From Acidaminococcus sp. (lineage in GTDB: Bacteria; Bacillota; Negativicutes; Acidaminococcales; Acidaminococcaceae), in NCBI GenBank assembly GCA_022482815.1, contig JAKVOM010000001.1:558001-622000 (forward strand): a stretch of 64,000 nucleotides of DNA, read 5' to 3'. The position numbers and the translations under genes are program-made. Under the pieces are notes generated by a model. That model worked only from the letters and a program-made list of their open reading frames with translations, was not told the origin of the DNA and did not search any database. Position 1 is the stretch's first letter. Each line of letters starts with the position of its first letter. Of this stretch, positions 1 through 64,000 are shown piece by piece.

Positions 1-94
1 TGGAAGCGCCTTCATGGGTCATATCTGAAAGCAGACTGACAATCCCAAACAGCAGAATAAAGGTGGCCGCCGGAGATAATTTCTTCTTGTTCAC
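1..94 (-). CDS. MFS transporter, N-terminal fragment (runs off the left edge)
   Basis: Only the first 31 codons are in the window. The translation from a GTG start begins with three lysines, then a hydrophobic helix, then a segment reading LLSDMTHEGAS. That segment resembles the N-terminal signature of drug/sugar permeases of the major facilitator superfamily (an acidic D-M-T-x-E-G motif after the first membrane helix). An AAGGAAG ribosome-binding site lies about 10 bases before the GTG. A longer frame on the same strand has no such motif and is not chosen. The substrate cannot be named from this fragment. Confidence 0.6.
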   Translation of the reverse strand, partial: MNKKKLSPAATFILLFGIVSLLSDMTHEGAS

Positions 95-227
95 CGTAAA
101 TCACTTCCTTAACATGCTGATTCAAATTAAGTATATCATGAGGCAAAGAAGGAAGGATGAAAGGGAGAATAAAGTTTATAAGAAATTTATGAACGAGCTT
201 CACGCTTTCCGCGGCTTGGTGTGCTCG

Positions 228-540
228 CCGTCCGCAGCCTGCCTGTGGAAGAAAAATGACCTTTCATTAAACCAAACCGTCAGGTTGGGTATTCCTTTGA
301 GACCTCCTTCCACGCAGTCGGAAGGAGGAGGCCACGAAGTGGCGGAAGATAGTACCAGTCCAATGCTAAATGCCATAAGCAAAAGGCTAAAAGCACCTTT
401 TTAAAATAAAACCTGAAATTTAGGTTATCTGCTAAATTTCAGGTTTTATTTTCTATTTTACTTGCATCAAAAGTCCTGCCACACTGCTGCAGACAAGGCT
501 AAACGCCATATGCCAAAAGCCAAATGCGCTTTTTATTTTT
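228..540. repeat. Modular dispersed repeat, copy A
   Basis: A run of stem-loops nearly identical to those at 40.8-41.1 kb and 51.1-51.4 kb. In order: AATGA/TCATT, a weak CCAAACC/GGTTGGG, CCTCCTTCC/GGAAGGAGG (303-311 with 320-328), GCCAC/GTGGC, and a long AT-rich stem AAACCTGAAATTTA/TAAATTTCAGGTTT (about 405-448). The tail has GCTAAATGCCATA-type segments and ends in GCGCTTTTTATTTTTTC. The last bases overlap the brnQ stop, so on the minus strand the copy forms the brnQ 3' untranslated region. Confidence 0.85.
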
Positions 541-1885
541 TCAGCGGTCTTACTCCCGTTGCTTTAACAATCGCAAGGGCAATGACAATACCAAGAAGGC
601 TCGGCAATATCCAGGCCATACCAGAACTGGAAAGAGGCAGCATAGCATGAAATTTCAGGATGGCAGAGCCAATGCTGCTGGTTTTTACGCTTTCAGGCAG
701 GACGCTTACGGCGTCACCAATAGCAGCCAGCGTCGTAAGTGCGGCCGGCCACTGATAAATCCTGCGGTCATTTTTGAAGAAAAAGGCCACGTAGGTAGAA
801 ATAATCAAAGCAATGGCCAAAGGATACGTAAACATCAAGACCGGAATGGCAAGTGCAATAATCTGTGTCAGTCCCACATTGGCCACAAAGAAAGAAAAAC
901 CGGCCATCAAATAGCAGTACTTTTTAAAACTCAGACTATGCGGAAACGCCGTGGCAAAAGCTTCAGAACAGGATGTTACGAGCCCGATAGCCGTCTTAAG
1001 GCAGGCCAGCGTAACGATGACAGCCTGCAGCAGCATGCCCAGAGGGCCAAAGAAAAACTGCGCGATTTCAGCAAGGGCAATCCCACCGTTGGATGAAATG
1101 CTGAGCCGGCCGAGACTTGTAGCCCCCAGCCAGGTAATAGCCGTATAAATCACTGTCATACAGGCCATGACAATGAGTCCGATTTTAAAGATATCCCGTG
1201 CCATGATGACGGGATCTGTCACGCCCAGACGCTGGACGGTCTGAATCACCACAATGGCAAAGGCGAGGATGGCCAGCACGTCCATCGTATTATAGCCCTC
1301 TTTGAATCCTGTAATATACGGATGGGCCGCATAAGCATCCTGTGGTACAAAATCAGCGAAATTCCCCATGGGATGAATAAGCGCTACCGCAACCAAGATG
1401 GCCAGGAAAATCAAAAAAGCAGGATTTAAAAATTTCCCGATATAGACAACTAGTTTAGAAGGTTTCAGCCCCATCACAAGGGCAATCAGCATAAAGATAC
1501 CCGTGAAAATGGCCATGACAACAGGTTGACTTTCCGGAGAAACAAACGGTGCCACCCCGATTTGGAACGATACGGAAGCGGTTCTGGGGAGCGCAAAACA
1601 GGGTCCGATGGTCAGATAGAGCATAATGATAAAAATCTTGGAATAAAGCGGATGCACCCGATTGGCCAGATCCTGCACACTGACAGCACCGGAAATCCCG
1701 AGAGCAATTAGGCCGATAATCGGCATAAAGACCCCCGTGGAAATAAATCCCCAGTTAGCCAGCCAGAAGTTGGATCCTGCAAGCTGACCCATATGCACCG
1801 GAAAAATCAGGTTTCCGGCGCCGAACATCATCCCAAAGAGCATGGACCCGATAAAGATGGCCTGTGAACGTGTTAGTCTGTTCAT
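533..1885 (-). CDS. brnQ: Branched-chain amino acid transporter, LIVCS (BrnQ) family
   Basis: The 450-residue product is an inner-membrane symporter of the LIVCS family, which imports leucine, isoleucine and valine with Na+ or H+. The N-terminus carries the family signature FGAGNLIFP at about residues 21-29. The rest is a chain of about 12 hydrophobic helices, and the length matches the family. An AAGGAG site precedes the ATG at 1885. No T-box or leucine leader was found upstream. The gene lies 90 bases downstream of an SDR gene on the same strand and ends inside a dispersed repeat. Substrate preference among branched-chain amino acids is inferred from the family only. Confidence 0.92.
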   Translation of the reverse strand: MNRLTRSQAIFIGSMLFGMMFGAGNLIFPVHMGQLAGSNFWLANWGFISTGVFMPIIGLIALGISGAVSVQDLANRVHPLYSKIFIIMLYLTIGPCFALPRTASVSFQIGVAPFVSPESQPVVMAIFTGIFMLIALVMGLKPSKLVVYIGKFLNPAFLIFLAILVAVALIHPMGNFADFVPQDAYAAHPYITGFKEGYNTMDVLAILAFAIVVIQTVQRLGVTDPVIMARDIFKIGLIVMACMTVIYTAITWLGATSLGRLSISSNGGIALAEIAQFFFGPLGMLLQAVIVTLACLKTAIGLVTSCSEAFATAFPHSLSFKKYCYLMAGFSFFVANVGLTQIIALAIPVLMFTYPLAIALIISTYVAFFFKNDRRIYQWPAALTTLAAIGDAVSVLPESVKTSSIGSAILKFHAMLPLSSSGMAWILPSLLGIVIALAIVKATGVRPLKK

Positions 1886-1975
1886 TACTACAACTCCTTA
1901 ATGCATAAATATAATTATAAAAAAATCCCCTCATGGAACTTGTGCTATTTTGATGTTGTCTTTTTATGTATTTTA

Positions 1976-2731
1976 TTATTTTGCGGTAAGCCCACCGTCT
2001 GCCGAAAGGATACTTCCCGTCATAAAGCCATTTTGCGGCGATAAAACCGAACAAATGATATGTGCAATTTCCTCCGGTTTTCCGATACGTCCTAAAGGAT
2101 ATACAGAAGCCATCTCCTCCCGCGTATATCCGCCGGCCTTGAGCTGCGCCTCCACAAGAGGTGTATCCACATCACCAGGGCAAATGCAGTTGACGCGAAT
2201 CCGCGGTGCCAGATCCAGTGCCGCAGCCCGCGTAAAGGCAGCCACAGCGCCTTTAGCAGCCGCGTACACGGCACAGCCGTAATTTCCCTCCAGCGCCGCG
2301 TCAGAAGCAATATTGACAATGGCCGGCTGGCGGTCACTGAAAAGAGGCAGACAGTACTTTGTCAGAAATATCGTGCTTTTCACGTTAGCACTCATTTCTT
2401 CATCATAATCCTTTTCAGTAAGATTGTCGATACTCTGTTCCCGGTACAAGCCTGCACTGTTCACCAGGAAATCAATCTTCCCCACACGATTGGCCACGGC
2501 TTCAGCGAGCCGGTGACAGCCTTCCACCGTGCTCACATCAGCCTGGATATATTCAGCCTGCCCGCGCCGGTTCTGCAGCTTCTGAAGGGCCGCTTCCCCT
2601 TTCTTTGCACTGCGCCCTGCCAAAAATACATGGGCTCCGTCTGCCGTAAGAAGCGCCGCGCACGCGAGTCCGATACCGGACGTCCCGCCCGTAATGATGC
2701 CGACCCGTCCTTCCATTCCATATGCGTTCAT
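1976..2731 (-). CDS. SDR family NAD(P)-dependent oxidoreductase
   Basis: A 251-residue classical short-chain dehydrogenase. The cofactor motif TGGTSGIG is at residues 14-21, NSAG (variant of NNAG) at 91-94, and the catalytic Ser143, Tyr156 and Lys160 (YAAAK) are all present. The C-terminal ADGG motif (SADGGLTAK) is typical of FabG-like members. The substrate cannot be told. FabG itself is normally in a fatty-acid cluster, which this is not. An AAAGGA site lies upstream of the ATG. A terminator for the cold shock gene sits only about 25 bases upstream, so the gene's own promoter is not obvious. Confidence 0.88.
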   Translation of the reverse strand: MNAYGMEGRVGIITGGTSGIGLACAALLTADGAHVFLAGRSAKKGEAALQKLQNRRGQAEYIQADVSTVEGCHRLAEAVANRVGKIDFLVNSAGLYREQSIDNLTEKDYDEEMSANVKSTIFLTKYCLPLFSDRQPAIVNIASDAALEGNYGCAVYAAAKGAVAAFTRAAALDLAPRIRVNCICPGDVDTPLVEAQLKAGGYTREEMASVYPLGRIGKPEEIAHIICSVLSPQNGFMTGSILSADGGLTAK

Positions 2732-2754
2732 CCTGCATTCCTTTCAAAAATACG

Positions 2755-2787
2755 AAAAAAAGGCGTTCCCCAGGGAAACGCCTTTTC
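2755..2787 (-). terminator. Rho-independent terminator of the cold shock gene
   Basis: The stem AAGGCGTTCCC / GGGAAACGCCTT has a three-base loop. On the minus strand it is followed by a run of T, just beyond the stop of the cold shock gene. Confidence 0.85.
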
Positions 2788-2815
2788 TTGTTGTTCCTTC
2801 AGATACTTATATATC

Positions 2816-3013
2816 TTACAGCTTAACAACGTTTGCAGCTTGTTCACCACGGTTGCCTTCGACTACGTCGAATTCTACAGCCTGGCCTTCTTCCAAGGTC
2901 TTGAAGCCTTCGCCCTGGATTGCGGAGAAGTGAACAAATACGTCGCCGCCGTCCTCGCGTTCAATAAAACCATAACCCTTTTCAGCATTAAACCATTTAA
3001 CCTTGCCAGTCAT
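2816..3013 (-). CDS. Cold shock domain protein (CspA family)
   Basis: A 65-residue single-domain RNA/ssDNA-binding protein. RNP1 (KGYGFI, residues 12-17) and RNP2 (VFVHF, 25-29) are intact, as is the N-terminal KVKWFN. The start at 3013 is set by AGGAGG six to eight bases upstream. The longer in-frame reading lacks family similarity. A promoter at about 3110-3138 gives a leader of about 90 nt, a feature common to cold-shock mRNAs that can act as an RNA thermosensor. The family acts as RNA chaperones. Whether this copy is cold-induced is not shown by the sequence. Confidence 0.96.
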
Positions 3014-3109
3014 TTCACTTGGCCTCCTAAAAAATATTGCGAAAAACCACACAAAACGTATGTCATACTTTACGTTGAACATTCATTAAGTCCGCTTTTT
3101 CTGTCGCCT

Positions 3110-3138
3110 ATTTTAGCATATCCCTGAACCTTTTACAA
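3110..3138 (-). promoter_or_regulatory. Promoter of the cold shock gene
   Basis: On the minus strand a -35 TTGTAA and a -10 TAAAAT are separated by 17 bases. A TG lies one base before the -10 (extended -10). Confidence 0.6.
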
Positions 3139-3244
3139 GCAAATTGTCCGAGATTTCCCAATTTATCGGAATAAAATTATGTACAGATTTATACCCTATA
3201 TTGTGCCGATTGGATACCGTGTATTCAAAAAAGAAGCCTTGCTG

Positions 3245-3284
3245 CAAAAAAAGATCCTTTCTGCCGCATTTAGGAGAAAGGATC
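3245..3284 (-). terminator. Rho-independent terminator after the GIY-YIG gene
   Basis: The stem GATCCTTTCT / AGAAAGGATC is followed on the minus strand by seven T. It lies 20-60 bases past the GIY-YIG stop. Confidence 0.85.
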
Positions 3285-3301
3285 GCTGAAAAGTGTAAGC
3301 T

Positions 3302-3607
3302 TTACTTTATTTCTGACCCGGCACCATTCTTTTTAGGGGAAACCGGCGCAGGCAGCGTACCTGTAAAATGAGCCACCATGTCTTCTTTTTGTGTCTTCGT
3401 CAACTGTTTGATGGCATATTCCCGTTTCAGTGCCGCGCTCTTATCGGGAAGGCTCTCATAATAAACCATACTGACAGCCTTGAATCCCCGCGTGTAACGC
3501 GCGCCTTTCCCCGACTGATGAGCTTTCAGGCGAGCTGCCAGGTCAGTGGTCCACCCTGTATATAAATGGCCGTTGGCGCACCTCACCATGTAAACGTACG
3601 CAGTCAT
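3302..3607 (-). CDS. GIY-YIG nuclease domain protein (UPF0213/YhbQ type)
   Basis: A 101-residue single-domain protein. The GIY-YIG core reads as VYMVRCANGHLYTGWT near the N-terminus, followed by a KAHQSGKGARYTR segment and a conserved glutamate in ALKREYAIKQL. These are the hallmarks of the small UPF0213 family, whose biological role is poorly known, possibly DNA processing. The ATG directly abuts the TAA of the upstream cyclophilin gene, so the two are likely translationally coupled. Confidence 0.9.
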   Translation of the reverse strand: MTAYVYMVRCANGHLYTGWTTDLAARLKAHQSGKGARYTRGFKAVSMVYYESLPDKSAALKREYAIKQLTKTQKEDMVAHFTGTLPAPVSPKKNGAGSEIK

Positions 3608-4072
3608 TTACTTGACGATTTCCACCTTGGTCATGACAACGTCCTTCAGCGGGCGGTCCGAAAAATCTGTCGGCGTAGAACCGATTTTATGAACAACGTC
3701 CATTCCTTCGACGATTTTACCGAAAATGGCATGATGGCCATCCAGCCACGGCGTCGGTACCAGTGTAATAAAGAACTGGCTGCCGCCCGTATTCGGGCCT
3801 GCATTGGCCATGGAAAGAATGCCCTCGCTGTCGTGCTTCAGGCCAGGACCGAATTCATCATCAATTTCATAGCCGGGGCCGCCCATACCCGTGCCGGTCG
3901 GATCTCCGCCCTGAATCATGAAATCATCAATGACGCGGTGGAAAATAATGCCGTCGTAGAAACCCTTTTCCACAAGGTCAATGAAATTGCCGGCTGTTTT
4001 CGGAGCTTTGTCCTCGAACAGTTCAGCTGTGAAATCGCCCAGCGTTGTCGTAAACTTTACCTTTCTGTTCAT
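3608..4072 (-). CDS. ppiB: Cyclophilin-type peptidyl-prolyl cis-trans isomerase
   Basis: A 154-residue cytoplasmic cyclophilin (no signal peptide) that catalyses proline cis-trans isomerisation. The catalytic [14 protein letters not shown] block (Arg46, Gln54) is present, as are GGSQFFI and [12 protein letters not shown]. The ATG at 4072 is preferred over an upstream in-frame GTG because GAGGTG sits four bases before it. It is the first gene of a two-gene unit with the GIY-YIG protein. Confidence 0.95.
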
Positions 4073-4205
4073 GCTGCACCTCACTATTAAGAATTAAAAG
4101 ACGTGGCGTACAAACCGCCGGCTGCAGGTCGGACTGAAGTCAGCAGCATCCGCCGCGTGAAACAATAAAAGGACAATCAAAACCGCTGCAAAAAAGCTGT
4201 TTTTC

Positions 4206-5219
4206 TCAATATTCCCTGATTACAAGGGAAGAAAGTTCCAGGGGGACGCGGCCCGGTTCCGGCTCCTGGCGGGAAGCCAGAAGGAAAAGTTGTCCCTTTT
4301 CATCTACATAAAAGTTCTCTTCATCCATCTGGGCTTCTTCCCCCAGGGAAGAAAGCATCTGACGGACGGTTTCATTCTGACCCGAACCGATGAAATCCTG
4401 CAGCGTCATCCGGCGTCCGGTATGCAGATCAAAGACCATGCCGTAACGGATATCGGTCATGGCAGCGGTCATGATTTTGGGATCGGCACCTCCCCATAAT
4501 GGAGAGATGAACACGTATTTTTTGACGTTTTTCCAGTATTCCGTGTTGTTGATATCAGACACAGGATACGCGCGGAAACGAATCGGAGGACCCGAAAAGA
4601 CGAGACTCAGGATGCCCTGCCGATTATACGTGACCCGGCATCCCAGATCGCTGCCCACCGGTCCCGTTACAAAACGGTACACTTCCAAATAGTTATCCAG
4701 CGCTTTGTTGATTTTTTCCTGTACTTCCGGAGCTACGCCGCCCGTAATGCGCGGGTAGGTACTGCGGTATACTTTATCCGTCTCCTCAAGACCGGGATTA
4801 AGCGGCTTTCCGTCTTCATCAGTCGCTTTTTTTCCTCTATCCGGCATTGTGTACCATCCGGTGAGTCCGTCGCGCGTCGTCACCTTGGCCCACTGCCGGC
4901 CGTTGATTTCCCGTTTTCCGTAAATCATACCCTGGCTCCCTGCCGGTACATCCCGTACCAGCGTTTCCGGGGAAATTTCCGGAAGGCGATATAAATAACC
5001 GCCGGAAAAAATTACGCGTTCCATTTTATGCTCCCGCGTCACAAACTCTATGCGGGCGCCCTGCTGCTGTTCTCCCGAAGCCTGCGTAGTAGTTTCCCGC
5101 TGCGTACTGATAGAAGGAACAAGCTTCGTATTTTCCTCAGCCTGCTTCTGTTTTGTTCCGCAGCCGGCGAGGGAAACGACCGCACACAGCAGCAGTCCTA
5201 TGACAATTCGTTTATTCAT
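4206..5219 (-). CDS. Putative lipoprotein with SH3-like domain and DUF3298/DUF4163-like C-terminus
   Basis: A 337-residue predicted lipoprotein. The signal peptide ends in the lipobox LAGC (Cys20), followed by a Gln/Thr-rich linker. Residues about 60-125 look like a bacterial SH3 domain (LYRLPEISPETLVRDVPAGS, WYTMP). The C-terminal half has the pattern of Firmicute DUF3298-type domains (YPRITGG, VFDLHTGRRMTLQDFI, FYVDEKGQLFLL). No enzyme motif is visible. The start overlaps the stop of the upstream flavoprotein by 8 bases, indicating co-expression. Domain naming is by pattern recognition and should be treated as tentative. Confidence 0.7.
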   Translation of the reverse strand: MNKRIVIGLLLCAVVSLAGCGTKQKQAEENTKLVPSISTQRETTTQASGEQQQGARIEFVTREHKMERVIFSGGYLYRLPEISPETLVRDVPAGSQGMIYGKREINGRQWAKVTTRDGLTGWYTMPDRGKKATDEDGKPLNPGLEETDKVYRSTYPRITGGVAPEVQEKINKALDNYLEVYRFVTGPVGSDLGCRVTYNRQGILSLVFSGPPIRFRAYPVSDINNTEYWKNVKKYVFISPLWGGADPKIMTAAMTDIRYGMVFDLHTGRRMTLQDFIGSGQNETVRQMLSSLGEEAQMDEENFYVDEKGQLFLLASRQEPEPGRVPLELSSLVIREY

Positions 5220-6072
5220 TTTTTGCTTTCCTTAAATAATCTACGACACCGAAGACCGCCTTTTGGCCTTCTCCGGCCGCCTTATTGATCTGCCAGGGCT
5301 GACCTGCACAGTCTCCGGCCGCGAAAACGCCGGGCACGGAAGTCTGCTGGGCAGCGTCAATATGAATGTAATTGCCGTCCATGGCCAAATCCGGCAGCAA
5401 GCGGGAGACAGGATCCGTTTCCCGCAGCACAAAGAGACCATCCACAGCCGTTTCCTTATCACCGGCAGTGACAATCACCTGATTGCCTTCTTTGCGAACG
5501 GCAGTCGGAAGAGATTTTTCTACTGTCATATTTTGTGGTGCATCACCTGGCACGTCAAAGGAGATCCAGGCCGTACCCTGAGCAGCCAGCTTGGCCAGGA
5601 ATACTACTTCCGGCCACATACTGGGAACCGTGCAAATGGCCCCTACTGTCTTTCCCTTGTAAAAGTTACCATCACAGGTGGCACAGTAACTGATTCCCTT
5701 CCCTAACAAGTCCTTTTCACCATCAAGGCCACGGGAATGAGGAACGCCGATAGCGAGGATAACGGTTTTTGCTTCATACATGCTGCCCGGTGTACCCAGA
5801 TAGAAATGGTCATTCAGTGCCATTACATTCAGTACCTTTTCAGTAACCACCTTCGTGCCGGCTTCTTTCATCTGCTTGACGAAGATATTCATCAGGTCAT
5901 TGCCGGACATGTCCGGAAGGCCCAGATAGTTTTTGATTTTTTGTGTTTTTCGCAGCGCCAGGGCAAAATCCCCGGGATCAAAGAGAATCGTCTTCAAATT
6001 CCGGTTGGCAGCCGTCACAGCGGCACTGCAGCCGGCGGGGCCGCCGCCGACGATAGCAATATCATAAATCAT
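5212..6072 (-). CDS. Thioredoxin-reductase-like flavoprotein lacking a clear NADPH motif
   Basis: A 286-residue class II flavoprotein. The FAD motif GGGPAG is at residues 9-14, the redox pair C130-A-T-C133 is present, and the C-terminal FAD motif is FAAGDCAGQPWQINKAAGEG. In NADPH-dependent TrxB the segment after the CxxC holds a GGGxxA Rossmann motif and an HRRxxxR loop. Here the region reads VGAICTVPSMWPEVVFLA and no HRR loop is seen. The start at 6072 is set by AAGGAG 8-9 bases upstream. It may use ferredoxin or another donor, as do some clostridial thioredoxin-reductase-like enzymes. It is co-expressed with the lipoprotein gene it overlaps. Confidence 0.82.
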   Translation of the reverse strand: MIYDIAIVGGGPAGCSAAVTAANRNLKTILFDPGDFALALRKTQKIKNYLGLPDMSGNDLMNIFVKQMKEAGTKVVTEKVLNVMALNDHFYLGTPGSMYEAKTVILAIGVPHSRGLDGEKDLLGKGISYCATCDGNFYKGKTVGAICTVPSMWPEVVFLAKLAAQGTAWISFDVPGDAPQNMTVEKSLPTAVRKEGNQVIVTAGDKETAVDGLFVLRETDPVSRLLPDLAMDGNYIHIDAAQQTSVPGVFAAGDCAGQPWQINKAAGEGQKAVFGVVDYLRKAKNE

Positions 6073-6321
6073 AAAGCATGACTCCTTTTCGGTGAACAAG
6101 CAGGAAGAACTTTCCTGCATTCTTTGTATTATAGCATATTGGCAGATAGCCGATGGCAGATTGCAGATAGCTGCCAGAGCGAAAGAACTAAAAGCGCCTT
6201 TAGCCTTTAGTAAGTAGGGGCAAGGGCGGCCTGACGATTTGCCGGCTGTTCCTTTTATTCTACTTTATATGTCAAGGCGGAACTCTCGTTTTTCCTCGAT
6301 TCAACAACTCCCAAGCAAACA

Positions 6322-6366
6322 AATACCGCGGGAACCCCTTTCTCTTAAGGGAATTCCCACGGTATT
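6322..6366 (-). terminator. Hairpin terminator after the M23 peptidase gene
   Basis: An inverted repeat TACCGCGGGAA / TTCCCACGGTA with an inner AAGGG/CCCTT pairing lies 10 bases past the M23 stop. The T-run on the minus strand is short. The rest of the 6073-6374 gap holds only a degenerate piece of the dispersed repeat (AAAGCGCCTTTAGCC near 6190). Confidence 0.6.
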
Positions 6367-6374
6367 ACAACATA

Positions 6375-7334
6375 TTAATGACTTGTTCTTGTCGGGGCTG
6401 TAAATTGGAGCGGATTTACGGTAGACCCACCTTCGCGCATCTCAAAATGCAGATGCGGACCCGTGCTGTAACCGCTGCTTCCTACGTAACCGATAACCTG
6501 ACCGCGCGTTACACGCTGTCCGGGAGCCACGGCGATGGCACTCATATGACCGTAACAAGTCGTCATCCCGTCACCATGGTCGATACTGACAAAACGCCCA
6601 TAGCCGCCGTTCCATGCTGCCTGCTGCACCACACCGGTTGCCGAAGCTTTGACAGGCGTACCGAATTCGGCCGCAATATCCACCCCCGCATGATTTTCAG
6701 CTCCGCCGCCGAAAGGATCTGCACGCAGTCCGTAAAAAGAGCTGATTTCACCGCCGTCAAGCGGCCATGCATAGGTTCCATCTCCACTGGAGGACAATGC
6801 CAGCAGCATATTGCTCAGATTCTCCTTCTTGTAGGCCAGTTTCTTCCAATTAATCTCATCCTGGACTTCCAGCACCGTAAGTGCATCGGCCGTAGAAGGA
6901 CCGCCTTTGCCGTCCTGGTCAAGGCGCTGTGATTCCGCGTCCACATTCTGTTCCGAAACAGCAACGCCCTCTTTTTTCAGCTTGTCGCGAACCAATGCCT
7001 CGAGTTTGGAGACCTGAGACAATTCGCGCTGCAGCTTCTCGTTATTATCCATCAGCTTGGCCAGCCGCTCGGTGTAAACACCATAATCGGCACGATAATT
7101 CTGAAGTTCCTGCTGCTCCTCGTAGGCCCGTACCAAAAGACCGGAGCAGACGGCAAGTGCCATGACGCATACTGCGAATACACCCAGGAAGGCGCCGACA
7201 GCGCGCGGCCCAAGGCTCAGTTCCTTGTCCTTGCCATCGCCGTCCTTCCAGGAAATCTTTGCATGCAGGGGACGCATTTCCGGCAGAGATTCCTTTACGG
7301 CGCTGAGCCGGTCTTTGATTTTTTCCTTATCCAT
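6375..7334 (-). CDS. M23 family peptidoglycan endopeptidase, membrane-anchored
   Basis: A 319-residue cell-wall hydrolase. An N-terminal cytoplasmic segment precedes a single membrane helix at about residues 45-70. A charged coiled coil follows (about 71-120), then the LytM/M23 domain. Zinc ligands are visible as H215-x3-D219 (NHAGVDIA) and H294-L-H296 (HLHFEMREGG), so the enzyme should be catalytically active, unlike EnvC/NlpD activators. It probably cleaves peptide cross-links during growth or division. It is a single-gene unit with its own terminator. Confidence 0.92.
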   Translation of the reverse strand: MDKEKIKDRLSAVKESLPEMRPLHAKISWKDGDGKDKELSLGPRAVGAFLGVFAVCVMALAVCSGLLVRAYEEQQELQNYRADYGVYTERLAKLMDNNEKLQRELSQVSKLEALVRDKLKKEGVAVSEQNVDAESQRLDQDGKGGPSTADALTVLEVQDEINWKKLAYKKENLSNMLLALSSSGDGTYAWPLDGGEISSFYGLRADPFGGGAENHAGVDIAAEFGTPVKASATGVVQQAAWNGGYGRFVSIDHGDGMTTCYGHMSAIAVAPGQRVTRGQVIGYVGSSGYSTGPHLHFEMREGGSTVNPLQFTAPTRTSH

Positions 7335-7463
7335 ACCAAAACTCCCGTTCTTACCAACACAACACTCAATCTATCTCGCATAAATCATAAATTTCTAAGC
7401 ATTTTTTATATCACAGGAAAGGCTGAAATTCAAGAAATGTTCCAAAAATATCACATTCTAATA

Positions 7464-7511
7464 AACAGGGGCTGTGAAATAATGCATACGCGTTATTTCA
7501 CAGTCCCTGTT
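7464..7511. repeat. Terminator-like palindrome (GGGGCTGTGAAAT family)
   Basis: The palindrome AACAGGGGCTGTGAAATAA / TTATTTCACAGTCCCTGTT has a 10-base loop. It lies about 400 bases downstream of the flippase gene stop rather than directly at it. Confidence 0.8.
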
Positions 7512-7519
7512 ACGCCGGT

Positions 7520-7690
7520 CGCAGGCCGGACTGAAGGAAGCAAACCCTATAGGGTTTGCAGAAGTGAAAAGAACGTCTTCCGCAGCCCACCTATGGTCGA
7601 ACTTATAAAAATAGAATCTGAAATCCATGCTAACTACCCCTGAATTTCAGATTCTATCTGTTATTTTGTTCGGTTCAAAAGTTTCACCAC
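7520..7690. repeat. Modular dispersed repeat, diverged copy F
   Basis: The stem GCAAACCCTATAGGGTTTGC and the long stem AGAATCTGAAAT/ATTTCAGATTCT (7611-7657) keep the architecture of copy A. The long stem carries a compensatory C-G to T-A change (AACCTGAAAT/ATTTCAGGTT in A, AATCTGAAAT/ATTTCAGATT here). The tail TTCAAAAGTTTCACCACATTG matches TCAAAAGCTTTAACACGCTG of copy D. The remainder to 7915 is low-information, with a CCACTACACACTAACCACT segment also found in related form near 35050 and 56265. Confidence 0.65.
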
Positions 7691-7915
7691 ATTGCTGCAA
7701 ATAAAATTAAAGACATTTTTGATGCTTACGGCAACTGGCTGCAAAGCTTCGGCCAACTTCGTTGTCCGGCTTAAAGGCTACGGAAAACAACGCTATAGAC
7801 TGCTCAAGCCGTCAGCTGCCTGCTTTAAGAATCCGCCAAAGAAAATGCACGCACTACAGTACTAACCACTACACACTAACCACTGTTATGCCAACAGCGC
7901 TTTTTTATCTTTGCA

Positions 7916-9523
7916 TCAGTCTTTTATAAATCCCAATTTCCGTCCGAGTGTAATCATGCGGCGCCCGACGAAAGGAATCTGCTGAAGTTCTTCCACGGAA
8001 AGTGTCTTTAGCGCCAAAAGCATGAGGATATAGACCGGGATGGCAATCACAATAGAAAGAAGCAGTGCCATGCCGCCGCTGTGGACAAATTTCAATACAG
8101 CCACTACTGCCCCGCCCATGACAACCGCACAGGCAAGCGTTTTCACAAGTTGTTTGATTTCAATCGTAAAGGCCGTATATTTCTTGATGAAGAACAGGTT
8201 CAAAATTGCGGCAACGCCGATATCGGCAACCGTTGCCATGGAAGAACCACGGATGCCCAGGGAAGGCATAGCTGTCAGGTTCCAGTTCAGAAACACTTTG
8301 ATAACTGCCGCAATAATCATATTGATGACAGGAATCCGGGTCTTGCCGAGTCCCTGCAGGATGCCCGTACTCACCTGATGGAGGCCCAGCAGGAAAATGG
8401 CCCAGCTCATTGTTTCAATAGCCGGTCCCGCATTCGGTGCATTGTAAATCAGGGCAGCTACCCGGCCGCCGAGAAGATGCAGCCCCACGCTGCAGGGAAT
8501 CGTAATTACGGACGCTACGGTAAATGCCGTACTGACTTTGGAGCGGATTCCCGCATGATCACCCAGTGTCCGTGATTCACTGATAGCAGGCACCAGGCTG
8601 ATGGAAAGAGCAGCCGTCAGGATAGTAGACATATTAATGAGCGGTACTGCCATGCCGGATAGATATCCGAAAAGCGTTGTGGCTTCCGGTACGGTATATC
8701 CTGCCACAAGCAGACGCTTCGGCACAATCATCATGTCGAGGTTCGAAACCACCGGAAGCATGAGGCTCGACATGGAAACCGGCAGTGCCAGCAGAATCAG
8801 GCGTTTCATGATGCTGACGGCGGATTCTTTTACCTTAGGCTCCGTATTGGCTCCGTCAGGGAAGAATTTCTTCTTAAGGCGCCAGTAAAAACCCAGCAGC
8901 ACCAGAAGTCCGCAGAAAGCACCGGCTCCGGCACCCATACTGGCACCGGCTGCCGCATAAGTCAGGCCGTATGGCATCAGCAGGTAAGAGAAGGCGATCA
9001 TCGTAATGACGCGGACGAGCTGCTCTGTTACTTCAGAGCAGGCGGTCGGCGTCATAATCTGCCAGCCCTGGAAGTATCCCCGGAAACTGGAGAGAAAAGT
9101 GACAAAGAAAACAGCCGGTGCGAGTGCAATAATAGAGTAATAGGCACGCGGGTCCGGAAGCAGTTTGACCAGCCATCCGGCTCCAAAAAACAGCACCATG
9201 GAGAAGAGAATGCCCGTAACAAGCAGCATTCGCAGTGAAACGTGAAAAACACGGCGGGCACCGCCGTAATCATCCTGAGCAACCTTTTCCGCAGTCACGA
9301 TGGAAATAGCTACAGGAATACCGGCGGAAGAAACTGTAATCGCCATCAGATAAATCGGGAATCCCATCTGATAAAGGCCAATGCCTTCACCGCCCATAAT
9401 GCGGGAAAGAATCACCCAGTTCAGCGCGCCGATTACCTTGACGACAATACTGGAAATCGTCAGGATCAATGTACCTTTGAGGAAATTTTTAGATCCGCTC
9501 GGCTTTGCCGTCGTTTCGTCCAT
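7916..9523 (-). CDS. Polysaccharide/lipid flippase, SpoVB-MurJ-like (MOP superfamily)
   Basis: A 535-residue polytopic membrane protein with about 14 helices. It has the N-terminal GTLILTISSIVVKVIGALN block and repeated AP..F.S.RGYFQGWQ motifs typical of SpoVB/YtgP-type exporters (oligosaccharide flippase family). Such proteins flip lipid-linked sugars or peptidoglycan precursors. In non-sporulating relatives a SpoVB-like protein can serve as a lipid II flippase. Whether this one acts on lipid II or another glycolipid cannot be told. No glycan biosynthesis genes adjoin it. Its 3' side is a 580-base repeat-bearing gap. Confidence 0.88.
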   Translation of the reverse strand: MDETTAKPSGSKNFLKGTLILTISSIVVKVIGALNWVILSRIMGGEGIGLYQMGFPIYLMAITVSSAGIPVAISIVTAEKVAQDDYGGARRVFHVSLRMLLVTGILFSMVLFFGAGWLVKLLPDPRAYYSIIALAPAVFFVTFLSSFRGYFQGWQIMTPTACSEVTEQLVRVITMIAFSYLLMPYGLTYAAAGASMGAGAGAFCGLLVLLGFYWRLKKKFFPDGANTEPKVKESAVSIMKRLILLALPVSMSSLMLPVVSNLDMMIVPKRLLVAGYTVPEATTLFGYLSGMAVPLINMSTILTAALSISLVPAISESRTLGDHAGIRSKVSTAFTVASVITIPCSVGLHLLGGRVAALIYNAPNAGPAIETMSWAIFLLGLHQVSTGILQGLGKTRIPVINMIIAAVIKVFLNWNLTAMPSLGIRGSSMATVADIGVAAILNLFFIKKYTAFTIEIKQLVKTLACAVVMGGAVVAVLKFVHSGGMALLLSIVIAIPVYILMLLALKTLSVEELQQIPFVGRRMITLGRKLGFIKD

Positions 9524-9922
9524 TTAAGAAACCATCCTTTTATATATACTCGTATCAATCATATAATTAGATAATATCTCATTTTACCATGTTTAGCCGT
9601 GAAGGGAAAGTAGTTAGAACGGGTACCGGTCAGTTATCGGCACAAGTACCACAAATTTGCAGCAGGCCCGCGCTACCAATTGGCCGGACCAAATTGCAAT
9701 GAATGCCCGCATCCGGTTTCTAAACTTTACTTTTATAAACTTAACCATGGATTTAACATAAAATTGCCGGAACAATTTTGCAGCCTCATTATGACTTGTG
9801 GCCTGCGGCCCGCATCCGGTGCCGTTTTTTATCAACTGTCTCCATTTTAATAACAGCTACCCTATTTGCAGATAGTATGATATAATGATATGTCAAGTTT
9901 ATAAGTTTTACAGAGGTGTATC
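9524..9922. promoter_or_regulatory. Intergenic region with promoter of the activase-like gene
   Basis: A 399-base gap between divergent genes. An extended -10 promoter, TGATATAAT at 9878-9886, drives the plus-strand gene, about 36 bases before its ATG. A small hairpin AAATTG/CAATTT (9761-9778) and GGCCTGCGGCCCGC segments resemble parts of the dispersed repeat family. Nothing else is recognisable. Confidence 0.5.
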
Positions 9923-12900
9923 ATGAGCACATTTAACATTGGGCTGGACATTGGTTCAACCACAGCTAAGATAGTGGTGCTTGACAACAAGAAGAATATG
10001 ATTTTCTCCCGCTACAAGCGCCATCAGGCAAATGTCATGGCTGTACTGAAGGAAGAGCTCACGCACCTGCGTTCCCAGATTGGCGCTGCCAGCGTCAAAC
10101 TGAAGGTCACGGGTTCCGTCGGCATGGGGATTGCCGAAAAATTTAAGCTCGCCTTCGAACAGGAAGTCATTGCTGCCACCAAATTTGTAAAGGAGAAATA
10201 TCCGGAAGTCGCAACGCTGATCGATATCGGCGGTGAAGACGCTAAGATCGTCTACATCAGCCCGGACGGCAGCTGCGACCTCAGAATGAACGGCAACTGT
10301 GCCGGCGGTACCGGCGCTTTTCTTGACCAGATGGCCGTTCTTCTGGGCATCCCCGTGGAAGAGCTCAACGGACTGGCTGAAAAAGCGAAGACCGTTCATT
10401 ACATTGCTTCCCGCTGCGGCGTATTTGCCAAGACGGATATCCAGAATCTCCTCAGCAAAAACGTAAGCCGCGAAGATATTGCGGCTTCCATTTTCCACGC
10501 CGTTGCCGTCCAGGTCATTACGACCTTATCCCACGGCTGCACCATCAAGCCGAAGATTCTGCTCTGCGGCGGTCCTCTGACCTTTATGCCGCGTCTGCGC
10601 AAGGCTCTGATGGATGCCCTGCAAATTCCTTATGCGGAATTCATCGTACCGGAAAACGCCAACCTGATTCCTGCCTATGGCACGGCACTCAGCGCGGCGG
10701 ATGCTCCGACGACCAACCTGGATAAGATCCTGGACAAACTGAATTCCAATCAAGTCGACGTTTCGAATCTGAAGGACGTCATGCCTCCGATTTTCAAATC
10801 CCCTGAGGAGTATGAAGCCTGGAAGAAAGAAAAAGAAGCTGATTATATCGCCCTGACTCCGCTCACAGCAAATACCAAAGAGGTTTATATCGGAATCGAC
10901 TCCGGTTCCACGACGACCAAGCTCGTTGCTACGGATAAGGAAGACCGCATCCTCTTTACTTATTATACGCATAACGACGGCAATCCTATCGGTGCCGTCC
11001 AGGAAGCCTTTGAGGCTTTCTACAAAAAGTGCCTGGAAGTCGATGCCAACCCGATTATCCTCGGCAGCTGTTCCACCGGTTACGGCGAGGACCTGATTAA
11101 AGCTGCCTTTAATCTCAATACCGGCATCATCGAGACCATTGCTCATTACCTGGCTGCCAAGAAAATCAACAACAAGGTTTCCTTTATCCTGGATATCGGC
11201 GGGCAGGACATGAAGGCCATCTTCGTGGATCACGGCGTTGTCAACCGCATGGAACTCAACGAATCCTGTTCCTCCGGCTGCGGCACGTTCCTCGAAACAT
11301 TCGCCAAGGGCCTCAACTACAATATCAGCGACTTCGCCAAGCTGGCCTGCACGGCCAAACACCCGAGCGACCTCGGCACGCGCTGCACTGTATTTATGAA
11401 TTCCAAGGTGAAGCAGAGCCTGCGTGAAGGCGTGACCAACGCCGATATTTCTGCCGGTCTCGCTTATTCTGTGGTCCGCAACTGCCTCTACAAAGTCCTG
11501 AAGATGAGAAACACGAAGGAACTGGGGACGGAAATCGTCCTGCAGGGCGGTACCATGAAAAATGATGCCGTCGTCCGTGCTTTCGAGATTCTTACGGGCG
11601 TCAAAGTGCACCGCAGCAACATCCCTGAAATCATGGGTGCTTACGGCTGCGCGCTCTTTGCCAAGACGAAGGCAGCCGGCCAGGCTACGCTGGATGACAT
11701 GATCCACGTTGCTTCTCATACGGATTCCCAGCTGCAGTGCCATGGCTGCGAAAACAACTGCCTCATTCAGAAATACCAATTCAGCAACGGCAGTGTGTAC
11801 TTCTCCGGCAACAAGTGCGAAAAGTTCTTTACGAACAACGGGGACGATGTCGTTCCCGGTAAAAATATCTATGGCTACAAGTATGACCTGCTCTTCAACC
11901 GTCCGATTAACGAGGAAGCAGAACGGGCCATCGGGATTCCCCGCTGCCTCAATATGTACGAGGATTATCCTTTCTGGCATGCCCTCTTTACGGCCTGCGG
12001 TCTCAAAGTCGTGCTGTCCGATCCGTCCACGCTGAAAATGTACGAATCGGGACTGCATGATGTCATGAGCGATAATATCTGCTTCCCGGCCAAGCTGGTT
12101 CACGGACATATCCTGAACCTCATCAAGAAGCGCGTCAACCGGATTTTCATGCCTTACGTCATTTATGAACGTCAGGATGATAAACGTCAGCTCAACAGCT
12201 ACAACTGCCCTGTCGTTTCCGGCTATTCCGATGTGATTAAGAGCGTTACCAATACGGATATTCCGATTGATTCTCCTCCCATCAACTTCCAGGACACGGG
12301 CATGCTGAAAAAGCAGCTCCGCAAATACCTGAGCTATATCGGGTTTGACCGCTTTACGGCCGATAAAGCCATCAAAGCCGGCATGAAAGCGATGGAAGAA
12401 TACCGCAAAAAGATTCGGGAAAAGAATGAGGAAATTCTCGAAGACAGCCGCAAGAACGGCAAGCTGACCATTCTGCTCGCCGGCCGTCCTTACCATACGG
12501 ATCCTCTGATTCAGCACAAGCTCAGCGATACGGTAGCAGCCATGGGCATCAACGTCGTCAATGAAGACCTTGTCCGCGATAACACTCAGATCGAAATCAA
12601 CGATACCTATCTGACAAAACAGTGGGCTTATATCAACCGTATCCTGAAAGCGGCTGACTGGGTAGCGCGTCAGGACAATACGGTTCACTTCATGGAAATG
12701 ACATCTTTTGGCTGCGGCCCTGATGCCTTCCTGCAGGATGAAATCCGCACGCTGCTGCAGCGCCACGGCAAAGCACTGACGCTCCTTAAGATTGACGATG
12801 TCTCCAATATCGGCTCGCTGAAACTCCGCGTCCGTTCCGTCGTAGAAAGCATTCGTTACAACAACCGCACGAACGTCAAGGTAGTTCCTTTTGTCGATAC

Positions 12901-14206
12901 GCCGAGATTCGAAAAATCTATGAAGGACTACACCATTCTGGTGCCTTACTTCACGTCAACTTTGTCTCCGCTCATTCCTTCCGTAATGAAGATTCTGGGC
13001 TATCACGTAGAAACGCTGCCGCAGAGCACCGGTATTTCCGCGGATCTTGGCCTGAAGTTTGCCAATAACGAAGTCTGCTACCCGGCCACCCTGGTCGTCG
13101 GTGACTTCCTCGAAGCACTGCGTTCTGGCAAGTATGACGTGAACAAGACTGCAGTGGCCATTACCCAGACGGGCGGCCAGTGCCGTGCTTCCAACTACTT
13201 TGGCCTGATTAAGCACGCTCTCGTCGCAGCTGGTTTCAAGAATGTTCCGGTCATTTCCGTTGCTACGAGCGAAAGCATCAAGAACAACCAGCCCGGCTTC
13301 AAGATCAACTGGCTGAAGATCGGCAAGATTACGGTCAATACCATTCTCTTCTCCGACTGCCTGGCAAAACTCTACAATGCTACGCGCGTCCGCGAAACGA
13401 AGGCAGGCATTGCAGATAAATTGCGTGATAAATACCTCGAACTGGCCCAGAAACAAATTGAAGCCAATAGTTCCAAAGGTCTTCTCAAGGTGCTGAAACA
13501 GGCTGTTGCTGAATTTACGGATGCAGCTAAGCCAAACGTCCATCTGCCGCGGGTCGGTATTGTCGGTGAAATCTACCTGAAATTCAATGCGTTTGCTCAC
13601 AAGAACATTACGAGCTGGCTCATGGATCACCGCATCGAAGTAATGCCGCCGCTGATGACGCCATTCTTCATGCAGGCGTTCGTCAACCGTCTGACCAACT
13701 ATAAGTTCCACCTGAAGCGGGATAAACTGCCGAGCCTCCTGGTTGACTTTGTCTACCTCAAGATTGTGAAGCAGATTGACAGAGTGAATAAGATCTGCTC
13801 TGCCTTCCCGTACTTCACGCCGTTTGAAGATATCTACGAAATGGCAAACGACGGCAAACAAATCATCAACATGGCTGCTCAGTTTGGCGAAGGCTGGCTC
13901 CTGCCGGCTGAGGTCGTCGGTTTTGCCAAGTCCGGCATCTACAACGTGATCAGTCTGCAGCCCTTCGGCTGCATTGCCAACCACATCATCGCCAAGGGCA
14001 TTGAAAAGAAAGTGAAGACGATGTATCCGCAGATGAACCTGCTGAGCCTTGACTTCGACAGCGGTGTCAGCGACGTCAACGTGGCAAACCGTCTGATTCT
14101 GTTCGTTGAAAATATCCGTGCTGACGGCAAGACTCCGGATGTTCCGAAACGGAAGACACACCATGAAAGCCGGGATAACGAAATGCGCCGTGAAATTATG
14201 GTGTGA
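9923..14206 (+). CDS. Fused acyl-CoA dehydratase activase-related protein (double BcrAD/BadFG ATPase + DUF2229 + dehydratase-like C-terminus)
   Basis: A 1427-residue multidomain protein. Two ASKHA ATPase domains begin at about residue 6 (IGLDIGSTTAK) and 323 (IGIDSGSTTTK). Each carries the cysteines that in HgdC-type activases hold a bridging [4Fe-4S] cluster (C126 and C165; about C448/C452 and C487). A central block (about 620-890) matches the activase-associated DUF2229 type. The C-terminal third resembles 2-hydroxyacyl-CoA dehydratase subunits (VCYPATLVVGDF, TQTGGQCRASNYFG). Separate HgdC activators drive radical 2-hydroxyglutaryl-CoA dehydration with ATP. The substrate of the long fused family is not established. 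The gene is monocistronic with its own promoter and terminator. Confidence 0.9.
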   Translation: MSTFNIGLDIGSTTAKIVVLDNKKNMIFSRYKRHQANVMAVLKEELTHLRSQIGAASVKLKVTGSVGMGIAEKFKLAFEQEVIAATKFVKEKYPEVATLIDIGGEDAKIVYISPDGSCDLRMNGNCAGGTGAFLDQMAVLLGIPVEELNGLAEKAKTVHYIASRCGVFAKTDIQNLLSKNVSREDIAASIFHAVAVQVITTLSHGCTIKPKILLCGGPLTFMPRLRKALMDALQIPYAEFIVPENANLIPAYGTALSAADAPTTNLDKILDKLNSNQVDVSNLKDVMPPIFKSPEEYEAWKKEKEADYIALTPLTANTKEVYIGIDSGSTTTKLVATDKEDRILFTYYTHNDGNPIGAVQEAFEAFYKKCLEVDANPIILGSCSTGYGEDLIKAAFNLNTGIIETIAHYLAAKKINNKVSFILDIGGQDMKAIFVDHGVVNRMELNESCSSGCGTFLETFAKGLNYNISDFAKLACTAKHPSDLGTRCTVFMNSKVKQSLREGVTNADISAGLAYSVVRNCLYKVLKMRNTKELGTEIVLQGGTMKNDAVVRAFEILTGVKVHRSNIPEIMGAYGCALFAKTKAAGQATLDDMIHVASHTDSQLQCHGCENNCLIQKYQFSNGSVYFSGNKCEKFFTNNGDDVVPGKNIYGYKYDLLFNRPINEEAERAIGIPRCLNMYEDYPFWHALFTACGLKVVLSDPSTLKMYESGLHDVMSDNICFPAKLVHGHILNLIKKRVNRIFMPYVIYERQDDKRQLNSYNCPVVSGYSDVIKSVTNTDIPIDSPPINFQDTGMLKKQLRKYLSYIGFDRFTADKAIKAGMKAMEEYRKKIREKNEEILEDSRKNGKLTILLAGRPYHTDPLIQHKLSDTVAAMGINVVNEDLVRDNTQIEINDTYLTKQWAYINRILKAADWVARQDNTVHFMEMTSFGCGPDAFLQDEIRTLLQRHGKALTLLKIDDVSNIGSLKLRVRSVVESIRYNNRTNVKVVPFVDTPRFEKSMKDYTILVPYFTSTLSPLIPSVMKILGYHVETLPQSTGISADLGLKFANNEVCYPATLVVGDFLEALRSGKYDVNKTAVAITQTGGQCRASNYFGLIKHALVAAGFKNVPVISVATSESIKNNQPGFKINWLKIGKITVNTILFSDCLAKLYNATRVRETKAGIADKLRDKYLELAQKQIEANSSKGLLKVLKQAVAEFTDAAKPNVHLPRVGIVGEIYLKFNAFAHKNITSWLMDHRIEVMPPLMTPFFMQAFVNRLTNYKFHLKRDKLPSLLVDFVYLKIVKQIDRVNKICSAFPYFTPFEDIYEMANDGKQIINMAAQFGEGWLLPAEVVGFAKSGIYNVISLQPFGCIANHIIAKGIEKKVKTMYPQMNLLSLDFDSGVSDVNVANRLILFVENIRADGKTPDVPKRKTHHESRDNEMRREIMV

Positions 14207-14207
14207 T

Positions 14208-14258
14208 AAAAAAGAGGCTGTGGAGAAATGGAAAACCATTTCTTCACAGCCTCTTTTT
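14208..14258 (+). terminator. Terminator of the activase-like gene (GAGGCTGTGGAGAAAT palindrome)
   Basis: The stem GAGGCTGTGGAGAAATGG / CCATTTCTTCACAGCCTC is followed by five T, beginning a few bases after the stop codon. It is a sequence variant of the GGGGCTGTGAAAT palindrome family. Downstream to 14519 lies a GCAGGTCGCAGGTCGC segment, a CAAAATTGCCGAGGCAATTTTG hairpin and AT-rich DNA; no gene was seen. Confidence 0.9.
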
Positions 14259-14519
14259 CGCAGGTCGCAGGTCGCGTGTCGCTAGTCGCAATTGGAAACA
14301 AAATTGCCGAGGCAATTTTGCAATGAATTTATAAAAGCAGCGTACTTAAATTCTAGTTAAATGCCGAAAATCGATTTTTTGCTTTTTCATAGCTCTTTTT
14401 TTAACTCAAAGCTTAGGATCTGTATTATATTTAATGTGTAGAAGAAATCTCATGAGATTTGTAAAGTCTGTCATCCACGACGTGAAAACATTTCTTGTCA
14501 GGAAAGGAGGGAGCATGAC

Positions 14520-15275
14520 ATGAAAGTTGCCATCATTACCGGAGCTTCCGGCGGCCTTGGAAAGGCGCTAGCCAAGTCCTTGTCCGAAACCGGAGAAGCA
14601 CTTGAATTCTGGCTGCTTGGCCGGGACAAAGAAAAGCTTGAAAACACTGCTCAAAAGCTCGGCACGAAGGTCCGCTTCCTGACACTCGATCTGGCTGATG
14701 CTTCATGGGAACAAACCATGCAGCATATACTTCAAAGTGAAAAACCACAGATTGCCTGGCTCATCAATAACGCCGGGTTCGGTTATTTTGGAAATTTCAG
14801 TGAAGAACCGCGCGGGCACGCCGGCCGCATGGCCGATGTGGACTTTGCTGCTCCAATCCGGCTGTGTGCCCTCTGTCTCCCTTATATGGCCGCCGGATCC
14901 CATATTGTAAACGTCTGCTCTGTAGCCGGGTTCCTGCCGCTGCCGCAAATGGCCGTTTACAGCGGTGCCAAGGCGGGACTGCTGCACTTTACGCAGGCCC
15001 TTGCCGCCGAACTGAAGCCAAACGGAATCAGCGTCACAGCACTCTGTCCCTACTGGATCGGCGATACCGGTTTTATCCCGTCTCTCGGCACGAAACCGCA
15101 CCTCAATCTGTGGGGAACGCTGCCGGCGGAAGAAGTGGCCCGCCGCGGCATTCTGGGGGCCCGCAAAGGCGAAACCATTGTCACGCCGGGATGGTTAGCA
15201 ACAATATGCCGCATAGGCACATCACTGCTGCCTCTGCCGGTGCTGCTGAAAATACGGGATATATGGAAGGCGTAG
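14520..15275 (+). CDS. SDR family NAD(P)-dependent oxidoreductase (YqjQ/DltE-like group)
   Basis: A 251-residue short-chain dehydrogenase. It has TGASGGLG at residues 7-14, NNAG at 83-86, catalytic Ser134, Tyr147 and Lys151 (YSGAK). The C-terminus is hydrophobic (LLPLPVLLKIRDIWKA), as in SDRs grouped with YqjQ-type membrane-associated oxidoreductases. AAGGAGG lies upstream of the ATG at 14520. An out-of-frame ATG at 14515 is ignored. The substrate is unknown. It converges with the hsp20 gene, and a palindrome between them serves both. Confidence 0.87.
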   Translation: MKVAIITGASGGLGKALAKSLSETGEALEFWLLGRDKEKLENTAQKLGTKVRFLTLDLADASWEQTMQHILQSEKPQIAWLINNAGFGYFGNFSEEPRGHAGRMADVDFAAPIRLCALCLPYMAAGSHIVNVCSVAGFLPLPQMAVYSGAKAGLLHFTQALAAELKPNGISVTALCPYWIGDTGFIPSLGTKPHLNLWGTLPAEEVARRGILGARKGETIVTPGWLATICRIGTSLLPLPVLLKIRDIWKA

Positions 15276-15344
15276 AGTTCCCAGAGAAGTATGGTGCGAC
15301 GGCTTGAGTTATGAGTTTTGAGTTGTAAGAATAACAACAGCAAA

Positions 15345-15389
15345 AAAAGGCTGTGGAACAATGATCACTCATCGTTCCACAGCCCTTTT
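15345..15389. terminator. Bidirectional terminator between SDR and hsp20 genes
   Basis: The palindrome AAAAGGCTGTGGAACAATGA / TCATCGTTCCACAGCCCTTTT is flanked by A-run and T-run, so it can stop transcription from both convergent genes. It belongs to the same palindrome family as those at 14.2, 31.05 and 56.45 kb. Confidence 0.88.
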
Positions 15390-15426
15390 CTATATCCTGC
15401 CCCTCAGCGGAGGCAGGCCCTGATTC

Positions 15427-15867
15427 TCAGCCTTCGATGGCAATATACTTCTTGTCTTCTACCTGCGGAGCATCCTTCTTAGGAATGGACAGCTGCAGGA
15501 TACCGTCAGCGTATTTAGCCTTGACGTCCTGTTCGGTGATATTCTCACCTACATAGAAGGCACGAGCGCACTGACCACTGCTGCGTTCACGGCGGATGTA
15601 ATGGCCCTCCTTATCCTTCTCGTCCTTGCTCAGATTCTTCTGGGCGGAAATGGTCAGATAACCGTTCTGCAGTTCAGCATGGATATCTTCCTTCTTGAAG
15701 CCCGGCAGGTCAATATCAAGTTCATAATGGTCATTGCAGTCACGAACATCAGTCTTCATCATGTTTCTTGCATGTTTGCCATAAAGAGGAGAATGTTCAA
15801 ACATGTCATCAAAATCATCCATAAAATCATCAAACAGAGAATCATGTAACACAGTAGGCAGTAACAT
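15427..15867 (-). CDS. Small heat shock protein, Hsp20/alpha-crystallin family
   Basis: A 146-residue cytoplasmic holdase chaperone. The alpha-crystallin domain spans about residues 36-140, with the DLPGFKKEDIHAEL strand and the C-terminal ADGILQLSIPK motif typical of the family. The N-terminus is Phe/Asp-rich and short. A GGAGG site precedes the ATG. Upstream lies a sigma-A-type promoter overlapped by a CIRCE element, so expression should be repressed by HrcA and released on heat stress. HrcA itself is not in the window. Confidence 0.95.
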   Translation of the reverse strand: MLLPTVLHDSLFDDFMDDFDDMFEHSPLYGKHARNMMKTDVRDCNDHYELDIDLPGFKKEDIHAELQNGYLTISAQKNLSKDEKDKEGHYIRRERSSGQCARAFYVGENITEQDVKAKYADGILQLSIPKKDAPQVEDKKYIAIEG

Positions 15868-15988
15868 AAGTCATTCCTCCAATTCATACATTACAGGCCT
15901 TTGCGGTCGATTACTTAATATTTGGAACCCCGGAGCATTCCCGGCGTCCCCTCCCGGGGGCTCCATCCTTCTCCTTCGTTCTGGTTAT

Positions 15989-16017
15989 AATATAGCACTA
16001 TTTATTAGCACTGTCAA
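15989..16017 (-). promoter_or_regulatory. Promoter of the hsp20 gene
   Basis: On the minus strand there is a perfect -35 TTGACA, 17 bases, then -10 TATATT. The -35 falls inside the CIRCE element. Confidence 0.75.
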
Positions 16018-16031
16018 TAGTTGAGTGCTAA
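16005..16031. promoter_or_regulatory. CIRCE element (HrcA operator)
   Basis: The inverted repeat TTAGCACTG-N9-GAGTGCTAA matches the 27-base CIRCE consensus TTAGCACTC-N9-GAGTGCTAA at all but one position. It overlaps the -35 of hsp20, as expected for repression. Confidence 0.93.
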
Positions 16032-16084
16032 TATTTTTAAACTTTTTGACTTTTTTTATTTAAACCCATTTTCACCGCTGAAAA

Positions 16085-16174
16085 AGTAAGCATTTATCAG
16101 TGATCTCCACAATATCATTGTTGGGCTGAAGCCCAGGATCAAGCAGAAAAATGCCCACCCTGATGGTTTGCTTA
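16085..16174 (-). ncRNA. Second structured element downstream of the candidate RNA
   Basis: On the minus strand AGTAAGC at the 5' end can pair with GCTTACT at the 3' end, enclosing ATCAG/CTGAT, GATC/GATC and two local hairpins (GGGCTTCAGCCC and ACAATGATATTGT). It ends in five T. The nested arrangement looks like a three-way-junction RNA. AGTAAGC can also pair with a GCTTACT upstream of the preceding terminator, so the two structures may compete. No family was recognised. Confidence 0.35.
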
Positions 16175-16316
16175 CTAAAAAATCCCGGAGCGGCATCCGC
16201 CCCGGGATTAAGTTTTTATAGTAAGCAGAGGTGCAGGCGCGAATCGGAGGCTCATGAGGGTTCAAGTCAATAACCCCGTGATTCGCTCCCGGAACAACCT
16301 GAGCTTATTGAAATGG
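16175..16316 (-). ncRNA. Candidate structured small RNA with own promoter and terminator
   Basis: A promoter (16324-16352) reads leftward into about 100 nt that can fold into a rod: AATAAGC/GCTTACT, AGGT/ACCT, GCGAATC/GATTCGC and GGGTT/AACCC around a 9-base loop. It is followed by a strong terminator (AATCCCGGGGCGG-ATG-CCGCTCCGGGATT then T6, 16175-16209). No open reading frame fits. A 6S-like rod is one idea, but the length is short for 6S, and SRP-RNA signature bases are absent. Confidence 0.55.
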
Positions 16317-16323
16317 CTATTAC

Positions 16324-16352
16324 AGTATGTCACTTTTTAGCCATCATGTCAA
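16324..16352 (-). promoter_or_regulatory. Promoter of the candidate small RNA
   Basis: On the minus strand a perfect -35 TTGACA and a -10 CATACT are separated by 17 bases. The site lies 26 bases past the stop of the WG-repeat gene. Confidence 0.7.
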
Positions 16353-16377
16353 TAGATTTTGTACATTTTTATAAACT

Positions 16378-17790
16378 TTAGTCAAAATTTCCAGCTTCAT
16401 CGTATTGCGGTTTGATGACATTTTGACCATTTCCGTCTAAATATCCCCATTTTCCGCTCTTTTTATCCTTCACTGGTAGACGGTTTGCATGAAGAGAACC
16501 CATGTCGGTGTACTTTTCCGAAGGATTCATGACAAACTGGCCGTTTGCATCAATGATGCCCACCTTATCGCCGCTCTTTACGGCTGCGCGGCCGTCAGAG
16601 AACGCGGTAACGGCGCTGAAATGATTCGGGATCACAATCACATTGGACTCGTTGATAAAGCCCCAATGATCATCGAAGGAGAAAGCGGCCCGTCCTTCAT
16701 TAAAAAAGCCTAATTTATCGTACATAGCCGGCACCACGGTCTGTCCTTTGGTGTCGATCATGCCCCAGCGGCCCTCGGCATCCACCATAAGCGCGCGGCC
16801 GTCATCAAATTCGGATAACGCCTGATAATCGGTTGGAATGACTTCCTGGCCCTGCTTATTAATGGCTCCCATAAAGAGGGAAGACGGCCGTACAGCTCCG
16901 CCCGGGTAGACGGTGATACCGCCGCCCCAGCCGTGGTGATGATGGTGGTGACCTCCGCCCCACCAGCCGATACCGATACCGCCCCATCCCCAGCCCCAGC
17001 CGGGATAGCCGATACCCCAATCGCCGCCCCATCCCCAGCCGATGGAGATGTAATCGAGGAATGTGCGGTGCGAGCGCCTCACACCGACCTGGGCCAGACC
17101 ATTTTCATCGAAATTACCGACGTAGGCATATTTCTTCAGTTTTGCATAGCGCTGTCCCTGGGTATTAAACAGCCAGGAATTGTCGATAGTCGCTGTTCCC
17201 TGATGGAACTCGCCGACCTCATCGGCCTTGCCGACACTGAGTGCCGAGCCGTCTTTTCTAAGATAAACCCAGTTTTTATCCAGCTTGGCAGCGGCCAGGC
17301 CTTCACTGAAAGCATTTGCTTTCTTATAAAGTGCCGGGATCACGAGTTTTCCCGTAGTATCGATATAACCCCATTTTCCGTCTTTTTTGACAGCCGCCAT
17401 ACCCTCAGAAAAGTAACTTACTTCGTCATAGTCGCCGGGCAGCCGCCTGCCGCCGGCGTCATAAAACGACCAGCCCTGATCATCTTTGGCTCCCAGGAAA
17501 CCTTCATTATAAGCCGTGACTTTTTTGAGTTTCGGTGCAATGATCTCCCGTCCGTCCCGGTCATACATACCGAACTTACCCTTTTTTTCGACAAGAATAA
17601 CCGGATGGGATTCATCATTCTGGATTTCCACCTTGCTGAATTCAAGGGGCATAATTACCTTGCCGGAAGGATCAATGGTCCCCGCTTTATCATCTTTGCT
17701 TACGATGGCAAGATGCTCGGCCGCAAAAGCTGTCTGCCCGGCCAGAAGGCAGGTCAGCACCGCCAGAAGCAATGATTTACCTTTTTTCAT
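16378..17790 (-). CDS. Secreted WG-repeat protein with a Trp/Gly/His-rich insert
   Basis: A 470-residue exported protein. A Sec signal peptide (about residues 1-23, ending TAFA) precedes a series of WG repeats of the form G.WGYID..G..VIP..Y, at least eight of them. They split into an N-terminal and a C-terminal set. Between them, at about residues 250-300, lies a low-complexity stretch of repeated GWGWGG with a run of six histidines. WG repeats form beta-propeller-like surfaces of unknown role. The insert could bind metal (inference). A GGAGG site precedes the ATG, and the gene is transcribed alone. Confidence 0.85.
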   Translation of the reverse strand: MKKGKSLLLAVLTCLLAGQTAFAAEHLAIVSKDDKAGTIDPSGKVIMPLEFSKVEIQNDESHPVILVEKKGKFGMYDRDGREIIAPKLKKVTAYNEGFLGAKDDQGWSFYDAGGRRLPGDYDEVSYFSEGMAAVKKDGKWGYIDTTGKLVIPALYKKANAFSEGLAAAKLDKNWVYLRKDGSALSVGKADEVGEFHQGTATIDNSWLFNTQGQRYAKLKKYAYVGNFDENGLAQVGVRRSHRTFLDYISIGWGWGGDWGIGYPGWGWGWGGIGIGWWGGGHHHHHHGWGGGITVYPGGAVRPSSLFMGAINKQGQEVIPTDYQALSEFDDGRALMVDAEGRWGMIDTKGQTVVPAMYDKLGFFNEGRAAFSFDDHWGFINESNVIVIPNHFSAVTAFSDGRAAVKSGDKVGIIDANGQFVMNPSEKYTDMGSLHANRLPVKDKKSGKWGYLDGNGQNVIKPQYDEAGNFD

Positions 17791-17953
17791 GATTCCACCT
17801 CCGAATCAGGAGAAACACAATTTCTTTGAAAAGAAAATCACTTTCCATTTTGCGTCTATTATACAATATTTGAATGAAATCAGCACCGCCGGTAAAAATG
17901 GTAGTAATCAGCCGATAGCGGCTTCTATTTCTGCCTGTCACAAACCTGAAAAA

Positions 17954-18829
17954 TCACTTTCTTGACAACATCCAGACCATGATCATGATACAGGCGGCAC
18001 CTGCCATTTCAGCAGTACCTACATGATTGCCCATAAAAAGAATGGAAATTGCGTAGGCTGAAAGCGGCTCAAACGCGGCCAGTGCGCCTGTTTCAGACGC
18101 GGGTATGTACTTTGTACTTTCCAGGTAAACCGAATAAGCAATAAGAGTTCCGAAGACAATAACGACAGCAAAGGCAGCCAGTGTATGGATATCCCAGACC
18201 GCCCCCGCAAATGTCGGGGGATTCAGCAGCAAAAGAAGAATCGCATTGCCCAGGCTGCCCCAGCCGATTACGGCAAAACAGGAGTACGTTTTAAGCAGCG
18301 CAGCGGCAAATGCCGTATAAAAAGCCATCCCGAAAGCACTGACAATGCCCCAGAAAAGGGCTTCTTTGGAAACTGCCAGCACGGCTCCCCGGCCCTGGGT
18401 TGCAATCAGCGTCGTTCCAAGTACGGCCAGCACAGCTGCCAAAAGCTCTCTCCTGCGCGGTGCGCGGCGTTCCTTCCATAAATAATACCCCAGCAATATA
18501 GCCGGCATCAGATACTGCAGCACGGTACCCGTTGCCGCGTTGCTGTAATGGATGGCAAGCGTAAAGGGGACCTGCATGCAGTACATGCCCAGCACCGTAA
18601 ACTTCAGCATCAGTTCAGGCTGCTCGCGAACAGGCGCCAGCAAGTTCTCCTTGCGGAACAATGTGATACCGAAAAAACAAATGGCCGTAATAATCATTCG
18701 GATAAGCAGCACGGTCTGCCAGGCCAGATGCTGCCGATTCATTAGATATTCAAGGCTGTTGCTGCTGCTTCCCCAGAGCGTTGCCCCGATAAGCACAAGC
18801 AGCACGCCGAACTGATGTCCCTTCTGCAA
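17954..18829 (-). CDS. EamA/DMT family transporter
   Basis: A 291-residue inner-membrane protein with about ten helices in two EamA halves (first half from GVLLVLIGATLWGSSSNSLEY; second from FWGIVSAFGMAFYTAFAAAL). The start is TTG at 18829, with AAGGAG eight bases upstream; no ATG fits. It lies 30 bases downstream of tag on the same strand, so the two are probably co-transcribed. The substrate is unknown; members export amino acids or metabolites. It is related in size and fold to the broken EamA gene at 19653. Confidence 0.88.
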   Translation of the reverse strand: MQKGHQFGVLLVLIGATLWGSSSNSLEYLMNRQHLAWQTVLLIRMIITAICFFGITLFRKENLLAPVREQPELMLKFTVLGMYCMQVPFTLAIHYSNAATGTVLQYLMPAILLGYYLWKERRAPRRRELLAAVLAVLGTTLIATQGRGAVLAVSKEALFWGIVSAFGMAFYTAFAAALLKTYSCFAVIGWGSLGNAILLLLLNPPTFAGAVWDIHTLAAFAVVIVFGTLIAYSVYLESTKYIPASETGALAAFEPLSAYAISILFMGNHVGTAEMAGAACIMIMVWMLSRK

Positions 18830-18859
18830 GATATCCGCTCCTTTGCTGTGAGTTCTTGA

Positions 18860-19462
18860 TTACATTTCTTCATCCGGCGGTAATTTTCGTATCTTTCCCA
18901 AGCGGCAGAGCTCCGCAAACCGGGGACATGTCTTATCGTGGTCATTAATGATTCCGCAGGCCTGAAGGTGAGAATAGATTGTCACTGGCCCAAGGAAGGA
19001 AAAGCCGCGTTTTTTAAGATCCTTACTGATGCGGGCCGAAAGTCCGTTTGCCGCCGGAATCTGTCCTTCCGAGTGATGGTCATAAAGGTAAGTGAAGCCG
19101 TCAGTATAGTTCCATAAATACCGGCTGAAGCTGCCAAATTCCCTCTGAACAGCCAGAAAGGCACGGGCGTTCTTAACAACTGCATGCACTTTACGAGGAG
19201 AGCGAATCATGCCTTCCACCGCAAGAATCTTTTTTTCATCAGCTTCTGTAAAAGCAGCTACGGCTGCAGGGTCAAAATCGGCAAAGCAGCGGCGCAGAAT
19301 TTCCCGCTTCTGCAGGATCAGATTCCAGCTCAGTCCGCACTGAAGGGCTTCCAGCATGAGAAACTCAAACTGTTTCCGGTCGTCATGCGTGGGAACACCC
19401 CACTCCGTATCGTGATACGCTTCCATTTTAGCGTTCATATGGCACCAATCGAGGCATCTCAT
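18860..19462 (-). CDS. tag: DNA-3-methyladenine glycosylase I
   Basis: A 200-residue base-excision repair enzyme removing 3-methyladenine. It aligns through its length with E. coli Tag: YHDTEWGVP, LQCGLSWNLILQKRE, the helix-hairpin region AVEGMIRSPRKVHAVVKNAR, LKKRGFSFLGPVT and ACGIINDH. The zinc site is supported by an N-terminal cysteine (RCLDWC), the YH histidine, and the C-terminal NDH..C. The start is ATG at 19462 with AAAGGA about 12 bases upstream. It is the first gene of a unit with the EamA transporter. Confidence 0.95.
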   Translation of the reverse strand: MRCLDWCHMNAKMEAYHDTEWGVPTHDDRKQFEFLMLEALQCGLSWNLILQKREILRRCFADFDPAAVAAFTEADEKKILAVEGMIRSPRKVHAVVKNARAFLAVQREFGSFSRYLWNYTDGFTYLYDHHSEGQIPAANGLSARISKDLKKRGFSFLGPVTIYSHLQACGIINDHDKTCPRFAELCRLGKIRKLPPDEEM

Positions 19463-19652
19463 GATATAAAAATTCCTTTCATTCTTAATTCTACGCCCAT
19501 TTTATCATACTTTGACGAATGGTAAACCAGCCGCCGGAAGGCAGCCGCACGCAGCAAAAAAACATATCACGAAATCCCGCTGCCTGTGCCTTCCTTTCCG
19601 TTCCGATTTCTGCTACAATCGAACTGCTGAAACTTTTAGTAAGGAGAACATC

Positions 19653-20540
19653 ATGAACCAGCTGCAGGGTACCTTGATTGTCATTTTGTCGACAGCCATG
19701 TAGGGCATTGCCGGCGTGTGCGGTCAATACCTTTTTGAACATACGCAAATTGATTCCACCTGGATGATTACCATCCGGCAGCTCATTGCCGGTGTCATCT
19801 ATATGGGAATCACTGCCGCAAAAGGCAAGGAATCCCTGTGGGGAGTCTGGAAAAGCGGAGCCGTCAATCTTCGGGAAATGATCCTGTTTTCCCTGGGACT
19901 TTTGGGCGCACAGTACGGCTTCTACTCTGCTATCCGTCTTTCTAACGCGCCGACAGCAACGGTACTTATCTATACGGAACCGGTTTTTGTCGTCCTGTAC
20001 CAGCTCATTGTCCACCACCGCCGGCCTGAAAGCAGGGAAATCTTTGGTATCTTTCTGGCACTAACAGGCGTTTTTCTCATCTGTACGCACGGCGATCCGC
20101 ACAGCCTGATTATTTCGCCGTCCGCACTCTTCTGGGCCATCTTGTCGGCTCTTGCCATGACTGTCTATACGGTCTGCCCGGTTCACCTGCTGAAAGAATA
20201 CACGAGCCCTTATATCATGGGATGGGGGCAGCTCATTGCCGGCGTCCTCCTTATTCCGTTCTGCCATCTGGGACATTCCGGAGTAGATGCCTGGACCTGG
20301 CAGACGGCCGGCGCCCTGGCATACATCATTGTACTCGGCACCGTCGTTCCCTTCCTGATGTATTTTGTCGGACTTAAAGTGATTGGTCCCGTCAAAGCAG
20401 CGCTCATCAGCTGCTGCGAACCTCTTTGCTCAATTCTTCTGTCTGTACTCCTTCTCGGGACTGTGCTCACACTTCCCGACTATACCGGTATGGCCTGCAT
20501 TATCGTCACGATTCTGCTCATGTCGGTGGGCAAAAAGTAA
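19653..20540 (+). pseudogene. EamA/DMT family transporter interrupted by an amber codon
   Basis: The natural start is ATG at 19653 with AAGGAG nine bases upstream. Codon 17 is TAG (19701-19703), where family members usually have a tryptophan (…AMW-GIAG…). A single TGG to TAG change explains it. The frame then runs intact for 279 codons with both EamA halves. Translation might restart at GTG 19716, but that lacks a ribosome-binding site and removes most of the first helix. It could be a recent pseudogene, a strain-specific mutation or a sequencing error. The gene is divergent from tag. Confidence 0.75.
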
Positions 20541-20562
20541 CACGATAGTCTATTCTATCGTG
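20541..20562 (+). terminator. Hairpin directly after the interrupted EamA gene
   Basis: A perfect 8-base stem CACGATAG / CTATCGTG begins right after the stop. No T-run follows, so terminator function is uncertain. Confidence 0.4.
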
Positions 20563-20669
20563 CAGGCATACTGTTGTGCCGGAGTCCAAAGCAGTCAGCC
20601 GCATGAAAAGGCGCTTTTAGCATGTGGCATTTAGCTTCGTCTCCGGCAGGAATGAAGCAGCAATATACA

Positions 20670-20726
20670 AAAACAGGAACTATGAAGAAGATTCTTGACT
20701 CATCTTCTCTATAGTTCCTGTTTTTT
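20670..20726. terminator. Bidirectional terminator between the EamA and LysR genes
   Basis: The stem AAAACAGGAACTAT / ATAGTTCCTGTTTT has inner GAAGA/TCTTC pairing, with A and T runs on its two sides. Next to it, at about 20737-20770, lies CAAACCGCTCGCCGGTTTG followed by CTTCCACGGGCGG, a dispersed-repeat segment in reverse orientation. Confidence 0.8.
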
Positions 20727-20785
20727 ATTGATTCACTGCAAACCGCTCGCCGGTTTGCTTCCACGGGCGGACGGCCTTTTCTCAA

Positions 20786-21733
20786 TCACGATGCGCTGTC
20801 GAGCTGCTGCATTTTCTTGTACCGTTTCTGCAGCTCCACGATAAAGTCCTGCTCCATCTGGGAAGGTTCCGTTCCCTTACGTTTGATGACGCCAAAGGCA
20901 AACCGCTCTTCACACCCCAGAAGCGGCACGGAAATCACTCCGTAGAGCGAATCCTGGTCCTTGAACTCCATAATTCCAATCGTAAAGAAATTTGTCCGCG
21001 AGAGCAGGCGCATCTGTTCCTGACGGTCATTCACACGAACGACCTTGCGGGCCATATTAAGATCGATGGACCCCGATTCTGTCGTCAGATGGTAAATGAA
21101 ATCTTCATACTGTCCGATATACCGCACGAACCCATAATCCATCAGCTCCCTGATATCGATGCCCCGCCGGCCGATTGTTCTCACCAGTTCGTGTTCCGAT
21201 GAAATGCAGACATACGGGCGGATCACTGCAAGAGGAATATATTCCAGCCCCTGCTCACTGAAATCCGGGACTGCGTCACCTTTTTTCACTGCCGTATGAA
21301 TCACGCCGAGGTTGGACTTGCCTTCCTTCACGTCATTGATTACCTCAAGAGGCGAAGCCTCATGCAGACGCCCTGTGAAGCTGTCGATATCCTGATAACG
21401 GCGGCAAACCTCATTAAAACATTCCGCCGTATGGGAAAACCGTGTCATGCTGACGTTGAGGCAGCTGCGCTCGACCTTGCGGGCACTGACCATGAGCTGC
21501 AGCCGGTCCATTTCCTTCAAAATGACCTGACAATGCACGAGAATGCGCTGTCCATCCGCTGTCAGGCGGGTACCGTGACTGGTTCGCCGAAAGAGCGTGA
21601 CACCCATTTCATTTTCTAATTTTCGGATGATATGGCTCAGTTGGGGCTGAGAAATAAAAATTGCTTTTGCGGCCTGGGAAATGGAACCGTACTTGGCAAC
21701 AGCCGCAAAATAACGTAACTCATTTGTATCCAT
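20786..21733 (-). CDS. LysR family transcriptional regulator
   Basis: A 315-residue LTTR. The N-terminal winged helix-turn-helix reads MDTNELRYFAAVAKYGSISQAAKAIFISQPQLSHIIRKLE in outline (residues 1-40), and the PBP-like effector domain spans about 90-300. The start at 21733 is set by AAGGAG six bases upstream; the longer frame adds 14 unrelated residues. It is transcribed divergently from glsA, the typical LTTR arrangement, so glsA is its likely target and glutamine/glutamate or a related compound a possible co-inducer (inference). Confidence 0.92.
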   Translation of the reverse strand: MDTNELRYFAAVAKYGSISQAAKAIFISQPQLSHIIRKLENEMGVTLFRRTSHGTRLTADGQRILVHCQVILKEMDRLQLMVSARKVERSCLNVSMTRFSHTAECFNEVCRRYQDIDSFTGRLHEASPLEVINDVKEGKSNLGVIHTAVKKGDAVPDFSEQGLEYIPLAVIRPYVCISSEHELVRTIGRRGIDIRELMDYGFVRYIGQYEDFIYHLTTESGSIDLNMARKVVRVNDRQEQMRLLSRTNFFTIGIMEFKDQDSLYGVISVPLLGCEERFAFGVIKRKGTEPSQMEQDFIVELQKRYKKMQQLDSAS

Positions 21734-21773
21734 AAATAGCTCCTTGATCCGTAACACTGTACTTAGTTCTATC

Positions 21774-21782
21774 ATTATAACA
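21774..21782 (-). promoter_or_regulatory. Extended -10 promoter of the LysR gene
   Basis: The minus strand reads TGTTATAAT, a perfect extended -10 about 40 bases before the ATG. No good -35 was seen. Confidence 0.5.
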
Positions 21783-21835
21783 TAATCAATGGGTTTATAT
21801 TTATTTTGCCGATATCCCTTATGAAAAAGCCGTCT

Positions 21836-21864
21836 TTCAAGAAAAGCGAATAAAATTCTATAAT
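21836..21864 (+). promoter_or_regulatory. Promoter of glsA
   Basis: A -10 TATAAT (21859-21864) lies 17 bases after a weak -35 TTCAAG. The poor -35 fits activation by the divergent LysR protein. Confidence 0.5.
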
Positions 21865-21933
21865 GATATTAGGAAAATTGTCGCAAAATTCATATTTTAT
21901 TTGGTAAACATGATGACAGAAAGGGTAATGAAC

Positions 21934-22866
21934 ATGGATCAAAAGGTACAAGATGTGTTGGAAATGGCATTGGAACAGGGCCGTGACGTGCTGTATGAAG
22001 GAAAAGTAGCAAGCTACATCCCGGAACTGGCCAAAGCCGATTCGTCCAATTTAGGGGTCTGCCTGATGAAAAAAGACGGCACTGTCTATAAAGCCGGTGA
22101 CTACAATATTCCTTTCACTATTCAAAGTATTTCTAAAACGTTTTCTCTCATCCTGGCTCTGCAGACAGCCGGCTATGATAAAGTCTTCAGTAAAATCGGC
22201 ATGGAGCCCACGGGCGACCGTTTTGACAGTATTCTTCAGCTCGAACTTAAGGACTGGCGCCCCTTCAACCCCATGATCAACGCCGGTGCCATTGTGACAG
22301 CCAGCTGCATCGAAGCCGATGATCCCTTCCAGAGTTTTCTGGATCTCGTCCGCAAAGTATGCAAAAATCCGCGCATTAAGTTAAATGAAGCTGTGTACAA
22401 GTCTGAAAAACGGACGGGTACAAGAAACCGCTCCATCGCCTATCTGTTAAAGAGTGACCACGTCCTGGACGGCGAACCGGAAGATATTCTGGATATTTAT
22501 TTCCGCATGTGCTCCGTCATGGTCACGGCAAAGGATCTGGCCCGGTACGGCATGATTCTGTCCAACCATGGTGTTGATCCGGAAACGGGAGAACAACTCA
22601 TCGACGTATCCATCGTCCGCATCGTCACTACGCTGATGATGCTCTGCGGAATGTATGACGAATCCGGAGAATACGCCGTAAAGGTCGGTCTGCCGAGCAA
22701 GAGCGGCGTCGGCGGCGGTATTGTTGCCATTTCCCGCAAAGGCGTCGGCATCGGTACCTTCGGACCTATGCTGAACAAAAAAGGAAACTCCGTCGGCGGC
22801 GAAAAGATTCTGCAGGTATTGTCCCGTGAACTGCATCTGCATGTATTTGACGTTGCTACTTTCTAA
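21934..22866 (+). CDS. glsA: Glutaminase A
   Basis: A 310-residue cytoplasmic glutaminase of the serine beta-lactamase-like fold, converting glutamine to glutamate and ammonia. The catalytic S65-x-x-K68 (SISK) is present, together with NAGAI and the GGVGGGIVA-like glycine block (SGVGGGIVAISRKGVGIG). The start at 21934 is chosen because AAAGGG lies eight bases upstream and the length then matches the family. It feeds the glutamate pool, which suits an amino-acid-fermenting anaerobe. It is a single gene, divergent from a LysR regulator. Confidence 0.95.
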   Translation: MDQKVQDVLEMALEQGRDVLYEGKVASYIPELAKADSSNLGVCLMKKDGTVYKAGDYNIPFTIQSISKTFSLILALQTAGYDKVFSKIGMEPTGDRFDSILQLELKDWRPFNPMINAGAIVTASCIEADDPFQSFLDLVRKVCKNPRIKLNEAVYKSEKRTGTRNRSIAYLLKSDHVLDGEPEDILDIYFRMCSVMVTAKDLARYGMILSNHGVDPETGEQLIDVSIVRIVTTLMMLCGMYDESGEYAVKVGLPSKSGVGGGIVAISRKGVGIGTFGPMLNKKGNSVGGEKILQVLSRELHLHVFDVATF

Positions 22867-22900
22867 ATCAAAAATAATTTTCCTCACTTCTTTCACCCCT

Positions 22901-22933
22901 GGCCCGCTGCTTCAGCAAATGAAGCAGCGGGCC
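22901..22933 (+). terminator. Strong GC-rich hairpin after glsA
   Basis: A perfect 13-base stem GGCCCGCTGCTTC / GAAGCAGCGGGCC lies 35 bases past the stop. The following T-run is poor. Confidence 0.5.
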
Positions 22934-22977
22934 GCTTCGCTGATGACCTTATTTTGCCTTCACCCTATACTCAGACA

Positions 22978-23035
22978 AAACAAACAGGAGCCATGAAAAA
23001 TTCTACTCCGAATTTCTTCACAGCTCCTGTTTGTT
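22978..23035. terminator. Palindrome between glsA and serA
   Basis: An imperfect stem ACAAACAGGAGC / GCTCCTGTTTGT with inner GAAAAATTC/GAATTTCTTC pairing. It is a distant variant of the GGGGCTGTGAAAT family. Downstream at 23095-23130 another hairpin, GCAAAATTGC..GATTTTGC, is followed by TTCCACGGGCG, a dispersed-repeat segment. Confidence 0.6.
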
Positions 23036-23166
23036 ATTTCATTTTGGTTAAAAACCGTATTACCCTGCTAAATCCTTGGATTTTATTCCTTAAAGCAAAA
23101 TTGCTTCAGCGATTTTGCTTCCACGGGCGACCTGCGGCCTGCGGCCGGCGACCAGCGTATTTTTAT

Positions 23167-24756
23167 TTACAGCAGCACCATCTTCGCACCGACAATGCCG
23201 TCGAGGTTACGGACAATATCCATTGTATTCTTATCTACCGCACTGTCGACGGTAAGTACCATCATAGCCGCGCCTTCTTCTTTCTTGCGGGCTACCTGCA
23301 TGGTTGCAATATTGACGTGACCGGCGCCGAGAAGCGTACCAATCTGACCGATCATGCCGGGTTTATCATCGTTGCGTGCGACAATCATATACGGAGCCGG
23401 CACCACGTCGAAGCGATATCCCTGGATTTCCGTAATATGCGGCTGATTGTCCGGTGTCACGACACCAGCTGCCATAAAGACCTTTTTACCGGCAGTAAAG
23501 GTGACCTGAATTTTATTCATGCGGCCTACGCCCCTGACTTTACCTTCTGTCACAGTAATGCCGCGCGTTTCAGCAGCCAGTTCCGCGTTGACCATATTGA
23601 CACGCTCGCGGAGGACAGGTTTCAAAAGGCCCTGCAGCACGGCACGGGTAATCAGGTTTGTTTCCTGCTGAGCCGCTTCCCCTTCATAGGTCACTTCCAC
23701 TTTTTCGACCGGTTCCTTACGCAGCTGGTAATAAAGCTTGCCCAGCGTCACACCCAGTCTTAAATAACCGCGCAGGTCTTCCAGCTCGGTAGCGGCAATG
23801 GCCGGCAGGTTCACGGCATTCGGCACCATCTTGCCGTCGAGGACGTTAATCACTTCTTCGGCGATGGCCAGACCAACCTTATCCTGGGCTTCAAAAGTGC
23901 TGGCGCCAAGGTGCGGCGTAACCACGCACTGAGGCATACCAATAAGCGGGGAAATCGGTTTCGGTTCATCCACGACGACATCGAGGCCGACGCTTGCGAC
24001 GATACCCGCCTTCACGGCTTCTGCCAGATCCTTTTCATTGTACAGACCGCCGCGGGCGCAGTTGACGACGCGGACACCGCGTTTGCACTTCGCCCATTCC
24101 TTGGCCGTCAGCATATCAATCGTTTCTTCTGTTTTTGGCGTATGAATGGTAATGACGTCGGACTGCTTGAGCAAATCATCCAGCGTTTCGCACTTTTCAA
24201 CGCCCAGACGCTGGAAACGGCTGTCCGGAATGTACGGATCATAGGCTATGACGCGCATATCAAACGCATGCATACGTTTTGCAACGAGGGCACCGATACG
24301 GCCGAGTCCGATGATTCCCAGCGTCTTATGATACAATTCGATACCCTTCAGATTCTTGCGGTCCCAGATACCCTTTTCCAGCATTTCGTTGGCCCGGACC
24401 GTATTGCGGCAGGAAGCCAGCATCAGACCGATGGTATGTTCCGCCGCGGAGATTACATTGGCTTCCGGCGTATTGACGACGATAATGCCGCGTTTAGTTG
24501 CTCCGTCAATATCGATGTTATCGACACCGTTGCCGGCGCGGCCGACAACTTTTAATTTTTTAGCCGCGTTGTAAAGTTCCTCATTGACTTTCGTCACACT
24601 GCGGACAATCAGGGCATCGTAGTCCCCGATGATTTTCAAAAGTTCCTCACGGGGGATTTCAAAGTTGACGGTTACTTCCAGATTCGGATTTGCCTTCAGC
24701 TTTTCCACACCTTTATCGGAAATACGTTCTGCCACAATGACTTTTTTCTTGTCCAT
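23167..24756 (-). CDS. serA: D-3-phosphoglycerate dehydrogenase
   Basis: A 529-residue long-form enzyme catalysing the first step of serine synthesis (3-phosphoglycerate to 3-phosphohydroxypyruvate with NAD). The NAD motif is GLGRIGALVAKRM. The catalytic Arg is in NCARGGLYNE, the Glu in VVDEPKP and the His in TPHLGAST. An allosteric substrate-binding domain and a C-terminal ACT domain (about 455-529) follow, suggesting feedback by an amino acid. A T-box leader immediately upstream couples expression to tRNA charging, most likely serine tRNA. It is a single gene. Confidence 0.97.
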   Translation of the reverse strand: MDKKKVIVAERISDKGVEKLKANPNLEVTVNFEIPREELLKIIGDYDALIVRSVTKVNEELYNAAKKLKVVGRAGNGVDNIDIDGATKRGIIVVNTPEANVISAAEHTIGLMLASCRNTVRANEMLEKGIWDRKNLKGIELYHKTLGIIGLGRIGALVAKRMHAFDMRVIAYDPYIPDSRFQRLGVEKCETLDDLLKQSDVITIHTPKTEETIDMLTAKEWAKCKRGVRVVNCARGGLYNEKDLAEAVKAGIVASVGLDVVVDEPKPISPLIGMPQCVVTPHLGASTFEAQDKVGLAIAEEVINVLDGKMVPNAVNLPAIAATELEDLRGYLRLGVTLGKLYYQLRKEPVEKVEVTYEGEAAQQETNLITRAVLQGLLKPVLRERVNMVNAELAAETRGITVTEGKVRGVGRMNKIQVTFTAGKKVFMAAGVVTPDNQPHITEIQGYRFDVVPAPYMIVARNDDKPGMIGQIGTLLGAGHVNIATMQVARKKEEGAAMMVLTVDSAVDKNTMDIVRNLDGIVGAKMVLL

Positions 24757-24784
24757 TTCTAATAAACTCCCTTCATTTGCCCGT

Positions 24785-25015
24785 TAAAAAAATCCCATCC
24801 CTGATAACCCGCATCGGGTTCGTCAAGGACGGGAGATTTCTCACGTGGTGCCACCTTGTTTCGCTTATTCAGCCTCATATTCAGGATAACGGCTTCGCCG
24901 GATGGGTTGCGGCCCCCATCGTCTCGGGAATGGATTCCAAAAGAATTCCGCACTGCCTCGCACCGCCCGGCAGCTCTCTGAATCGGATATTCTATCGTAC
25001 TTGGTTCCGTCATTA
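24785..25015 (-). promoter_or_regulatory. T-box leader of serA
   Basis: On the minus strand the order is typical. A Stem I apical region contains AGAGAGCTGCC..GGTGCGAGGCAG. The T-box proper AAGGTGGCACCACG is at 24844-24857. It is followed by a terminator of AATCTCCCGTCC / GGGATGGGATT type, with an inner GAACCCGATGCGGGTT hairpin and seven T (24785-24838). T-box RNAs read uncharged tRNA. A TCC (Ser) triplet followed by A is a candidate specifier after Stem I's apical part, but this needs folding to confirm. Confidence 0.88.
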
Positions 25016-25063
25016 ATTTTATTAATAATATGGATGAATATTTTTTAACGATTGATTGCTATT

Positions 25064-26047
25064 TTACTCATTGTTTTCCGATTTGTCAAGCCTGCTGGTA
25101 AATTTTTCTGCTCTTTCCAGATGCTGATTCAAAATCTTGGAGCGCTGAGACACAATTTCCAGTGCTTTCTGGGCTTCGTCAAGCTTCTTCCGTGCCTTGT
25201 CGACGGCCGCGTCAAAGGTTTCCATATCATTGCGAATGCGCGTCACAAACTGCCAGACCTGGCTTGTCGCGCGCTGAATAGTCAGCGTCCTGAACCCCAT
25301 CTGCAGACTATTCAAAAGCGCCGCAAGCGTAGATGGTCCGGCAACAGTCACTCTATATTTACGCTGGAGCTCCGAGATAAGACCCGGAATGGAAACCACT
25401 TCCGCAAAAAGACCTTCCAGCGGCAGATACATGACTCCGAAATCCGTCGAATACGGCGGGGCAATATACTTATCCCGGATATCCCTGGCTTCAGCCGTAA
25501 CGCGAGTGGTCAGTTTCTTGACCGCATCCGTTTCCCCGTCGGCATCTCCCTTTTCCCGAGCTTCCAGGAGCCGGGCATAATCTTCCTGCGGCAATTTGGA
25601 ATCAATGGGGAGCCAGATAGGATGAGCCGCGTCCTGCCCGGGAAGGCGAATCGCAAACTCCACCCGTTCCTGACTGCGGGGACGAATCGCTACGTTCGTA
25701 CCGTACTGATCCGGAGCCAGCATGTCGGAGAGCAGCTGTCCAAGCTGCATTTCACCCCAGATACCGCGATTTTTTACATTGCTCATAACTTTCTTCAGGT
25801 CTCCCACATTCTGAGAGAGACTCTGCAGTGTCCCCAGACTGCGGCTTACCTGCTGCAGCCGGTCACTCACGACGCTCATGGACAGCGTCACTTTCTGGTC
25901 CAGGCTTGTCCGCAGTTTTTCGGCCTCCTCGCGGGAAGCCTGCTGCTGCCAGTTTTCTCGTTCCCTCAGCGTGCGCTGGAACTGCCAGAGAAAAATGATA
26001 GTAATGATAAGGGCCCCCAGCAGGGCGGCCAGTAACAATGTCTGCAT
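25064..26047 (-). CDS. rmuC: DNA recombination protein RmuC family
   Basis: A 327-residue protein. It has an N-terminal membrane helix (about residues 2-22), a coiled-coil region (about 25-95) and the RmuC nuclease-like core with GIWGEMQLGQLLSDML, AIRLPG, LPIDSKLP and YIAPPYSTDFGVMYLPLEGLFAE. It is shorter than E. coli RmuC (about 475), but this length occurs in Firmicutes. The family limits DNA rearrangements at inverted repeats. The start at 26047 is set by AAGGAGG eight bases upstream; a longer frame has no support. Confidence 0.93.
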   Translation of the reverse strand: MQTLLLAALLGALIITIIFLWQFQRTLRERENWQQQASREEAEKLRTSLDQKVTLSMSVVSDRLQQVSRSLGTLQSLSQNVGDLKKVMSNVKNRGIWGEMQLGQLLSDMLAPDQYGTNVAIRPRSQERVEFAIRLPGQDAAHPIWLPIDSKLPQEDYARLLEAREKGDADGETDAVKKLTTRVTAEARDIRDKYIAPPYSTDFGVMYLPLEGLFAEVVSIPGLISELQRKYRVTVAGPSTLAALLNSLQMGFRTLTIQRATSQVWQFVTRIRNDMETFDAAVDKARKKLDEAQKALEIVSQRSKILNQHLERAEKFTSRLDKSENNE

Positions 26048-26196
26048 AACTGCTGCCTCCTTATATGCAATAACTATTTTCGATACATTATAAAAGAATT
26101 CTCTCAATTTTCGCTTTACTGAATCATTATAGCAAAATTTTTTTCAAAAACAGTAGGCAAAATGGGACAAAAATGCTATTATAATAAATAGAGTCT

Positions 26197-26216
26197 AATT
26201 GATTGCTCAATCAATT
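26197..26216. promoter_or_regulatory. Putative TetR operator
   Basis: A near-perfect 20-base palindrome AATTGATTGCTCAATCAATT lies about 12 bases downstream of a TATAAT -10 (26180-26185) and 30 bases before the TetR start. Binding here would block transcription, so the operon is probably autoregulated. Confidence 0.65.
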
Positions 26217-26246
26217 AATTATTTTACAAAAAGGAAGCGATGAAAC

Positions 26247-26867
26247 ATGCAGCAAAGAGACGCAGCACTGACAACCAAAAAATTGCTTTCCGCCGCGGAA
26301 GCACTTTTTGACGAAAAGGGGTACTACCCGGTCACACTGAAAGAAATCGGGAAGAAAACGGGATGCAGCAGCGCGCTCGTTGCCTACTATTTCGGAGGAA
26401 AGCAGGGGCTTTATCAAGCCGTTATCAACCAGCAGCTCGGGAGAATCCACTTTTTGCAGAATGAAACGGAAACGACTGAGCTTTCCCCGCTGAAACGGCT
26501 GACCTTTTTCCTGACCCATTTATTAAGACTCCAGCTGACTCCCCCGGGCCATCTGAATCTTGTCTACAAAGAGGTGCTGTCTCCCTCGGGGCTGCTCGAT
26601 GACAGTGCCTGGCAGCAGATTCTGGCTATGGAAAAATATATGGATCAGCTTCTGCGTGACGCAGCCAAAGAAGGCGAAATTCGCCCCTTCAAGAGCGAGA
26701 AGGAATTATCCTATTTTTCTTTTACCCTGACTTCCATTACAGAAACACTGTTCCTCGTCAAAGGCTGGCAAATGCCATTAAATCCAGAGGGCAAGCCGCT
26801 GGATGAAGTGTTGGATGACTTGGTTCAATTTACTTTAGCCCCAATCAAACTTGAGAAGGGAGCCTGA
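26247..26867 (+). CDS. TetR/AcrR family transcriptional regulator
   Basis: A 206-residue repressor. The N-terminal helix-turn-helix spans about residues 5-55 (LLSAAEALFDEKGYYPVTLKEIGKKTG in outline, then YYFGGKQGLYQAV). The C-terminal ligand domain resembles the CerR-type group. AAGGAAG precedes the ATG. It is the first gene of a three-gene operon with an efflux adaptor and an RND pump and most likely controls them from the palindrome upstream. The inducer is unknown. Confidence 0.93.
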   Translation: MQQRDAALTTKKLLSAAEALFDEKGYYPVTLKEIGKKTGCSSALVAYYFGGKQGLYQAVINQQLGRIHFLQNETETTELSPLKRLTFFLTHLLRLQLTPPGHLNLVYKEVLSPSGLLDDSAWQQILAMEKYMDQLLRDAAKEGEIRPFKSEKELSYFSFTLTSITETLFLVKGWQMPLNPEGKPLDEVLDDLVQFTLAPIKLEKGA

Positions 26868-26872
26868 ATCTT

Positions 26873-27988
26873 ATGAGAGAAAAAATCACAGGCTTTCTGC
26901 AGAGCCACAAAAAGCCGATTGCTATTTTCTTTGCAGTCGTGTTTGCCGCGCTCATCGGACGTGCGCTCTATAAAGCCCTGTATAAGCCCAAGGTCGAAAA
27001 GACGGCGCCTTATGTCCGCACTGTTACCGTCGGCAAAGGAGATTACACGACAGATTATACCTATCCGGGTACAATCCGCGGCAAATACGAATCGACCCTG
27101 GCTTTCCAGGTCAGCGGGCGCATCACGCAGCGTAATGTCAATCTGGGCGATCAGGTCCGGGCAGGAGACATCCTGATGGTCATCGACCCGAAAGACGTCC
27201 AGCAGGCAGTGGACAACGCGCAGGCAGCCGTCAATTCCGCAGCAAGCAACGCCAAGCTTGCCCGCGATAACGCCCGCCGTTACCATGCTCTGTATAACCA
27301 AGGCGCGGTCAGTGAATCCGTCTGGGATACGTACCGCACGCAGCACGAAGCGGCTGAGGCAGCACTGGCACAGGCCCAGGCACAGCTTGCCACAGCGATG
27401 AACCAGCTCGGATACACACAGCTTACGGCAGATCATGACGGTGTCGTTTCTTCCGTCACCGGTGAAGTCGGTCAGGTAGCTGCCGCAGGATCTCCTATGG
27501 TCACGGTTGTGCAGGACGGCAATCGGGAAATTGAAATCTATGTACCGGAAGGCCGTCTGGGTACCATTGCTCCGAATATGCCCTGCACCGTCACCTTCTG
27601 GGCACTGAACGACGTAACGGCGGAAGGAACCATCCGCTACATCTCCCCGATGGCCGACGCTGCCACCAAGACATATAAAGTACGGATTGCCCTTCCGGCA
27701 ATGCCCGAAGGCGCTAAATTGGGAATGACGGCCAAAGTGTCGCTGGGAACCGGCAGTCATACGGCCGTTGTGATTCCTCGTTCCGCCCTCTACGAAACAA
27801 GCGGCACGACCGAAGTCTGGGTGGTGAAAGACGGCAAAGTATCCCTCGTTCCCGTAGTATTGGGACCTTATCAGGACGACAACGTCATCATTAAGAGCGG
27901 TCTTTCTGACGGCGATGTCGTGGTTACGGCCGGTATCAGCAAGCTGCGGGAAGGAATGGAGGTTAAACTGGAAGGAAGTGCGTCCTGA
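26873..27988 (+). CDS. RND efflux periplasmic adaptor (membrane fusion protein)
   Basis: A 371-residue HlyD/AcrA-type adaptor. An N-terminal membrane anchor (about residues 12-35) lacks a lipobox. A lipoyl-like half follows (GRITQRNVNLGDQVRAGDILMVID in outline), then an Ala-rich coiled-coil hairpin (about 105-170). A second lipoyl half and beta-barrel domains complete the chain. It links the inner-membrane pump to an outer-membrane channel. The operon holds no TolC homologue, so the channel must come from elsewhere. AAGGGAG lies inside the end of the TetR gene. Confidence 0.94.
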   Translation: MREKITGFLQSHKKPIAIFFAVVFAALIGRALYKALYKPKVEKTAPYVRTVTVGKGDYTTDYTYPGTIRGKYESTLAFQVSGRITQRNVNLGDQVRAGDILMVIDPKDVQQAVDNAQAAVNSAASNAKLARDNARRYHALYNQGAVSESVWDTYRTQHEAAEAALAQAQAQLATAMNQLGYTQLTADHDGVVSSVTGEVGQVAAAGSPMVTVVQDGNREIEIYVPEGRLGTIAPNMPCTVTFWALNDVTAEGTIRYISPMADAATKTYKVRIALPAMPEGAKLGMTAKVSLGTGSHTAVVIPRSALYETSGTTEVWVVKDGKVSLVPVVLGPYQDDNVIIKSGLSDGDVVVTAGISKLREGMEVKLEGSAS

Positions 27989-30900
27989 TGAACTTTAACT
28001 TAGCCAGATGGTGCGTCAAGCATCGGCAGGTTGTCTACTTCTTCACGGCACTGATTTTCATAGCCGGTATTTACTGTTTTAACGCCATGGGCCGCAGCGA
28101 AGACCCTTCCTACGTCGTACGCCAGATGGTCATTTCCGCAGCCTGGCCCGGTGCCACGGCAGACCAGATGCAGGACCTTGTTACGAGTAAAATCGACAAA
28201 ATGGTCCAGGCCACGCCTGACATCGACTACATCACTTCTTACTCCCGTCCCGGAGTCACCGTGGTCAACGTTATCCTGAAAGAACAGGTGCCGAACACGG
28301 AAGTCCGCAAGCACTGGCTGGAAGTCCGCAACTACGTCAATGACCATGCATCGGAACTGCCGAGCGGTGTCTACGGACCCTACTTTGATGACCGTTTCGA
28401 CGACGTCTACGGCAACATCTACGCACTGACGTCGGATGATTTCTCTATGGAAGAACTCCGTGTCGAAGCAGAAGAACTGAAACGCCAGTTCTTTACGGTT
28501 CCGGACGTCAAGAAAGTCGAACTGGTCGGCGAACAGCCCATGAATATTTATATTCGTATGTCCAATACCAAATTGGCAGAACTGGGGCTCACGCTGAGTC
28601 AGGTGACCACGGCCATCAACGGTGAAACCTCTGTCGCACCGACCGGACGTCTGGACAATAACGGCGATGATGTCTATATGCGGGTAACAGGCATCACCAA
28701 AAAATTAGATGACATCCGTGCCATTTTGATCAACGCCAACGGAAAGACATTTCGTCTCGGTGATATTGCGACCGTGACGCAGGATTATCCGGACCCGCCC
28801 GAGCCCAAGATGTTCGTCAATGGAAAGCAGGCCATCGGTATCGCCATTTCCATGGAAGACGGCGGCAACAACATCACGCTGGGTCACAACCTGGATAAGC
28901 TGACGGCGCAGATGGAAAAGCAGCTGCCGCTCGGTATGGAACTGCATCAGGTAGCTAACCAGCCGAAAGTCGTCGAAGAATCCATCAGTGAATTTACGGA
29001 AGGGCTGTATGAAGCCATCATCATCGTTCTTGTCGTCAGCCTCCTTTCCATGGGCCGGCAGTGCGGATACGTCATTTCCGTCTGCATCCCGCTCATGCTG
29101 ATGGGTGCTATCGTCGGTATGTATCTTTTGGGAATCGACCTGCACAAGATTTCCCTCGGTTCCCTGATTATTTCTTTAGGGATGCTCGTCGATGACGCCA
29201 TCGTTGTTGTAGAACTCATGGAAGTCAAGATGAGCGAGGGCATGGACCGGCTGGAAGCTGCCTCTTATGCCTACGCAACCAACGGCCGGACGCTGTGCAT
29301 CGGTACCATGATTACCTGCGTCAGCTTCCTGCCGATTGCCTTCTCTAACTGCAACGTTTCGGAATATGCCGGCTCTCTGTTCCCGGTTATTACTATCACG
29401 CTGATGTTCTCCTGGCTCGTTTCACAAACCCTAGCCCCCACACTGGGCTACGAATGGATCCATCCAAAAGTCATCCAGGCCGAAAGCTATGATACGCCTT
29501 TCTATAACCGTTTCCGCAAATTACTGGACTGGTGCATGCACCACGGCAAGACGGTCTGCGCGGCAGCCGTTGCCTGCCTTATCGGATCGCTCGGCCTGAT
29601 GAGCCTGGTAAAACAGGAATTCTTCCCGGAATCCGTGCGGCCTGAAGTTATTACGGAACTGAACTTACCGGAAGGCTCCGGTATCAAGCAAAGTGAAAAA
29701 GCCATGAAAACGCTCATGGAAGCCATTGACGGCGATCCGGATATCGACCATTATTCTGCTTACATCGGTAAGAGTGCCCCGCGTTTTATCCTCGTACTGA
29801 ACCCGGTACAGCCGCGCAATAACTATGCACAGCTTGTCACCGTTGCAAAAGACGTCAATGCCCGCAAAAGAGTAGCGAAGAAGATTGACGCCATTGTCAG
29901 GGAAAAACTGCCGGAAGTCGTGACTTATTCCAAGTCAGTCCCGCTCGGACCTCCTAAGGATTATCCGGTGATGTTCCGTGTATCCGCTCCTACGACGGAG
30001 TATGCACGCGAGTATGCGAACAAAGTACGTGCCATCATGGCCGCCAACCCGGATGTCACGATGACAATCTGCGACTGGATGGAGAAAGCTCCGGCCGTCA
30101 AGATTGAAATCGACAATGACCGGCTGAAGCAAATCGGTCTGACGCGAAGCGAAGTATCCCAAGTGCTCTATGCCAATGTGTCCGGATATACCTTCTCCCA
30201 TTACTATGACGGAGACCAGAACCGGTCTATGATTTTCCAGCTTGATAAGAAGGATCGGAATTCCCTGGACGATGTCCAGTCTATGACCATCCCCACATCC
30301 TCAGGTTCTATTCCCCTTTCACAGGTCGCCCGCATTACGCCCATCATGGAAAACAATATGATCTGGCGCCGCAACCTGCAGCCGACTATCACAGTCAGTG
30401 CCAACGTCGGAGAAGGCGTGACGGGAAACGACGTAGCTGCCCAGCTCTGGAAGGATATGAAGGATCTGCGTAACAGCCTCCCACCGGGAGTCTCCATCGA
30501 AATCGACGGTCCTCTCGAAAGCAGCCAGAAGGCAACCCGCTATCTGATGGGGCCTGTTCCCGGCATGCTCATTGCCATGCTGGTCCTCCTGATGCTCGAA
30601 ATGAAAGACGTCCGCAAATTGTTCGTCATTCTCTGCACGGCTCCGCTGTGCATCACGGGTATTGCCATCGGCCTCCTGCTCTTTGATGCTCCTATGGGCG
30701 TCATGGCGGAAGTAGGGTCACTTGCCCTCATTGGTACGGTCATCCGCAACTCCATGGTTATCATTCAGCAGATTGACCTGCACCGGGAGCAGGGCATGGA
30801 CGATTATACAGCCGTCGTAGAAGCCTCTATCGTGCGTTTCCGCCCGATTATGCTGGCTGCACTCACGACCATTTTCGGGCTTGTGCCAATGTTCACGAAT

Positions 30901-31038
30901 CCATTCTGGAACGCTATGGCCATTGCGATGGCCTGCGGCCTGACCGGTGCCACGGCTTTGACGCTGGTATTTTTGCCGACTCTGTACTGCATGGTTTTCC
31001 ATGTAAATAAAGAAAAAATCGCTAAAAAAACTATCTAA
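27988..31038 (+). CDS. RND family multidrug efflux permease (AcrB/HAE1-like)
   Basis: A 1016-residue inner-membrane pump with about 12 helices and two large periplasmic loops. The TM4 proton-relay motif is intact (SLGMLVDDAIVVVE), as is the N-terminal RWCVKHRQVVYFF region. It overlaps the adaptor stop by one base (TGATG), so translation is coupled. It exports hydrophobic compounds or drugs by proton antiport. RND pumps work across two membranes, so this gene is one of the stronger hints of a diderm host. A terminator palindrome follows at 31052. Confidence 0.96.
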   Translation: MNFNLARWCVKHRQVVYFFTALIFIAGIYCFNAMGRSEDPSYVVRQMVISAAWPGATADQMQDLVTSKIDKMVQATPDIDYITSYSRPGVTVVNVILKEQVPNTEVRKHWLEVRNYVNDHASELPSGVYGPYFDDRFDDVYGNIYALTSDDFSMEELRVEAEELKRQFFTVPDVKKVELVGEQPMNIYIRMSNTKLAELGLTLSQVTTAINGETSVAPTGRLDNNGDDVYMRVTGITKKLDDIRAILINANGKTFRLGDIATVTQDYPDPPEPKMFVNGKQAIGIAISMEDGGNNITLGHNLDKLTAQMEKQLPLGMELHQVANQPKVVEESISEFTEGLYEAIIIVLVVSLLSMGRQCGYVISVCIPLMLMGAIVGMYLLGIDLHKISLGSLIISLGMLVDDAIVVVELMEVKMSEGMDRLEAASYAYATNGRTLCIGTMITCVSFLPIAFSNCNVSEYAGSLFPVITITLMFSWLVSQTLAPTLGYEWIHPKVIQAESYDTPFYNRFRKLLDWCMHHGKTVCAAAVACLIGSLGLMSLVKQEFFPESVRPEVITELNLPEGSGIKQSEKAMKTLMEAIDGDPDIDHYSAYIGKSAPRFILVLNPVQPRNNYAQLVTVAKDVNARKRVAKKIDAIVREKLPEVVTYSKSVPLGPPKDYPVMFRVSAPTTEYAREYANKVRAIMAANPDVTMTICDWMEKAPAVKIEIDNDRLKQIGLTRSEVSQVLYANVSGYTFSHYYDGDQNRSMIFQLDKKDRNSLDDVQSMTIPTSSGSIPLSQVARITPIMENNMIWRRNLQPTITVSANVGEGVTGNDVAAQLWKDMKDLRNSLPPGVSIEIDGPLESSQKATRYLMGPVPGMLIAMLVLLMLEMKDVRKLFVILCTAPLCITGIAIGLLLFDAPMGVMAEVGSLALIGTVIRNSMVIIQQIDLHREQGMDDYTAVVEASIVRFRPIMLAALTTIFGLVPMFTNPFWNAMAIAMACGLTGATALTLVFLPTLYCMVFHVNKEKIAKKTI

Positions 31039-31051
31039 CTAATTCCTCTAT

Positions 31052-31097
31052 AAAGGGGCTGTGAAATATGCGTGTGCATTATTTCACAGCCCCTTTT
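31052..31097 (+). terminator. Terminator of the RND operon (GGGGCTGTGAAAT palindrome)
   Basis: The stem AAGGGGCTGTGAAATA / TATTTCACAGCCCCTT is followed by T. It begins 14 bases after the pump stop and leads straight into repeat copy B. Confidence 0.88.
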
Positions 31098-31119
31098 ACG
31101 CTGGTCGCAGGTCGCTGGC

Positions 31120-31297
31120 CGCGGGTCGCCCATGGAAGAAAAATGACTTTTCATTAAACCAAACCGTCAGGTTGGGTATTCCTTTGGGACCTCCTTCCAC
31201 GCATTCGTAAGGAGGGCCACCAAGTGGCGGAAGATAGTACCAATCCATTGCTAAATGTCATAGTTCAAAAGCCAAAAGCGCTTTTTTATTTTTTCAA
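31120..31297. repeat. Modular dispersed repeat, shortened copy B
   Basis: It shares the segment from CATGGAAGAAAAATGAC through GCGGAAGATAGTACCAAT and the GCTAAATG.CATA tail ending in GCGCTTTTTTATTTTTTC with copies A and D. The long AT-rich stem-loop and its flank are missing. Their precise absence suggests that this part is a separable module. Confidence 0.85.
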
Positions 31298-31319
31298 CGG
31301 CCGCGAAAATGCCCCCCTG

Positions 31320-31328
31320 TGGTATAAT
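31320..31328 (+). promoter_or_regulatory. Extended -10 promoter of the first MATE gene
   Basis: TGGTATAAT lies 35 bases before the ATG. No convincing -35 was seen. Confidence 0.55.
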
Positions 31329-31362
31329 TGAGCCATCTCAAACGAGGGAGGGTGCTTTATTT

Positions 31363-32745
31363 ATGGATGCTTCAGAAAAAACGAACCGGCAGCTTTTTGA
31401 AGACATGCCAGTTCCTAAAGCGCTCGCCACGATGGCCATTCCGACCATCATCAGCCAGCTTATTACGCTTGCCTACAACCTTGCCGATGCATTTTTTGTA
31501 GGCCGGACGGGCAATCCATTCATGATTGCCGCAGTTTCCCTTATTTTTCCTGTCTTTTCCATTACCATCGCCCTGTCAAATCTTTACGGTATAGGCGGCG
31601 GAAGTCTTATAGCAAGACTCCTTGGCAAAGGAGAAGAAGAAAATGCCCGGAAAATCAGTGCTTTTTCCATTTGTGCCTCTTTGGTCACGTCTCTGCTGTT
31701 TTCCCTGTGTCTCTATGCATGGCGGGATCCTGTTCTGCGTCTTTTAGGGACTTCTCCGGACACGTATGCCTACACAGAGAACTATCTTTTCTGGGTCGTC
31801 ATCGTCGGGGCGATTCCCGCGGTTTTTTCAGGAACCCTGGCTCACCTGCTGCGGAGCGTCGGCTTTGCCAAAAAGGCTAGTCTGGGACTCAGTCTCGGCG
31901 CTATTCTCAATATTCTTCTCGACCCCTTGTTCATGTTTGTTCTCCTGCCGCCCGGTATGGAAGTCACCGGAGCAGCCCTTGCAACGCTCCTATCCAACTG
32001 TATTTCCATGCTTTATTTTGTGGAAGCGCTTTACCGGCTCGCTTCGAAAAGTGTGCTATCCTACAATCTCTCTCAAGGACTTCCCAGCCGTGAAGACATC
32101 GTTTCCGTTTTTTACGTCGGGCTGCCGTCAGCCATGTCAAACTTCCTGGTGGATGCAGCAAACCTCTCTTTGAATCACCTCATGGCGGGATTCGGTGACA
32201 CGCAACTCGCCGCCCTGGGCATCGTTTTGAAAGCCGAACGGATTCCTATCAACACAGGACTTGGCATTTGTCAGGGCATGCTTCCTCTGGTGGCGTACCA
32301 ATACGGTTCTCAAAAATGGGCCCGCATGCATTCTTTCATCCGGACCGCACGCCGCGTCGGCCTGCTTTTTGCAATTTGCTGCGTTATCCTCTATGAACTG
32401 GCAGCACCTTTCATCATCCGGTTCTTCATCGCCGCGCGCCCGGACGATACCCTGGCCATGGCGACACTTGCCACGGGGATATTCTTTCTCCGCTTTCGCT
32501 GTCTCGCTTCTCCCTTCGCCATTCTTAACATGCACATCACCTTTTCCCTCCAGGCATTGGGAGACGGCAAGGCCACTTTTCTGGTTGCATCCCTGCGCCA
32601 AGCCATTATCTATATCCCCCTTATGCATCTCCTGGCCTCTTACTTTGGCTCGCAGGGGCTGATTGTAAGCCAGACCGTAGCCGAAATCATCACCTTTATT
32701 CTTGCTTTCCCGCTCTTCCGGAAACGCCTCGCTCCCCTTAAATAG
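31363..32745 (+). CDS. MATE family efflux transporter (first)
   Basis: A 460-residue transporter of the multidrug and toxic compound extrusion family with about 12 helices. The N-terminal half carries PTIISQLITLAYNLADAFFVGRTG and the mid-part GLPSAMSNFLVDAANLSLNHL, both typical of DinF/NorM-like MATE proteins. The start at 31363 is set by GAGGGAGGG upstream; the longer frame overlaps promoter DNA. The substrate is unknown. It is a single-gene unit with an extended -10 promoter and a terminator at 32755. Confidence 0.92.
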   Translation: MDASEKTNRQLFEDMPVPKALATMAIPTIISQLITLAYNLADAFFVGRTGNPFMIAAVSLIFPVFSITIALSNLYGIGGGSLIARLLGKGEEENARKISAFSICASLVTSLLFSLCLYAWRDPVLRLLGTSPDTYAYTENYLFWVVIVGAIPAVFSGTLAHLLRSVGFAKKASLGLSLGAILNILLDPLFMFVLLPPGMEVTGAALATLLSNCISMLYFVEALYRLASKSVLSYNLSQGLPSREDIVSVFYVGLPSAMSNFLVDAANLSLNHLMAGFGDTQLAALGIVLKAERIPINTGLGICQGMLPLVAYQYGSQKWARMHSFIRTARRVGLLFAICCVILYELAAPFIIRFFIAARPDDTLAMATLATGIFFLRFRCLASPFAILNMHITFSLQALGDGKATFLVASLRQAIIYIPLMHLLASYFGSQGLIVSQTVAEIITFILAFPLFRKRLAPLK

Positions 32746-32754
32746 TTAAAAATT

Positions 32755-32817
32755 AAAAAATCAGCCTCAATAAAAGAGTCGTTTTCCATTCTCTTTCACT
32801 GAGGCTGTTCTTTATTT
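32755..32817 (+). terminator. Terminator of the first MATE gene
   Basis: The stem CAGCCTCAATAAAAGAG / CTCTTTCACTGAGGCTG is followed by a T-rich stretch. AAAAAA precedes it. Confidence 0.75.
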
Positions 32818-32916
32818 ACATAAACGTGAAATTTTGTTACTTTCGGTAAAAAAATGCTCTTTTCTCATCGGAAAGGCTCCTCTTCAGTCAAAAAATTCCA
32901 GCATAATGTGCAGATA

Positions 32917-32925
32917 TGGTACAAT
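32917..32925 (+). promoter_or_regulatory. Extended -10 promoter of fumC
   Basis: TGGTACAAT lies 33 bases before the ATG. It is the same extended -10 form seen upstream of purB and rpsF. Confidence 0.55.
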
Positions 32926-32957
32926 GACTAAGATAAAGTATAAGGAGGCTGATAACC

Positions 32958-34352
32958 ATGAGCCAAAATAAAAAGGTGACTCCGAAACAAGCCCTGCGGA
33001 AAGAACATGATTCCATGGGCGAAGTCATGGTTCCCGCCGATCGGTACTGGGGAGCCCAGACACAGCGCAGCTATCAGAATTTCCGTATCGGGACGGAAAA
33101 AATGCCTCATGAAATCATTGAAGCATTTGCTTATTTAAAAAAATCGGCCGCACAAGCAAATAATAAGTTAAAGAAACTAGATGCAGACCGCTGTAAGATC
33201 ATCTGCAAAGTCTGTGACGAGATTCTTGCCGGTAAATTAGACGGCAATTTCCCACTTGCCGTCTGGCAGACAGGGAGCGGCACACAGAGCAACATGAACG
33301 TCAATGAAGTCATTGCCCATCGGGGCAACGAGATTGCCGGCAAAGCGCTGCTGCACCCGAACGACCACGTCAATATGTCCCAAAGTTCCAATGATACGTT
33401 CCCGACGGCCATGCACATTGCAGGCATCCGCGCCCTGGAAGAGCATCTGATGCCATCTTTAAAAGAGCTGATTGATGCCTTCCATAAACTGGAAAAAGCC
33501 AACAAGGGCATCGTCACGACCGGCCGCACACACCTGCAGGACGCCGTTCCTATCGCTTTCTCCCAGGAAATTTCCGGCTGGCGCACGATGTTGGAACGCA
33601 GCCGTGAAGAAATCCGGGCTGCCGAAAAAGGCCTTCTGGAACTGGCACTCGGCGGCACTGCTGTCGGCACCGGCCTCAACGCGCCGAAAGGATTCGACAA
33701 ACTTGTCGCTTCCTATGTGGCAAAGAATACAGGGTATAAATTTAAAACAGCGTCCAACAAATTCCATGCGCTGACCAGTCTGGATGACATCGTCTTTGCC
33801 CACGGGGCTCTCAAGGCGCTCGCCGCCAATTTAATGAAAATTGCCAATGATGTGCGCTGGCTGGCCAGCGGTCCCCGCGACGGTCTCGGTGAAATCACAA
33901 TTCCCGCCAATGAACCGGGATCTTCCATCATGCCGGGCAAAGTGAACCCCACCCAATGTGAGGCCGTCACCATGGTTGCCGTACAGGTCATGGGGAACGA
34001 TGCAGCGATAGGCTTTGCCGGTTCCCAGGGCAATTTCCAGCTGAACGTATTCCTGCCCGTCACGATTTATAACTTCCTGCAGTCCGTCCGCCTGCTGGGC
34101 GATGTCATGCATTCCTTCACGATTCACTGCGTTGTCGGCATCAAGGCGAACAAGGAAAAAATGAGCAGCAATCTCCACCGCTCCCTGATGCTCGTGACAG
34201 CACTCAGCCCTTCTATCGGATATGAAAACGCAGCCAAAGTTGCAAAACTGGCTTTCGATGAAAATATCTCCCTGAAGGAAGCTACGTTAAAGCTGAAATT
34301 CATGACGGAAGAAGAATTTGATAAAGTCTTTCATCCTGAAGAAATGGTGTGA
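32958..34352 (+). CDS. fumC: Class II fumarate hydratase
   Basis: A 464-residue oxygen-stable fumarase interconverting fumarate and malate. The superfamily signature GSSIMPGKVNPTQCE is present, as are TGRTHLQDAVPIAFSQE and SQSSNDTFPTAMH. Length and spacing match FumC rather than aspartase, whose sequence would otherwise be close. AAGGAGG lies upstream of the ATG. A small TIGR04076-type gene follows five bases later and is probably co-transcribed. In anaerobes the enzyme works in the reductive branch to succinate/propionate or in amino-acid fermentation. Confidence 0.95.
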   Translation: MSQNKKVTPKQALRKEHDSMGEVMVPADRYWGAQTQRSYQNFRIGTEKMPHEIIEAFAYLKKSAAQANNKLKKLDADRCKIICKVCDEILAGKLDGNFPLAVWQTGSGTQSNMNVNEVIAHRGNEIAGKALLHPNDHVNMSQSSNDTFPTAMHIAGIRALEEHLMPSLKELIDAFHKLEKANKGIVTTGRTHLQDAVPIAFSQEISGWRTMLERSREEIRAAEKGLLELALGGTAVGTGLNAPKGFDKLVASYVAKNTGYKFKTASNKFHALTSLDDIVFAHGALKALAANLMKIANDVRWLASGPRDGLGEITIPANEPGSSIMPGKVNPTQCEAVTMVAVQVMGNDAAIGFAGSQGNFQLNVFLPVTIYNFLQSVRLLGDVMHSFTIHCVVGIKANKEKMSSNLHRSLMLVTALSPSIGYENAAKVAKLAFDENISLKEATLKLKFMTEEEFDKVFHPEEMV

Positions 34353-34357
34353 CGCCT

Positions 34358-34639
34358 ATGAAAAGACCAAGAATCCTGATTCGCGTCGTCGATAAAAAAG
34401 GCGAGATGCCCTGCCATCACGGCCATGTTATCGGCACGGAATTCGATTTTGACCATGACCGCGGCAGACTCTGCCCCATGGCACAGCACGTTCTGTTTCC
34501 CTACATCGACATTCTCCGCTATGGCGGGACGCTCCCCGGCATGAAAAATAACCGCGTCCGGGTCGCCTGCCCTGATGCGGATGTCATCAACATTTTTGAA
34601 ATTGAAGTCGTACCGGAAGAAGAAATAAAGACGCATTGA
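34358..34639 (+). CDS. TIGR04076 family small protein
   Basis: A 93-residue cytoplasmic protein. It follows the TIGR04076 plan: an N-terminal beta strand (ILIRVVDKKGEMPCHHGHVIGTEFDF in outline), a Cys-Pro-Met centre (RLCPMAQHVLFPYI), then RVACPDADVINIFEIEV. The function is unknown. Two or three Cys/His positions might bind metal (speculation). The ATG at 34358 is preferred to an overlapping GTG at 34349; neither has a strong ribosome-binding site. Translation probably depends on coupling with fumC. Confidence 0.78.
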   Translation: MKRPRILIRVVDKKGEMPCHHGHVIGTEFDFDHDRGRLCPMAQHVLFPYIDILRYGGTLPGMKNNRVRVACPDADVINIFEIEVVPEEEIKTH

Positions 34640-34640
34640 T

Positions 34641-34692
34641 AAAAAAGGGACTGTGAAATAGTACGCAAGCATTATTTCACAGCCCCTTTTTC
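34641..34692 (+). terminator. Terminator after the fumC unit (GGGACTGTGAAAT palindrome)
   Basis: The stem AAAAAGGGACTGTGAAATA / TATTTCACAGCCCCTTTTT sits two bases past the stop and is flanked by A and T runs. Confidence 0.88.
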
Positions 34693-34699
34693 ACGCTTT

Positions 34700-35130
34700 C
34701 TACAGCCCGCCCGTGGAAGGAAATGACCAAGGAGACCCTCTTCGACGCCGCCCAAGTTAAGCCAAACCGTAAGGTTTGGAATTCCTCTAGGGCCTCCTTT
34801 CAAGCCGCTTTACGGCTTCGAAAGGAGGGGGGACCGCAATCAGCGCTGACAGCAGGAAGCGCTGACAATAGCGGTGGAGGATAGCTTCTTTTTCGTCCGT
34901 TCGGAAGGAGGGGCCCGCTTTGCGGGGGAGGAAAGCAGGATAAGAGGGGCCCCGCTTGTGGTGGGTGATGGACCACTCGCCGAAGACTCCTTTGCTTAGT
35001 GCCATCTCTATTCTTCTTTAAGAATCCGCCAAGGTAGCTGCCCGCACCGCAGTACTAGCCACTACTCACTATCCACTTTACTAGGCTAAATGCCATACGC
35101 TAAATGCCAAATGCGCCTTCTTATTTTTCA
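34700..35130. repeat. Modular dispersed repeat, diverged long copy C
   Basis: It starts with CAGCCCGCCCGTGGAAGG, as in copy D. It then has CCAAACCGTAAGGTTTGG (perfect stem) and CCTCCTTTC..GAAAGGAGG enclosing AAGCCG/CGGCTT (34793-34828). Relative to copy A, the CCTCCTTCC/GGAAGGAGG stem shows a paired C-G to T-A change. Further GC-rich hairpins follow (GGGCCCGCTTTGCGGG, GAGGGGCCCC). The end carries CGCAGTACTAGCCACTACTCACTA and the GCTAAATGCCATACGC tail with TTATTTTTCACTGCC. Confidence 0.65.
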
Positions 35131-35149
35131 CTGCCTGTCTTATAGTCTT

Positions 35150-36484
35150 CTAAAATGCGACACGTTTCATGAACCAATGATAGTACAGCCCCAGAATCAC
35201 GGCACAAACAACCCAGCTGATAGGATATGCCAGAAGGACGATATGGAAATACGGCATGGCGACAAAAGCAGTCTTACACCACAGGACGCGCACACCACAG
35301 ATAGCGAACACAGAAATAAGTGCCGGCGGCAGAGAGTTGCCGTATCCTCTCAAGGCTCCGCAGATGACCTCGATAATGGCATCGATCACTTCTACGGAAA
35401 TGACGTAATAGTAACGCTGCACACCGTAATGGATAACCTCAGCATCTGACGTAAAGAAAGTCATCAGCCAGGGTGCCTGCCAACAGAGCAAAGCAGATAC
35501 GGAAATGGGGAAAACGCAGTCCAGCAGCATGCACCAGCGAAAAACGTCACGACAGCGCTGCAGGTTGCCGGCACCGCGATTCTGCCCGATAAAGGTCGTA
35601 GCCGCTTGTCCGAAAGCGTTCATGATGGTATAGAGCAGGATTTCCGGAATAAAGGCGGCCGACGACGCGGCCATTACGGCCGGTCCCAGGCTGTTGATTC
35701 CGGACTGGATGACGACGTTGGCCAGGCAGAAAACCGATCCCTGCAGGCCCGCAGGCGCACCGATACGCAGGATTTCCGCCAGTTCCTTCTTGTCAAAGCG
35801 CAGCCGGCGGAATCGAAGTGCCATTTCATCCGAGCCCTTCATCATGGCACACAGGAGCAAAACCGCATTCAGGAAATAAGCAAAAACAGTAGCTGCCGCA
35901 ACAGCGGAAATACCGAGATGAAACAGATTGACTGCCAGTAAATCGAGCAGAATATTCAGGACGCTGCAAATAGCAAGGCTCACAAAAGGTGTCCTGGTAT
36001 CCCCGCGGCTGCGGAAAATAGCTGCTTCAAAGTTGTACAAACTGATAAAGGGTAAAGACAGCAGATAAATGCCAAAATAATCCCCTGCTTCCGCCATGAC
36101 AGCTTCCGGCACAGACAGCATATTCAGCAGCGGCACAATGGTAAGGCGGGCAGCGACAGTCATAAAAAGGCCGAAAAGCAGCGAAAAAAGAATACCTGTA
36201 TGGGCAGCACGGGAGGCTGCCTCTTTATCTCCGGCCCCCAGGTGGTTGGCAACGGTTACATTGACACCGATGGACAAGTTAATGAACCACGTAACCAAAA
36301 GACTGATGCCGGATACCGTGCTGCCGGCAGCCGCCATAGCCGTATCATTCACGTAGTGCCCTAAGATAGCAACATCAGCGGAATTAAACAGGTTTTCACA
36401 CATACTGGTTAGTCCCAGCGGGATGGCAAACAAAATGATTTTATCCCACAGGGAGCCATGGAGCATATCTGTATACCGTGCCAT
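35150..36484 (-). CDS. MATE family efflux transporter (second)
   Basis: A 444-residue polytopic transporter with about 12 helices. The N-terminus MARYTDMLHGSLWDKIILFA and the motifs LFNSADVAILGHYVND and AIFRSRGDTRTPF are typical of MATE proteins. It is only distantly similar to the MATE product encoded at 31363. The start at 36484 is set by a GGTGAAGG site; the longer frame adds 27 unsupported residues. The substrate is unknown. The upstream leader contains a hairpin at about 36519-36553. Confidence 0.9.
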   Translation of the reverse strand: MARYTDMLHGSLWDKIILFAIPLGLTSMCENLFNSADVAILGHYVNDTAMAAAGSTVSGISLLVTWFINLSIGVNVTVANHLGAGDKEAASRAAHTGILFSLLFGLFMTVAARLTIVPLLNMLSVPEAVMAEAGDYFGIYLLSLPFISLYNFEAAIFRSRGDTRTPFVSLAICSVLNILLDLLAVNLFHLGISAVAAATVFAYFLNAVLLLCAMMKGSDEMALRFRRLRFDKKELAEILRIGAPAGLQGSVFCLANVVIQSGINSLGPAVMAASSAAFIPEILLYTIMNAFGQAATTFIGQNRGAGNLQRCRDVFRWCMLLDCVFPISVSALLCWQAPWLMTFFTSDAEVIHYGVQRYYYVISVEVIDAIIEVICGALRGYGNSLPPALISVFAICGVRVLWCKTAFVAMPYFHIVLLAYPISWVVCAVILGLYYHWFMKRVAF

Positions 36485-36518
36485 GCCTTCACCCGATTTC
36501 TTGCATTCTCTATACAGA

Positions 36519-36553
36519 ACGAGCCGAAAAAACAATTTTTGTCTTTTCGGCTT
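36519..36553. promoter_or_regulatory. Hairpin in the leader of the second MATE gene
   Basis: The stem AGCCGAAAA / TTTTCGGCT has an AT-rich loop. It lies 35 bases upstream of the start. On the plus strand a T-rich tract follows, but no plus-strand gene ends here. It could attenuate or protect the MATE message. Confidence 0.35.
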
Positions 36554-36667
36554 TGTTTTTATCATTTTACCATAGTCCCGCCGGGATAAAAAGCGCTTTA
36601 GATTACGGCTGAGACTTATAAGTTTTCAATTATACATGCAAAGTCCTGCACTTCAGGACCGTCCTTT

Positions 36668-37825
36668 TTATACTTTTTCCCACCAATGGGAAAATACCTG
36701 CGTCGTATCATCGAGATTAAGGACTTCCCCGATTTCAGGTGTCAGGAAGCGGTAAGGTTTACCCACGACTGCCTTTGAGAGTTCCTTTAGCGGCGTATCC
36801 CAGGCATGGCGTGAGAGCGTAAATTTGCTGTTATGAACGGGCATAATAGCCTTTGCTTTTACATCCACGCCGGCCTGTGCTGTTTCTTTCGGCATCATGT
36901 GAATTTTTGCCCAGCGCTCGTTGAATTGTCCATTTTCCAAAATGGCGAGGTCAAAACCTCCAAAACGGCGTCCGATTTCCTTAAAATGCTTTCCGTAGCC
37001 GCCATCTCCGCTGTAATAGACCTTATGCTTGTCCGTTACAAAAGCAAAACCGCCCCACTCCGTCTGGTTGCGGTCCATAAAACGCCCGGAAAAATGCTGG
37101 CTCGGCAGTACATGGACAGTAAGATTCGGTGCAATCGCTACAGATTCGTACCAATCGGCTTCATGAATCCGCTGAGGATCAAATCCCCACCGTTCGAAAT
37201 CTTCGCCGATTCCCAACGGTGTTACCACATGCCGTACCCTTTTCCTGAGTGCCATTTGGGTATCATAGTCCAGGTGGTCCCAGTGATTATGGGAAATGAC
37301 CATGACATCGATACGATCCGGCATATCCTCTGCGTGGTAGATATCGGTTCCCGGATAGGCCCTGAAGTTTCTCAGTGGCAGCGGGGAACAGTATCCGCTG
37401 AAGACAGGGTCTACAAGGATATGCTGCCCGTCAAGCTGCAAATAGAAAGAGGAGTGCCCCATCCAAACCACGACATTGGCCTCCGGGTCAAGGTGCTTCA
37501 GGTCAGTTTTAACGGACGGCAGCGGCCGGTCCGGAAAAAGAGCTCTGTTATCTCCCAGGATAAACTGATACATTGAAGAAAGCGTTGCCAACAAAAATCC
37601 CTGCTTCGGCTTATCCTTATCCTTCTCCTCCACCATCACTGTGACAGGTTCAAGATCGACAAAAGCTCCATCCTGATAATGGGGTGAAGCTTTAATCCGC
37701 TCCAGTCGTTTTCCCGACGGTGCATATCCAAACCGGGGTGTATGCACGAACCAATAAGAAAAAGCTGCCGCAGCAGCCAGCAAAATCATTACCAGAAGTA
37801 AAATTTTAATCAAAATATGTTTCAT
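36668..37825 (-). CDS. MBL-fold metallo-hydrolase, NAPE-PLD/UlaG-like, membrane-anchored
   Basis: A 385-residue metallo-beta-lactamase-fold protein. An N-terminal membrane helix (about residues 3-27) is followed by an exported domain. The metal-binding motif HNHWDHLD is intact, preceded by VVWMGHSSFYLQLDGQHILVDPVFS and followed by SGDGGYGKHF and MPVHNSKFTL. This arrangement matches bacterial relatives of N-acyl-phosphatidylethanolamine phospholipase D. The true substrate is unknown, but lipid or envelope phosphodiester hydrolysis is plausible. It is a single gene divergent from the flavodoxin-like lipoprotein, about 300 bases of AT-rich DNA apart. Confidence 0.87.
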   Translation of the reverse strand: MKHILIKILLLVMILLAAAAAFSYWFVHTPRFGYAPSGKRLERIKASPHYQDGAFVDLEPVTVMVEEKDKDKPKQGFLLATLSSMYQFILGDNRALFPDRPLPSVKTDLKHLDPEANVVVWMGHSSFYLQLDGQHILVDPVFSGYCSPLPLRNFRAYPGTDIYHAEDMPDRIDVMVISHNHWDHLDYDTQMALRKRVRHVVTPLGIGEDFERWGFDPQRIHEADWYESVAIAPNLTVHVLPSQHFSGRFMDRNQTEWGGFAFVTDKHKVYYSGDGGYGKHFKEIGRRFGGFDLAILENGQFNERWAKIHMMPKETAQAGVDVKAKAIMPVHNSKFTLSRHAWDTPLKELSKAVVGKPYRFLTPEIGEVLNLDDTTQVFSHWWEKV

Positions 37826-38123
37826 ATTCTCTCGCTCTCACTACTATTTAGAAATGTAAAGCATAGCATACCTCTATTATAATAGTTTTTCCCTTATTTT
37901 TTTCATTCTTATGAAGCATAATTATGATATTTTCTGATGCTAAAAGCTTCCTTTTGACATCACCAGGCAGATGAATGCAATATGATATTCCTGTTTTCAA
38001 AATGCCTTTTAAGCATTATAAATCAGAATCATAAAGTATTTCATATTTTCCCTCTGATTTCTTATAATGGATTCAGCAAGAGAAAAATAACTGAAGTATC
38101 CTGTCAAGAAAGAAGGTTATCTT

Positions 38124-38876
38124 ATGAAACATATCGGATTTAAAGCTGCGTCCCTCTTAGTTTCTCTCCTTATCGGAAGTATGCTGTTTGCCGGCTGCAC
38201 CAGCAAACAAGCATCATCCGGAAGTGCAGCAGCTGAAGAAAAGACAGCTTCGGCTGCCAAAATCCGCACGACGAGTACGAACATCGTCAAAAGCAAAGAC
38301 GGCAATCCCAAAAAGATTCTGGTCGCCTATTTTTCCTACGCTGATAATACGGATGCCGCACATGTAACTTCTACGCGCTATGATGCGGTCACAAGTGCCA
38401 GCCTTACCAAAACGGGTGACACTCTCGTCGGCAACAATGCCCTGATTGCTGACGCCATCGTCAAAAAGACGGGTGCTGACCTGCTTGCACTCAAGACAAA
38501 AACGGCCTATTCCCCCGATTATGACAAAGTCGTCGAAGAAGCCCGGGACGATATTCCAAAAGGCGTGGTGCCGGAGCTTCAAAACGGAAAAGTAGCTGCC
38601 GGTGACTATGATACCATTATCATCGTCTACCCCATCTGGTGGTATAAGATGGCACCTGCCGTCACCGCTTTCCTCAAGGAAAATAATTTTTCCGGCAAAG
38701 ATATCTACGCCTTTGCTTCCTCCGGCGGCAGCGGTTTTGGTGATACGATCAGTGACATCAAAGCCCTGCAGCCTGACGCACGCATCCATCAGGGAGTCGT
38801 CATCCATCAAGAAGATGCAGCCAAAGCAGAAGGCCCGGTAGAAGAGGTTCTCTCCAAAGCACAGCTGACGAAATAA
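38124..38876 (+). CDS. Flavodoxin-domain lipoprotein
   Basis: A 250-residue predicted lipoprotein. The signal peptide ends in the lipobox FAGC (Cys25), followed by a Ser/Ala-rich linker. The flavodoxin-like domain (about 62-245) starts with ILVAYFSYADNT and contains IIIVYPIWWYKMAPAVTAFL and FASSGGSGFGDTI, the usual FMN-contact blocks. Flavodoxins are mostly cytoplasmic; exported lipid-anchored forms are less common and might take part in extracytoplasmic electron transfer (inference). The start has AAGAAGG upstream. An IS element begins five bases after the stop. Confidence 0.87.
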   Translation: MKHIGFKAASLLVSLLIGSMLFAGCTSKQASSGSAAAEEKTASAAKIRTTSTNIVKSKDGNPKKILVAYFSYADNTDAAHVTSTRYDAVTSASLTKTGDTLVGNNALIADAIVKKTGADLLALKTKTAYSPDYDKVVEEARDDIPKGVVPELQNGKVAAGDYDTIIIVYPIWWYKMAPAVTAFLKENNFSGKDIYAFASSGGSGFGDTISDIKALQPDARIHQGVVIHQEDAAKAEGPVEEVLSKAQLTK

Positions 38877-38975
38877 TGAGAAGGGGCTGTCGCAAGTGAC
38901 CGATTTTTAATCCCTGAAATAACTTGCTAAAGACCCCAAATTGCCTTACTTTTTAGTTGAATATGTTTTGAGATG

Positions 38976-39033
38976 AAAAAAGGGCGCACGAAATTAAGCA
39001 ACTCTAAGTTGCTTTTTTTCGTGCGCTCTTTTT
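38976..39033 (-). terminator. Terminator of the IS transposase gene
   Basis: The stem AAAAAGGGCGCACGAAA / TTTCGTGCGCTCTTTTT encloses a second hairpin, AGCAACTCTAAGTTGCT. It lies just past the transposase stop. Confidence 0.8.
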
Positions 39034-39040
39034 GTATCTT

Positions 39041-40669
39041 TTAGGCCTCTTTTTTCAGCGGATATAAGTGCAAATCCTCTTTGCCGTCTTGAACTTTGTG
39101 ATGGACCTTCAGGACATTCCGTGCCATGGCACATATTCCCACTGTTACCAGGGCATTTCCTTTGCCTCGGGTTTCTAGTCTTCTGACGTTTAATGAATCC
39201 TTGAGATCCGCAAAGGCTCCTTCTGCCTGTATACTGCGGTTCATCCTCAGTTCCTTACCATATTCGGAAGTAATGTTCTTCAGGGATTCTGCCCTCAATG
39301 CAGCAAAATTCTTCGAGACCACTAATTTCTTGTTTCTTTTCTCCATGGGTGTCCTGCAATTGTTCCCATGGATGCACTGTTCCTTGTAGGGACAACCGCT
39401 GCAGTCCTTACATTCGTAATATGTTTTCTCTGACACATATCCTGACCGGTTCTTTACCTGGGTTACTTTACTGACTTTCAGCAGTCTCCTACCTTTACAG
39501 ATATACATGTCTTGATCAGGCAAATATGTCATGTTTTCTGCTTTGCCGATGTCGTTCTTATACTTTTTCCTCTTGCTTCTTTCATAATTGTTAGGCTTGA
39601 TATATGAAGTATACTGATTCTTCTTCAGCCAGACCAAGTTCTCTTCGCTTTCATAGCCTGCATCGGCTACAATGTTTGCAAATTTCTGACCGAAGTGGGC
39701 TTCAAATCCTTCAAGAAAAGGAATGAGTGTCCGCATATCTGTTGGATGTGCACTCACATCTGCAAACAAGGTAAAACCGGAATTGTTGGCATATTGGACA
39801 TTGTATCCCGGCTTTAAGGCGCCATTAAGCATGGCGTCTTCTTTCATCCTCATAAAGGTAGCATCCGGGTCTGTTTTGGCAAAGCTGTTCCGTTCCCCAC
39901 AGATGTGAAGCTGCTTCGTATACACCTTAAGCCGTTTGAGATAGTTAGCTAAAATCTCATAGTACTTCTGTAGAATGGTCTTTCTTTTCCCACATCCGTG
40001 AACAAACTCGATCCCTTCAGCCCGCTTTATGACAAGCAGTTTTTTTAGGAGCTTCTTTAAATGACGGATGTGGAAAGTGTTTCCGTAACAGACCTTGATT
40101 CCGAAACGTTCCTCGATTTCGGGAACCAGTTGCTCCAGTTTCTCTATGAGTTTGTTCTGGCTGCCTAAGACTCTGTTTTTCCAAACAAATTTGTATTTGT
40201 TTGCCACAGATTCAATTTTTGTCCCATCGATGAACAGGCTATCCAGCGTGATGAAACCGCGAGCCAGCAGCCATTTATCCATCTGAATCATGAGCTCCTT
40301 GATACATGGTTTTAGATGGAGGGAACAAAATCTTGCAATGGTTGCATTATCCGGAGCTTTTTTCCCATCTAAGAGGAACATGAAATGAGTGTCTCTTTTA
40401 CAGGATTGCTCTATCTTACGCGAACCACGAATTCCTTCCATACATGCATAAATGACGATCTCCAGCAGCTGAATTGGTGACGTTAATTTATTCTCGACAT
40501 GAGAATACGTGTCATACAATGCCTTTACATCCATCCCTTCTACCATGGCACGCACCAAGCGAACAGGATCGTCATTAGGGATTTGTACTTCAAAATTTAG
40601 AGGAAGAAAAAGTTGATAAGAACTGCCAATTTTTGTATAATCCTTTTGTGTAGGTTTGTTTTTTGGCAT
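39041..40669 (-). CDS. IS1182 family transposase
   Basis: A 542-residue DDE transposase. The N-terminal DUF772-type domain includes LFLPLNFEVQIPNDDPVRLV and ARFCSLHL. The catalytic core carries SLFIDGTKIESVANKYKFVW in outline, VADAGYESEENL and a late glutamate region (RMNRSIQAEGAFADLKDSLNVRR in outline). A cysteine cluster (CKDCSGCPYKEQC) precedes the last catalytic block, as in IS1182 members. The frame is unbroken, so the element may be active. Confidence 0.93.
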   Translation of the reverse strand: MPKNKPTQKDYTKIGSSYQLFLPLNFEVQIPNDDPVRLVRAMVEGMDVKALYDTYSHVENKLTSPIQLLEIVIYACMEGIRGSRKIEQSCKRDTHFMFLLDGKKAPDNATIARFCSLHLKPCIKELMIQMDKWLLARGFITLDSLFIDGTKIESVANKYKFVWKNRVLGSQNKLIEKLEQLVPEIEERFGIKVCYGNTFHIRHLKKLLKKLLVIKRAEGIEFVHGCGKRKTILQKYYEILANYLKRLKVYTKQLHICGERNSFAKTDPDATFMRMKEDAMLNGALKPGYNVQYANNSGFTLFADVSAHPTDMRTLIPFLEGFEAHFGQKFANIVADAGYESEENLVWLKKNQYTSYIKPNNYERSKRKKYKNDIGKAENMTYLPDQDMYICKGRRLLKVSKVTQVKNRSGYVSEKTYYECKDCSGCPYKEQCIHGNNCRTPMEKRNKKLVVSKNFAALRAESLKNITSEYGKELRMNRSIQAEGAFADLKDSLNVRRLETRGKGNALVTVGICAMARNVLKVHHKVQDGKEDLHLYPLKKEA

Positions 40670-40684
40670 ATTTAAATTCTACAC

Positions 40685-40719
40685 CAAGGCGCGGTCTCAT
40701 TCAATGAGGCCGCGCCTTG
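40685..40719. repeat. Hairpin upstream of the transposase start, inside the IS
   Basis: A near-perfect 17-base stem CAAGGCGCGGTCTCATT / AATGAGGCCGCGCCTTG. Hairpins at this place in insertion sequences often limit read-in expression from outside promoters. Confidence 0.75.
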
Positions 40720-40773
40720 CTTTTACCTTGTTTTTGATACAAAAGGGGCCGTCGCAAAATGCGACAGCCCCTT

Positions 40774-41115
40774 TTTCACGCTTCCCGCAGCCCGCCGTCC
40801 GCATCCCGCCCGTGGAAGAAAAATGACCTTTCATTAAACCAAACCGTCAGGTTGGATATTCCTTTGGGACCTCCTTCCACGCAGTCGGAAGGAGGAGGCC
40901 ACAAAGTGGCGGAAGATAATACCAATCAATGCTAAATGCCATAAGTAAAAGGCTAAAAGCGCCTTTTAAAAATAAAACCTGAAATTTAGATTAACTGCTA
41001 AATTTCAGGTTTTATATCATATTTCACTTGAATCAAAAGCTTTAACACGCTGTCGCAGACGAGACTATATGCCATAGGCCAAAAGCTAAAAGCGCCTTTT
41101 TATTTTTTTCACAGC
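40774..41115. repeat. Modular dispersed repeat, full copy D
   Basis: Nearly identical to copy A over about 300 bases, with all stem-loops and the AT-rich stem at 40974-41014. It ends GCGCCTTTTTATTTTTTTCACAGCCTC, that is, with the arm of the GGGGCTGTGAAA palindrome inverted. Its left side TTTTTCACGCTTCCCGCAGCCCGCC matches what follows the palindrome at copy C, although here the IS end stands in the palindrome's place. Confidence 0.87.
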
Positions 41116-41200
41116 CTCCTCTTTTCAACTCAGCAGTACTGCCTCCTCGCGCTAAAAATAAAACATCTCGTGACGATTCAAAGGCCCTCGCCCTGCTTTA

Positions 41201-42424
41201 TTATTTTGCGCCGGACAATTCAGTCAGTACATCAAGCAGTACATTAGCGCCGTTTTGCACATCTTCATCGCGGCTGAATTCCTTCGGATTATGACTGATA
41301 CCATTCACGCTCGGTACGAAAATCATGGCGGTCGGGCAGATACGCGCCAGCATCTGGGCATCCTGACCGGCGCCGCTGACCATCCGTCTTACCGACAGAC
41401 CGCGGGCCCTGGCGGATTTTTCAATCAGTCTGCAGATGCCGTCATCAAACGGTACCGGATCAAAACAGGTCATATGCTCGGAAGTAATCTTGACGCCATC
41501 CGTTTTTTCAAGTGTTTTCAAATATTCACCTACATCTGCATCATCACCGTCGAGTTTAACTTTATCCGGATTCCGCAAATCAAGAGTAAAGACAGCCTTA
41601 GAAGGAATAACGTTGACAGCATTCGGTTCAAAAACAATGGTTCCGACCGTAGCAACCCCACCGGATTTTTCAACGAGCTGACGAGCAAATACGTTCACTT
41701 TAGCGGCCGCAAGGCCCGCATCTCTGCGCATCCGGGTCGGCGTCGTCCCGGCGTGGTTGGCAGCACCTTCAATGGTAATCCGCTGCCAATGGATGCCCTG
41801 CAAATTTTCTACGGCACCGATGCTGATACCTTCGGCATCCATAATCGGTCCCTGTTCAATGTGCAGTTCCACAAACGCTTTTGGCGTCACAAAGCCCGGT
41901 TCCACCGTACCGGCATAACCGATGCGCTTTAATTCGTCGCCGAGAATCGTACCGTCCGTACCGATACTGACCAGTGCCTGCTTCAGATCAAGACCGCCGG
42001 CGTAGACGAGGGAGCCCATCATATCGGGAGAATACCGTACGCCTTCTTCATTGGTAAAGACACCGACAATGAGCGGCCGTTTCGGCGTAAGACCGGCATC
42101 CTTCAGCGTTTTGACAACTTCAATTCCGGAAATGACGCCGAGGCAGCCGTCATACTGACCGGCATTGATGACTGTATCTATATGAGAACCTGTCATAATC
42201 GGAGCTTCATTCTTATTGGCTTCCGTTTCCCAGATGCCAAAGATGTTGCCGATGTAATCGACGACCACTCGCAGCCCGGCATCTTTCATCCAGCTGACCA
42301 CGAGGTCACGGCCTTCCTTATTAGTGTCCGAAGCAGCCAGTCTTGTCCGGCGGCCATCAGCGCCGATGCCTACGCTGCCCAGTTTATGAATCCGGTCCAG
42401 AATATGCTTTCCATTGATATCCAT
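41201..42424 (-). CDS. Zn-dependent M20-type amidohydrolase (N-carbamoylase/allantoate amidohydrolase family)
   Basis: A 407-residue metallohydrolase of the M20 superfamily, hydantoinase/carbamoylase group. Metal-site blocks are GSHIDTVINAGQYDGCLGV, FTNEEGVRYSPDMMGS and ELHIEQGP; the dimerisation-domain motif is NHAGTTPTRMRRD, followed by SGAGQDAQ. Members hydrolyse N-carbamoyl amino acids, ureidopropionate or allantoate; motifs alone do not tell which. The start at 42424 is set by AAAGGAG seven bases upstream. No pyrimidine or purine degradation genes adjoin it, so an amino-acid scavenging role is possible. Confidence 0.9.
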   Translation of the reverse strand: MDINGKHILDRIHKLGSVGIGADGRRTRLAASDTNKEGRDLVVSWMKDAGLRVVVDYIGNIFGIWETEANKNEAPIMTGSHIDTVINAGQYDGCLGVISGIEVVKTLKDAGLTPKRPLIVGVFTNEEGVRYSPDMMGSLVYAGGLDLKQALVSIGTDGTILGDELKRIGYAGTVEPGFVTPKAFVELHIEQGPIMDAEGISIGAVENLQGIHWQRITIEGAANHAGTTPTRMRRDAGLAAAKVNVFARQLVEKSGGVATVGTIVFEPNAVNVIPSKAVFTLDLRNPDKVKLDGDDADVGEYLKTLEKTDGVKITSEHMTCFDPVPFDDGICRLIEKSARARGLSVRRMVSGAGQDAQMLARICPTAMIFVPSVNGISHNPKEFSRDEDVQNGANVLLDVLTELSGAK

Positions 42425-42529
42425 GTGAAAACTCCTTTCCATTTGCCATAGCCGAACTGTGAATCAAATCTGTTTTTTATAGCTGCCTGCTATTTTTCTT
42501 TATAACTTTATTATACGCTGGAAAGCGGC

Positions 42530-42588
42530 TTGTGAAAAAAAAGACTGCGAAACAACGAGCATTCGCTGTTTCACAGTCCCTTTTCAAT
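42530..42588 (-). terminator. Terminator of the purB-purA unit (GGGACTGTGAAAC palindrome)
   Basis: On the minus strand GGGACTGTGAAACAGCGA / TCGTTGTTTCGCAGTC is followed by eight T, beginning a few bases after the purA stop. Confidence 0.88.
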
Positions 42589-42593
42589 ACTAC

Positions 42594-43886
42594 TTAATCA
42601 AAGAATTTCTTCAGTGCAAAGGTCTGGTCACGGTTCGGGCCTACGGACACGATGCCGATTTCAACGCCGACTACTTCGCTCAGACGGTTCAGATAAACCT
42701 GAGCTTCCTTTGGCAGAGCGTCAAAGGAACGGATGCCGGAAATATCGCATTTCCAGCCCTTGAAGGTTTCATAAACCGGTTTTGCCTTAGCCAGGATAGT
42801 CAGATCGGCCGGAATATAATCGATAGGTTTGCCATCAATTTCCCAGCCCGTGCACATCTTGATTTCATCAAGGCCATCCAGGATATCCAGACGGGTAATG
42901 GCAAGAGAATCCATGCTGTTGATACGAGCTGCATACTTTACCATGAAAGCATCCAGCCAGCCGCAGCGGCGGGGTCTGCCTGTAACCGTACCATATTCAT
43001 GACCGGTTTCACGCAGGTACGTGCCGGGGCCGTCCGTATCAAAGAGTTCGCAGACGAAGGGGCCTTCGCCGACACGGGTCGTATAAGCCTTGACGACACC
43101 GACAACATGATCGATGAAGCGAGGGCCAACGCCGCTGCCCGTAGCCGCGTTGCCGGCCGTCGGGTTGGAGCTCGTTACGTACGGGAAGGTACCATAGTCA
43201 ATATCAAGGAATGTAGCCTGGGCGCCTTCAAAGAGCACGTTCTTGCCGGCGTCAAAGGCCTTGCCGAGAGCCACACTCGTATCGGTCACATACGGACGAA
43301 GTTCTTCAGCATATTCCAGATACTGTTTCAGCATCGGTTCATATTCCAGTGGCTCAGCACCGTAATACTTGGTAAAGAGTTTATTTTTGGCATCAAGATT
43401 GTGCTTCAGCTTATCGGCCAGTACATCTTTATTCATCAGGTCGCAGACGCGGATACCCGTGCGTGCGTATTTATCCATGTAGCAGGGACCGATACCACCC
43501 TTGGTCGTCCCGATCTTCTTGTCACCCAGAGCCCGTTCCTGCAGTTCATCCTGCAGTTCATGATACGGGAATACCACATGGGCACGGTCACTGATGAGCA
43601 GATGGTTAGTGTCTACGCCCTTTGCCTTCATACCGGCAATTTCTTCCAGCACGACGCGGGGATTAATGACGACACCATTGCCCAGGATACAAAGTTTATC
43701 TTTATAGAGAATACCGCTCGGCAGCAGTCTCAGCTTGTAGGTTACATCGTTTACTACAACGGTATGGCCTGCATTGGAGCCACCGGAATAACGGGCGACT
43801 ACATCTGCTTTTTGAGCCAGATAATCTACAATCTTGCCCTTGCCTTCGTCCCCCCATTGGGAACCGATTACAACGATAGATGACAT
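42594..43886 (-). CDS. purA: Adenylosuccinate synthetase
   Basis: A 430-residue enzyme making adenylosuccinate from IMP, aspartate and GTP, the first committed step to AMP. The GTP-binding loop GSQWGDEGKGKIVD is at residues 7-20. The catalytic region includes GGSNAGHTVV, and later blocks are TTKGGIGPCYMDKYARTGIR in outline and TVTGRPRRCGWLD. AAGGAG precedes the ATG. It follows purB by 24 bases on the same strand, so the two AMP-branch enzymes form an operon from the purB promoter. Confidence 0.98.
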   Translation of the reverse strand: MSSIVVIGSQWGDEGKGKIVDYLAQKADVVARYSGGSNAGHTVVVNDVTYKLRLLPSGILYKDKLCILGNGVVINPRVVLEEIAGMKAKGVDTNHLLISDRAHVVFPYHELQDELQERALGDKKIGTTKGGIGPCYMDKYARTGIRVCDLMNKDVLADKLKHNLDAKNKLFTKYYGAEPLEYEPMLKQYLEYAEELRPYVTDTSVALGKAFDAGKNVLFEGAQATFLDIDYGTFPYVTSSNPTAGNAATGSGVGPRFIDHVVGVVKAYTTRVGEGPFVCELFDTDGPGTYLRETGHEYGTVTGRPRRCGWLDAFMVKYAARINSMDSLAITRLDILDGLDEIKMCTGWEIDGKPIDYIPADLTILAKAKPVYETFKGWKCDISGIRSFDALPKEAQVYLNRLSEVVGVEIGIVSVGPNRDQTFALKKFFD

Positions 43887-43910
43887 AGCAATCTCCTTCC
43901 AGCGTATAAA

Positions 43911-45203
43911 TTACATTCCAAAGCGTGCATAAATTTCGTCTACATGTTTCAGCATATGTTTCGGTTCGAAGCAGGCTTCGATTTCTTCCTTGGTCAGATG
44001 CTTATCAATATCCGGATCGGCTTCTACGTTCGTCTTGAAGTCGGCACCCTTCATCCAGCGGGCCATAGCATTGCGCTGTACCCACTTGTAGGCATCTTCA
44101 CGCAGCACTCCCTTGCTGACGAGAGCAATCAGGAGGTTCTGGCTGTAAATCAGGCCGCCCGTGAGATTCAGGTCTCTCATCATTGCATCTGGATAAACAA
44201 GGAGCTTACCCAGGATATCCTTCATCTTGCGCAGCATATGATCAAGCAGGATAGTGGAATCCGGCAGAATGATACGTTCTACGGAAGAATGGGAAATATC
44301 ACGTTCATGCCACAGAGCAACGTTTTCGATGGCAGCTTCGGCATTGCCGCGGAGTACGCGGGCCAGTCCGCAGATCTTTTCGCAGGTAATCGGGTTACGC
44401 TTATGCGGCATTGCGGAAGAGCCTTTCTGGCCGGGAGCAAAGTATTCTTCGGCTTCGCGGACTTCGGTACGCTGCAGATGACGGATTTCCATAGCCATCT
44501 TTTCCAAAGAAGCACCGCACACGGCAATGGTAGCCAGATAGAAAGCATGGCGGTCTCTCTGGACAACCTGGTTAGCAATGCGCACAGGCTCCAGACCCAG
44601 TTTCTTGCAGACATATTGTTCCACGAACGGGTCGACGTTGGAATACGTGCCGATGGCACCGCTCAATTTACCAACAGAAACATACTTCTTGGCCAGTTCC
44701 AGACGTTCAATGTTGCGTTCGGTTTCAGACATCCACAGCAGGAACTTCAGGCCGAAGGTCATCGGTTCAGCATGAATACCGTGAGTACGGCCGACGCACA
44801 GCGTATGGCGGTACTTTTGAGCCTGGGTTTTCAGGATTTCATGCAATTCCTTTTCTTCACGAATCAGGATTTCTGCAGAATGTTTCATCATGAGACCCAT
44901 GGCCGTATCCTTGACGTCGTTGGAAGTCAGGCCTTTATGGATATACTTGGAAGCATCGCCGACATGTTCAGCCACAGCGGTAAGCAGAGAAATGATATCA
45001 TGGTTGGTTGTTTTTTCGATTTCATGGACACGATCAAGATCAAAATCGGCCTTGGTTTGGATGTCATGCAGAGCATCATCCGGAACAATACCCAGTTTGT
45101 TCATGGCTTCGCAGGCCGTAATTTCAACTTTGACAATATTGCGGTCTTCGTTTTCTTCCGTCCAGATAGAACCCATTTCTTTACTTGTATAACGTGGAAT
45201 CAC
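43911..45203 (-). CDS. purB: Adenylosuccinate lyase
   Basis: A 430-residue enzyme of the fumarase/aspartase superfamily acting twice in purine synthesis (SAICAR and adenylosuccinate cleavage). The signature GSSAMPHKRNPITCE and the catalytic GRTHGIHAEPMTFG are present. The N-terminus IPRYTSKEMGSIW is typical of PurB. The start is GTG at 45203, with AAGGAGGAAG upstream. The promoter at 45282-45310 gives a 70-nt leader. No purine riboswitch was recognised there. Confidence 0.97.
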   Translation of the reverse strand: MIPRYTSKEMGSIWTEENEDRNIVKVEITACEAMNKLGIVPDDALHDIQTKADFDLDRVHEIEKTTNHDIISLLTAVAEHVGDASKYIHKGLTSNDVKDTAMGLMMKHSAEILIREEKELHEILKTQAQKYRHTLCVGRTHGIHAEPMTFGLKFLLWMSETERNIERLELAKKYVSVGKLSGAIGTYSNVDPFVEQYVCKKLGLEPVRIANQVVQRDRHAFYLATIAVCGASLEKMAMEIRHLQRTEVREAEEYFAPGQKGSSAMPHKRNPITCEKICGLARVLRGNAEAAIENVALWHERDISHSSVERIILPDSTILLDHMLRKMKDILGKLLVYPDAMMRDLNLTGGLIYSQNLLIALVSKGVLREDAYKWVQRNAMARWMKGADFKTNVEADPDIDKHLTKEEIEACFEPKHMLKHVDEIYARFGM

Positions 45204-45281
45204 AATACTTCCTCCTTACAATGACTCGAAAAACTTAAAAAATGGCATGACACGAGAACGCGCCGTTCCCGCCGCATTGTC

Positions 45282-45310
45282 ATTGTACCATTTTTCCGAA
45301 CGAGTATCAA
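45282..45310 (-). promoter_or_regulatory. Promoter of purB-purA
   Basis: A -35 TTGATA, 17 bases, then -10 TACAAT, with TG one base before it (extended -10). It is the best promoter match in this gap. Confidence 0.7.
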
Positions 45311-45697
45311 TCGAATATAGATTTTGTTCCATAAATTTCTTAAAAATATGGTTTCATTAAATTTTTCTAACGAAAAATAAAAAATAAAGGGAATAAAAAG
45401 TGAACAATCACATGGTGAAAAGGTCGTATTCTTCGTGATTAGAAATGACAAACCGAGATTAGTGAGAGTAATGCAACAGGGGCAGCATAGCCGGCAGAAA
45501 TAAAATCGCTCAAAATTTTGTTTTGAAATTACAAAAGTATATTCTTAAATTCGGTCCAAAAATATTTTTTATTTTGCCTCATTCTCCAGTCAAAGGACTT
45601 ACCAAAATTCAGAAGGTGAGGCTAAATACCAATGCTAAAAACGGCCTTCATTACACTTCACCCCATTATAGACCTGTTTTTATTTTCTTTTTATGAG
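45311..45697. other. AT-rich intergenic stretch, no feature recognised
   Basis: About 390 bases between the purB promoter and the large hairpin. It is rich in A and T homopolymers, without a convincing open reading frame, hairpin or promoter. Its composition is clearly more AT-rich than the flanking genes. Confidence 0.5.
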
Positions 45698-45822
45698 CGG
45701 CACAGAAGATGGGCGCAGATACAAGGAAGGCTGACTTAGGAACCCGAGATAATACAAAAATAGTATATCGAGTGGTTCCTAAGTCAGCCTGACACAGTAG
45801 ATGCGCCCATATTTCTGCGCCG
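45698..45822. repeat. Large 125-bp near-palindrome downstream of dnaB
   Basis: The outer arms CGGCACAGAA / TTCTGCGCCG enclose ATGGGCGCA / TGCGCCCAT, then AGGCTGACTTAGGAACC / GGTTCCTAAGTCAGCCT, then an AT-rich tip with GATAATAC/GTATATC. It has the outline of a small palindromic insertion sequence (MITE) or a structured RNA. No second copy is seen in the window. It may also block transcription leaving dnaB. Confidence 0.8.
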
Positions 45823-45930
45823 AGCAGAAAAAGTTTCCCTGAAAAGAGCTCTGCCTCGAAATGCGTGCGAGGCCAGCCGAGCACCAGGGAGAGGCAGGTG
45901 CATTTTTTTCACGTCTCCTCTTTAAAGCTC

Positions 45931-47280
45931 TCATCCTTCTCCTACGCCGACCATGTGGTCCGGCGTAAGATCGTAGAACCGCGTAATGTCCTTCTGGAAG
46001 AACAACTGAACCGTGCCGACCGGTCCGTTACGGTGCTTGGCAATAATTAATTCGGCAATATTCTTGTTTTCCGTATCCGGATTGTAGTAATCCTCGCGAT
46101 AAATAAAGGCAACGATATCGGCATCCTGCTCGAGGGCCCCGGATTCACGCAGGTCACTCAGCATCGGCCGCTTGCTCGTACGGGATTCGACGCTGCGGCT
46201 CAGCTGGGACAGTGCAATCACCGGAACATTTAATTCACGGGCAAGTCCCTTGAGGGAACGGGAAATTTCACTCATTTCCTGCTGCCGGTTATCACTGGGC
46301 CGGCGGGAGGATCCCTGCATCAGCTGCAGATAGTCGACAATGATCAAGTCGAGACCGTTTTCATTTTTCCAGCGGCGGGCCCGGGAGCGCATTTCAAGGG
46401 CCGTCATGCCGGGTGTATCATCCAGCATGATTTTGGCATCACTCAGCCGGTCGGCAGCCTCTACCAGTTTCGGCCACTCTTCGTCCTTGAGCTGACCGAT
46501 ACGCAGCCGGGAGGCGTCAATCCCTGCCTGACTGCACAAAAGGCGCTGTACGAGCTGCTCCTTACTCATTTCCAGTGAGAAGAACGCCACTGATTTATGT
46601 CCTTTCAGTGCCACGTGCTCGGCGATGTTCAGCACCAGGGAAGATTTACCCATACTCGGACGAGCCGCCACGATGATAAGGTCCGACGGCTGCAGACCGC
46701 TCGTCATTTTATCAAAATCGGCAAAGCCCGTGGGCAGGCCCGTAAACGCATCCTTGGAATCATACAGCTCCTCGATGCGGTTCATGGCCTCTTTGACGAT
46801 GTCTTTGATTTTCGTCGCATTGCCGGTATGTTTTTTATTGGCTACAGAAAGGATTTTCTGTTCGGCCAGGTCAATGGTCTGGCCTATATCCTCTTCCTCT
46901 TCATAGCCGCTGGCGACGACCTCTGTACCGGCCTTGATGAGCTGCCGGCGCAAAGATTTTTCCTCGACAATCTTGGCATGATAAACCACATTGGCCGCGG
47001 TCGGGACAGCATTGCTGAGCGCAGTAATGGTACTTGTGCCACCTACCTCGTCAAGCTTTCCCTGCTGCCGCAGAGCCTCTGTGACCGTAATGATATCGAC
47101 AGCCTTATTATGCTCATGCAAATCCATGATCACCGAAAAAAGAATGCGGTCATCATTCCGGTAAAAATCATCTGCCGTCAGAATTTCACTGACTTTATCG
47201 ATGGCATCACGGCTGATGAGCATGGCGCCCAGTACGCTCTGTTCTGCCTCTATATTTTGAGGAGGAATTCTGTCTTCCAT
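45931..47280 (-). CDS. dnaB: Replicative DNA helicase
   Basis: A 449-residue hexameric helicase of the replication fork (called DnaC in Bacillus). The N-terminal domain begins PPQNIEAEQSVLGAMLI. The RecA-like domain has Walker A ARPSMGKSS and Walker B LIIVDYLQLM, followed by SRSLKGLARELNVPVIALSQLSR in outline. No intein is present. It lies six bases downstream of rplI and is the last gene of the yybS-gdpP-rplI-dnaB unit, a conserved Firmicute order. Confidence 0.98.
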   Translation of the reverse strand: MEDRIPPQNIEAEQSVLGAMLISRDAIDKVSEILTADDFYRNDDRILFSVIMDLHEHNKAVDIITVTEALRQQGKLDEVGGTSTITALSNAVPTAANVVYHAKIVEEKSLRRQLIKAGTEVVASGYEEEEDIGQTIDLAEQKILSVANKKHTGNATKIKDIVKEAMNRIEELYDSKDAFTGLPTGFADFDKMTSGLQPSDLIIVAARPSMGKSSLVLNIAEHVALKGHKSVAFFSLEMSKEQLVQRLLCSQAGIDASRLRIGQLKDEEWPKLVEAADRLSDAKIMLDDTPGMTALEMRSRARRWKNENGLDLIIVDYLQLMQGSSRRPSDNRQQEMSEISRSLKGLARELNVPVIALSQLSRSVESRTSKRPMLSDLRESGALEQDADIVAFIYREDYYNPDTENKNIAELIIAKHRNGPVGTVQLFFQKDITRFYDLTPDHMVGVGEG

Positions 47281-47286
47281 TTTCTT

Positions 47287-47739
47287 TTACTCTTTTGCTT
47301 CGACTACAACCTTAAACTTAGCCGTCACTTCCGGCAGCAGTTTGGCCGTAGCGGTATATTCACCCGGGCTCTTGATAACGGCCGGGATTTCGATTTTGCG
47401 GCGGTCTACGCCTTCCATTCCCGTCTGGGCAACAAGCGCATCGGCAACGTCTTTGGAAGCAATGGAACCAAAGAGTTTGCCGTTACTGCCGACTTTAACT
47501 TCCATGTGCAGCACAACTTTTTCCAATTGGGAAGCCAGGACCACGGCCTCATCATGAGCGCGGGCCTTTCTGTGCGCAGCCACCTTCTGGTCTGCCTTGG
47601 CCTGGTTCAGATTGCGGAGCGTAGCTTCTTCCGCCATTCCCCGCGGAATCAGGTAATTGCGGCCATACCCTTCAGCCGTCTCAATAATATCACCTTTCTT
47701 ACCCAACTTCTTCACGTCCTGCAGCAGAATTACTTTCAT
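47287..47739 (-). CDS. rplI: 50S ribosomal protein L9
   Basis: A 150-residue bL9. The N-terminal domain [32 protein letters not shown] in outline is highly conserved, followed by the long connecting helix and the C-terminal rRNA-binding domain ([13 protein letters not shown]). Its start lies 41 bases inside the end of gdpP, in another frame. This means rplI translation may depend on, or be tuned by, gdpP translation. Confidence 0.98.
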
Positions 47740-49756
47740 CTTTATTATCCTCCTTCTCCATTTGGTCTTTAGCCATTTCTATAATTTTAGGAACCAGATC
47801 CTGCGCGTGGGCGCCTTTGATCTGGACCCCGGCGACAGTCTGATGGCCTCCGCCGCCCAGTTCTTCCATCATTACCTGTACGTTGACAGTGCCATCGGAA
47901 CGGGCAGAAATACTGACGCCCTCTTCATTTTCGCTGATGACGGCACTCACATGGACATCATTCATAGTGAGGAGCTCATCAGCGGCCTGCGCCACAATAA
48001 CCGATTCATCACGATCTTTGACAGAGCAATGATGGATGGACAGGGCAAGTCCGGGCAGCGGTTTCTGCATTTCTGTAATAATCTTCGCTCTCCGTACGAC
48101 AGAGACTTCATCTTCTTTGAAGAGCTGGGAGACCACATGCGGATCAGCCCCGTTTCTTCTCAGGAAAGCAGCCGCCTCAAAGGTTCTTTCGCCTGTCTGC
48201 ACGGCAAAGTTCTTGGTATCAACCAGAATTCCCGCATACAGCACAGAGGCTTCAAAAGAAGTAACTTCCATACGGTTCTGAAAATACTGCAGAATTTCGG
48301 TCACCATTTCACTCGTAGAAGAAGTGGAAGGCTCCATGTACTGCAGCATGACATCCTCAATGGCGTCCTCGGCACGGCGGTGATGGTCGATAATGATGCG
48401 CCGTTTGATGGCATGCAGCACCTTGGGAGCAGCCGTCAGCATAGGACGGTGATGATCGACCAGAACGAGCAGACTGCCCGGTGTCTTTTGTTCGAGCGCT
48501 GTATCTTCATCGACCACCATATTGAGGTATTCACTGCCGTCATCTTCCCCTTTGGACATAGCCTTAAGGTTAGCCATTGCCGTACCCTGCCCGCTTGAAA
48601 TGATGTAGCATTCCTTGCCGAGCGTACGGGCCATTTTAGCTACCCCGATGGCAGCGCCGATGGCGTCGTAGTCTTCGTTGACATGGCCCATGATAAAGAC
48701 CTTGTCCGCGTTAGTCATCAGCTCATGGATAGCCTGAGCCACAATGCGGGCACGCACGCGTGTATTCTTTGCCTGGACACTGCCGCGGGCTCCATAGAAG
48801 CTCACTTCTTCGCCCATGGCAACAACCGCCTGGTCACCGCCGCGGCCGAGAGCCAGGTCCAGACAGGACTGTGCCTTCTGACTCATCTGTGCCAGCGTCT
48901 TGCCGCCGCAGGAAATCCCGATACTGATGGTCGGCGTTGTCCGGGAATTGATCTTGATTTTACGAACTTCATCAAGCACAGGGAATTTGCGGTTAATGGT
49001 ATCCATCAGTCCCTTTTTATTGATTCCGACAAGATAAAGATCTTCGGAATATTTAATGGAATAACCGTGAATTTCTTCTGCCCAGGCGCTGATTGCTTTG
49101 GTAACCGCTACGACCATATTGGCACGTTCACTCTCGTTCAGGCCTTTCTGAGCATCGGAATAGTTATCGAACTGAACAAAGGCGACCACCGGGCGTTCAT
49201 CTTCATAGCGGCGCTGCTGCCGTTCCTTATCCGTAATATCATAAAGATAAATAACGACACCCGTATCTTCCTGCTGTTCTTCCAGTGTCTTGACGCGGCG
49301 CACCAGCATCGTGTAAATCCGGTCGCCTACCTTGAGCTGTTTATCCGCGTCACGAACACCCAGCGCGGCAAAATTGTTTTCCGGAGCCGGCATGATTTTC
49401 TCAAAGGAGGCCCCCAGCGGTGCATCCACGCTCAGGATTTCATTAAACAGCCGGTTCCGCCACTGCAGATGTCCGTCACGGTCAAACACCCCGATCCCGA
49501 TAGGCAGGCGCTGTACCGCGTAGTTATTAGCTCTCTCGATATTGCGTACCACCGTTGTCATGGCATGGTTGAACCAGGCTTCCCGCAGCTGGCTGCTGCG
49601 CGAGCTGAAATAGTACACCAAAAGCACAATGACAAAACCGGCCGCTGTGCAGAGAGCAAGATTGGCGTAAAGGCCATAGACAGCAGAAATACTGCCCAAT
49701 ACAGCCATTACGACACGAAAGGTGCCCCACAAGTGAGATCGATCTTTTTCTTTCAT
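47699..49756 (-). CDS. gdpP: Cyclic-di-AMP phosphodiesterase GdpP (YybT)
   Basis: A 685-residue membrane protein. Two helices (about 10-50) are followed by a PAS domain (about 85-150), a degenerate GGDEF domain (about 175-310) and a DHH/DHHA1 phosphoesterase. The DHH part has [22 protein letters not shown] and [11 protein letters not shown], and the DHHA1 part has [10 protein letters not shown]. It degrades c-di-AMP, a second messenger for osmotic and wall homeostasis. The ATG at 49756 lacks a clear ribosome-binding site. A strong AAAGGAGG lies 60 bases upstream, followed in frame by CTG, so the true start is uncertain. Confidence 0.94.
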
Positions 49757-49819
49757 TTCAAGAATCGCTGCAGCGGAAACTTCCGATTTCCGGCTGGAAC
49801 CGGACTGCAGCTCCCTCCT

Positions 49820-49891
49820 TTACTTCAGCCGTTTCTTCAGACTGCCCTGAAACAATCTGCCGGACACTCCGAAGTCCGGACGAAACGGCAT
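49820..49891 (-). CDS. Possible 23-codon small ORF between yybS and gdpP
   Basis: An ATG-to-TAA frame encoding a basic peptide (MPFRPDFGVSGR…KKRLK) lies in the 144-base gap. Its TAA directly abuts the strong AAAGGAGG. Its own ribosome-binding site is weak. It could be a leader peptide that couples yybS and gdpP translation or may be chance. Confidence 0.22.
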   Translation of the reverse strand: MPFRPDFGVSGRLFQGSLKKRLK

Positions 49892-49900
49892 TCCAAGCTT

Positions 49901-50860
49901 TTATGGCTTGTCCGCCTTCCGGAGATGGCGCAGTTTGCGCGTATCTCCCACCATATCAAACGCGCCGAGCACGACAATAAACTGTGCTGCAATCGGAACG
50001 AAGAAACTCAAGAGTACGGCCGCCATCAGCCAGAAACGCGGTTTATGCCGGTAAATCACATACCATTTCACGACGGACAAGCCCTGCACCAGCAGCATCA
50101 TATTGCCGACCATGAAAAAGGTATACCCGGCCCTGAACCAGACACTGGCATCATTGCCGCGGAAATAGACGACCATGACCATACCGATGCCGTAGATGGC
50201 AAGCACCCAGCGCGGCAAAACCCAGAGCGAGAACTCCGGGAACCAGGGATAATAGTCCCCCAGCCGTGATAAAATGCGGCGCGCTGCCCAGTAGTTGACA
50301 AAAGCTGTAATCGGAGCACTCAGCAAAATCCCGGCCGGCAGGATCAGCCCAATCATTTTCTGGAACTGTTCTATCTGTTCCTGTGCGGCCCCGCCTTTGA
50401 TGCCCAGCATCTCATACACCTGCTGGGAAATAGCAGCGGATTCGTTCATCGTTTCATAGAACGTATCGATGACGTTGATATCCATGATAAAATAGGCCGC
50501 CAGGCAGCTGAGCACAAAGGAAACGAACGCACCGACGCTGCCCCACCAGAGAATGCTGACGGGCGACATCTGCCGCCGCATGCAGTACCCCATGACCAGA
50601 CCAATGATGCCAAGAATGACACACTGAGTCAGCGCCTGAAGAGGGCTGATAAGGACAGCGACTACGCAGCCGGTCACAAAAAGGCACAGGATACTCCACA
50701 TGAGTCCATTTCTGCGCCCGCATAAAATGATGGGCAGGGGCCATAAGACGCTGACAATCACGTCAAGCACCGGCACATAGTTGCCCACGAACGTAAAGAT
50801 CACCGCAATGGCAGCCAGGATTCCTGACTCAACGAGTGCGGAAGTTCTGCGTCTGTACAA
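49901..50860 (-). CDS. yybS: YybS family DUF2232 membrane protein
   Basis: A 319-residue inner-membrane protein with about eight helices, belonging to the DUF2232/YybS group found upstream of gdpP in Firmicutes. The N-terminus (ALVESGILAAIAVIFTFVGNYVP) resembles substrate-capture subunits of ECF transporters, but no transport function is proven. The start is TTG at 50860, with AGGAGG nine bases upstream; no ATG fits. It is the first gene of the unit leading through gdpP and rplI to dnaB. A 575-base repeat-filled gap separates it from rpsR. Confidence 0.88.
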   Translation of the reverse strand: MYRRRTSALVESGILAAIAVIFTFVGNYVPVLDVIVSVLWPLPIILCGRRNGLMWSILCLFVTGCVVAVLISPLQALTQCVILGIIGLVMGYCMRRQMSPVSILWWGSVGAFVSFVLSCLAAYFIMDINVIDTFYETMNESAAISQQVYEMLGIKGGAAQEQIEQFQKMIGLILPAGILLSAPITAFVNYWAARRILSRLGDYYPWFPEFSLWVLPRWVLAIYGIGMVMVVYFRGNDASVWFRAGYTFFMVGNMMLLVQGLSVVKWYVIYRHKPRFWLMAAVLLSFFVPIAAQFIVVLGAFDMVGDTRKLRHLRKADKP

Positions 50861-51027
50861 TCCTTTGTTCCTCCTTCAGTCGATATAGATACTGATACAT
50901 CTTTATATTTTACACTATTTGGATACAAGTAGCCAGTAAAATTGTTCGGGCCGGTTGCCAGGCCTGCCGCAGCCCGGCATATGCCAACACGGTGAGAAGT
51001 CAAATTATCCCTTTTTTAGGCAAAAAT

Positions 51028-51070
51028 GGAGGCTGTGAAAAAAAGAAATCATTTTTTCACAGCCTCTTTT
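51028..51070. terminator. GAGGCTGTGAAA palindrome upstream of yybS
   Basis: The stem GAGGCTGTGAAAAAA / TTTTTTCACAGCCTC is followed by T. It starts repeat copy E. No gene ends directly here on the plus strand, so it appears as part of the repeat unit rather than as a gene-end terminator. Confidence 0.8.
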
Positions 51071-51078
51071 CGTTGTTT

Positions 51079-51365
51079 TTAAAGGAACATTATTTCACAG
51101 CCCCCATTCCTTTGGACCTCCTTCCACGCAGTCGGAAGGAGGAGGCCACGAAGTAGCGGAAGATAGTACCAATCCAATGCTAAATGCCATAAGCAAAAGA
51201 CTAAAAGCGCCTTTTTAAAATAAAACCTGAAATTTAGATTCACTGCTAAATTTCAGGTTTTATTTTATATTTCACTTGAATCAAAAGCTTTAACACACTG
51301 TCGCAGACGAGGTTATTTGCCATAGGGCAAAAGCTAAAAGTGCTTTTTATTATTTCACAGCCCAA
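51079..51365. repeat. Modular dispersed repeat, copy E
   Basis: It joins an ATTATTTCACAGCCCC arm directly to ATTCCTTTGGACCTCC, lacking the first stem-loops of copy A. It then matches A and D through the AT-rich stem (51221-51262). It ends TTATTATTTCACAGCCC. With the GAGGCTGTGAAA at 51031 this makes a unit bounded by inverted terminal arms. It splits the usually adjacent rpsR and yybS genes. Confidence 0.87.
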
Positions 51366-51390
51366 CATTTATTATGGAACCTTTATCTAT

Positions 51391-51425
51391 ACAAAAAAGG
51401 CTGCCGCAAAAATGCGGCAGCCTCC
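51391..51425 (-). terminator. Terminator of the rpsF-ssb-rpsR operon
   Basis: On the minus strand GGCTGCCGCA / TGCGGCAGCC with a short T-loop is followed by six T, ten bases past the rpsR stop. Confidence 0.92.
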
Positions 51426-51435
51426 TTGAGCTGTC

Positions 51436-51675
51436 TTATTCAGCCGTAAACGGCAGCAGAGCTACGTTTCTGGCACGTTTAATAGCAATGGTCAGCTGAC
51501 GCTGATGCTTTGCACAGGTACCGGAAATACGACGCGGTAAAATCTTGCCGCGTTCGGTAATGAACTTGCGAAGCTTAGCTACATCCTTATAGTCGATTTC
51601 ATCGACTTTATCCACACAGAAAGAGCAGACCTTTCTTCTCGGTCTTCTGTTTCCTCTCTCACGCTTGTTGATCAT
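51436..51675 (-). CDS. rpsR: 30S ribosomal protein S18
   Basis: A 79-residue bS18. It keeps [10 protein letters not shown] near the N-terminus, [33 protein letters not shown] in outline and the basic C-terminal [13 protein letters not shown]. The CSFC and later Cys suggest the zinc-binding (C+) paralogue type. AAGGAGG precedes the ATG. It is the last gene of the rpsF-ssb-rpsR operon, where S6 and S18 bind together to 16S rRNA. Confidence 0.98.
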
Positions 51676-51690
51676 CGATATCCCTCCTTG

Positions 51691-52140
51691 TTAAAATGGG
51701 ATTTCCTCGTCAAAACCTACGGGAGAGCCAAAGCTTTCCATGCCGCCCTGATTGGAGTCGGCAGGAGTGCCTTGAGAAGGAGTGCGCGTCGGTGCAGGAG
51801 TTCCGGAAGCGGCAGAACTGCCTTTCCGTTCAATAAATTCCATCCGATCGGCAATGACTTCCGTCACATAATGGCGCTTGCCATCCTTGCCGTCGTAATT
51901 ACGAATCTGCAGACGACCTTCTACTAATGCTCTTTGTCCCTTGGTCAGGCTGTTCCCACATAATTCAGCGGTTTTACCCCATGTAACGATGTTGATAAAA
52001 TCCGCTTCACGCTGACCCGTCGTCTTCGAAACGAAGGGACGGTCAACAGCCAGAGTAAAGGTGCAGACAGTACGTTCCGTTGGGGTGACCCGCACTTCAG
52101 GATCCCGCACGAGGCGGCCTAACAAAAATATCCTATTCAT
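51691..52140 (-). CDS. ssb: Single-stranded DNA-binding protein
   Basis: A 149-residue SSB. The OB-fold spans about residues 1-105 (MNRIFLLGRLVRDPEVR, FTLAVDRPF, ADFINIVTWGKTAELC, GRLQIRNYDG). A Ser/Thr/Gly-rich linker leads to the acidic C-terminal tip DEEIPF, which recruits replication and repair partners. It sits between rpsF and rpsR, 15-23 bases from each, as in most Firmicutes. Confidence 0.98.
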   Translation of the reverse strand: MNRIFLLGRLVRDPEVRVTPTERTVCTFTLAVDRPFVSKTTGQREADFINIVTWGKTAELCGNSLTKGQRALVEGRLQIRNYDGKDGKRHYVTEVIADRMEFIERKGSSAASGTPAPTRTPSQGTPADSNQGGMESFGSPVGFDEEIPF

Positions 52141-52163
52141 ACACCAAAACCTCCTTAATCTCC

Positions 52164-52448
52164 TTATTCGCCTTTGCGAATGATCATATGACGCAGAATT
52201 TCATCAGTAATTCTCATCACACGGTCAAGTTCCTTAACGGCGGCAGGAGCAGCAGAGAACGTGGTCAACACATACAGGCCATCATTGATGTCCTGGATGG
52301 GATATGCCAGATGTTTTTTGCCCCACTTATCAGTCTTTTCGATAGTAGCGCCGTTAGCAGCCAGCAGGTCATCGAACTTCTTTACGACAGCGTCGTAAGC
52401 GTCCTCCTCTACCGGTTTAACGATGTACATGACTTCGTAGTTATTCAC
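52164..52448 (-). CDS. rpsF: 30S ribosomal protein S6
   Basis: A 94-residue bS6. It starts NNYEVMYIVKPVEEDAY and contains GATIEKTDKWGKKHLAYPIQD in outline and the C-terminal MRITDEILRHMIIRK. The start is GTG at 52448, with AGGAGGTGA upstream. It is the first gene of the operon and is transcribed from the promoter at 52528. An S6:S18-binding leader hairpin is known in many bacteria; one was not confidently located here. Confidence 0.97.
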   Translation of the reverse strand: MNNYEVMYIVKPVEEDAYDAVVKKFDDLLAANGATIEKTDKWGKKHLAYPIQDINDGLYVLTTFSAAPAAVKELDRVMRITDEILRHMIIRKGE

Positions 52449-52527
52449 GAAATCACCTCCTCCTTTGGATTTGTCTCTCTACGATGAGAGCAGAAGAAGT
52501 ATATATCTTCATATATACAGCCTTAAG

Positions 52528-52556
52528 ATTGTACCATGACAGGAAAAGGAATGCAA
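52528..52556 (-). promoter_or_regulatory. Promoter of the rpsF-ssb-rpsR operon
   Basis: A -35 TTGCAT, 17 bases, then -10 TACAAT, with TG one base before it. Confidence 0.65.
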
Positions 52557-52716
52557 GAGGAGAATTAAGACAGTGAAATCAGCTGCTCTGATAGTTCTTC
52601 ATATAACACTTCGCAGAAACATTTTACTTTGCCTGTTCCAGCCTGGTGAGCCGCAGCCAATAATGAACATCCATCCGGGACAGAGCACTGTAGTTTTATT
52701 TCCTACTATTTTAATG

Positions 52717-52722
52717 TATAAT
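52717..52722 (+). promoter_or_regulatory. Probable -10 of the cysteine desulfurase gene
   Basis: TATAAT lies 32 bases before the ATG, without a clear -35. Confidence 0.4.
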
Positions 52723-52754
52723 GAGGTGATATTTTGTTCAAAGGAGTCTTATCC

Positions 52755-53894
52755 ATGTTGATTTATGCCGATAATGCAGCAACGACAAAATTAAGTGCCA
52801 GGGCACTGGATGCCATGCTGCCTTATTTAACGGAACAATACGGCAATCCTTCCAGCATACACCCTCTGGGCCAGAAAGCCTCCCGGGCGCTTGTACTGGC
52901 ACGGGAAACAGCGGCTCGGGCATTAGGCGCCCAGCCCTCTGAAATCACTTTTACAAGCGGAGGCAGCGAAAGCGACAATCAGGCTCTTTTGACAGCAGCC
53001 TCTGTCGGAAAAAAGAAAGGAAAAAAGCATTTCATTGCTTCTGCCATAGAGCACCCTGCTATACTGCGGACTCTGGAAGCCCTTCAGGAAAATGGCTTTG
53101 AAATTACACTGCTGCCCGTCACAAAGGAGGGATTTGTCCTTCCCGAAACGGTTGCTGACGCCATTCGTGATGATACAATCTGTGTCAGTGTCATGATGGC
53201 TAATAACGAAACCGGAACCATTCAGGGCATAACCTCAATCGGACGCATCTGTCATGAAAAAGGAGTTTTATTTCACACAGATGCCGTCCAGGCTGTCGGC
53301 CATATCCCGGTGAACTTAAAAGAATTACCGGTCGATATGCTTTCGCTGTCAGGCCACAAATTCCACGGTCCTAAAGGCAGCGGTATCCTCTTTGCCCGCC
53401 GCGGGCTGGAACTTGCAAATCTCATTCACGGCGGCGAGCAGGAACGGGGAAAACGCGCCGGTACAGAAAATTTACCCGCCATTGTCGGACTTGCGGCTGC
53501 TCTGGAAGAGGCATGCGCCACGATGTCACAGAAGGCAGACCACGTCCGTCCTCTTCGCAATGCACTGCGCGATGCCCTGCTCAAGCTGCCGGACACGCAC
53601 CTGAACGGTGACCCGGACCGCTGCCTGCCGGGACATCTCAATATCACTTTTGAAGGAATCCCTTCAGAGGTTCTGCTGCCGATTCTCGGTGCAAACGGAA
53701 TCTGTGCCTCTGCCGGCTCGGCCTGCGCTGCCGGGGCAGCCACCCCGAGCCACGTTCTGCTGGCCCTGGGTCTTTCTCCCAAAGACGCCCGTTCTTCCAT
53801 TCGTTTCAGTCTGGGTGACGATATTACGGAAGAAGAAGTACAATGCATGATAGAAACGATTACAAAGCATGTCACACGCCTGCGGAAAGGGTAA
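52755..53894 (+). CDS. Cysteine desulfurase (NifS/IscS family)
   Basis: A 379-residue PLP enzyme releasing sulfur from cysteine as an enzyme-bound persulfide. It has YADNAATT at the N-terminus, the PLP lysine in LSGHKFHGPKGSGILF, and the active-site loop CASAGSACAAG containing the catalytic cysteine. The start at 52755 is set by AAAGGAG eight bases upstream. It lies just before mnmA, the tRNA thiolase that needs its sulfur, although mnmA also has its own possible promoter. No IscU gene adjoins it, so tRNA thiolation is the likely main role. Confidence 0.95.
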   Translation: MLIYADNAATTKLSARALDAMLPYLTEQYGNPSSIHPLGQKASRALVLARETAARALGAQPSEITFTSGGSESDNQALLTAASVGKKKGKKHFIASAIEHPAILRTLEALQENGFEITLLPVTKEGFVLPETVADAIRDDTICVSVMMANNETGTIQGITSIGRICHEKGVLFHTDAVQAVGHIPVNLKELPVDMLSLSGHKFHGPKGSGILFARRGLELANLIHGGEQERGKRAGTENLPAIVGLAAALEEACATMSQKADHVRPLRNALRDALLKLPDTHLNGDPDRCLPGHLNITFEGIPSEVLLPILGANGICASAGSACAAGAATPSHVLLALGLSPKDARSSIRFSLGDDITEEEVQCMIETITKHVTRLRKG

Positions 53895-53939
53895 CTTTTC
53901 TCTGTTCTGTATCCCGAAGGTACAATTTGCCAAATCCCG

Positions 53940-53968
53940 TTTCAAATCTCTGCACCTCACGGTATAAT
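53940..53968 (+). promoter_or_regulatory. Possible promoter of mnmA-dinB
   Basis: TATAAT at 53963-53968 lies 17 bases after TTTCAA, 33 bases before the mnmA start. Confidence 0.5.
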
Positions 53969-54000
53969 AGTGAAACCAAGGAAATTTCAGGAGGATATGA

Positions 54001-55095
54001 ATGATGAAAGCTCTCATAGCCATGAGCGGCGGCGTGGATTCCTCCGTAGCCGCTAAATTGATGCTCGATGCCGGGTACGAATGCATCGGCTGCACCATGA
54101 AACTCTACCAAAACTCCGATACTGCCTGTGACAGCCGTACCTGCTGCTCCGTAAGAGATGTGGAAGATGCTCGTTCCGTAGCCGCACGGCTGGATATTCC
54201 CTATTATGTATTTAATTATACGGACGAATTTCGCTCCCATGTGATGGAAAAATTTGCCCGTTCCTACACGCAGGGCCTTACGCCAAATCCCTGCATTGAC
54301 TGCAATAAATTCTTAAAATTCGGGGCTCTCTATGAACGGGCCCGGGAGCTTGGCTGCGACTGCATCGTAACGGGGCATTATGCCCGGATCCGCAAACGAC
54401 GCGGAAAATACGAACTGCTGCGCGCCACTGATCCCAAAAAAGACCAGAGCTACGTACTCTACAACCTGACCCAGGAGCAGCTGGCCCACACCCGTTTTCC
54501 GCTGGGCGAGTACGAAAAAACCCACACCCGGGAAATCGCGCAGGAAAGCGGCTTTTTGAATTCCCACAAGCCGGACAGCCAGGACATCTGTTTCGTACCG
54601 ACCGGAAGCTATACGGAAGCGGTCGAACGGATTCTCCACTATACGCCAAAACCGGGTCCTTTTCTGGATCTTCAGGGAAATAAACTGGGACAGCACAAGG
54701 GGATTATTTTTTATACCATCGGGCAGCATAAACATCTGGGGCTCAATCAGCCGGATTTCCCGCTCTATGTTGTCGCTATCGACCCTGGCCGCAATGCGGT
54801 CATCGTAGGTCCCAGCGAAGCCCTTTTCAGCCGTAAAGCCGAAGTCACCGATGCCAACTGGATCAGTGGTACGGTTCCCGAGGAGCCTGTGCGCTGCCTG
54901 GTCAAAGTAAGATATCGTCAGGAAGCGCAGCCCGCCGTGGTGACCCCCACGGGCGACACGACTTTTTCCATTCTTTTTGACGAGCCGCAGCGGGCAATCA
55001 CGGGCGGTCAATCCGCCGTTTTGTACGGCATCGGTGAGGACGCGGACGTCGTCCTGGGCGGAGGGATACTCCTGCCGCCTCATCCGGCAAAATAA
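54001..55095 (+). CDS. mnmA: tRNA-specific 2-thiouridylase
   Basis: A 364-residue enzyme that thiolates U34 of Lys, Glu and Gln tRNAs. The ATP-binding PP-loop SGGVDSS is at residues 9-15. The catalytic cysteines lie in NPCIDCNKFLKFG and SQDICFVPTG, and the C-terminal domain has DYVVAIDP-like (LYVVAIDPGRN) and GTVPEEPVRCLVKVRYRQ-type segments. AGGAGG precedes a double ATG (54001/54004). Its sulfur probably comes from the upstream cysteine desulfurase. Confidence 0.97.
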   Translation: MMKALIAMSGGVDSSVAAKLMLDAGYECIGCTMKLYQNSDTACDSRTCCSVRDVEDARSVAARLDIPYYVFNYTDEFRSHVMEKFARSYTQGLTPNPCIDCNKFLKFGALYERARELGCDCIVTGHYARIRKRRGKYELLRATDPKKDQSYVLYNLTQEQLAHTRFPLGEYEKTHTREIAQESGFLNSHKPDSQDICFVPTGSYTEAVERILHYTPKPGPFLDLQGNKLGQHKGIIFYTIGQHKHLGLNQPDFPLYVVAIDPGRNAVIVGPSEALFSRKAEVTDANWISGTVPEEPVRCLVKVRYRQEAQPAVVTPTGDTTFSILFDEPQRAITGGQSAVLYGIGEDADVVLGGGILLPPHPAK

Positions 55096-55109
55096 ACAGG
55101 AGGTCCGTC

Positions 55110-56258
55110 ATGAAACGCTGGATTATGCATGTGGACATGGATGCCTTTTTTGCTTCCGTGGAGCAGCATGACCATCCTGAATATCGGGGGAAACCCGTCA
55201 TTGTAGGCGGTCTCTCCGGCCGCGGCGTCGTTGCTACAGCTTCCTACGAAGCGCGGCGTTTCGGCGTTCATTCGGCCATGTCCATGGCACGTGCCCATCA
55301 GCTTTGTCCGGACGCTGTCTATCTGCCGACTCGCTTTGAACGGTACCGCGCCGTATCGGAAGAAATCCGGGCGATTTTCCGGCAATTTTCTCCCTGTGTG
55401 GAACCTATTTCCATCGATGAGGCTTTTCTCGACGTATCCGGTATGGAAAAACTGATGGGACGCATCACTGACCTTGGTCCCAAAATCAAAAAAGCAATCT
55501 TGGAAAAAACCGGACTCACGGCTTCTGTTGGCCTCGCCCCCAATAAGTTTCTGGCAAAACTTGCCAGCGACATGGAAAAGCCTGACGGCTATACGATTAT
55601 TTACCCGGAAACAGCGGCAGCACAGATTGCCCCGCTTCCCATCGGCCGGATTTTTGGGGTCGGTGCCAAAACAGCATCTGCCCTGCACCGCCTGGGGATT
55701 GATACGATAGGACAGCTGGCTGCCTGCCCACCGGCCTATATACGGCCCATCGCCGGGAAAAATACAGATACCCTGCTCCGTTTTGCCCGCGGTCTGGATG
55801 ACCGGCCTGTCGTCCCGGATGAAAAAAGACAATCCCTCGGAAGAGAAGAAACTTTTGAAGAAGATCTGCTCACCAAAAAAGATTGCCTGGAAGCTCTTTG
55901 GGAGCTGACCCAGGAAGTAGGCTGGCGCCTCCGCAGCAGCAAGCTCAGCGGCACAACGGTGACGCTCAAAATCAAGACAGCCGACTTTAAACTGCATACA
56001 AGGAGCCAGACCAGCGAGTTTCCGGTCAGTCTCGACGAAGAAATCATGAACATTATTGTCAAGCTGGCAGACGGGTACACCTGGAAAGATCCGGTACGCC
56101 TCCTGGGAGTGACAGTAAGCCATTTGACCCTGGCAGAAGATACAGGATTTGATTTTTCAGGTGAAACTGCAAAAGCCCGCAAACGAAGCACCGTACTGGA
56201 TGCACTGAAACAGCGGTTCGGAGAAGACATCATTCATAAGGGAAGCAGGAAACAGTAG
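55110..56258 (+). CDS. dinB: DNA polymerase IV (Y family)
   Basis: A 382-residue translesion polymerase. Catalytic acidic residues are in MHVDMDAFFASVEQ and SIDEAFLDVS, with the steric YxAR-type segment SYEARRFGVHSAMSM. Thumb and little-finger domains follow (FGVGAKTASALHRLG, then SLGREETFEEDL). It lies 14 bases after mnmA with AGGAGG upstream and is probably co-transcribed. No LexA box was seen, so SOS control is not evident. Confidence 0.96.
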   Translation: MKRWIMHVDMDAFFASVEQHDHPEYRGKPVIVGGLSGRGVVATASYEARRFGVHSAMSMARAHQLCPDAVYLPTRFERYRAVSEEIRAIFRQFSPCVEPISIDEAFLDVSGMEKLMGRITDLGPKIKKAILEKTGLTASVGLAPNKFLAKLASDMEKPDGYTIIYPETAAAQIAPLPIGRIFGVGAKTASALHRLGIDTIGQLAACPPAYIRPIAGKNTDTLLRFARGLDDRPVVPDEKRQSLGREETFEEDLLTKKDCLEALWELTQEVGWRLRSSKLSGTTVTLKIKTADFKLHTRSQTSEFPVSLDEEIMNIIVKLADGYTWKDPVRLLGVTVSHLTLAEDTGFDFSGETAKARKRSTVLDALKQRFGEDIIHKGSRKQ

Positions 56259-56445
56259 ATGAAGTGGTTAGTGGCGTAGTGATTAGTACAATCGTGCGAG
56301 CAGGTGCCTTAGCAGATTTTGAGGAAGACTTTGGCTGGCAATAAGCTTTTTAACAGAATCGACGCGCACCCGCATAGCGGGTGGTTCTTTGTCTCGCTCG
56401 CGCCTTATTCAGTCGCGGAGCTCGACCGGCTAAAGCCAATAATGT

Positions 56446-56495
56446 AAAAAGAGGCTGTGAAACGATGGGCGCCCATCGTTTCACAGCCTCTTCTT
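56446..56495. terminator. Bidirectional terminator between dinB and the dehydratase gene
   Basis: A perfect palindrome GAGGCTGTGAAACGATGGGC / GCCCATCGTTTCACAGCCTC with A and T runs on either side, between convergent genes. Confidence 0.9.
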
Positions 56496-56505
56496 TATAT
56501 CACTG

Positions 56506-57465
56506 TTAGATTTCAACGTCTTCAAGTTTCTGAAGCGTCGAAAAATCAAGATTACCGCCCGAAATAAGGATACAAACCTTCTCTTTCGGGCTGACCTTTA
56601 CCTGCCCGGAGAGCAGCGCACCGATTCCGATGCAGCCGCCGGGCTCTGCCAGCAGCTTACCCTCCATCAACAGCAATTTCATGCCTCTTAAAATATCCGT
56701 TTCAGAGACAGGATATACTGCTTCCACGTTCTTTGGGATCAGGGGGAAGTTCTTTTCCCCAGGAGTCTGGGTCAGCAGCGCGTCGGCAATACTGGGATGG
56801 AACGGGACGACAACGCGTTTTCCCGCTTTCAAGCTTTCGGAATACCGCGGCATCACGGCCGGTTCTGCACCATAGACTCTGACATTAGGACAAAACCCCT
56901 TGAGGGCCGTTGACGCACCCCCAAGCAGGCCTCCGCCGCTGATACCCGTAATAAAAACATCTACATCAGGCAAGTCTTCGGCAATTTCCATTCCGGCCGT
57001 TCCCTGGCCGGCAATGACCATCTCATCATCATAGGGATGCGCCATGACAGCACCCGTTTCGGCGGCAATCCTGCGTGCCACGTCAAAACGTTCTGTTGCC
57101 TCGGCCCGCACGACCTTTGCCCCGAGCGACTTGATAGCTTCGACTTTTACCTGCGGAGCCCCATTAGGAATAACAATTGTAGCCGGAACACCCAGGCGGG
57201 CGGCCGCGTAAGCAAGCCCTCTTCCATGGTTCCCGGAAGAAGCTCCGACGACACCTCTTTTTCGGGTTTCTTCATCCAGCGACAGCAGTTTATTTGCAGC
57301 ACCGCGCAATTTGAACGAATGCGTAATCTGCATGCATTCCGGTTTGATGTAGACCTCACAGCCCAAGTAAGGATCAAGGCCGGGCATACGCAGCAGCGGC
57401 GTATGCAGCACATAGCATGCAATTCGTTTCTGTGCTTCACAGATAGCAGCAACGTCGACGGACAT
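56506..57465 (-). CDS. Threonine/serine dehydratase-like PLP enzyme
   Basis: A 319-residue fold-type II PLP enzyme without the C-terminal regulatory domain, hence the catabolic TdcB-like or serine racemase-like form. The PLP lysine is in HSFKLRGAANKL. The substrate loop is ASSGNHGRGLAYAA, and the phosphate-binding glycine loop is ISGGGLLGG. It probably deaminates threonine to 2-oxobutyrate or serine to pyruvate for fermentation. It is a single gene with a terminator shared with dinB. Confidence 0.9.
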   Translation of the reverse strand: MSVDVAAICEAQKRIACYVLHTPLLRMPGLDPYLGCEVYIKPECMQITHSFKLRGAANKLLSLDEETRKRGVVGASSGNHGRGLAYAAARLGVPATIVIPNGAPQVKVEAIKSLGAKVVRAEATERFDVARRIAAETGAVMAHPYDDEMVIAGQGTAGMEIAEDLPDVDVFITGISGGGLLGGASTALKGFCPNVRVYGAEPAVMPRYSESLKAGKRVVVPFHPSIADALLTQTPGEKNFPLIPKNVEAVYPVSETDILRGMKLLLMEGKLLAEPGGCIGIGALLSGQVKVSPKEKVCILISGGNLDFSTLQKLEDVEI

Positions 57466-57652
57466 AATAAGCCCTCCTATTAATTTTCTGACATATACAA
57501 AATCAGTATAACATGCTTTGCTAAAAATGTGCAGGGGAGAACTTTCAATGGTTTACGTTTATTATCGGCGGACAGCAAATAGTCTGGCCTTCGGCAGAAC
57601 GGAGTACTCTGCCGTTTAAAATAAAAAGGCAATTTTATTTCCATGGGCGGCG

Positions 57653-57699
57653 AAAAAGGGACTGTGAAATAATGCACTCGCATTTTTCACAGCCCCTTC
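57653..57699 (-). terminator. Terminator after mntP (GGGACTGTGAAAT palindrome)
   Basis: The minus strand reads GGGGCTGTGAAAAATGCGA then TGCATTATTTCACAGTCCC and T. It begins four bases past the mntP stop. Confidence 0.85.
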
Positions 57700-57702
57700 T
57701 TA

Positions 57703-58263
57703 CTATATTGTTAAAAAATGAGAAATGACACCCTTCAGTCCGATCCCGATAAGGACAAGTCCGCCGGCAATTTCCGCCTTGGTCTTTCCTACCATGCCGA
57801 TATAGGTACCGAATACACAGCCCAGAAACGAGATGCAGAACGTCACAACGCCGATTTCCAGCACTGCAGATCCGATGACAATCGTTTCGTCAAAAGCAAA
57901 GCTGACACCGACACCTAACGCATCAATACTGGTCGCTACGGCGAGTCCCAGCATAGTTTTCCAGCCTGTATCCGCCTTTTCTTCCGGACTCTCCGAAGCC
58001 TCCCGGATCATGCCGATTCCAATCCAGCTTAAAATTGCAAGGATAATCCAGTGACTGTAAGCATCGGCCCACGAAGCAAAATAGGTTCCCAAATGGTACC
58101 CGATAAAGGGCATCAGGGCCTGAAATACACCGAACCAGGTCCCATACCGGACTCCGCCGCGGAACTTACGCTCCTCCGGCAGACGAATCCCGCCGCAGAC
58201 GGAAACCGCGAAAGCATCCATCGCCAGAGATACGGACAATAAGAATAATGTCAGAGCTCCCAT
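57703..58263 (-). CDS. mntP: Manganese efflux pump MntP
   Basis: A 186-residue inner-membrane protein with six helices in two repeats. The conserved acidic positions are in SVSLAMDAFAVSV (first repeat) and AVATSIDALGVGVSF (second). It exports excess Mn2+. Its start overlaps the stop of the upstream small gene by one base (TGATG), so it is expressed with that gene. A yybP-ykoY manganese riboswitch, common upstream of mntP, is not seen directly before it. Confidence 0.95.
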   Translation of the reverse strand: MGALTLFLLSVSLAMDAFAVSVCGGIRLPEERKFRGGVRYGTWFGVFQALMPFIGYHLGTYFASWADAYSHWIILAILSWIGIGMIREASESPEEKADTGWKTMLGLAVATSIDALGVGVSFAFDETIVIGSAVLEIGVVTFCISFLGCVFGTYIGMVGKTKAEIAGGLVLIGIGLKGVISHFLTI

Positions 58264-58574
58264 CAGCGCTTATGTAATCCTTCATATACAAGCATCGTCA
58301 GTACATGCAGCACTTTCAGTTCCTTCTCATTGTGCCGCTTATCTTCCCCCATCTTGCCAAAAACCGGCAGAGCCGTCTTCAGCATCTGTTTGGTAATGCC
58401 ATGCTGCCGCACGCCGCCTGCTTTCACCGAATTGGCAAAGGCATCCAGCACGGTCAGCGTCATCCGCTTCTGGGGCCCCGTCAGTTTGCTGTTATCTAAG
58501 ATTTGCTTTTTGATGATATCTCTCTGTGCGAAAAAGTCTTCCGCATCCAGGACATATTCTTCTTCAGCTCCCAT
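58263..58574 (-). CDS. Small protein of unknown function coupled to mntP
   Basis: A 103-residue soluble protein, not recognised. It is rich in charged residues with predicted helices and no Cys cluster, signal peptide or membrane segment. It opens with an acidic stretch (MGAEEEYVLDAEDFFAQRD). AAGGAG lies upstream of the ATG and the stop overlaps the mntP start, so it is genuinely translated. Coupling suggests a link to metal homeostasis, but that is inference. Confidence 0.75.
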   Translation of the reverse strand: MGAEEEYVLDAEDFFAQRDIIKKQILDNSKLTGPQKRMTLTVLDAFANSVKAGGVRQHGITKQMLKTALPVFGKMGEDKRHNEKELKVLHVLTMLVYEGLHKR

Positions 58575-58675
58575 AAGGCTCTCTCCTTTGAAATAGTTTT
58601 ATCCGCTTATTCTACCATACAGGCCGTACTTCAGCAAGCACTGCTCACAGCCCAGGCTGAATCTGCAGCAGCAGA

Positions 58676-59923
58676 TCATTTATCACCGCAGGGAACCACT
58701 TTGAGAGGCTGAGGTTCTCCCGTCAGTGAAACGGCGCCGGTTGAAGTAATGCGGTACGTATTTTCCGTTCCCACTGTACCGATTCCGGGAAGCGCGATTT
58801 TAGGTTCCACAGCTATCGTCATATTTTCTTTCACTGTATCCCGGACTCCGTGGGCAATAACCGGCGTTTCATCCATGACAAGACCGATACTGTGCCCCAG
58901 GAACTGCTCTCCGTTCATGAAAGCGCCGTCATAAGTATGGTCAAAATTCTCCATAATGGTGTCGTATACATCACCGAAAACAGCGCCCGGCTTTGAGAGT
59001 GCCACGGTTTTCTTTTCCAGTTCAAGACAGTAATGATAAGCTCTTACAATTTCTTCTTTGTCGGGATCAGCGTCAAGATTGCCAAAATAATAGACAATGG
59101 TCTTATCCGTATTGTAGCCCTCGGCGCCGCCAGGAATATCCAGATAAACCAGCTGTCCCTCCCGCAGTTTGCGGAAAGCCGAGCCGATACTTTGTACAGC
59201 CACGCAGGTCCCCGCAGTGCCGCCGGGACCGTCAAAGGCGGTCTGAACCAGAGCACTCTTACCGAAAGAAGCAAGTCCGACAGCATCTTCCCCTGTCTGG
59301 CGGTTCGTCCTAGCTACGCCCTGCCCGCCGGCGAGGACTATTTTTAAATAAAGCTTTACGGCAAGTTCTGCTTCACTGATACCGGGTTTCAGAAGAGGAG
59401 CCACTTCCTCGGTCATGACTTTCCCGTGGATACGGCCGGCACGGATCATCAGATTCATTTCATATTCGCTTTTGATGCTCCGCAGCCGGGCAATGATGGG
59501 CTCCAGATTTCTTCTTTCTTTCAGGGGAAAATACTTGGTAAAAAATCCCAGCCATTCCAATGTCGTATGTTTGTTGTCAAGATAAACAACGTCCGGGCGC
59601 TGCGTTCCATAATACTCGGCCGGCTGCCGGTAACTTTTCATACGGCGGATCCATTCCCGCGGCAGCAGCGACTCATTGAGAGCCCGCGAATAGCTGCGGC
59701 GCACCCATAAAATCATGTCCTGCGGACGAATCATCAAGGCTCCGTCCTGCATTGTTCCCGTAAAATAATACATATCCAGTTTATCAGAAATGACTGCCAT
59801 CTGCCATTCCGGGTCGGCTGCATCCATGGCTGCGCGAAACCGCTGCAGCCGCCCTGCCAGTTCTTCATAAGGCACACGGCGCAGCTCGTCAGCCTGAAGA
59901 TTTGCTTGTTCAAGTTCTGCCAT
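58676..59923 (-). CDS. M24 family metallopeptidase (Xaa-Pro peptidase-like)
   Basis: A 415-residue pita-bread peptidase. An N-terminal creatinase-like domain (about 1-165) precedes the M24 catalytic domain. Metal ligands are visible as the two Asp of LDIPGGAEGYNTDKT, the His of LGHSIGLVMDE, and the Glu of VEPKIALPG and GTENTYRIT. Such enzymes cleave Xaa-Pro bonds, releasing dipeptide nitrogen. The start has GAGGGGGG upstream. It lies 100 bases upstream of the small gene and mntP on the same strand; a shared transcript is possible. Confidence 0.9.
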   Translation of the reverse strand: MAELEQANLQADELRRVPYEELAGRLQRFRAAMDAADPEWQMAVISDKLDMYYFTGTMQDGALMIRPQDMILWVRRSYSRALNESLLPREWIRRMKSYRQPAEYYGTQRPDVVYLDNKHTTLEWLGFFTKYFPLKERRNLEPIIARLRSIKSEYEMNLMIRAGRIHGKVMTEEVAPLLKPGISEAELAVKLYLKIVLAGGQGVARTNRQTGEDAVGLASFGKSALVQTAFDGPGGTAGTCVAVQSIGSAFRKLREGQLVYLDIPGGAEGYNTDKTIVYYFGNLDADPDKEEIVRAYHYCLELEKKTVALSKPGAVFGDVYDTIMENFDHTYDGAFMNGEQFLGHSIGLVMDETPVIAHGVRDTVKENMTIAVEPKIALPGIGTVGTENTYRITSTGAVSLTGEPQPLKVVPCGDK

Positions 59924-59998
59924 CCAGAATCCCCCCTCATGATTGATTTTCTGGTCTTTTCATTCACACCTATAACTTGTTTATTATAGCAAATAAGA

Positions 59999-60046
59999 AA
60001 AGGGGCTGTGAAATAAAATGCGTGTACACTATTCCACAGCCCTTTT
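59999..60046. terminator. GGGGCTGTGAAATA palindrome between the bioA and M24 genes
   Basis: The stem AAAGGGGCTGTGAAATA / TATTCCACAGCCCTTT with a mismatch is followed by T. It lies about 190 bases downstream of bioA. From 60047 to 60200 there is a degenerate dispersed-repeat tail (GCCATACGCCAAATGCCAAAAGCGCC). No gene was seen in this gap. Confidence 0.75.
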
Positions 60047-60238
60047 TCCGCTTTCCGCCGTCCGCATAAGGTTGCAGCCGACCAAGGCTTTTCTATTATT
60101 TCATTCCGGCCAATTAGCAATGCCGCTCTGCCGAAGGCAAAGCCAAAGGCCATACGCCAAATGCCAAAAGCGCCTTTCAATCCTATCGCTATTGGCAGTT
60201 ATCTGCCGTCTGTCTAAATGATAAAAGAGTTACCATTC

Positions 60239-61579
60239 TTAAAGCACCTCTTCCATAGCCTCTTCAGTAATCCGAATCGCCGTATCCAGCTCCTCTTTTG
60301 TAATATTGAGCGGTGGGTTAAAATACAGGACATCTCCCAGCGGGCGAAGCACCAATCCTTTTTCCAATGCCTTTTTATAAATGGCATAACCAATACGCAG
60401 TTTTTCATCAAAAGGCGTTTTTGTCTTTTTATCCGCTACAAGTTCCATGGCATGGATCAGGCCGATATGCCGGATTTCCCCGACATGCGGATGGCTGCCA
60501 AAAGTTTCTTTCATACGGCCCGTCAGCCACTGTGCGGTCTGAGCAGCCTTTTCAAGGATGTGTTCGTGTTCCATGACATCAAGGACACCGTGCGCCGCCG
60601 CACAGCCAAGAGGATTTCCGGCATAGGTATGACTATGAACAAAGGCTTTATGTTCCCCGTAATCAGCATAAAAAGCATCATAAATTTCCTGCGTCGTAAT
60701 CGTAATGGACATAGGCATATATCCGCCCGTCAGGCCCTTGGAAACGCACATGACGTCAGGCGTGATACCGGCATGATGGCAGGCAAAGAATTTACCCGTG
60801 CGTCCGAATCCTGTCGCAATCTCATCACAAATCAGTTTTACATCATAGGCATCACACAGGGCTCGGAGCTTCTTCAGATACAAAGCCGGATAAATCCGCA
60901 TACCGGCACTGCCCTGGAGCAGCGGTTCAACGATAATGGCACAGGTTTCTCCGGCGTGTTTGGAAAAAGCTTCTTCCGCATAACAGAAGCATTCACAGCT
61001 GCATGTCTCCCGCGTCTTGCGGAAAGGACAGCGATAGCAATCCGGTGCCTGCACATGGATATTGTCCATCATCATCGGTTGATAAAGTTTGGCAAAAAGA
61101 TCCATGCTCCCTACGGACAACGCGCCGATTGTTTCCCCGTGGTAGCCTTCCGATAAACACATGAAACGCTTCTTTTCCGGGTGTCCTGTCTGCAGTGCGT
61201 ACTGGAATACCATCTTAAGCGCAGCTTCAACCGAAGAGGAACCATTATCGTTAAAATGAAATTTGCACAAACCCTTGGGAACAATTTTCAGCAGCCGTTC
61301 TGCCAGCGTAATCGCCGGTTTATGGGAAAAATTGGCAAAAATGACATGCTCCAGCGTGTCAAGCTGCTTTTTGATATGTTCTGAAACGACCGGATTCCGA
61401 TGCCCCAGCAAATTGGCCCACCAGGAACTGATGATGTCCAGATATGCTTTCCCATCTTCATCGTAGAGCCAGGCCCCTTGTGCGTGATCGACCACAATAG
61501 GCGGCAGTGTTTCATAATCCTTCATCTGGGAGCAGGGATGCCAGATGAGTTTTAAATCCCGTTCTTGCCAAGTGTTCAT
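60239..61579 (-). CDS. bioA: Adenosylmethionine-8-amino-7-oxononanoate aminotransferase
   Basis: A 446-residue class III PLP aminotransferase of biotin synthesis (KAPA to DAPA with SAM as amino donor). It begins DLKLIWHPCSQMKDYETLPP, typical of BioA, and the PLP lysine is in CVSKGLTGGYMPMS. AAGGAG precedes the ATG. It is the last gene of bioY-bioD-bioA. bioB and bioF are not in the window, so either they are elsewhere or the cell takes up a precursor. Confidence 0.97.
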   Translation of the reverse strand: MNTWQERDLKLIWHPCSQMKDYETLPPIVVDHAQGAWLYDEDGKAYLDIISSWWANLLGHRNPVVSEHIKKQLDTLEHVIFANFSHKPAITLAERLLKIVPKGLCKFHFNDNGSSSVEAALKMVFQYALQTGHPEKKRFMCLSEGYHGETIGALSVGSMDLFAKLYQPMMMDNIHVQAPDCYRCPFRKTRETCSCECFCYAEEAFSKHAGETCAIIVEPLLQGSAGMRIYPALYLKKLRALCDAYDVKLICDEIATGFGRTGKFFACHHAGITPDVMCVSKGLTGGYMPMSITITTQEIYDAFYADYGEHKAFVHSHTYAGNPLGCAAAHGVLDVMEHEHILEKAAQTAQWLTGRMKETFGSHPHVGEIRHIGLIHAMELVADKKTKTPFDEKLRIGYAIYKKALEKGLVLRPLGDVLYFNPPLNITKEELDTAIRITEEAMEEVL

Positions 61580-61596
61580 CTTTTTCTCCTTTTGAG

Positions 61597-62283
61597 TTAT
61601 ACATAATAGGCGGCCAACGCATCCGCATCCATATCAAGGTCCCGTTCGTCATCACGAATGCAGGCAGCTATCGGCAGCCCGGTCAGCGTCTTGATCATCT
61701 GTCGGTTATCTTCCTGCATCTTATCTCCCGGAAGCCAATGATTCAGAAAAACAGCCTTGACGTTTAATCCGTGACGCTGCATATAATCTACGGTGAGTAC
61801 GGTACTGTTAATGGTCCCGAGCCCGGCATCTGCCACAACAAAGCAGGAAAGTCCCAATGCCTTGATCATATCTTCCAACATCAGATGCTGCTCATTATCC
61901 CAGCGCAGCGGGCAGAGAATGCCGCCGCTGCCCTCCATGGTAAGAAAATCGTAATGAGCTGCCGCCCGTGCGAAATCCTGTTTGACGACATCCAGATCCA
62001 CCGGCCGCTTATTCCAACGGGCGGCCAGATGCGGTGATACGGCTTCCCGATAGACATAAGACACGAGTTGACTAACCGGTTCGGTAATGCCTGCCGTTTT
62101 TTTGACATAGAGAGCATCCCCCGGCTGCAAAGCGCCTTCCGCATCCGGCTCAGCCCCGCTTAAAGCAGCTTTGTAATAGCCGGCATTTCGCCCGCTGTCA
62201 CGCAGTTTTTTCACAATCAGACCGGTGACAAACGTCTTTCCCACATCTGTTCCGGTTCCTGTAACAAAAATTGCTTTTCCCAT
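61597..62283 (-). CDS. bioD: Dethiobiotin synthetase
   Basis: A 228-residue ATP-dependent carboxylase closing the ureido ring of dethiobiotin. The P-loop GTGTDVGKTF is near the N-terminus, with YKAALSGAEPDAEG and MEGSGGILCPL further on. The start at 62283 is set by AAGGAGG nine bases upstream; the longer frame runs into bioY. It is spaced 13 bases from bioY and 17 from bioA, indicating one operon. Confidence 0.96.
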   Translation of the reverse strand: MGKAIFVTGTGTDVGKTFVTGLIVKKLRDSGRNAGYYKAALSGAEPDAEGALQPGDALYVKKTAGITEPVSQLVSYVYREAVSPHLAARWNKRPVDLDVVKQDFARAAAHYDFLTMEGSGGILCPLRWDNEQHLMLEDMIKALGLSCFVVADAGLGTINSTVLTVDYMQRHGLNVKAVFLNHWLPGDKMQEDNRQMIKTLTGLPIAACIRDDERDLDMDADALAAYYV

Positions 62284-62296
62284 GTGATCATCCTCC

Positions 62297-62851
62297 TTAT
62301 GAAATCCAGATTCCGGCCTTATAACAGCGCTGTCCAATGACTGCAGCCACCGCGCAAATCACAAGATCAGGTACAATCTGAAGAACCGCGCAGTACCAGA
62401 GCATCACCCAGAAGCTCATAGCGGCGTGAAGTACGAATCGGCTTATGACATAAAAGTAAGCAATGCCAATGATGTACACGATGACAAGTCCCACCAAATT
62501 TGCCGCCAATTGCCTGCGTGCCGTAATCGGCTGATTCCGCATGCGAATCAGCGTGCCTCCTGCATAAGCCTGCAGCGCGAATGCCGGCAAATAACCGAAA
62601 GTCGGCTGAAGCAGATAACCCGGACCTCCGCCGGAAGCAAATACCGGTATCCCGATAAGTCCCATTACCGTATAAGTGATGACAGCCAATGCTCCAAGCC
62701 GTCCGCCGAGCAGCTGCCCCGCCAGCAGCGTCGCTAAAAACTGCAGCGTGTAAATAGTAGACCCTACGGGGATCCGAATAAAAGCACCAACAGCGATCAA
62801 TGCAACAAACAGGGCACATAATACCATTTCCCGCATTTTTATTTTTCTCAC
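62297..62851 (-). CDS. bioY: Biotin transporter BioY
   Basis: A 184-residue substrate-binding membrane subunit (S component) of an ECF or stand-alone biotin transporter, with six helices. Typical blocks are AVGAFIRIPVG, TLLAGQLLGGRLGALAV and GIPVFASGGGPGYLLQPTFGY. The start is GTG at 62851, with AGGAGG ten bases upstream. It leads the biotin operon and is preceded by a good promoter with a BirA-like inverted repeat over its -35. Confidence 0.96.
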   Translation of the reverse strand: MRKIKMREMVLCALFVALIAVGAFIRIPVGSTIYTLQFLATLLAGQLLGGRLGALAVITYTVMGLIGIPVFASGGGPGYLLQPTFGYLPAFALQAYAGGTLIRMRNQPITARRQLAANLVGLVIVYIIGIAYFYVISRFVLHAAMSFWVMLWYCAVLQIVPDLVICAVAAVIGQRCYKAGIWIS

Positions 62852-62886
62852 GAAAAACTCACCTCCTTTGCCGGACGTACTGTATC

Positions 62887-62915
62887 AATGTACAGAGTTA
62901 ATTTGCATTAGTCAA
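62887..62915 (-). promoter_or_regulatory. Promoter of the biotin operon
   Basis: On the minus strand a -35 TTGACT and a -10 TACATT are separated by 17 bases. Confidence 0.65.
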
Positions 62916-62938
62916 CCTAGTATTTTAATATAGTTAAC
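62911..62938. promoter_or_regulatory. Candidate BirA operator
   Basis: On the minus strand GTTAACTA and TAGGTTGAC form an imperfect inverted repeat, GTTAAC-N16-GTTGAC, overlapping the bioY -35. BirA sites in Firmicutes have the form GTTAAC separated by about 15 bases. Position and gene content support biotin-dependent repression; the match is imperfect. Confidence 0.5.
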
Positions 62939-62997
62939 GTATTTTGTATGAATCTCTAAAATTTCACAATCCCCCACAGGGAGATTTCCTATTTCAA

Positions 62998-63006
62998 TGC
63001 TATAAT
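62998..63006 (+). promoter_or_regulatory. Extended -10 promoter of the lar operon
   Basis: TGCTATAAT lies 28 bases before the larE GTG. No strong -35 was found. Confidence 0.55.
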
Positions 63007-63033
63007 AAAGTCACTGTAAAGGAGGAGTGTACT

Positions 63034-63780
63034 GTGACACTTGAAGAATTCTTTAAGAAATATCCGACCGTCGCCATTGCTCTTTCCGGCGGAGTCGATT
63101 CAACTTACTTGACGGCACAAGCTGCACGCTATGCCCAAAAAGTTCATGCTTATACCGTACGTTCTGCTTTCCAGCCCGAATTCGAAATCGAGGAAGCCGC
63201 CGCTATGGCTAAGCGCTGCGGTGTTTCCCACACCATTTTAAAAGCCGACATCCTGGCGGTTCCCGAAGTGGCGGCCAATCCGAAAAATCGCTGTTACTAC
63301 TGCAAAAAGATGGTTTTTTCTACACTTTCTGCCGAAGCTGCCAGAGATGGTTTTTCCATTATCCTCGATGGTACGAACGCTTCGGATGACGTGGCAGACC
63401 GCCCGGGAATGAAAGCCTTAAAAGAAATGGGAGTCCTTTCTCCGCTCCGGCTCTGCGGTCTCACCAAGGCAGAAATACGCAAGCAAAGCAAGGCACTCGG
63501 TCTTCCCACCTGGAACAAACCCTCCTATGCCTGCCTCGCCACCCGGATTCCAACGGGCGAACAGATCACCCAGGAAAAATTAAGCCGGACCGAGTGGGCC
63601 GAAACCTATTTGCGGAACCTGGGTTTCCGCGATTTCCGGGTCCGCCTGTTTAATAATTGTGCTAAACTACAAATTACGGCTGCCCAGTGGCCTCTTGCGG
63701 AAGCCCATCGTGAAGCCATCCTGAACACGCTGCGTACCCGTTACGACGGTGTGCTCCTTGACCTGGAGGTGCGCCCATGA
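63034..63780 (+). CDS. larE: ATP-dependent sacrificial sulfur transferase LarE
   Basis: A 248-residue PP-loop protein that builds the nickel-pincer nucleotide of lactate racemase and other LarA-type enzymes. The PP-loop is SGGVDSTYL. RCYYCKKMVF and YACLATRIPTG hold cysteines used in sulfur transfer. LarE can sacrifice a single cysteine or use a [4Fe-4S] cluster; the three Cys here (two in CYYC, one in YACLA) leave room for the cluster form. The start GTG at 63034 has GGAGGAG upstream; an in-frame ATG 90 bases earlier overlaps the promoter. Confidence 0.93.
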   Translation: MTLEEFFKKYPTVAIALSGGVDSTYLTAQAARYAQKVHAYTVRSAFQPEFEIEEAAAMAKRCGVSHTILKADILAVPEVAANPKNRCYYCKKMVFSTLSAEAARDGFSIILDGTNASDDVADRPGMKALKEMGVLSPLRLCGLTKAEIRKQSKALGLPTWNKPSYACLATRIPTGEQITQEKLSRTEWAETYLRNLGFRDFRVRLFNNCAKLQITAAQWPLAEAHREAILNTLRTRYDGVLLDLEVRP

Positions 63781-64000
63781 AGAGTGAACATACATTAGAA
63801 GCACTGCTTACAAAGGTAAAAAACGGCAGCCTTTCTGTAGAAGAGGCAGCGCTGAGGCTGCGTAAAGCGCCTTTTGTCGATTTAGGATACGCCCAGGTCG
63901 ATACGCATCGGGAACTGCGGCAGGGTATTCCGGAAGTCATTTACGGAGCCGGCAAAACAGCCGAGCAGATTCTCGGAATCGCCCAAACCCTGCGGAAGGA
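63777..64000 (+). CDS. larB: Nickel-pincer cofactor carboxylase/hydrolase LarB (partial)
   Basis: The first 74 codons only; the gene runs off the right edge. The start ATG overlaps the larE TGA (ATGA), with GGAGGTG upstream, so translation is coupled. The N-terminus FVDLGYAQVDTHRELRQGIPEVIYGAGKT is characteristic of LarB, which carboxylates nicotinic acid adenine dinucleotide at the first step of pincer synthesis. larC and a LarA-type racemase are expected downstream. Confidence 0.92.
   Translation, partial: MKSEHTLEALLTKVKNGSLSVEEAALRLRKAPFVDLGYAQVDTHRELRQGIPEVIYGAGKTAEQILGIAQTLRK

Follow-up and report, generated by a model that had tools for sequence, protein, structure and literature searches.

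Small RNAs can be derived from riboswitch leaders and act in trans, as exemplified by SreA of Listeria. A degenerated-seeming box upstream of MFS-family systems is mentioned in PMC2494555. Among the literature matches listed, PMC2494555 and PMC7583486 included, none was seen to describe a small RNA or T-box remnant at the Acidaminococcus place considered here. The locus is located between a WG-repeat protein gene and hsp20 (Table 1) in the 64,000-nucleotide stretch of Acidaminococcus sp. DNA that was analysed (hereafter the window, from genome G000). Comparison with related genomes makes it probable that the locus is a relic of a leuC T-box leader which would now constitute a short stand-alone RNA. 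The original prediction for this region, made from one sequence, had no means of recognizing that sister species have a leuC T-box leader at the corresponding place.

Table 1. Features of the locus and its surroundings (window coordinates).
Feature	Position	Strand	Remark
-35 hexamer TTGACA	16347..16352	-	TTGACA promoter at matching distance from the WG gene in eight of nine genus genomes
-10 hexamer CATACT, preceded by TG	16324..16329	-	CATAAT or TATAAT in the seven promoter-keeping relatives
44 nt past the -10 box, similar to the start of the leuC T-box leader (pre-stem I and lower stem I 5' strand)	16280..16323	-	
Rod-shaped hairpin, 27 consensus pairs with G001	16225..16304	-	
Intrinsic terminator hairpin, 13 pairs	16181..16209	-	six U at 16182-16177
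Second element, past the terminator, with AGTAAGCA...TGCTTACT at its bounds	16085..16176	-	found in G000 only
WG-repeat protein gene, upstream, synteny anchor	16378..17790	-	
hsp20 gene, downstream	15427..15867	-	own promoter-like site 16017-15989
Inverted repeat at the hsp20 promoter-like site	16005..16031	n/a (.)	sequence

The organization of the locus was compared in G000 and the eight genomes placed in one genus with it (Acidaminococcus, n = 9). The WG gene is present in all nine, and full-length relatives of it were found only in these and in G019 among 59 genomes of the family. The WG-repeat protein contains an insert rich in glycine, tryptophan and histidine. In five of the nine (G002, G004, G006, G007 and G008) the WG gene is followed by the promoter, a T-box leader and leuC. 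In three others (G000, G001 and G003) it is followed by the promoter at the same distance, the short RNA, a terminator and hsp20. The remaining genome, G005, has a terminator and hsp20 only, with no TTGACA promoter and no RNA, which shows that this lineage does without the short RNA. The TTGACA promoter, with a CATAAT-like -10 box, starts 25-26 nt past the WG stop codon in eight of the nine genomes, and its hexamers are kept in all three species with the short RNA. The five leuC leaders scored 77-89 bits with the T-box model RF00230, for which the gathering score is 93. The G007 leader (84 bits) aligned along the entire model, with ACACAGGUAAUGAACGGGAGCGGAAUC at the start as the 5' strand of stem I.

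In order to polarize these arrangements, a genome from another genus of the family was considered (G019, 63% complete), in which WG (45% identity) precedes a leader matching RF00230 (119 bits) and leuC. Since the outgroup shows WG, T-box and leuC, this order is probably ancestral, a polarity resting on that one outgroup genome. In a tree of the WG protein, the T-box/leuC genomes fall on one side of a branch (99/98) and G000, G001, G003 and G005 on the other; the long G019 branch is uncertainly placed in this tree, and the aligned rows run from stop to stop such that some residues precede the start codon. Identity between the WG-linked leuC of G019 and that of the A. fermentans type is 81-82%, whereas the leuC of G000 and of A. 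intestini (G003) show identities to the A. fermentans type and the G019 copy of 64-66% and 67-69%, respectively. The leuC of G000 is located elsewhere in the genome in the order leuA-leuC-leuD-leuB, with a T-box match upstream. As judged from the identities, the leuC of both G000 and A. intestini is of a lineage different from that of the WG-linked leuC. The simplest account would be a single loss of native leuC from behind WG that left the promoter and the leader base in place.

In promoter-anchored alignments the initial 44-45 nt of the RNAs from G000 and G001 matched the initial 50 nt of all five leuC leaders, with 0 of 2000 dinucleotide shuffles as similar in each of ten tests. These tests are not independent, since G000 is closely related to G001 and the leaders are themselves related. 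The likeness extends approximately 44 nt past the -10 box through CGGGAGCG-GAATC, the lower stem I 5' strand in the T-box match. The corresponding alignment of the A. intestini RNA was not convincing (74-90 of 2000 shuffles for four leuC leaders and 1033 for that of G008). An unanchored comparison was also conducted with a set of 23 T-box matches comprising 16 of the 18 from G000, six of the 17 from G007 including its leuC leader, and one of the 13 from G003; the two G000 matches left out were the one in the window at 24822-25022 and a match of 10.8 bits, and other genomes were represented by leuC leaders only. For the G001 RNA the leuC leaders ranked one to five, with 0-11 of 500 mononucleotide shuffles as similar. 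For the G000 RNA the leuC leaders of G006 and G007 ranked at the top, and the T-box leader at G000:174733 (score 32) exceeded the other three (31, 27 and 23); the shuffles as similar, of 500, numbered 0 for G006, 1 for G007, 6 for G002, 57 for G004 and 121 for G008, the last two not significant. The values for the G003 RNA were 63-141 of 500 for the leuC leaders, and other T-box leaders scored higher.

A covariance model built from the G000 and G001 short RNAs (R1) failed to match any of the five leuC leaders with E values up to 10, and the likeness is therefore confined to the 5' part. No evident similarity to a T-box leader was found in the terminators or the upper rod. The T-box motifs checked (GA motif, stem III and T-box sequences) are absent from the RNAs of G000, G001 and G003. 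The AGAGAG motif and the T-box sequence GGGTGG[TC]A, likewise lacking in these three RNAs, are present in the leaders of G006 and G019. At the G000 locus RF00230 gave no match at the gathering score or at E up to 10, and the next gene is no amino acid or tRNA synthetase gene, being instead hsp20 behind its own promoter-like site. The locus lacks the parts that a functional T-box requires and is not classed as one.

The TTGACA-N17-CATACT promoter claimed in the original prediction is present at 16352-16324 of the minus strand with an extended -10 (TG), as is the strong terminator, a 13-pair stem at 16209-16181. Four promoter-like sites were found between 15500 and 17200 compared with a shuffle mean of 3.0, indicating that the consensus alone is not above chance, and a lax terminator scan found one site compared with 1.8 expected. 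Since neither pattern scan exceeds shuffles, the case rests on comparison. Other terminators are located at the equivalent place in G001 and G003. The predicted promoter and terminator of its own are as expected of a small regulatory RNA, and the finding of promoter, rod and terminator at the matching place in two other Acidaminococcus genomes is consistent with the free small RNA that had been guessed. The inverted repeat overlapping the hsp20 promoter-like site is CIRCE-like. Since hsp20 has its own promoter-like site with this repeat, the short RNA is not an hsp20 leader in the usual sense.

The claim of a rod-like fold was borne out for G000, where the first 108 nt, without the terminator, gave a z of -2.81 with 5 of 300 shuffles as stable. 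The stability was weaker in the relatives (z -1.18 and 33 of 300 shuffles for G001; z -1.63 and 18 of 300 for G003). The 139 nt that include the terminator gave a z of -6.12 with 0 of 200 shuffles as stable. The consensus rod of G000 and G001, which was fitted to both sequences, retains 27 of 27 pairs with three two-sided and four one-sided changes; the observed pair values were reached in 70 of 500 column shuffles in which the 3' letters were dealt anew. When the structure was derived from G000 only and cut at 99 nt, one of 27 pairs was broken in G001 compared with a simulated mean of 5.1 (P 0.01), the two-sided pairs gave P 0.06 under simulated substitutions, and 10 of the 54 paired bases differed as compared to 15 of the 45 unpaired. 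With the three outer pairs included, 3 of 30 pairs were broken (P 0.07; P 0.11 for the two-sided pairs), the simulated mean being 6.1. The pair counts are for G000 and G001; a three-sequence MAFFT alignment, in which G003 was misplaced, did not enter them, and G005 was left out of one other alignment. The consensus pairs are intact between two species, but the tests for structural selection were weak (P 0.01 to 0.07). Structural constraint on the rod is plausible and no more, given the weak pair tests and a weak match of the model to G003. The apical loop of the rod contains UGAACCC (16264-16258, minus strand), which is common to G000 and G001, is not found in G003 and is complementary to common tRNA T-arms.

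Searches with Rfam returned nothing credible at the locus, at the gathering score or at E up to 10. A DNA search of 380 genomes of the class retrieved G000 and G001 (E 3.8e-14) together with six short matches of 24-34 bases (E 0.007-0.017). The class-wide covariance search that had been proposed, conducted with R1 on the 380 genomes under stricter filters, recovered G000 and G001 along with weak matches in G090 (E 0.05) and G002 (E 0.81). At the place expected in G003 the model scored 15.3 bits (E 0.26), which is lower than the 16.8 bits obtained on the opposite strand of the window locus. The short RNA was found in three genomes only: DNA and model searches of the 380 class genomes gave G000 and G001, and synteny gave G003. 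BLAST of the short RNA in phage records gave no match. Elsewhere in the window, a T-box leader (RF00230, 94.7 bits) is located at 24822-25022 of the minus strand upstream of an open reading frame (23167-24756), the product of which resembles D-3-phosphoglycerate dehydrogenase. No tRNA genes were found within the window.

The second, three-way-junction-like element that had been described past the terminator is present as a folded stretch with a run of T at its 3' end, but the fold is weak (z -1.65, with 10 of 200 shuffles as stable). No other copy was found in the G000 genome, and the element was accordingly rejected as a repeat family; there was no credible match in the eight congeners, and the intervals of G001 and G003 lack the element. 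The element holds AGGGTGG and was considered as a remnant of a T-box 3' part, a candidate also rejected since 79-463 of 500 shuffles were as similar to six leuC leaders.

The original prediction further proposed that GCTTACT, AGTAAGC and GCTTACT constitute a riboswitch or antitermination element, a function which the following results make very improbable. The three complementary copies do occur in that transcript order within approximately 140 nt, and two copies of an 8-mer together with one of its reverse complement were obtained within 244 nt in 75 of 20000 mononucleotide shuffles (a post hoc figure), although over the whole window the 7-mer is not enriched (5 found, 4.92 expected). The pairing geometry for two exclusive structures around the terminator is likewise present, but folds constrained to either pairing (-90.3 and -85.6 kcal/mol) both keep the terminator stem, so that the competing pairing is not expected to switch termination; an alternative fold removing the terminator, as in a riboswitch or attenuator, was not obtained among the constrained folds. 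Since the middle copy is 3' of the terminator U-run, it is present only in read-through RNA, and read-through is thus required for the upstream-middle pairing that predominates at equilibrium (0.85-1.0). Moreover, the intervals of G001 and G003 do not contain the repeat, and, as had been noted, the unit has no remaining gene ahead of the hsp20 promoter. Equally, it is scarcely credible that the locus encodes an additional 6S RNA or some other known housekeeping RNA. The shape is rod-like, but in the suggested comparison Rfam returned neither 6S nor SRP at the locus (E up to 10), the rod is only about 80 nt, and a canonical 6S RNA is encoded elsewhere in G000 (G000:C1:2571849-2572032, 77 bits).

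It is unlikely, though less so, that only the promoter and a few of the first transcribed bases were inherited from the T-box unit and that the rod is an unrelated new small RNA. The absence of evident T-box leader similarity from the upper rod and terminators, the failure of R1 to match any of the five leuC leaders and the unconvincing alignment of the G003 RNA are in agreement with such an origin; however, the likeness in G000 and G001 spans about 44 nt past the -10 box, through CGGGAGCG-GAATC. There is nearly an even chance that the locus is a decaying leader with no function of its own, perhaps still transcribed and terminated, in which nothing but the terminator counts, by closing the WG unit and shielding the heat-shock promoter; the relic interpretation given above, which leaves function aside, overlaps with this one. 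Decay is suggested by the retention of only a terminator in G005, by terminators that differ between species, by an RNA seen in three genomes only (G000 and G001 among 380 of the class, and G003 by synteny) and by the weak pair tests, whereas the promoter hexamers kept in the three RNA-bearing species and a consensus rod with no broken pair between two species argue against it. Selection on the rod is likely but weakly supported. A small chance is given to the alternative that a T-box leader lost its sensing parts and its gene and was kept as a trans-acting small RNA, with the stem-I-based rod under selection in Acidaminococcus. If the RNA acts, it would most likely do so as a small RNA or as a simple insulator separating the WG gene from the heat-shock promoter.

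The interpretation of the locus as a relic of the leuC T-box leader draws on the position of the promoter, the likeness of the first 44-45 nt in two species, the absence of the T-box motifs checked and the gene order in one outgroup, all of which are read directly in the sequences. In the ancestor, a T-box leader would have controlled leuC at this place. With a leuACDB operon from a different lineage located at another site of the genome, the native leuC would then have disappeared from its place downstream of WG. The promoter, the 5' end of the transcript and the base of stem I would have been retained, and the specifier-bearing upper stem I, stem III and the antiterminator would have gone; a short hairpin may have closed the stem, with other terminators standing behind it, and hsp20 would have become the neighbour. 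The promoter would now produce a terminated stand-alone RNA of approximately 140 nt comprised of a 5' leader, the rod and the intrinsic terminator. We infer that this RNA is transcribed and stable, as we do the order of events and any function. The locus would thereby be a polarised case of the way in which cis-acting RNA switches might become separate small RNA units upon gene loss, the intact version of the switch still being present in sister species. It also advises caution, in that strong local folds and complementary repeats can mimic a switch where comparison points to a relic.

Among known systems, 6S RNA (RF00013) has the rod shape in common with the G000 RNA, which is much shorter and does not match the model. 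The leuC T-box leader of the A. fermentans type (RF00230) has in common with the locus the place after WG, the promoter and an intrinsic terminator, and the first 44-45 nt are similar in the G000 and G001 RNAs, including the lower stem I 5' strand. The short RNA differs from that leader in having neither the T-box motifs checked, nor an amino acid gene downstream, nor an Rfam match. In riboswitch-derived RNAs such as SreA of Listeria a terminated leader fragment is a separate RNA, as is likewise predicted here; however, those RNAs come from working riboswitches, whereas in the G000 RNA the sensing part is gone and what is left is a putative small RNA only.
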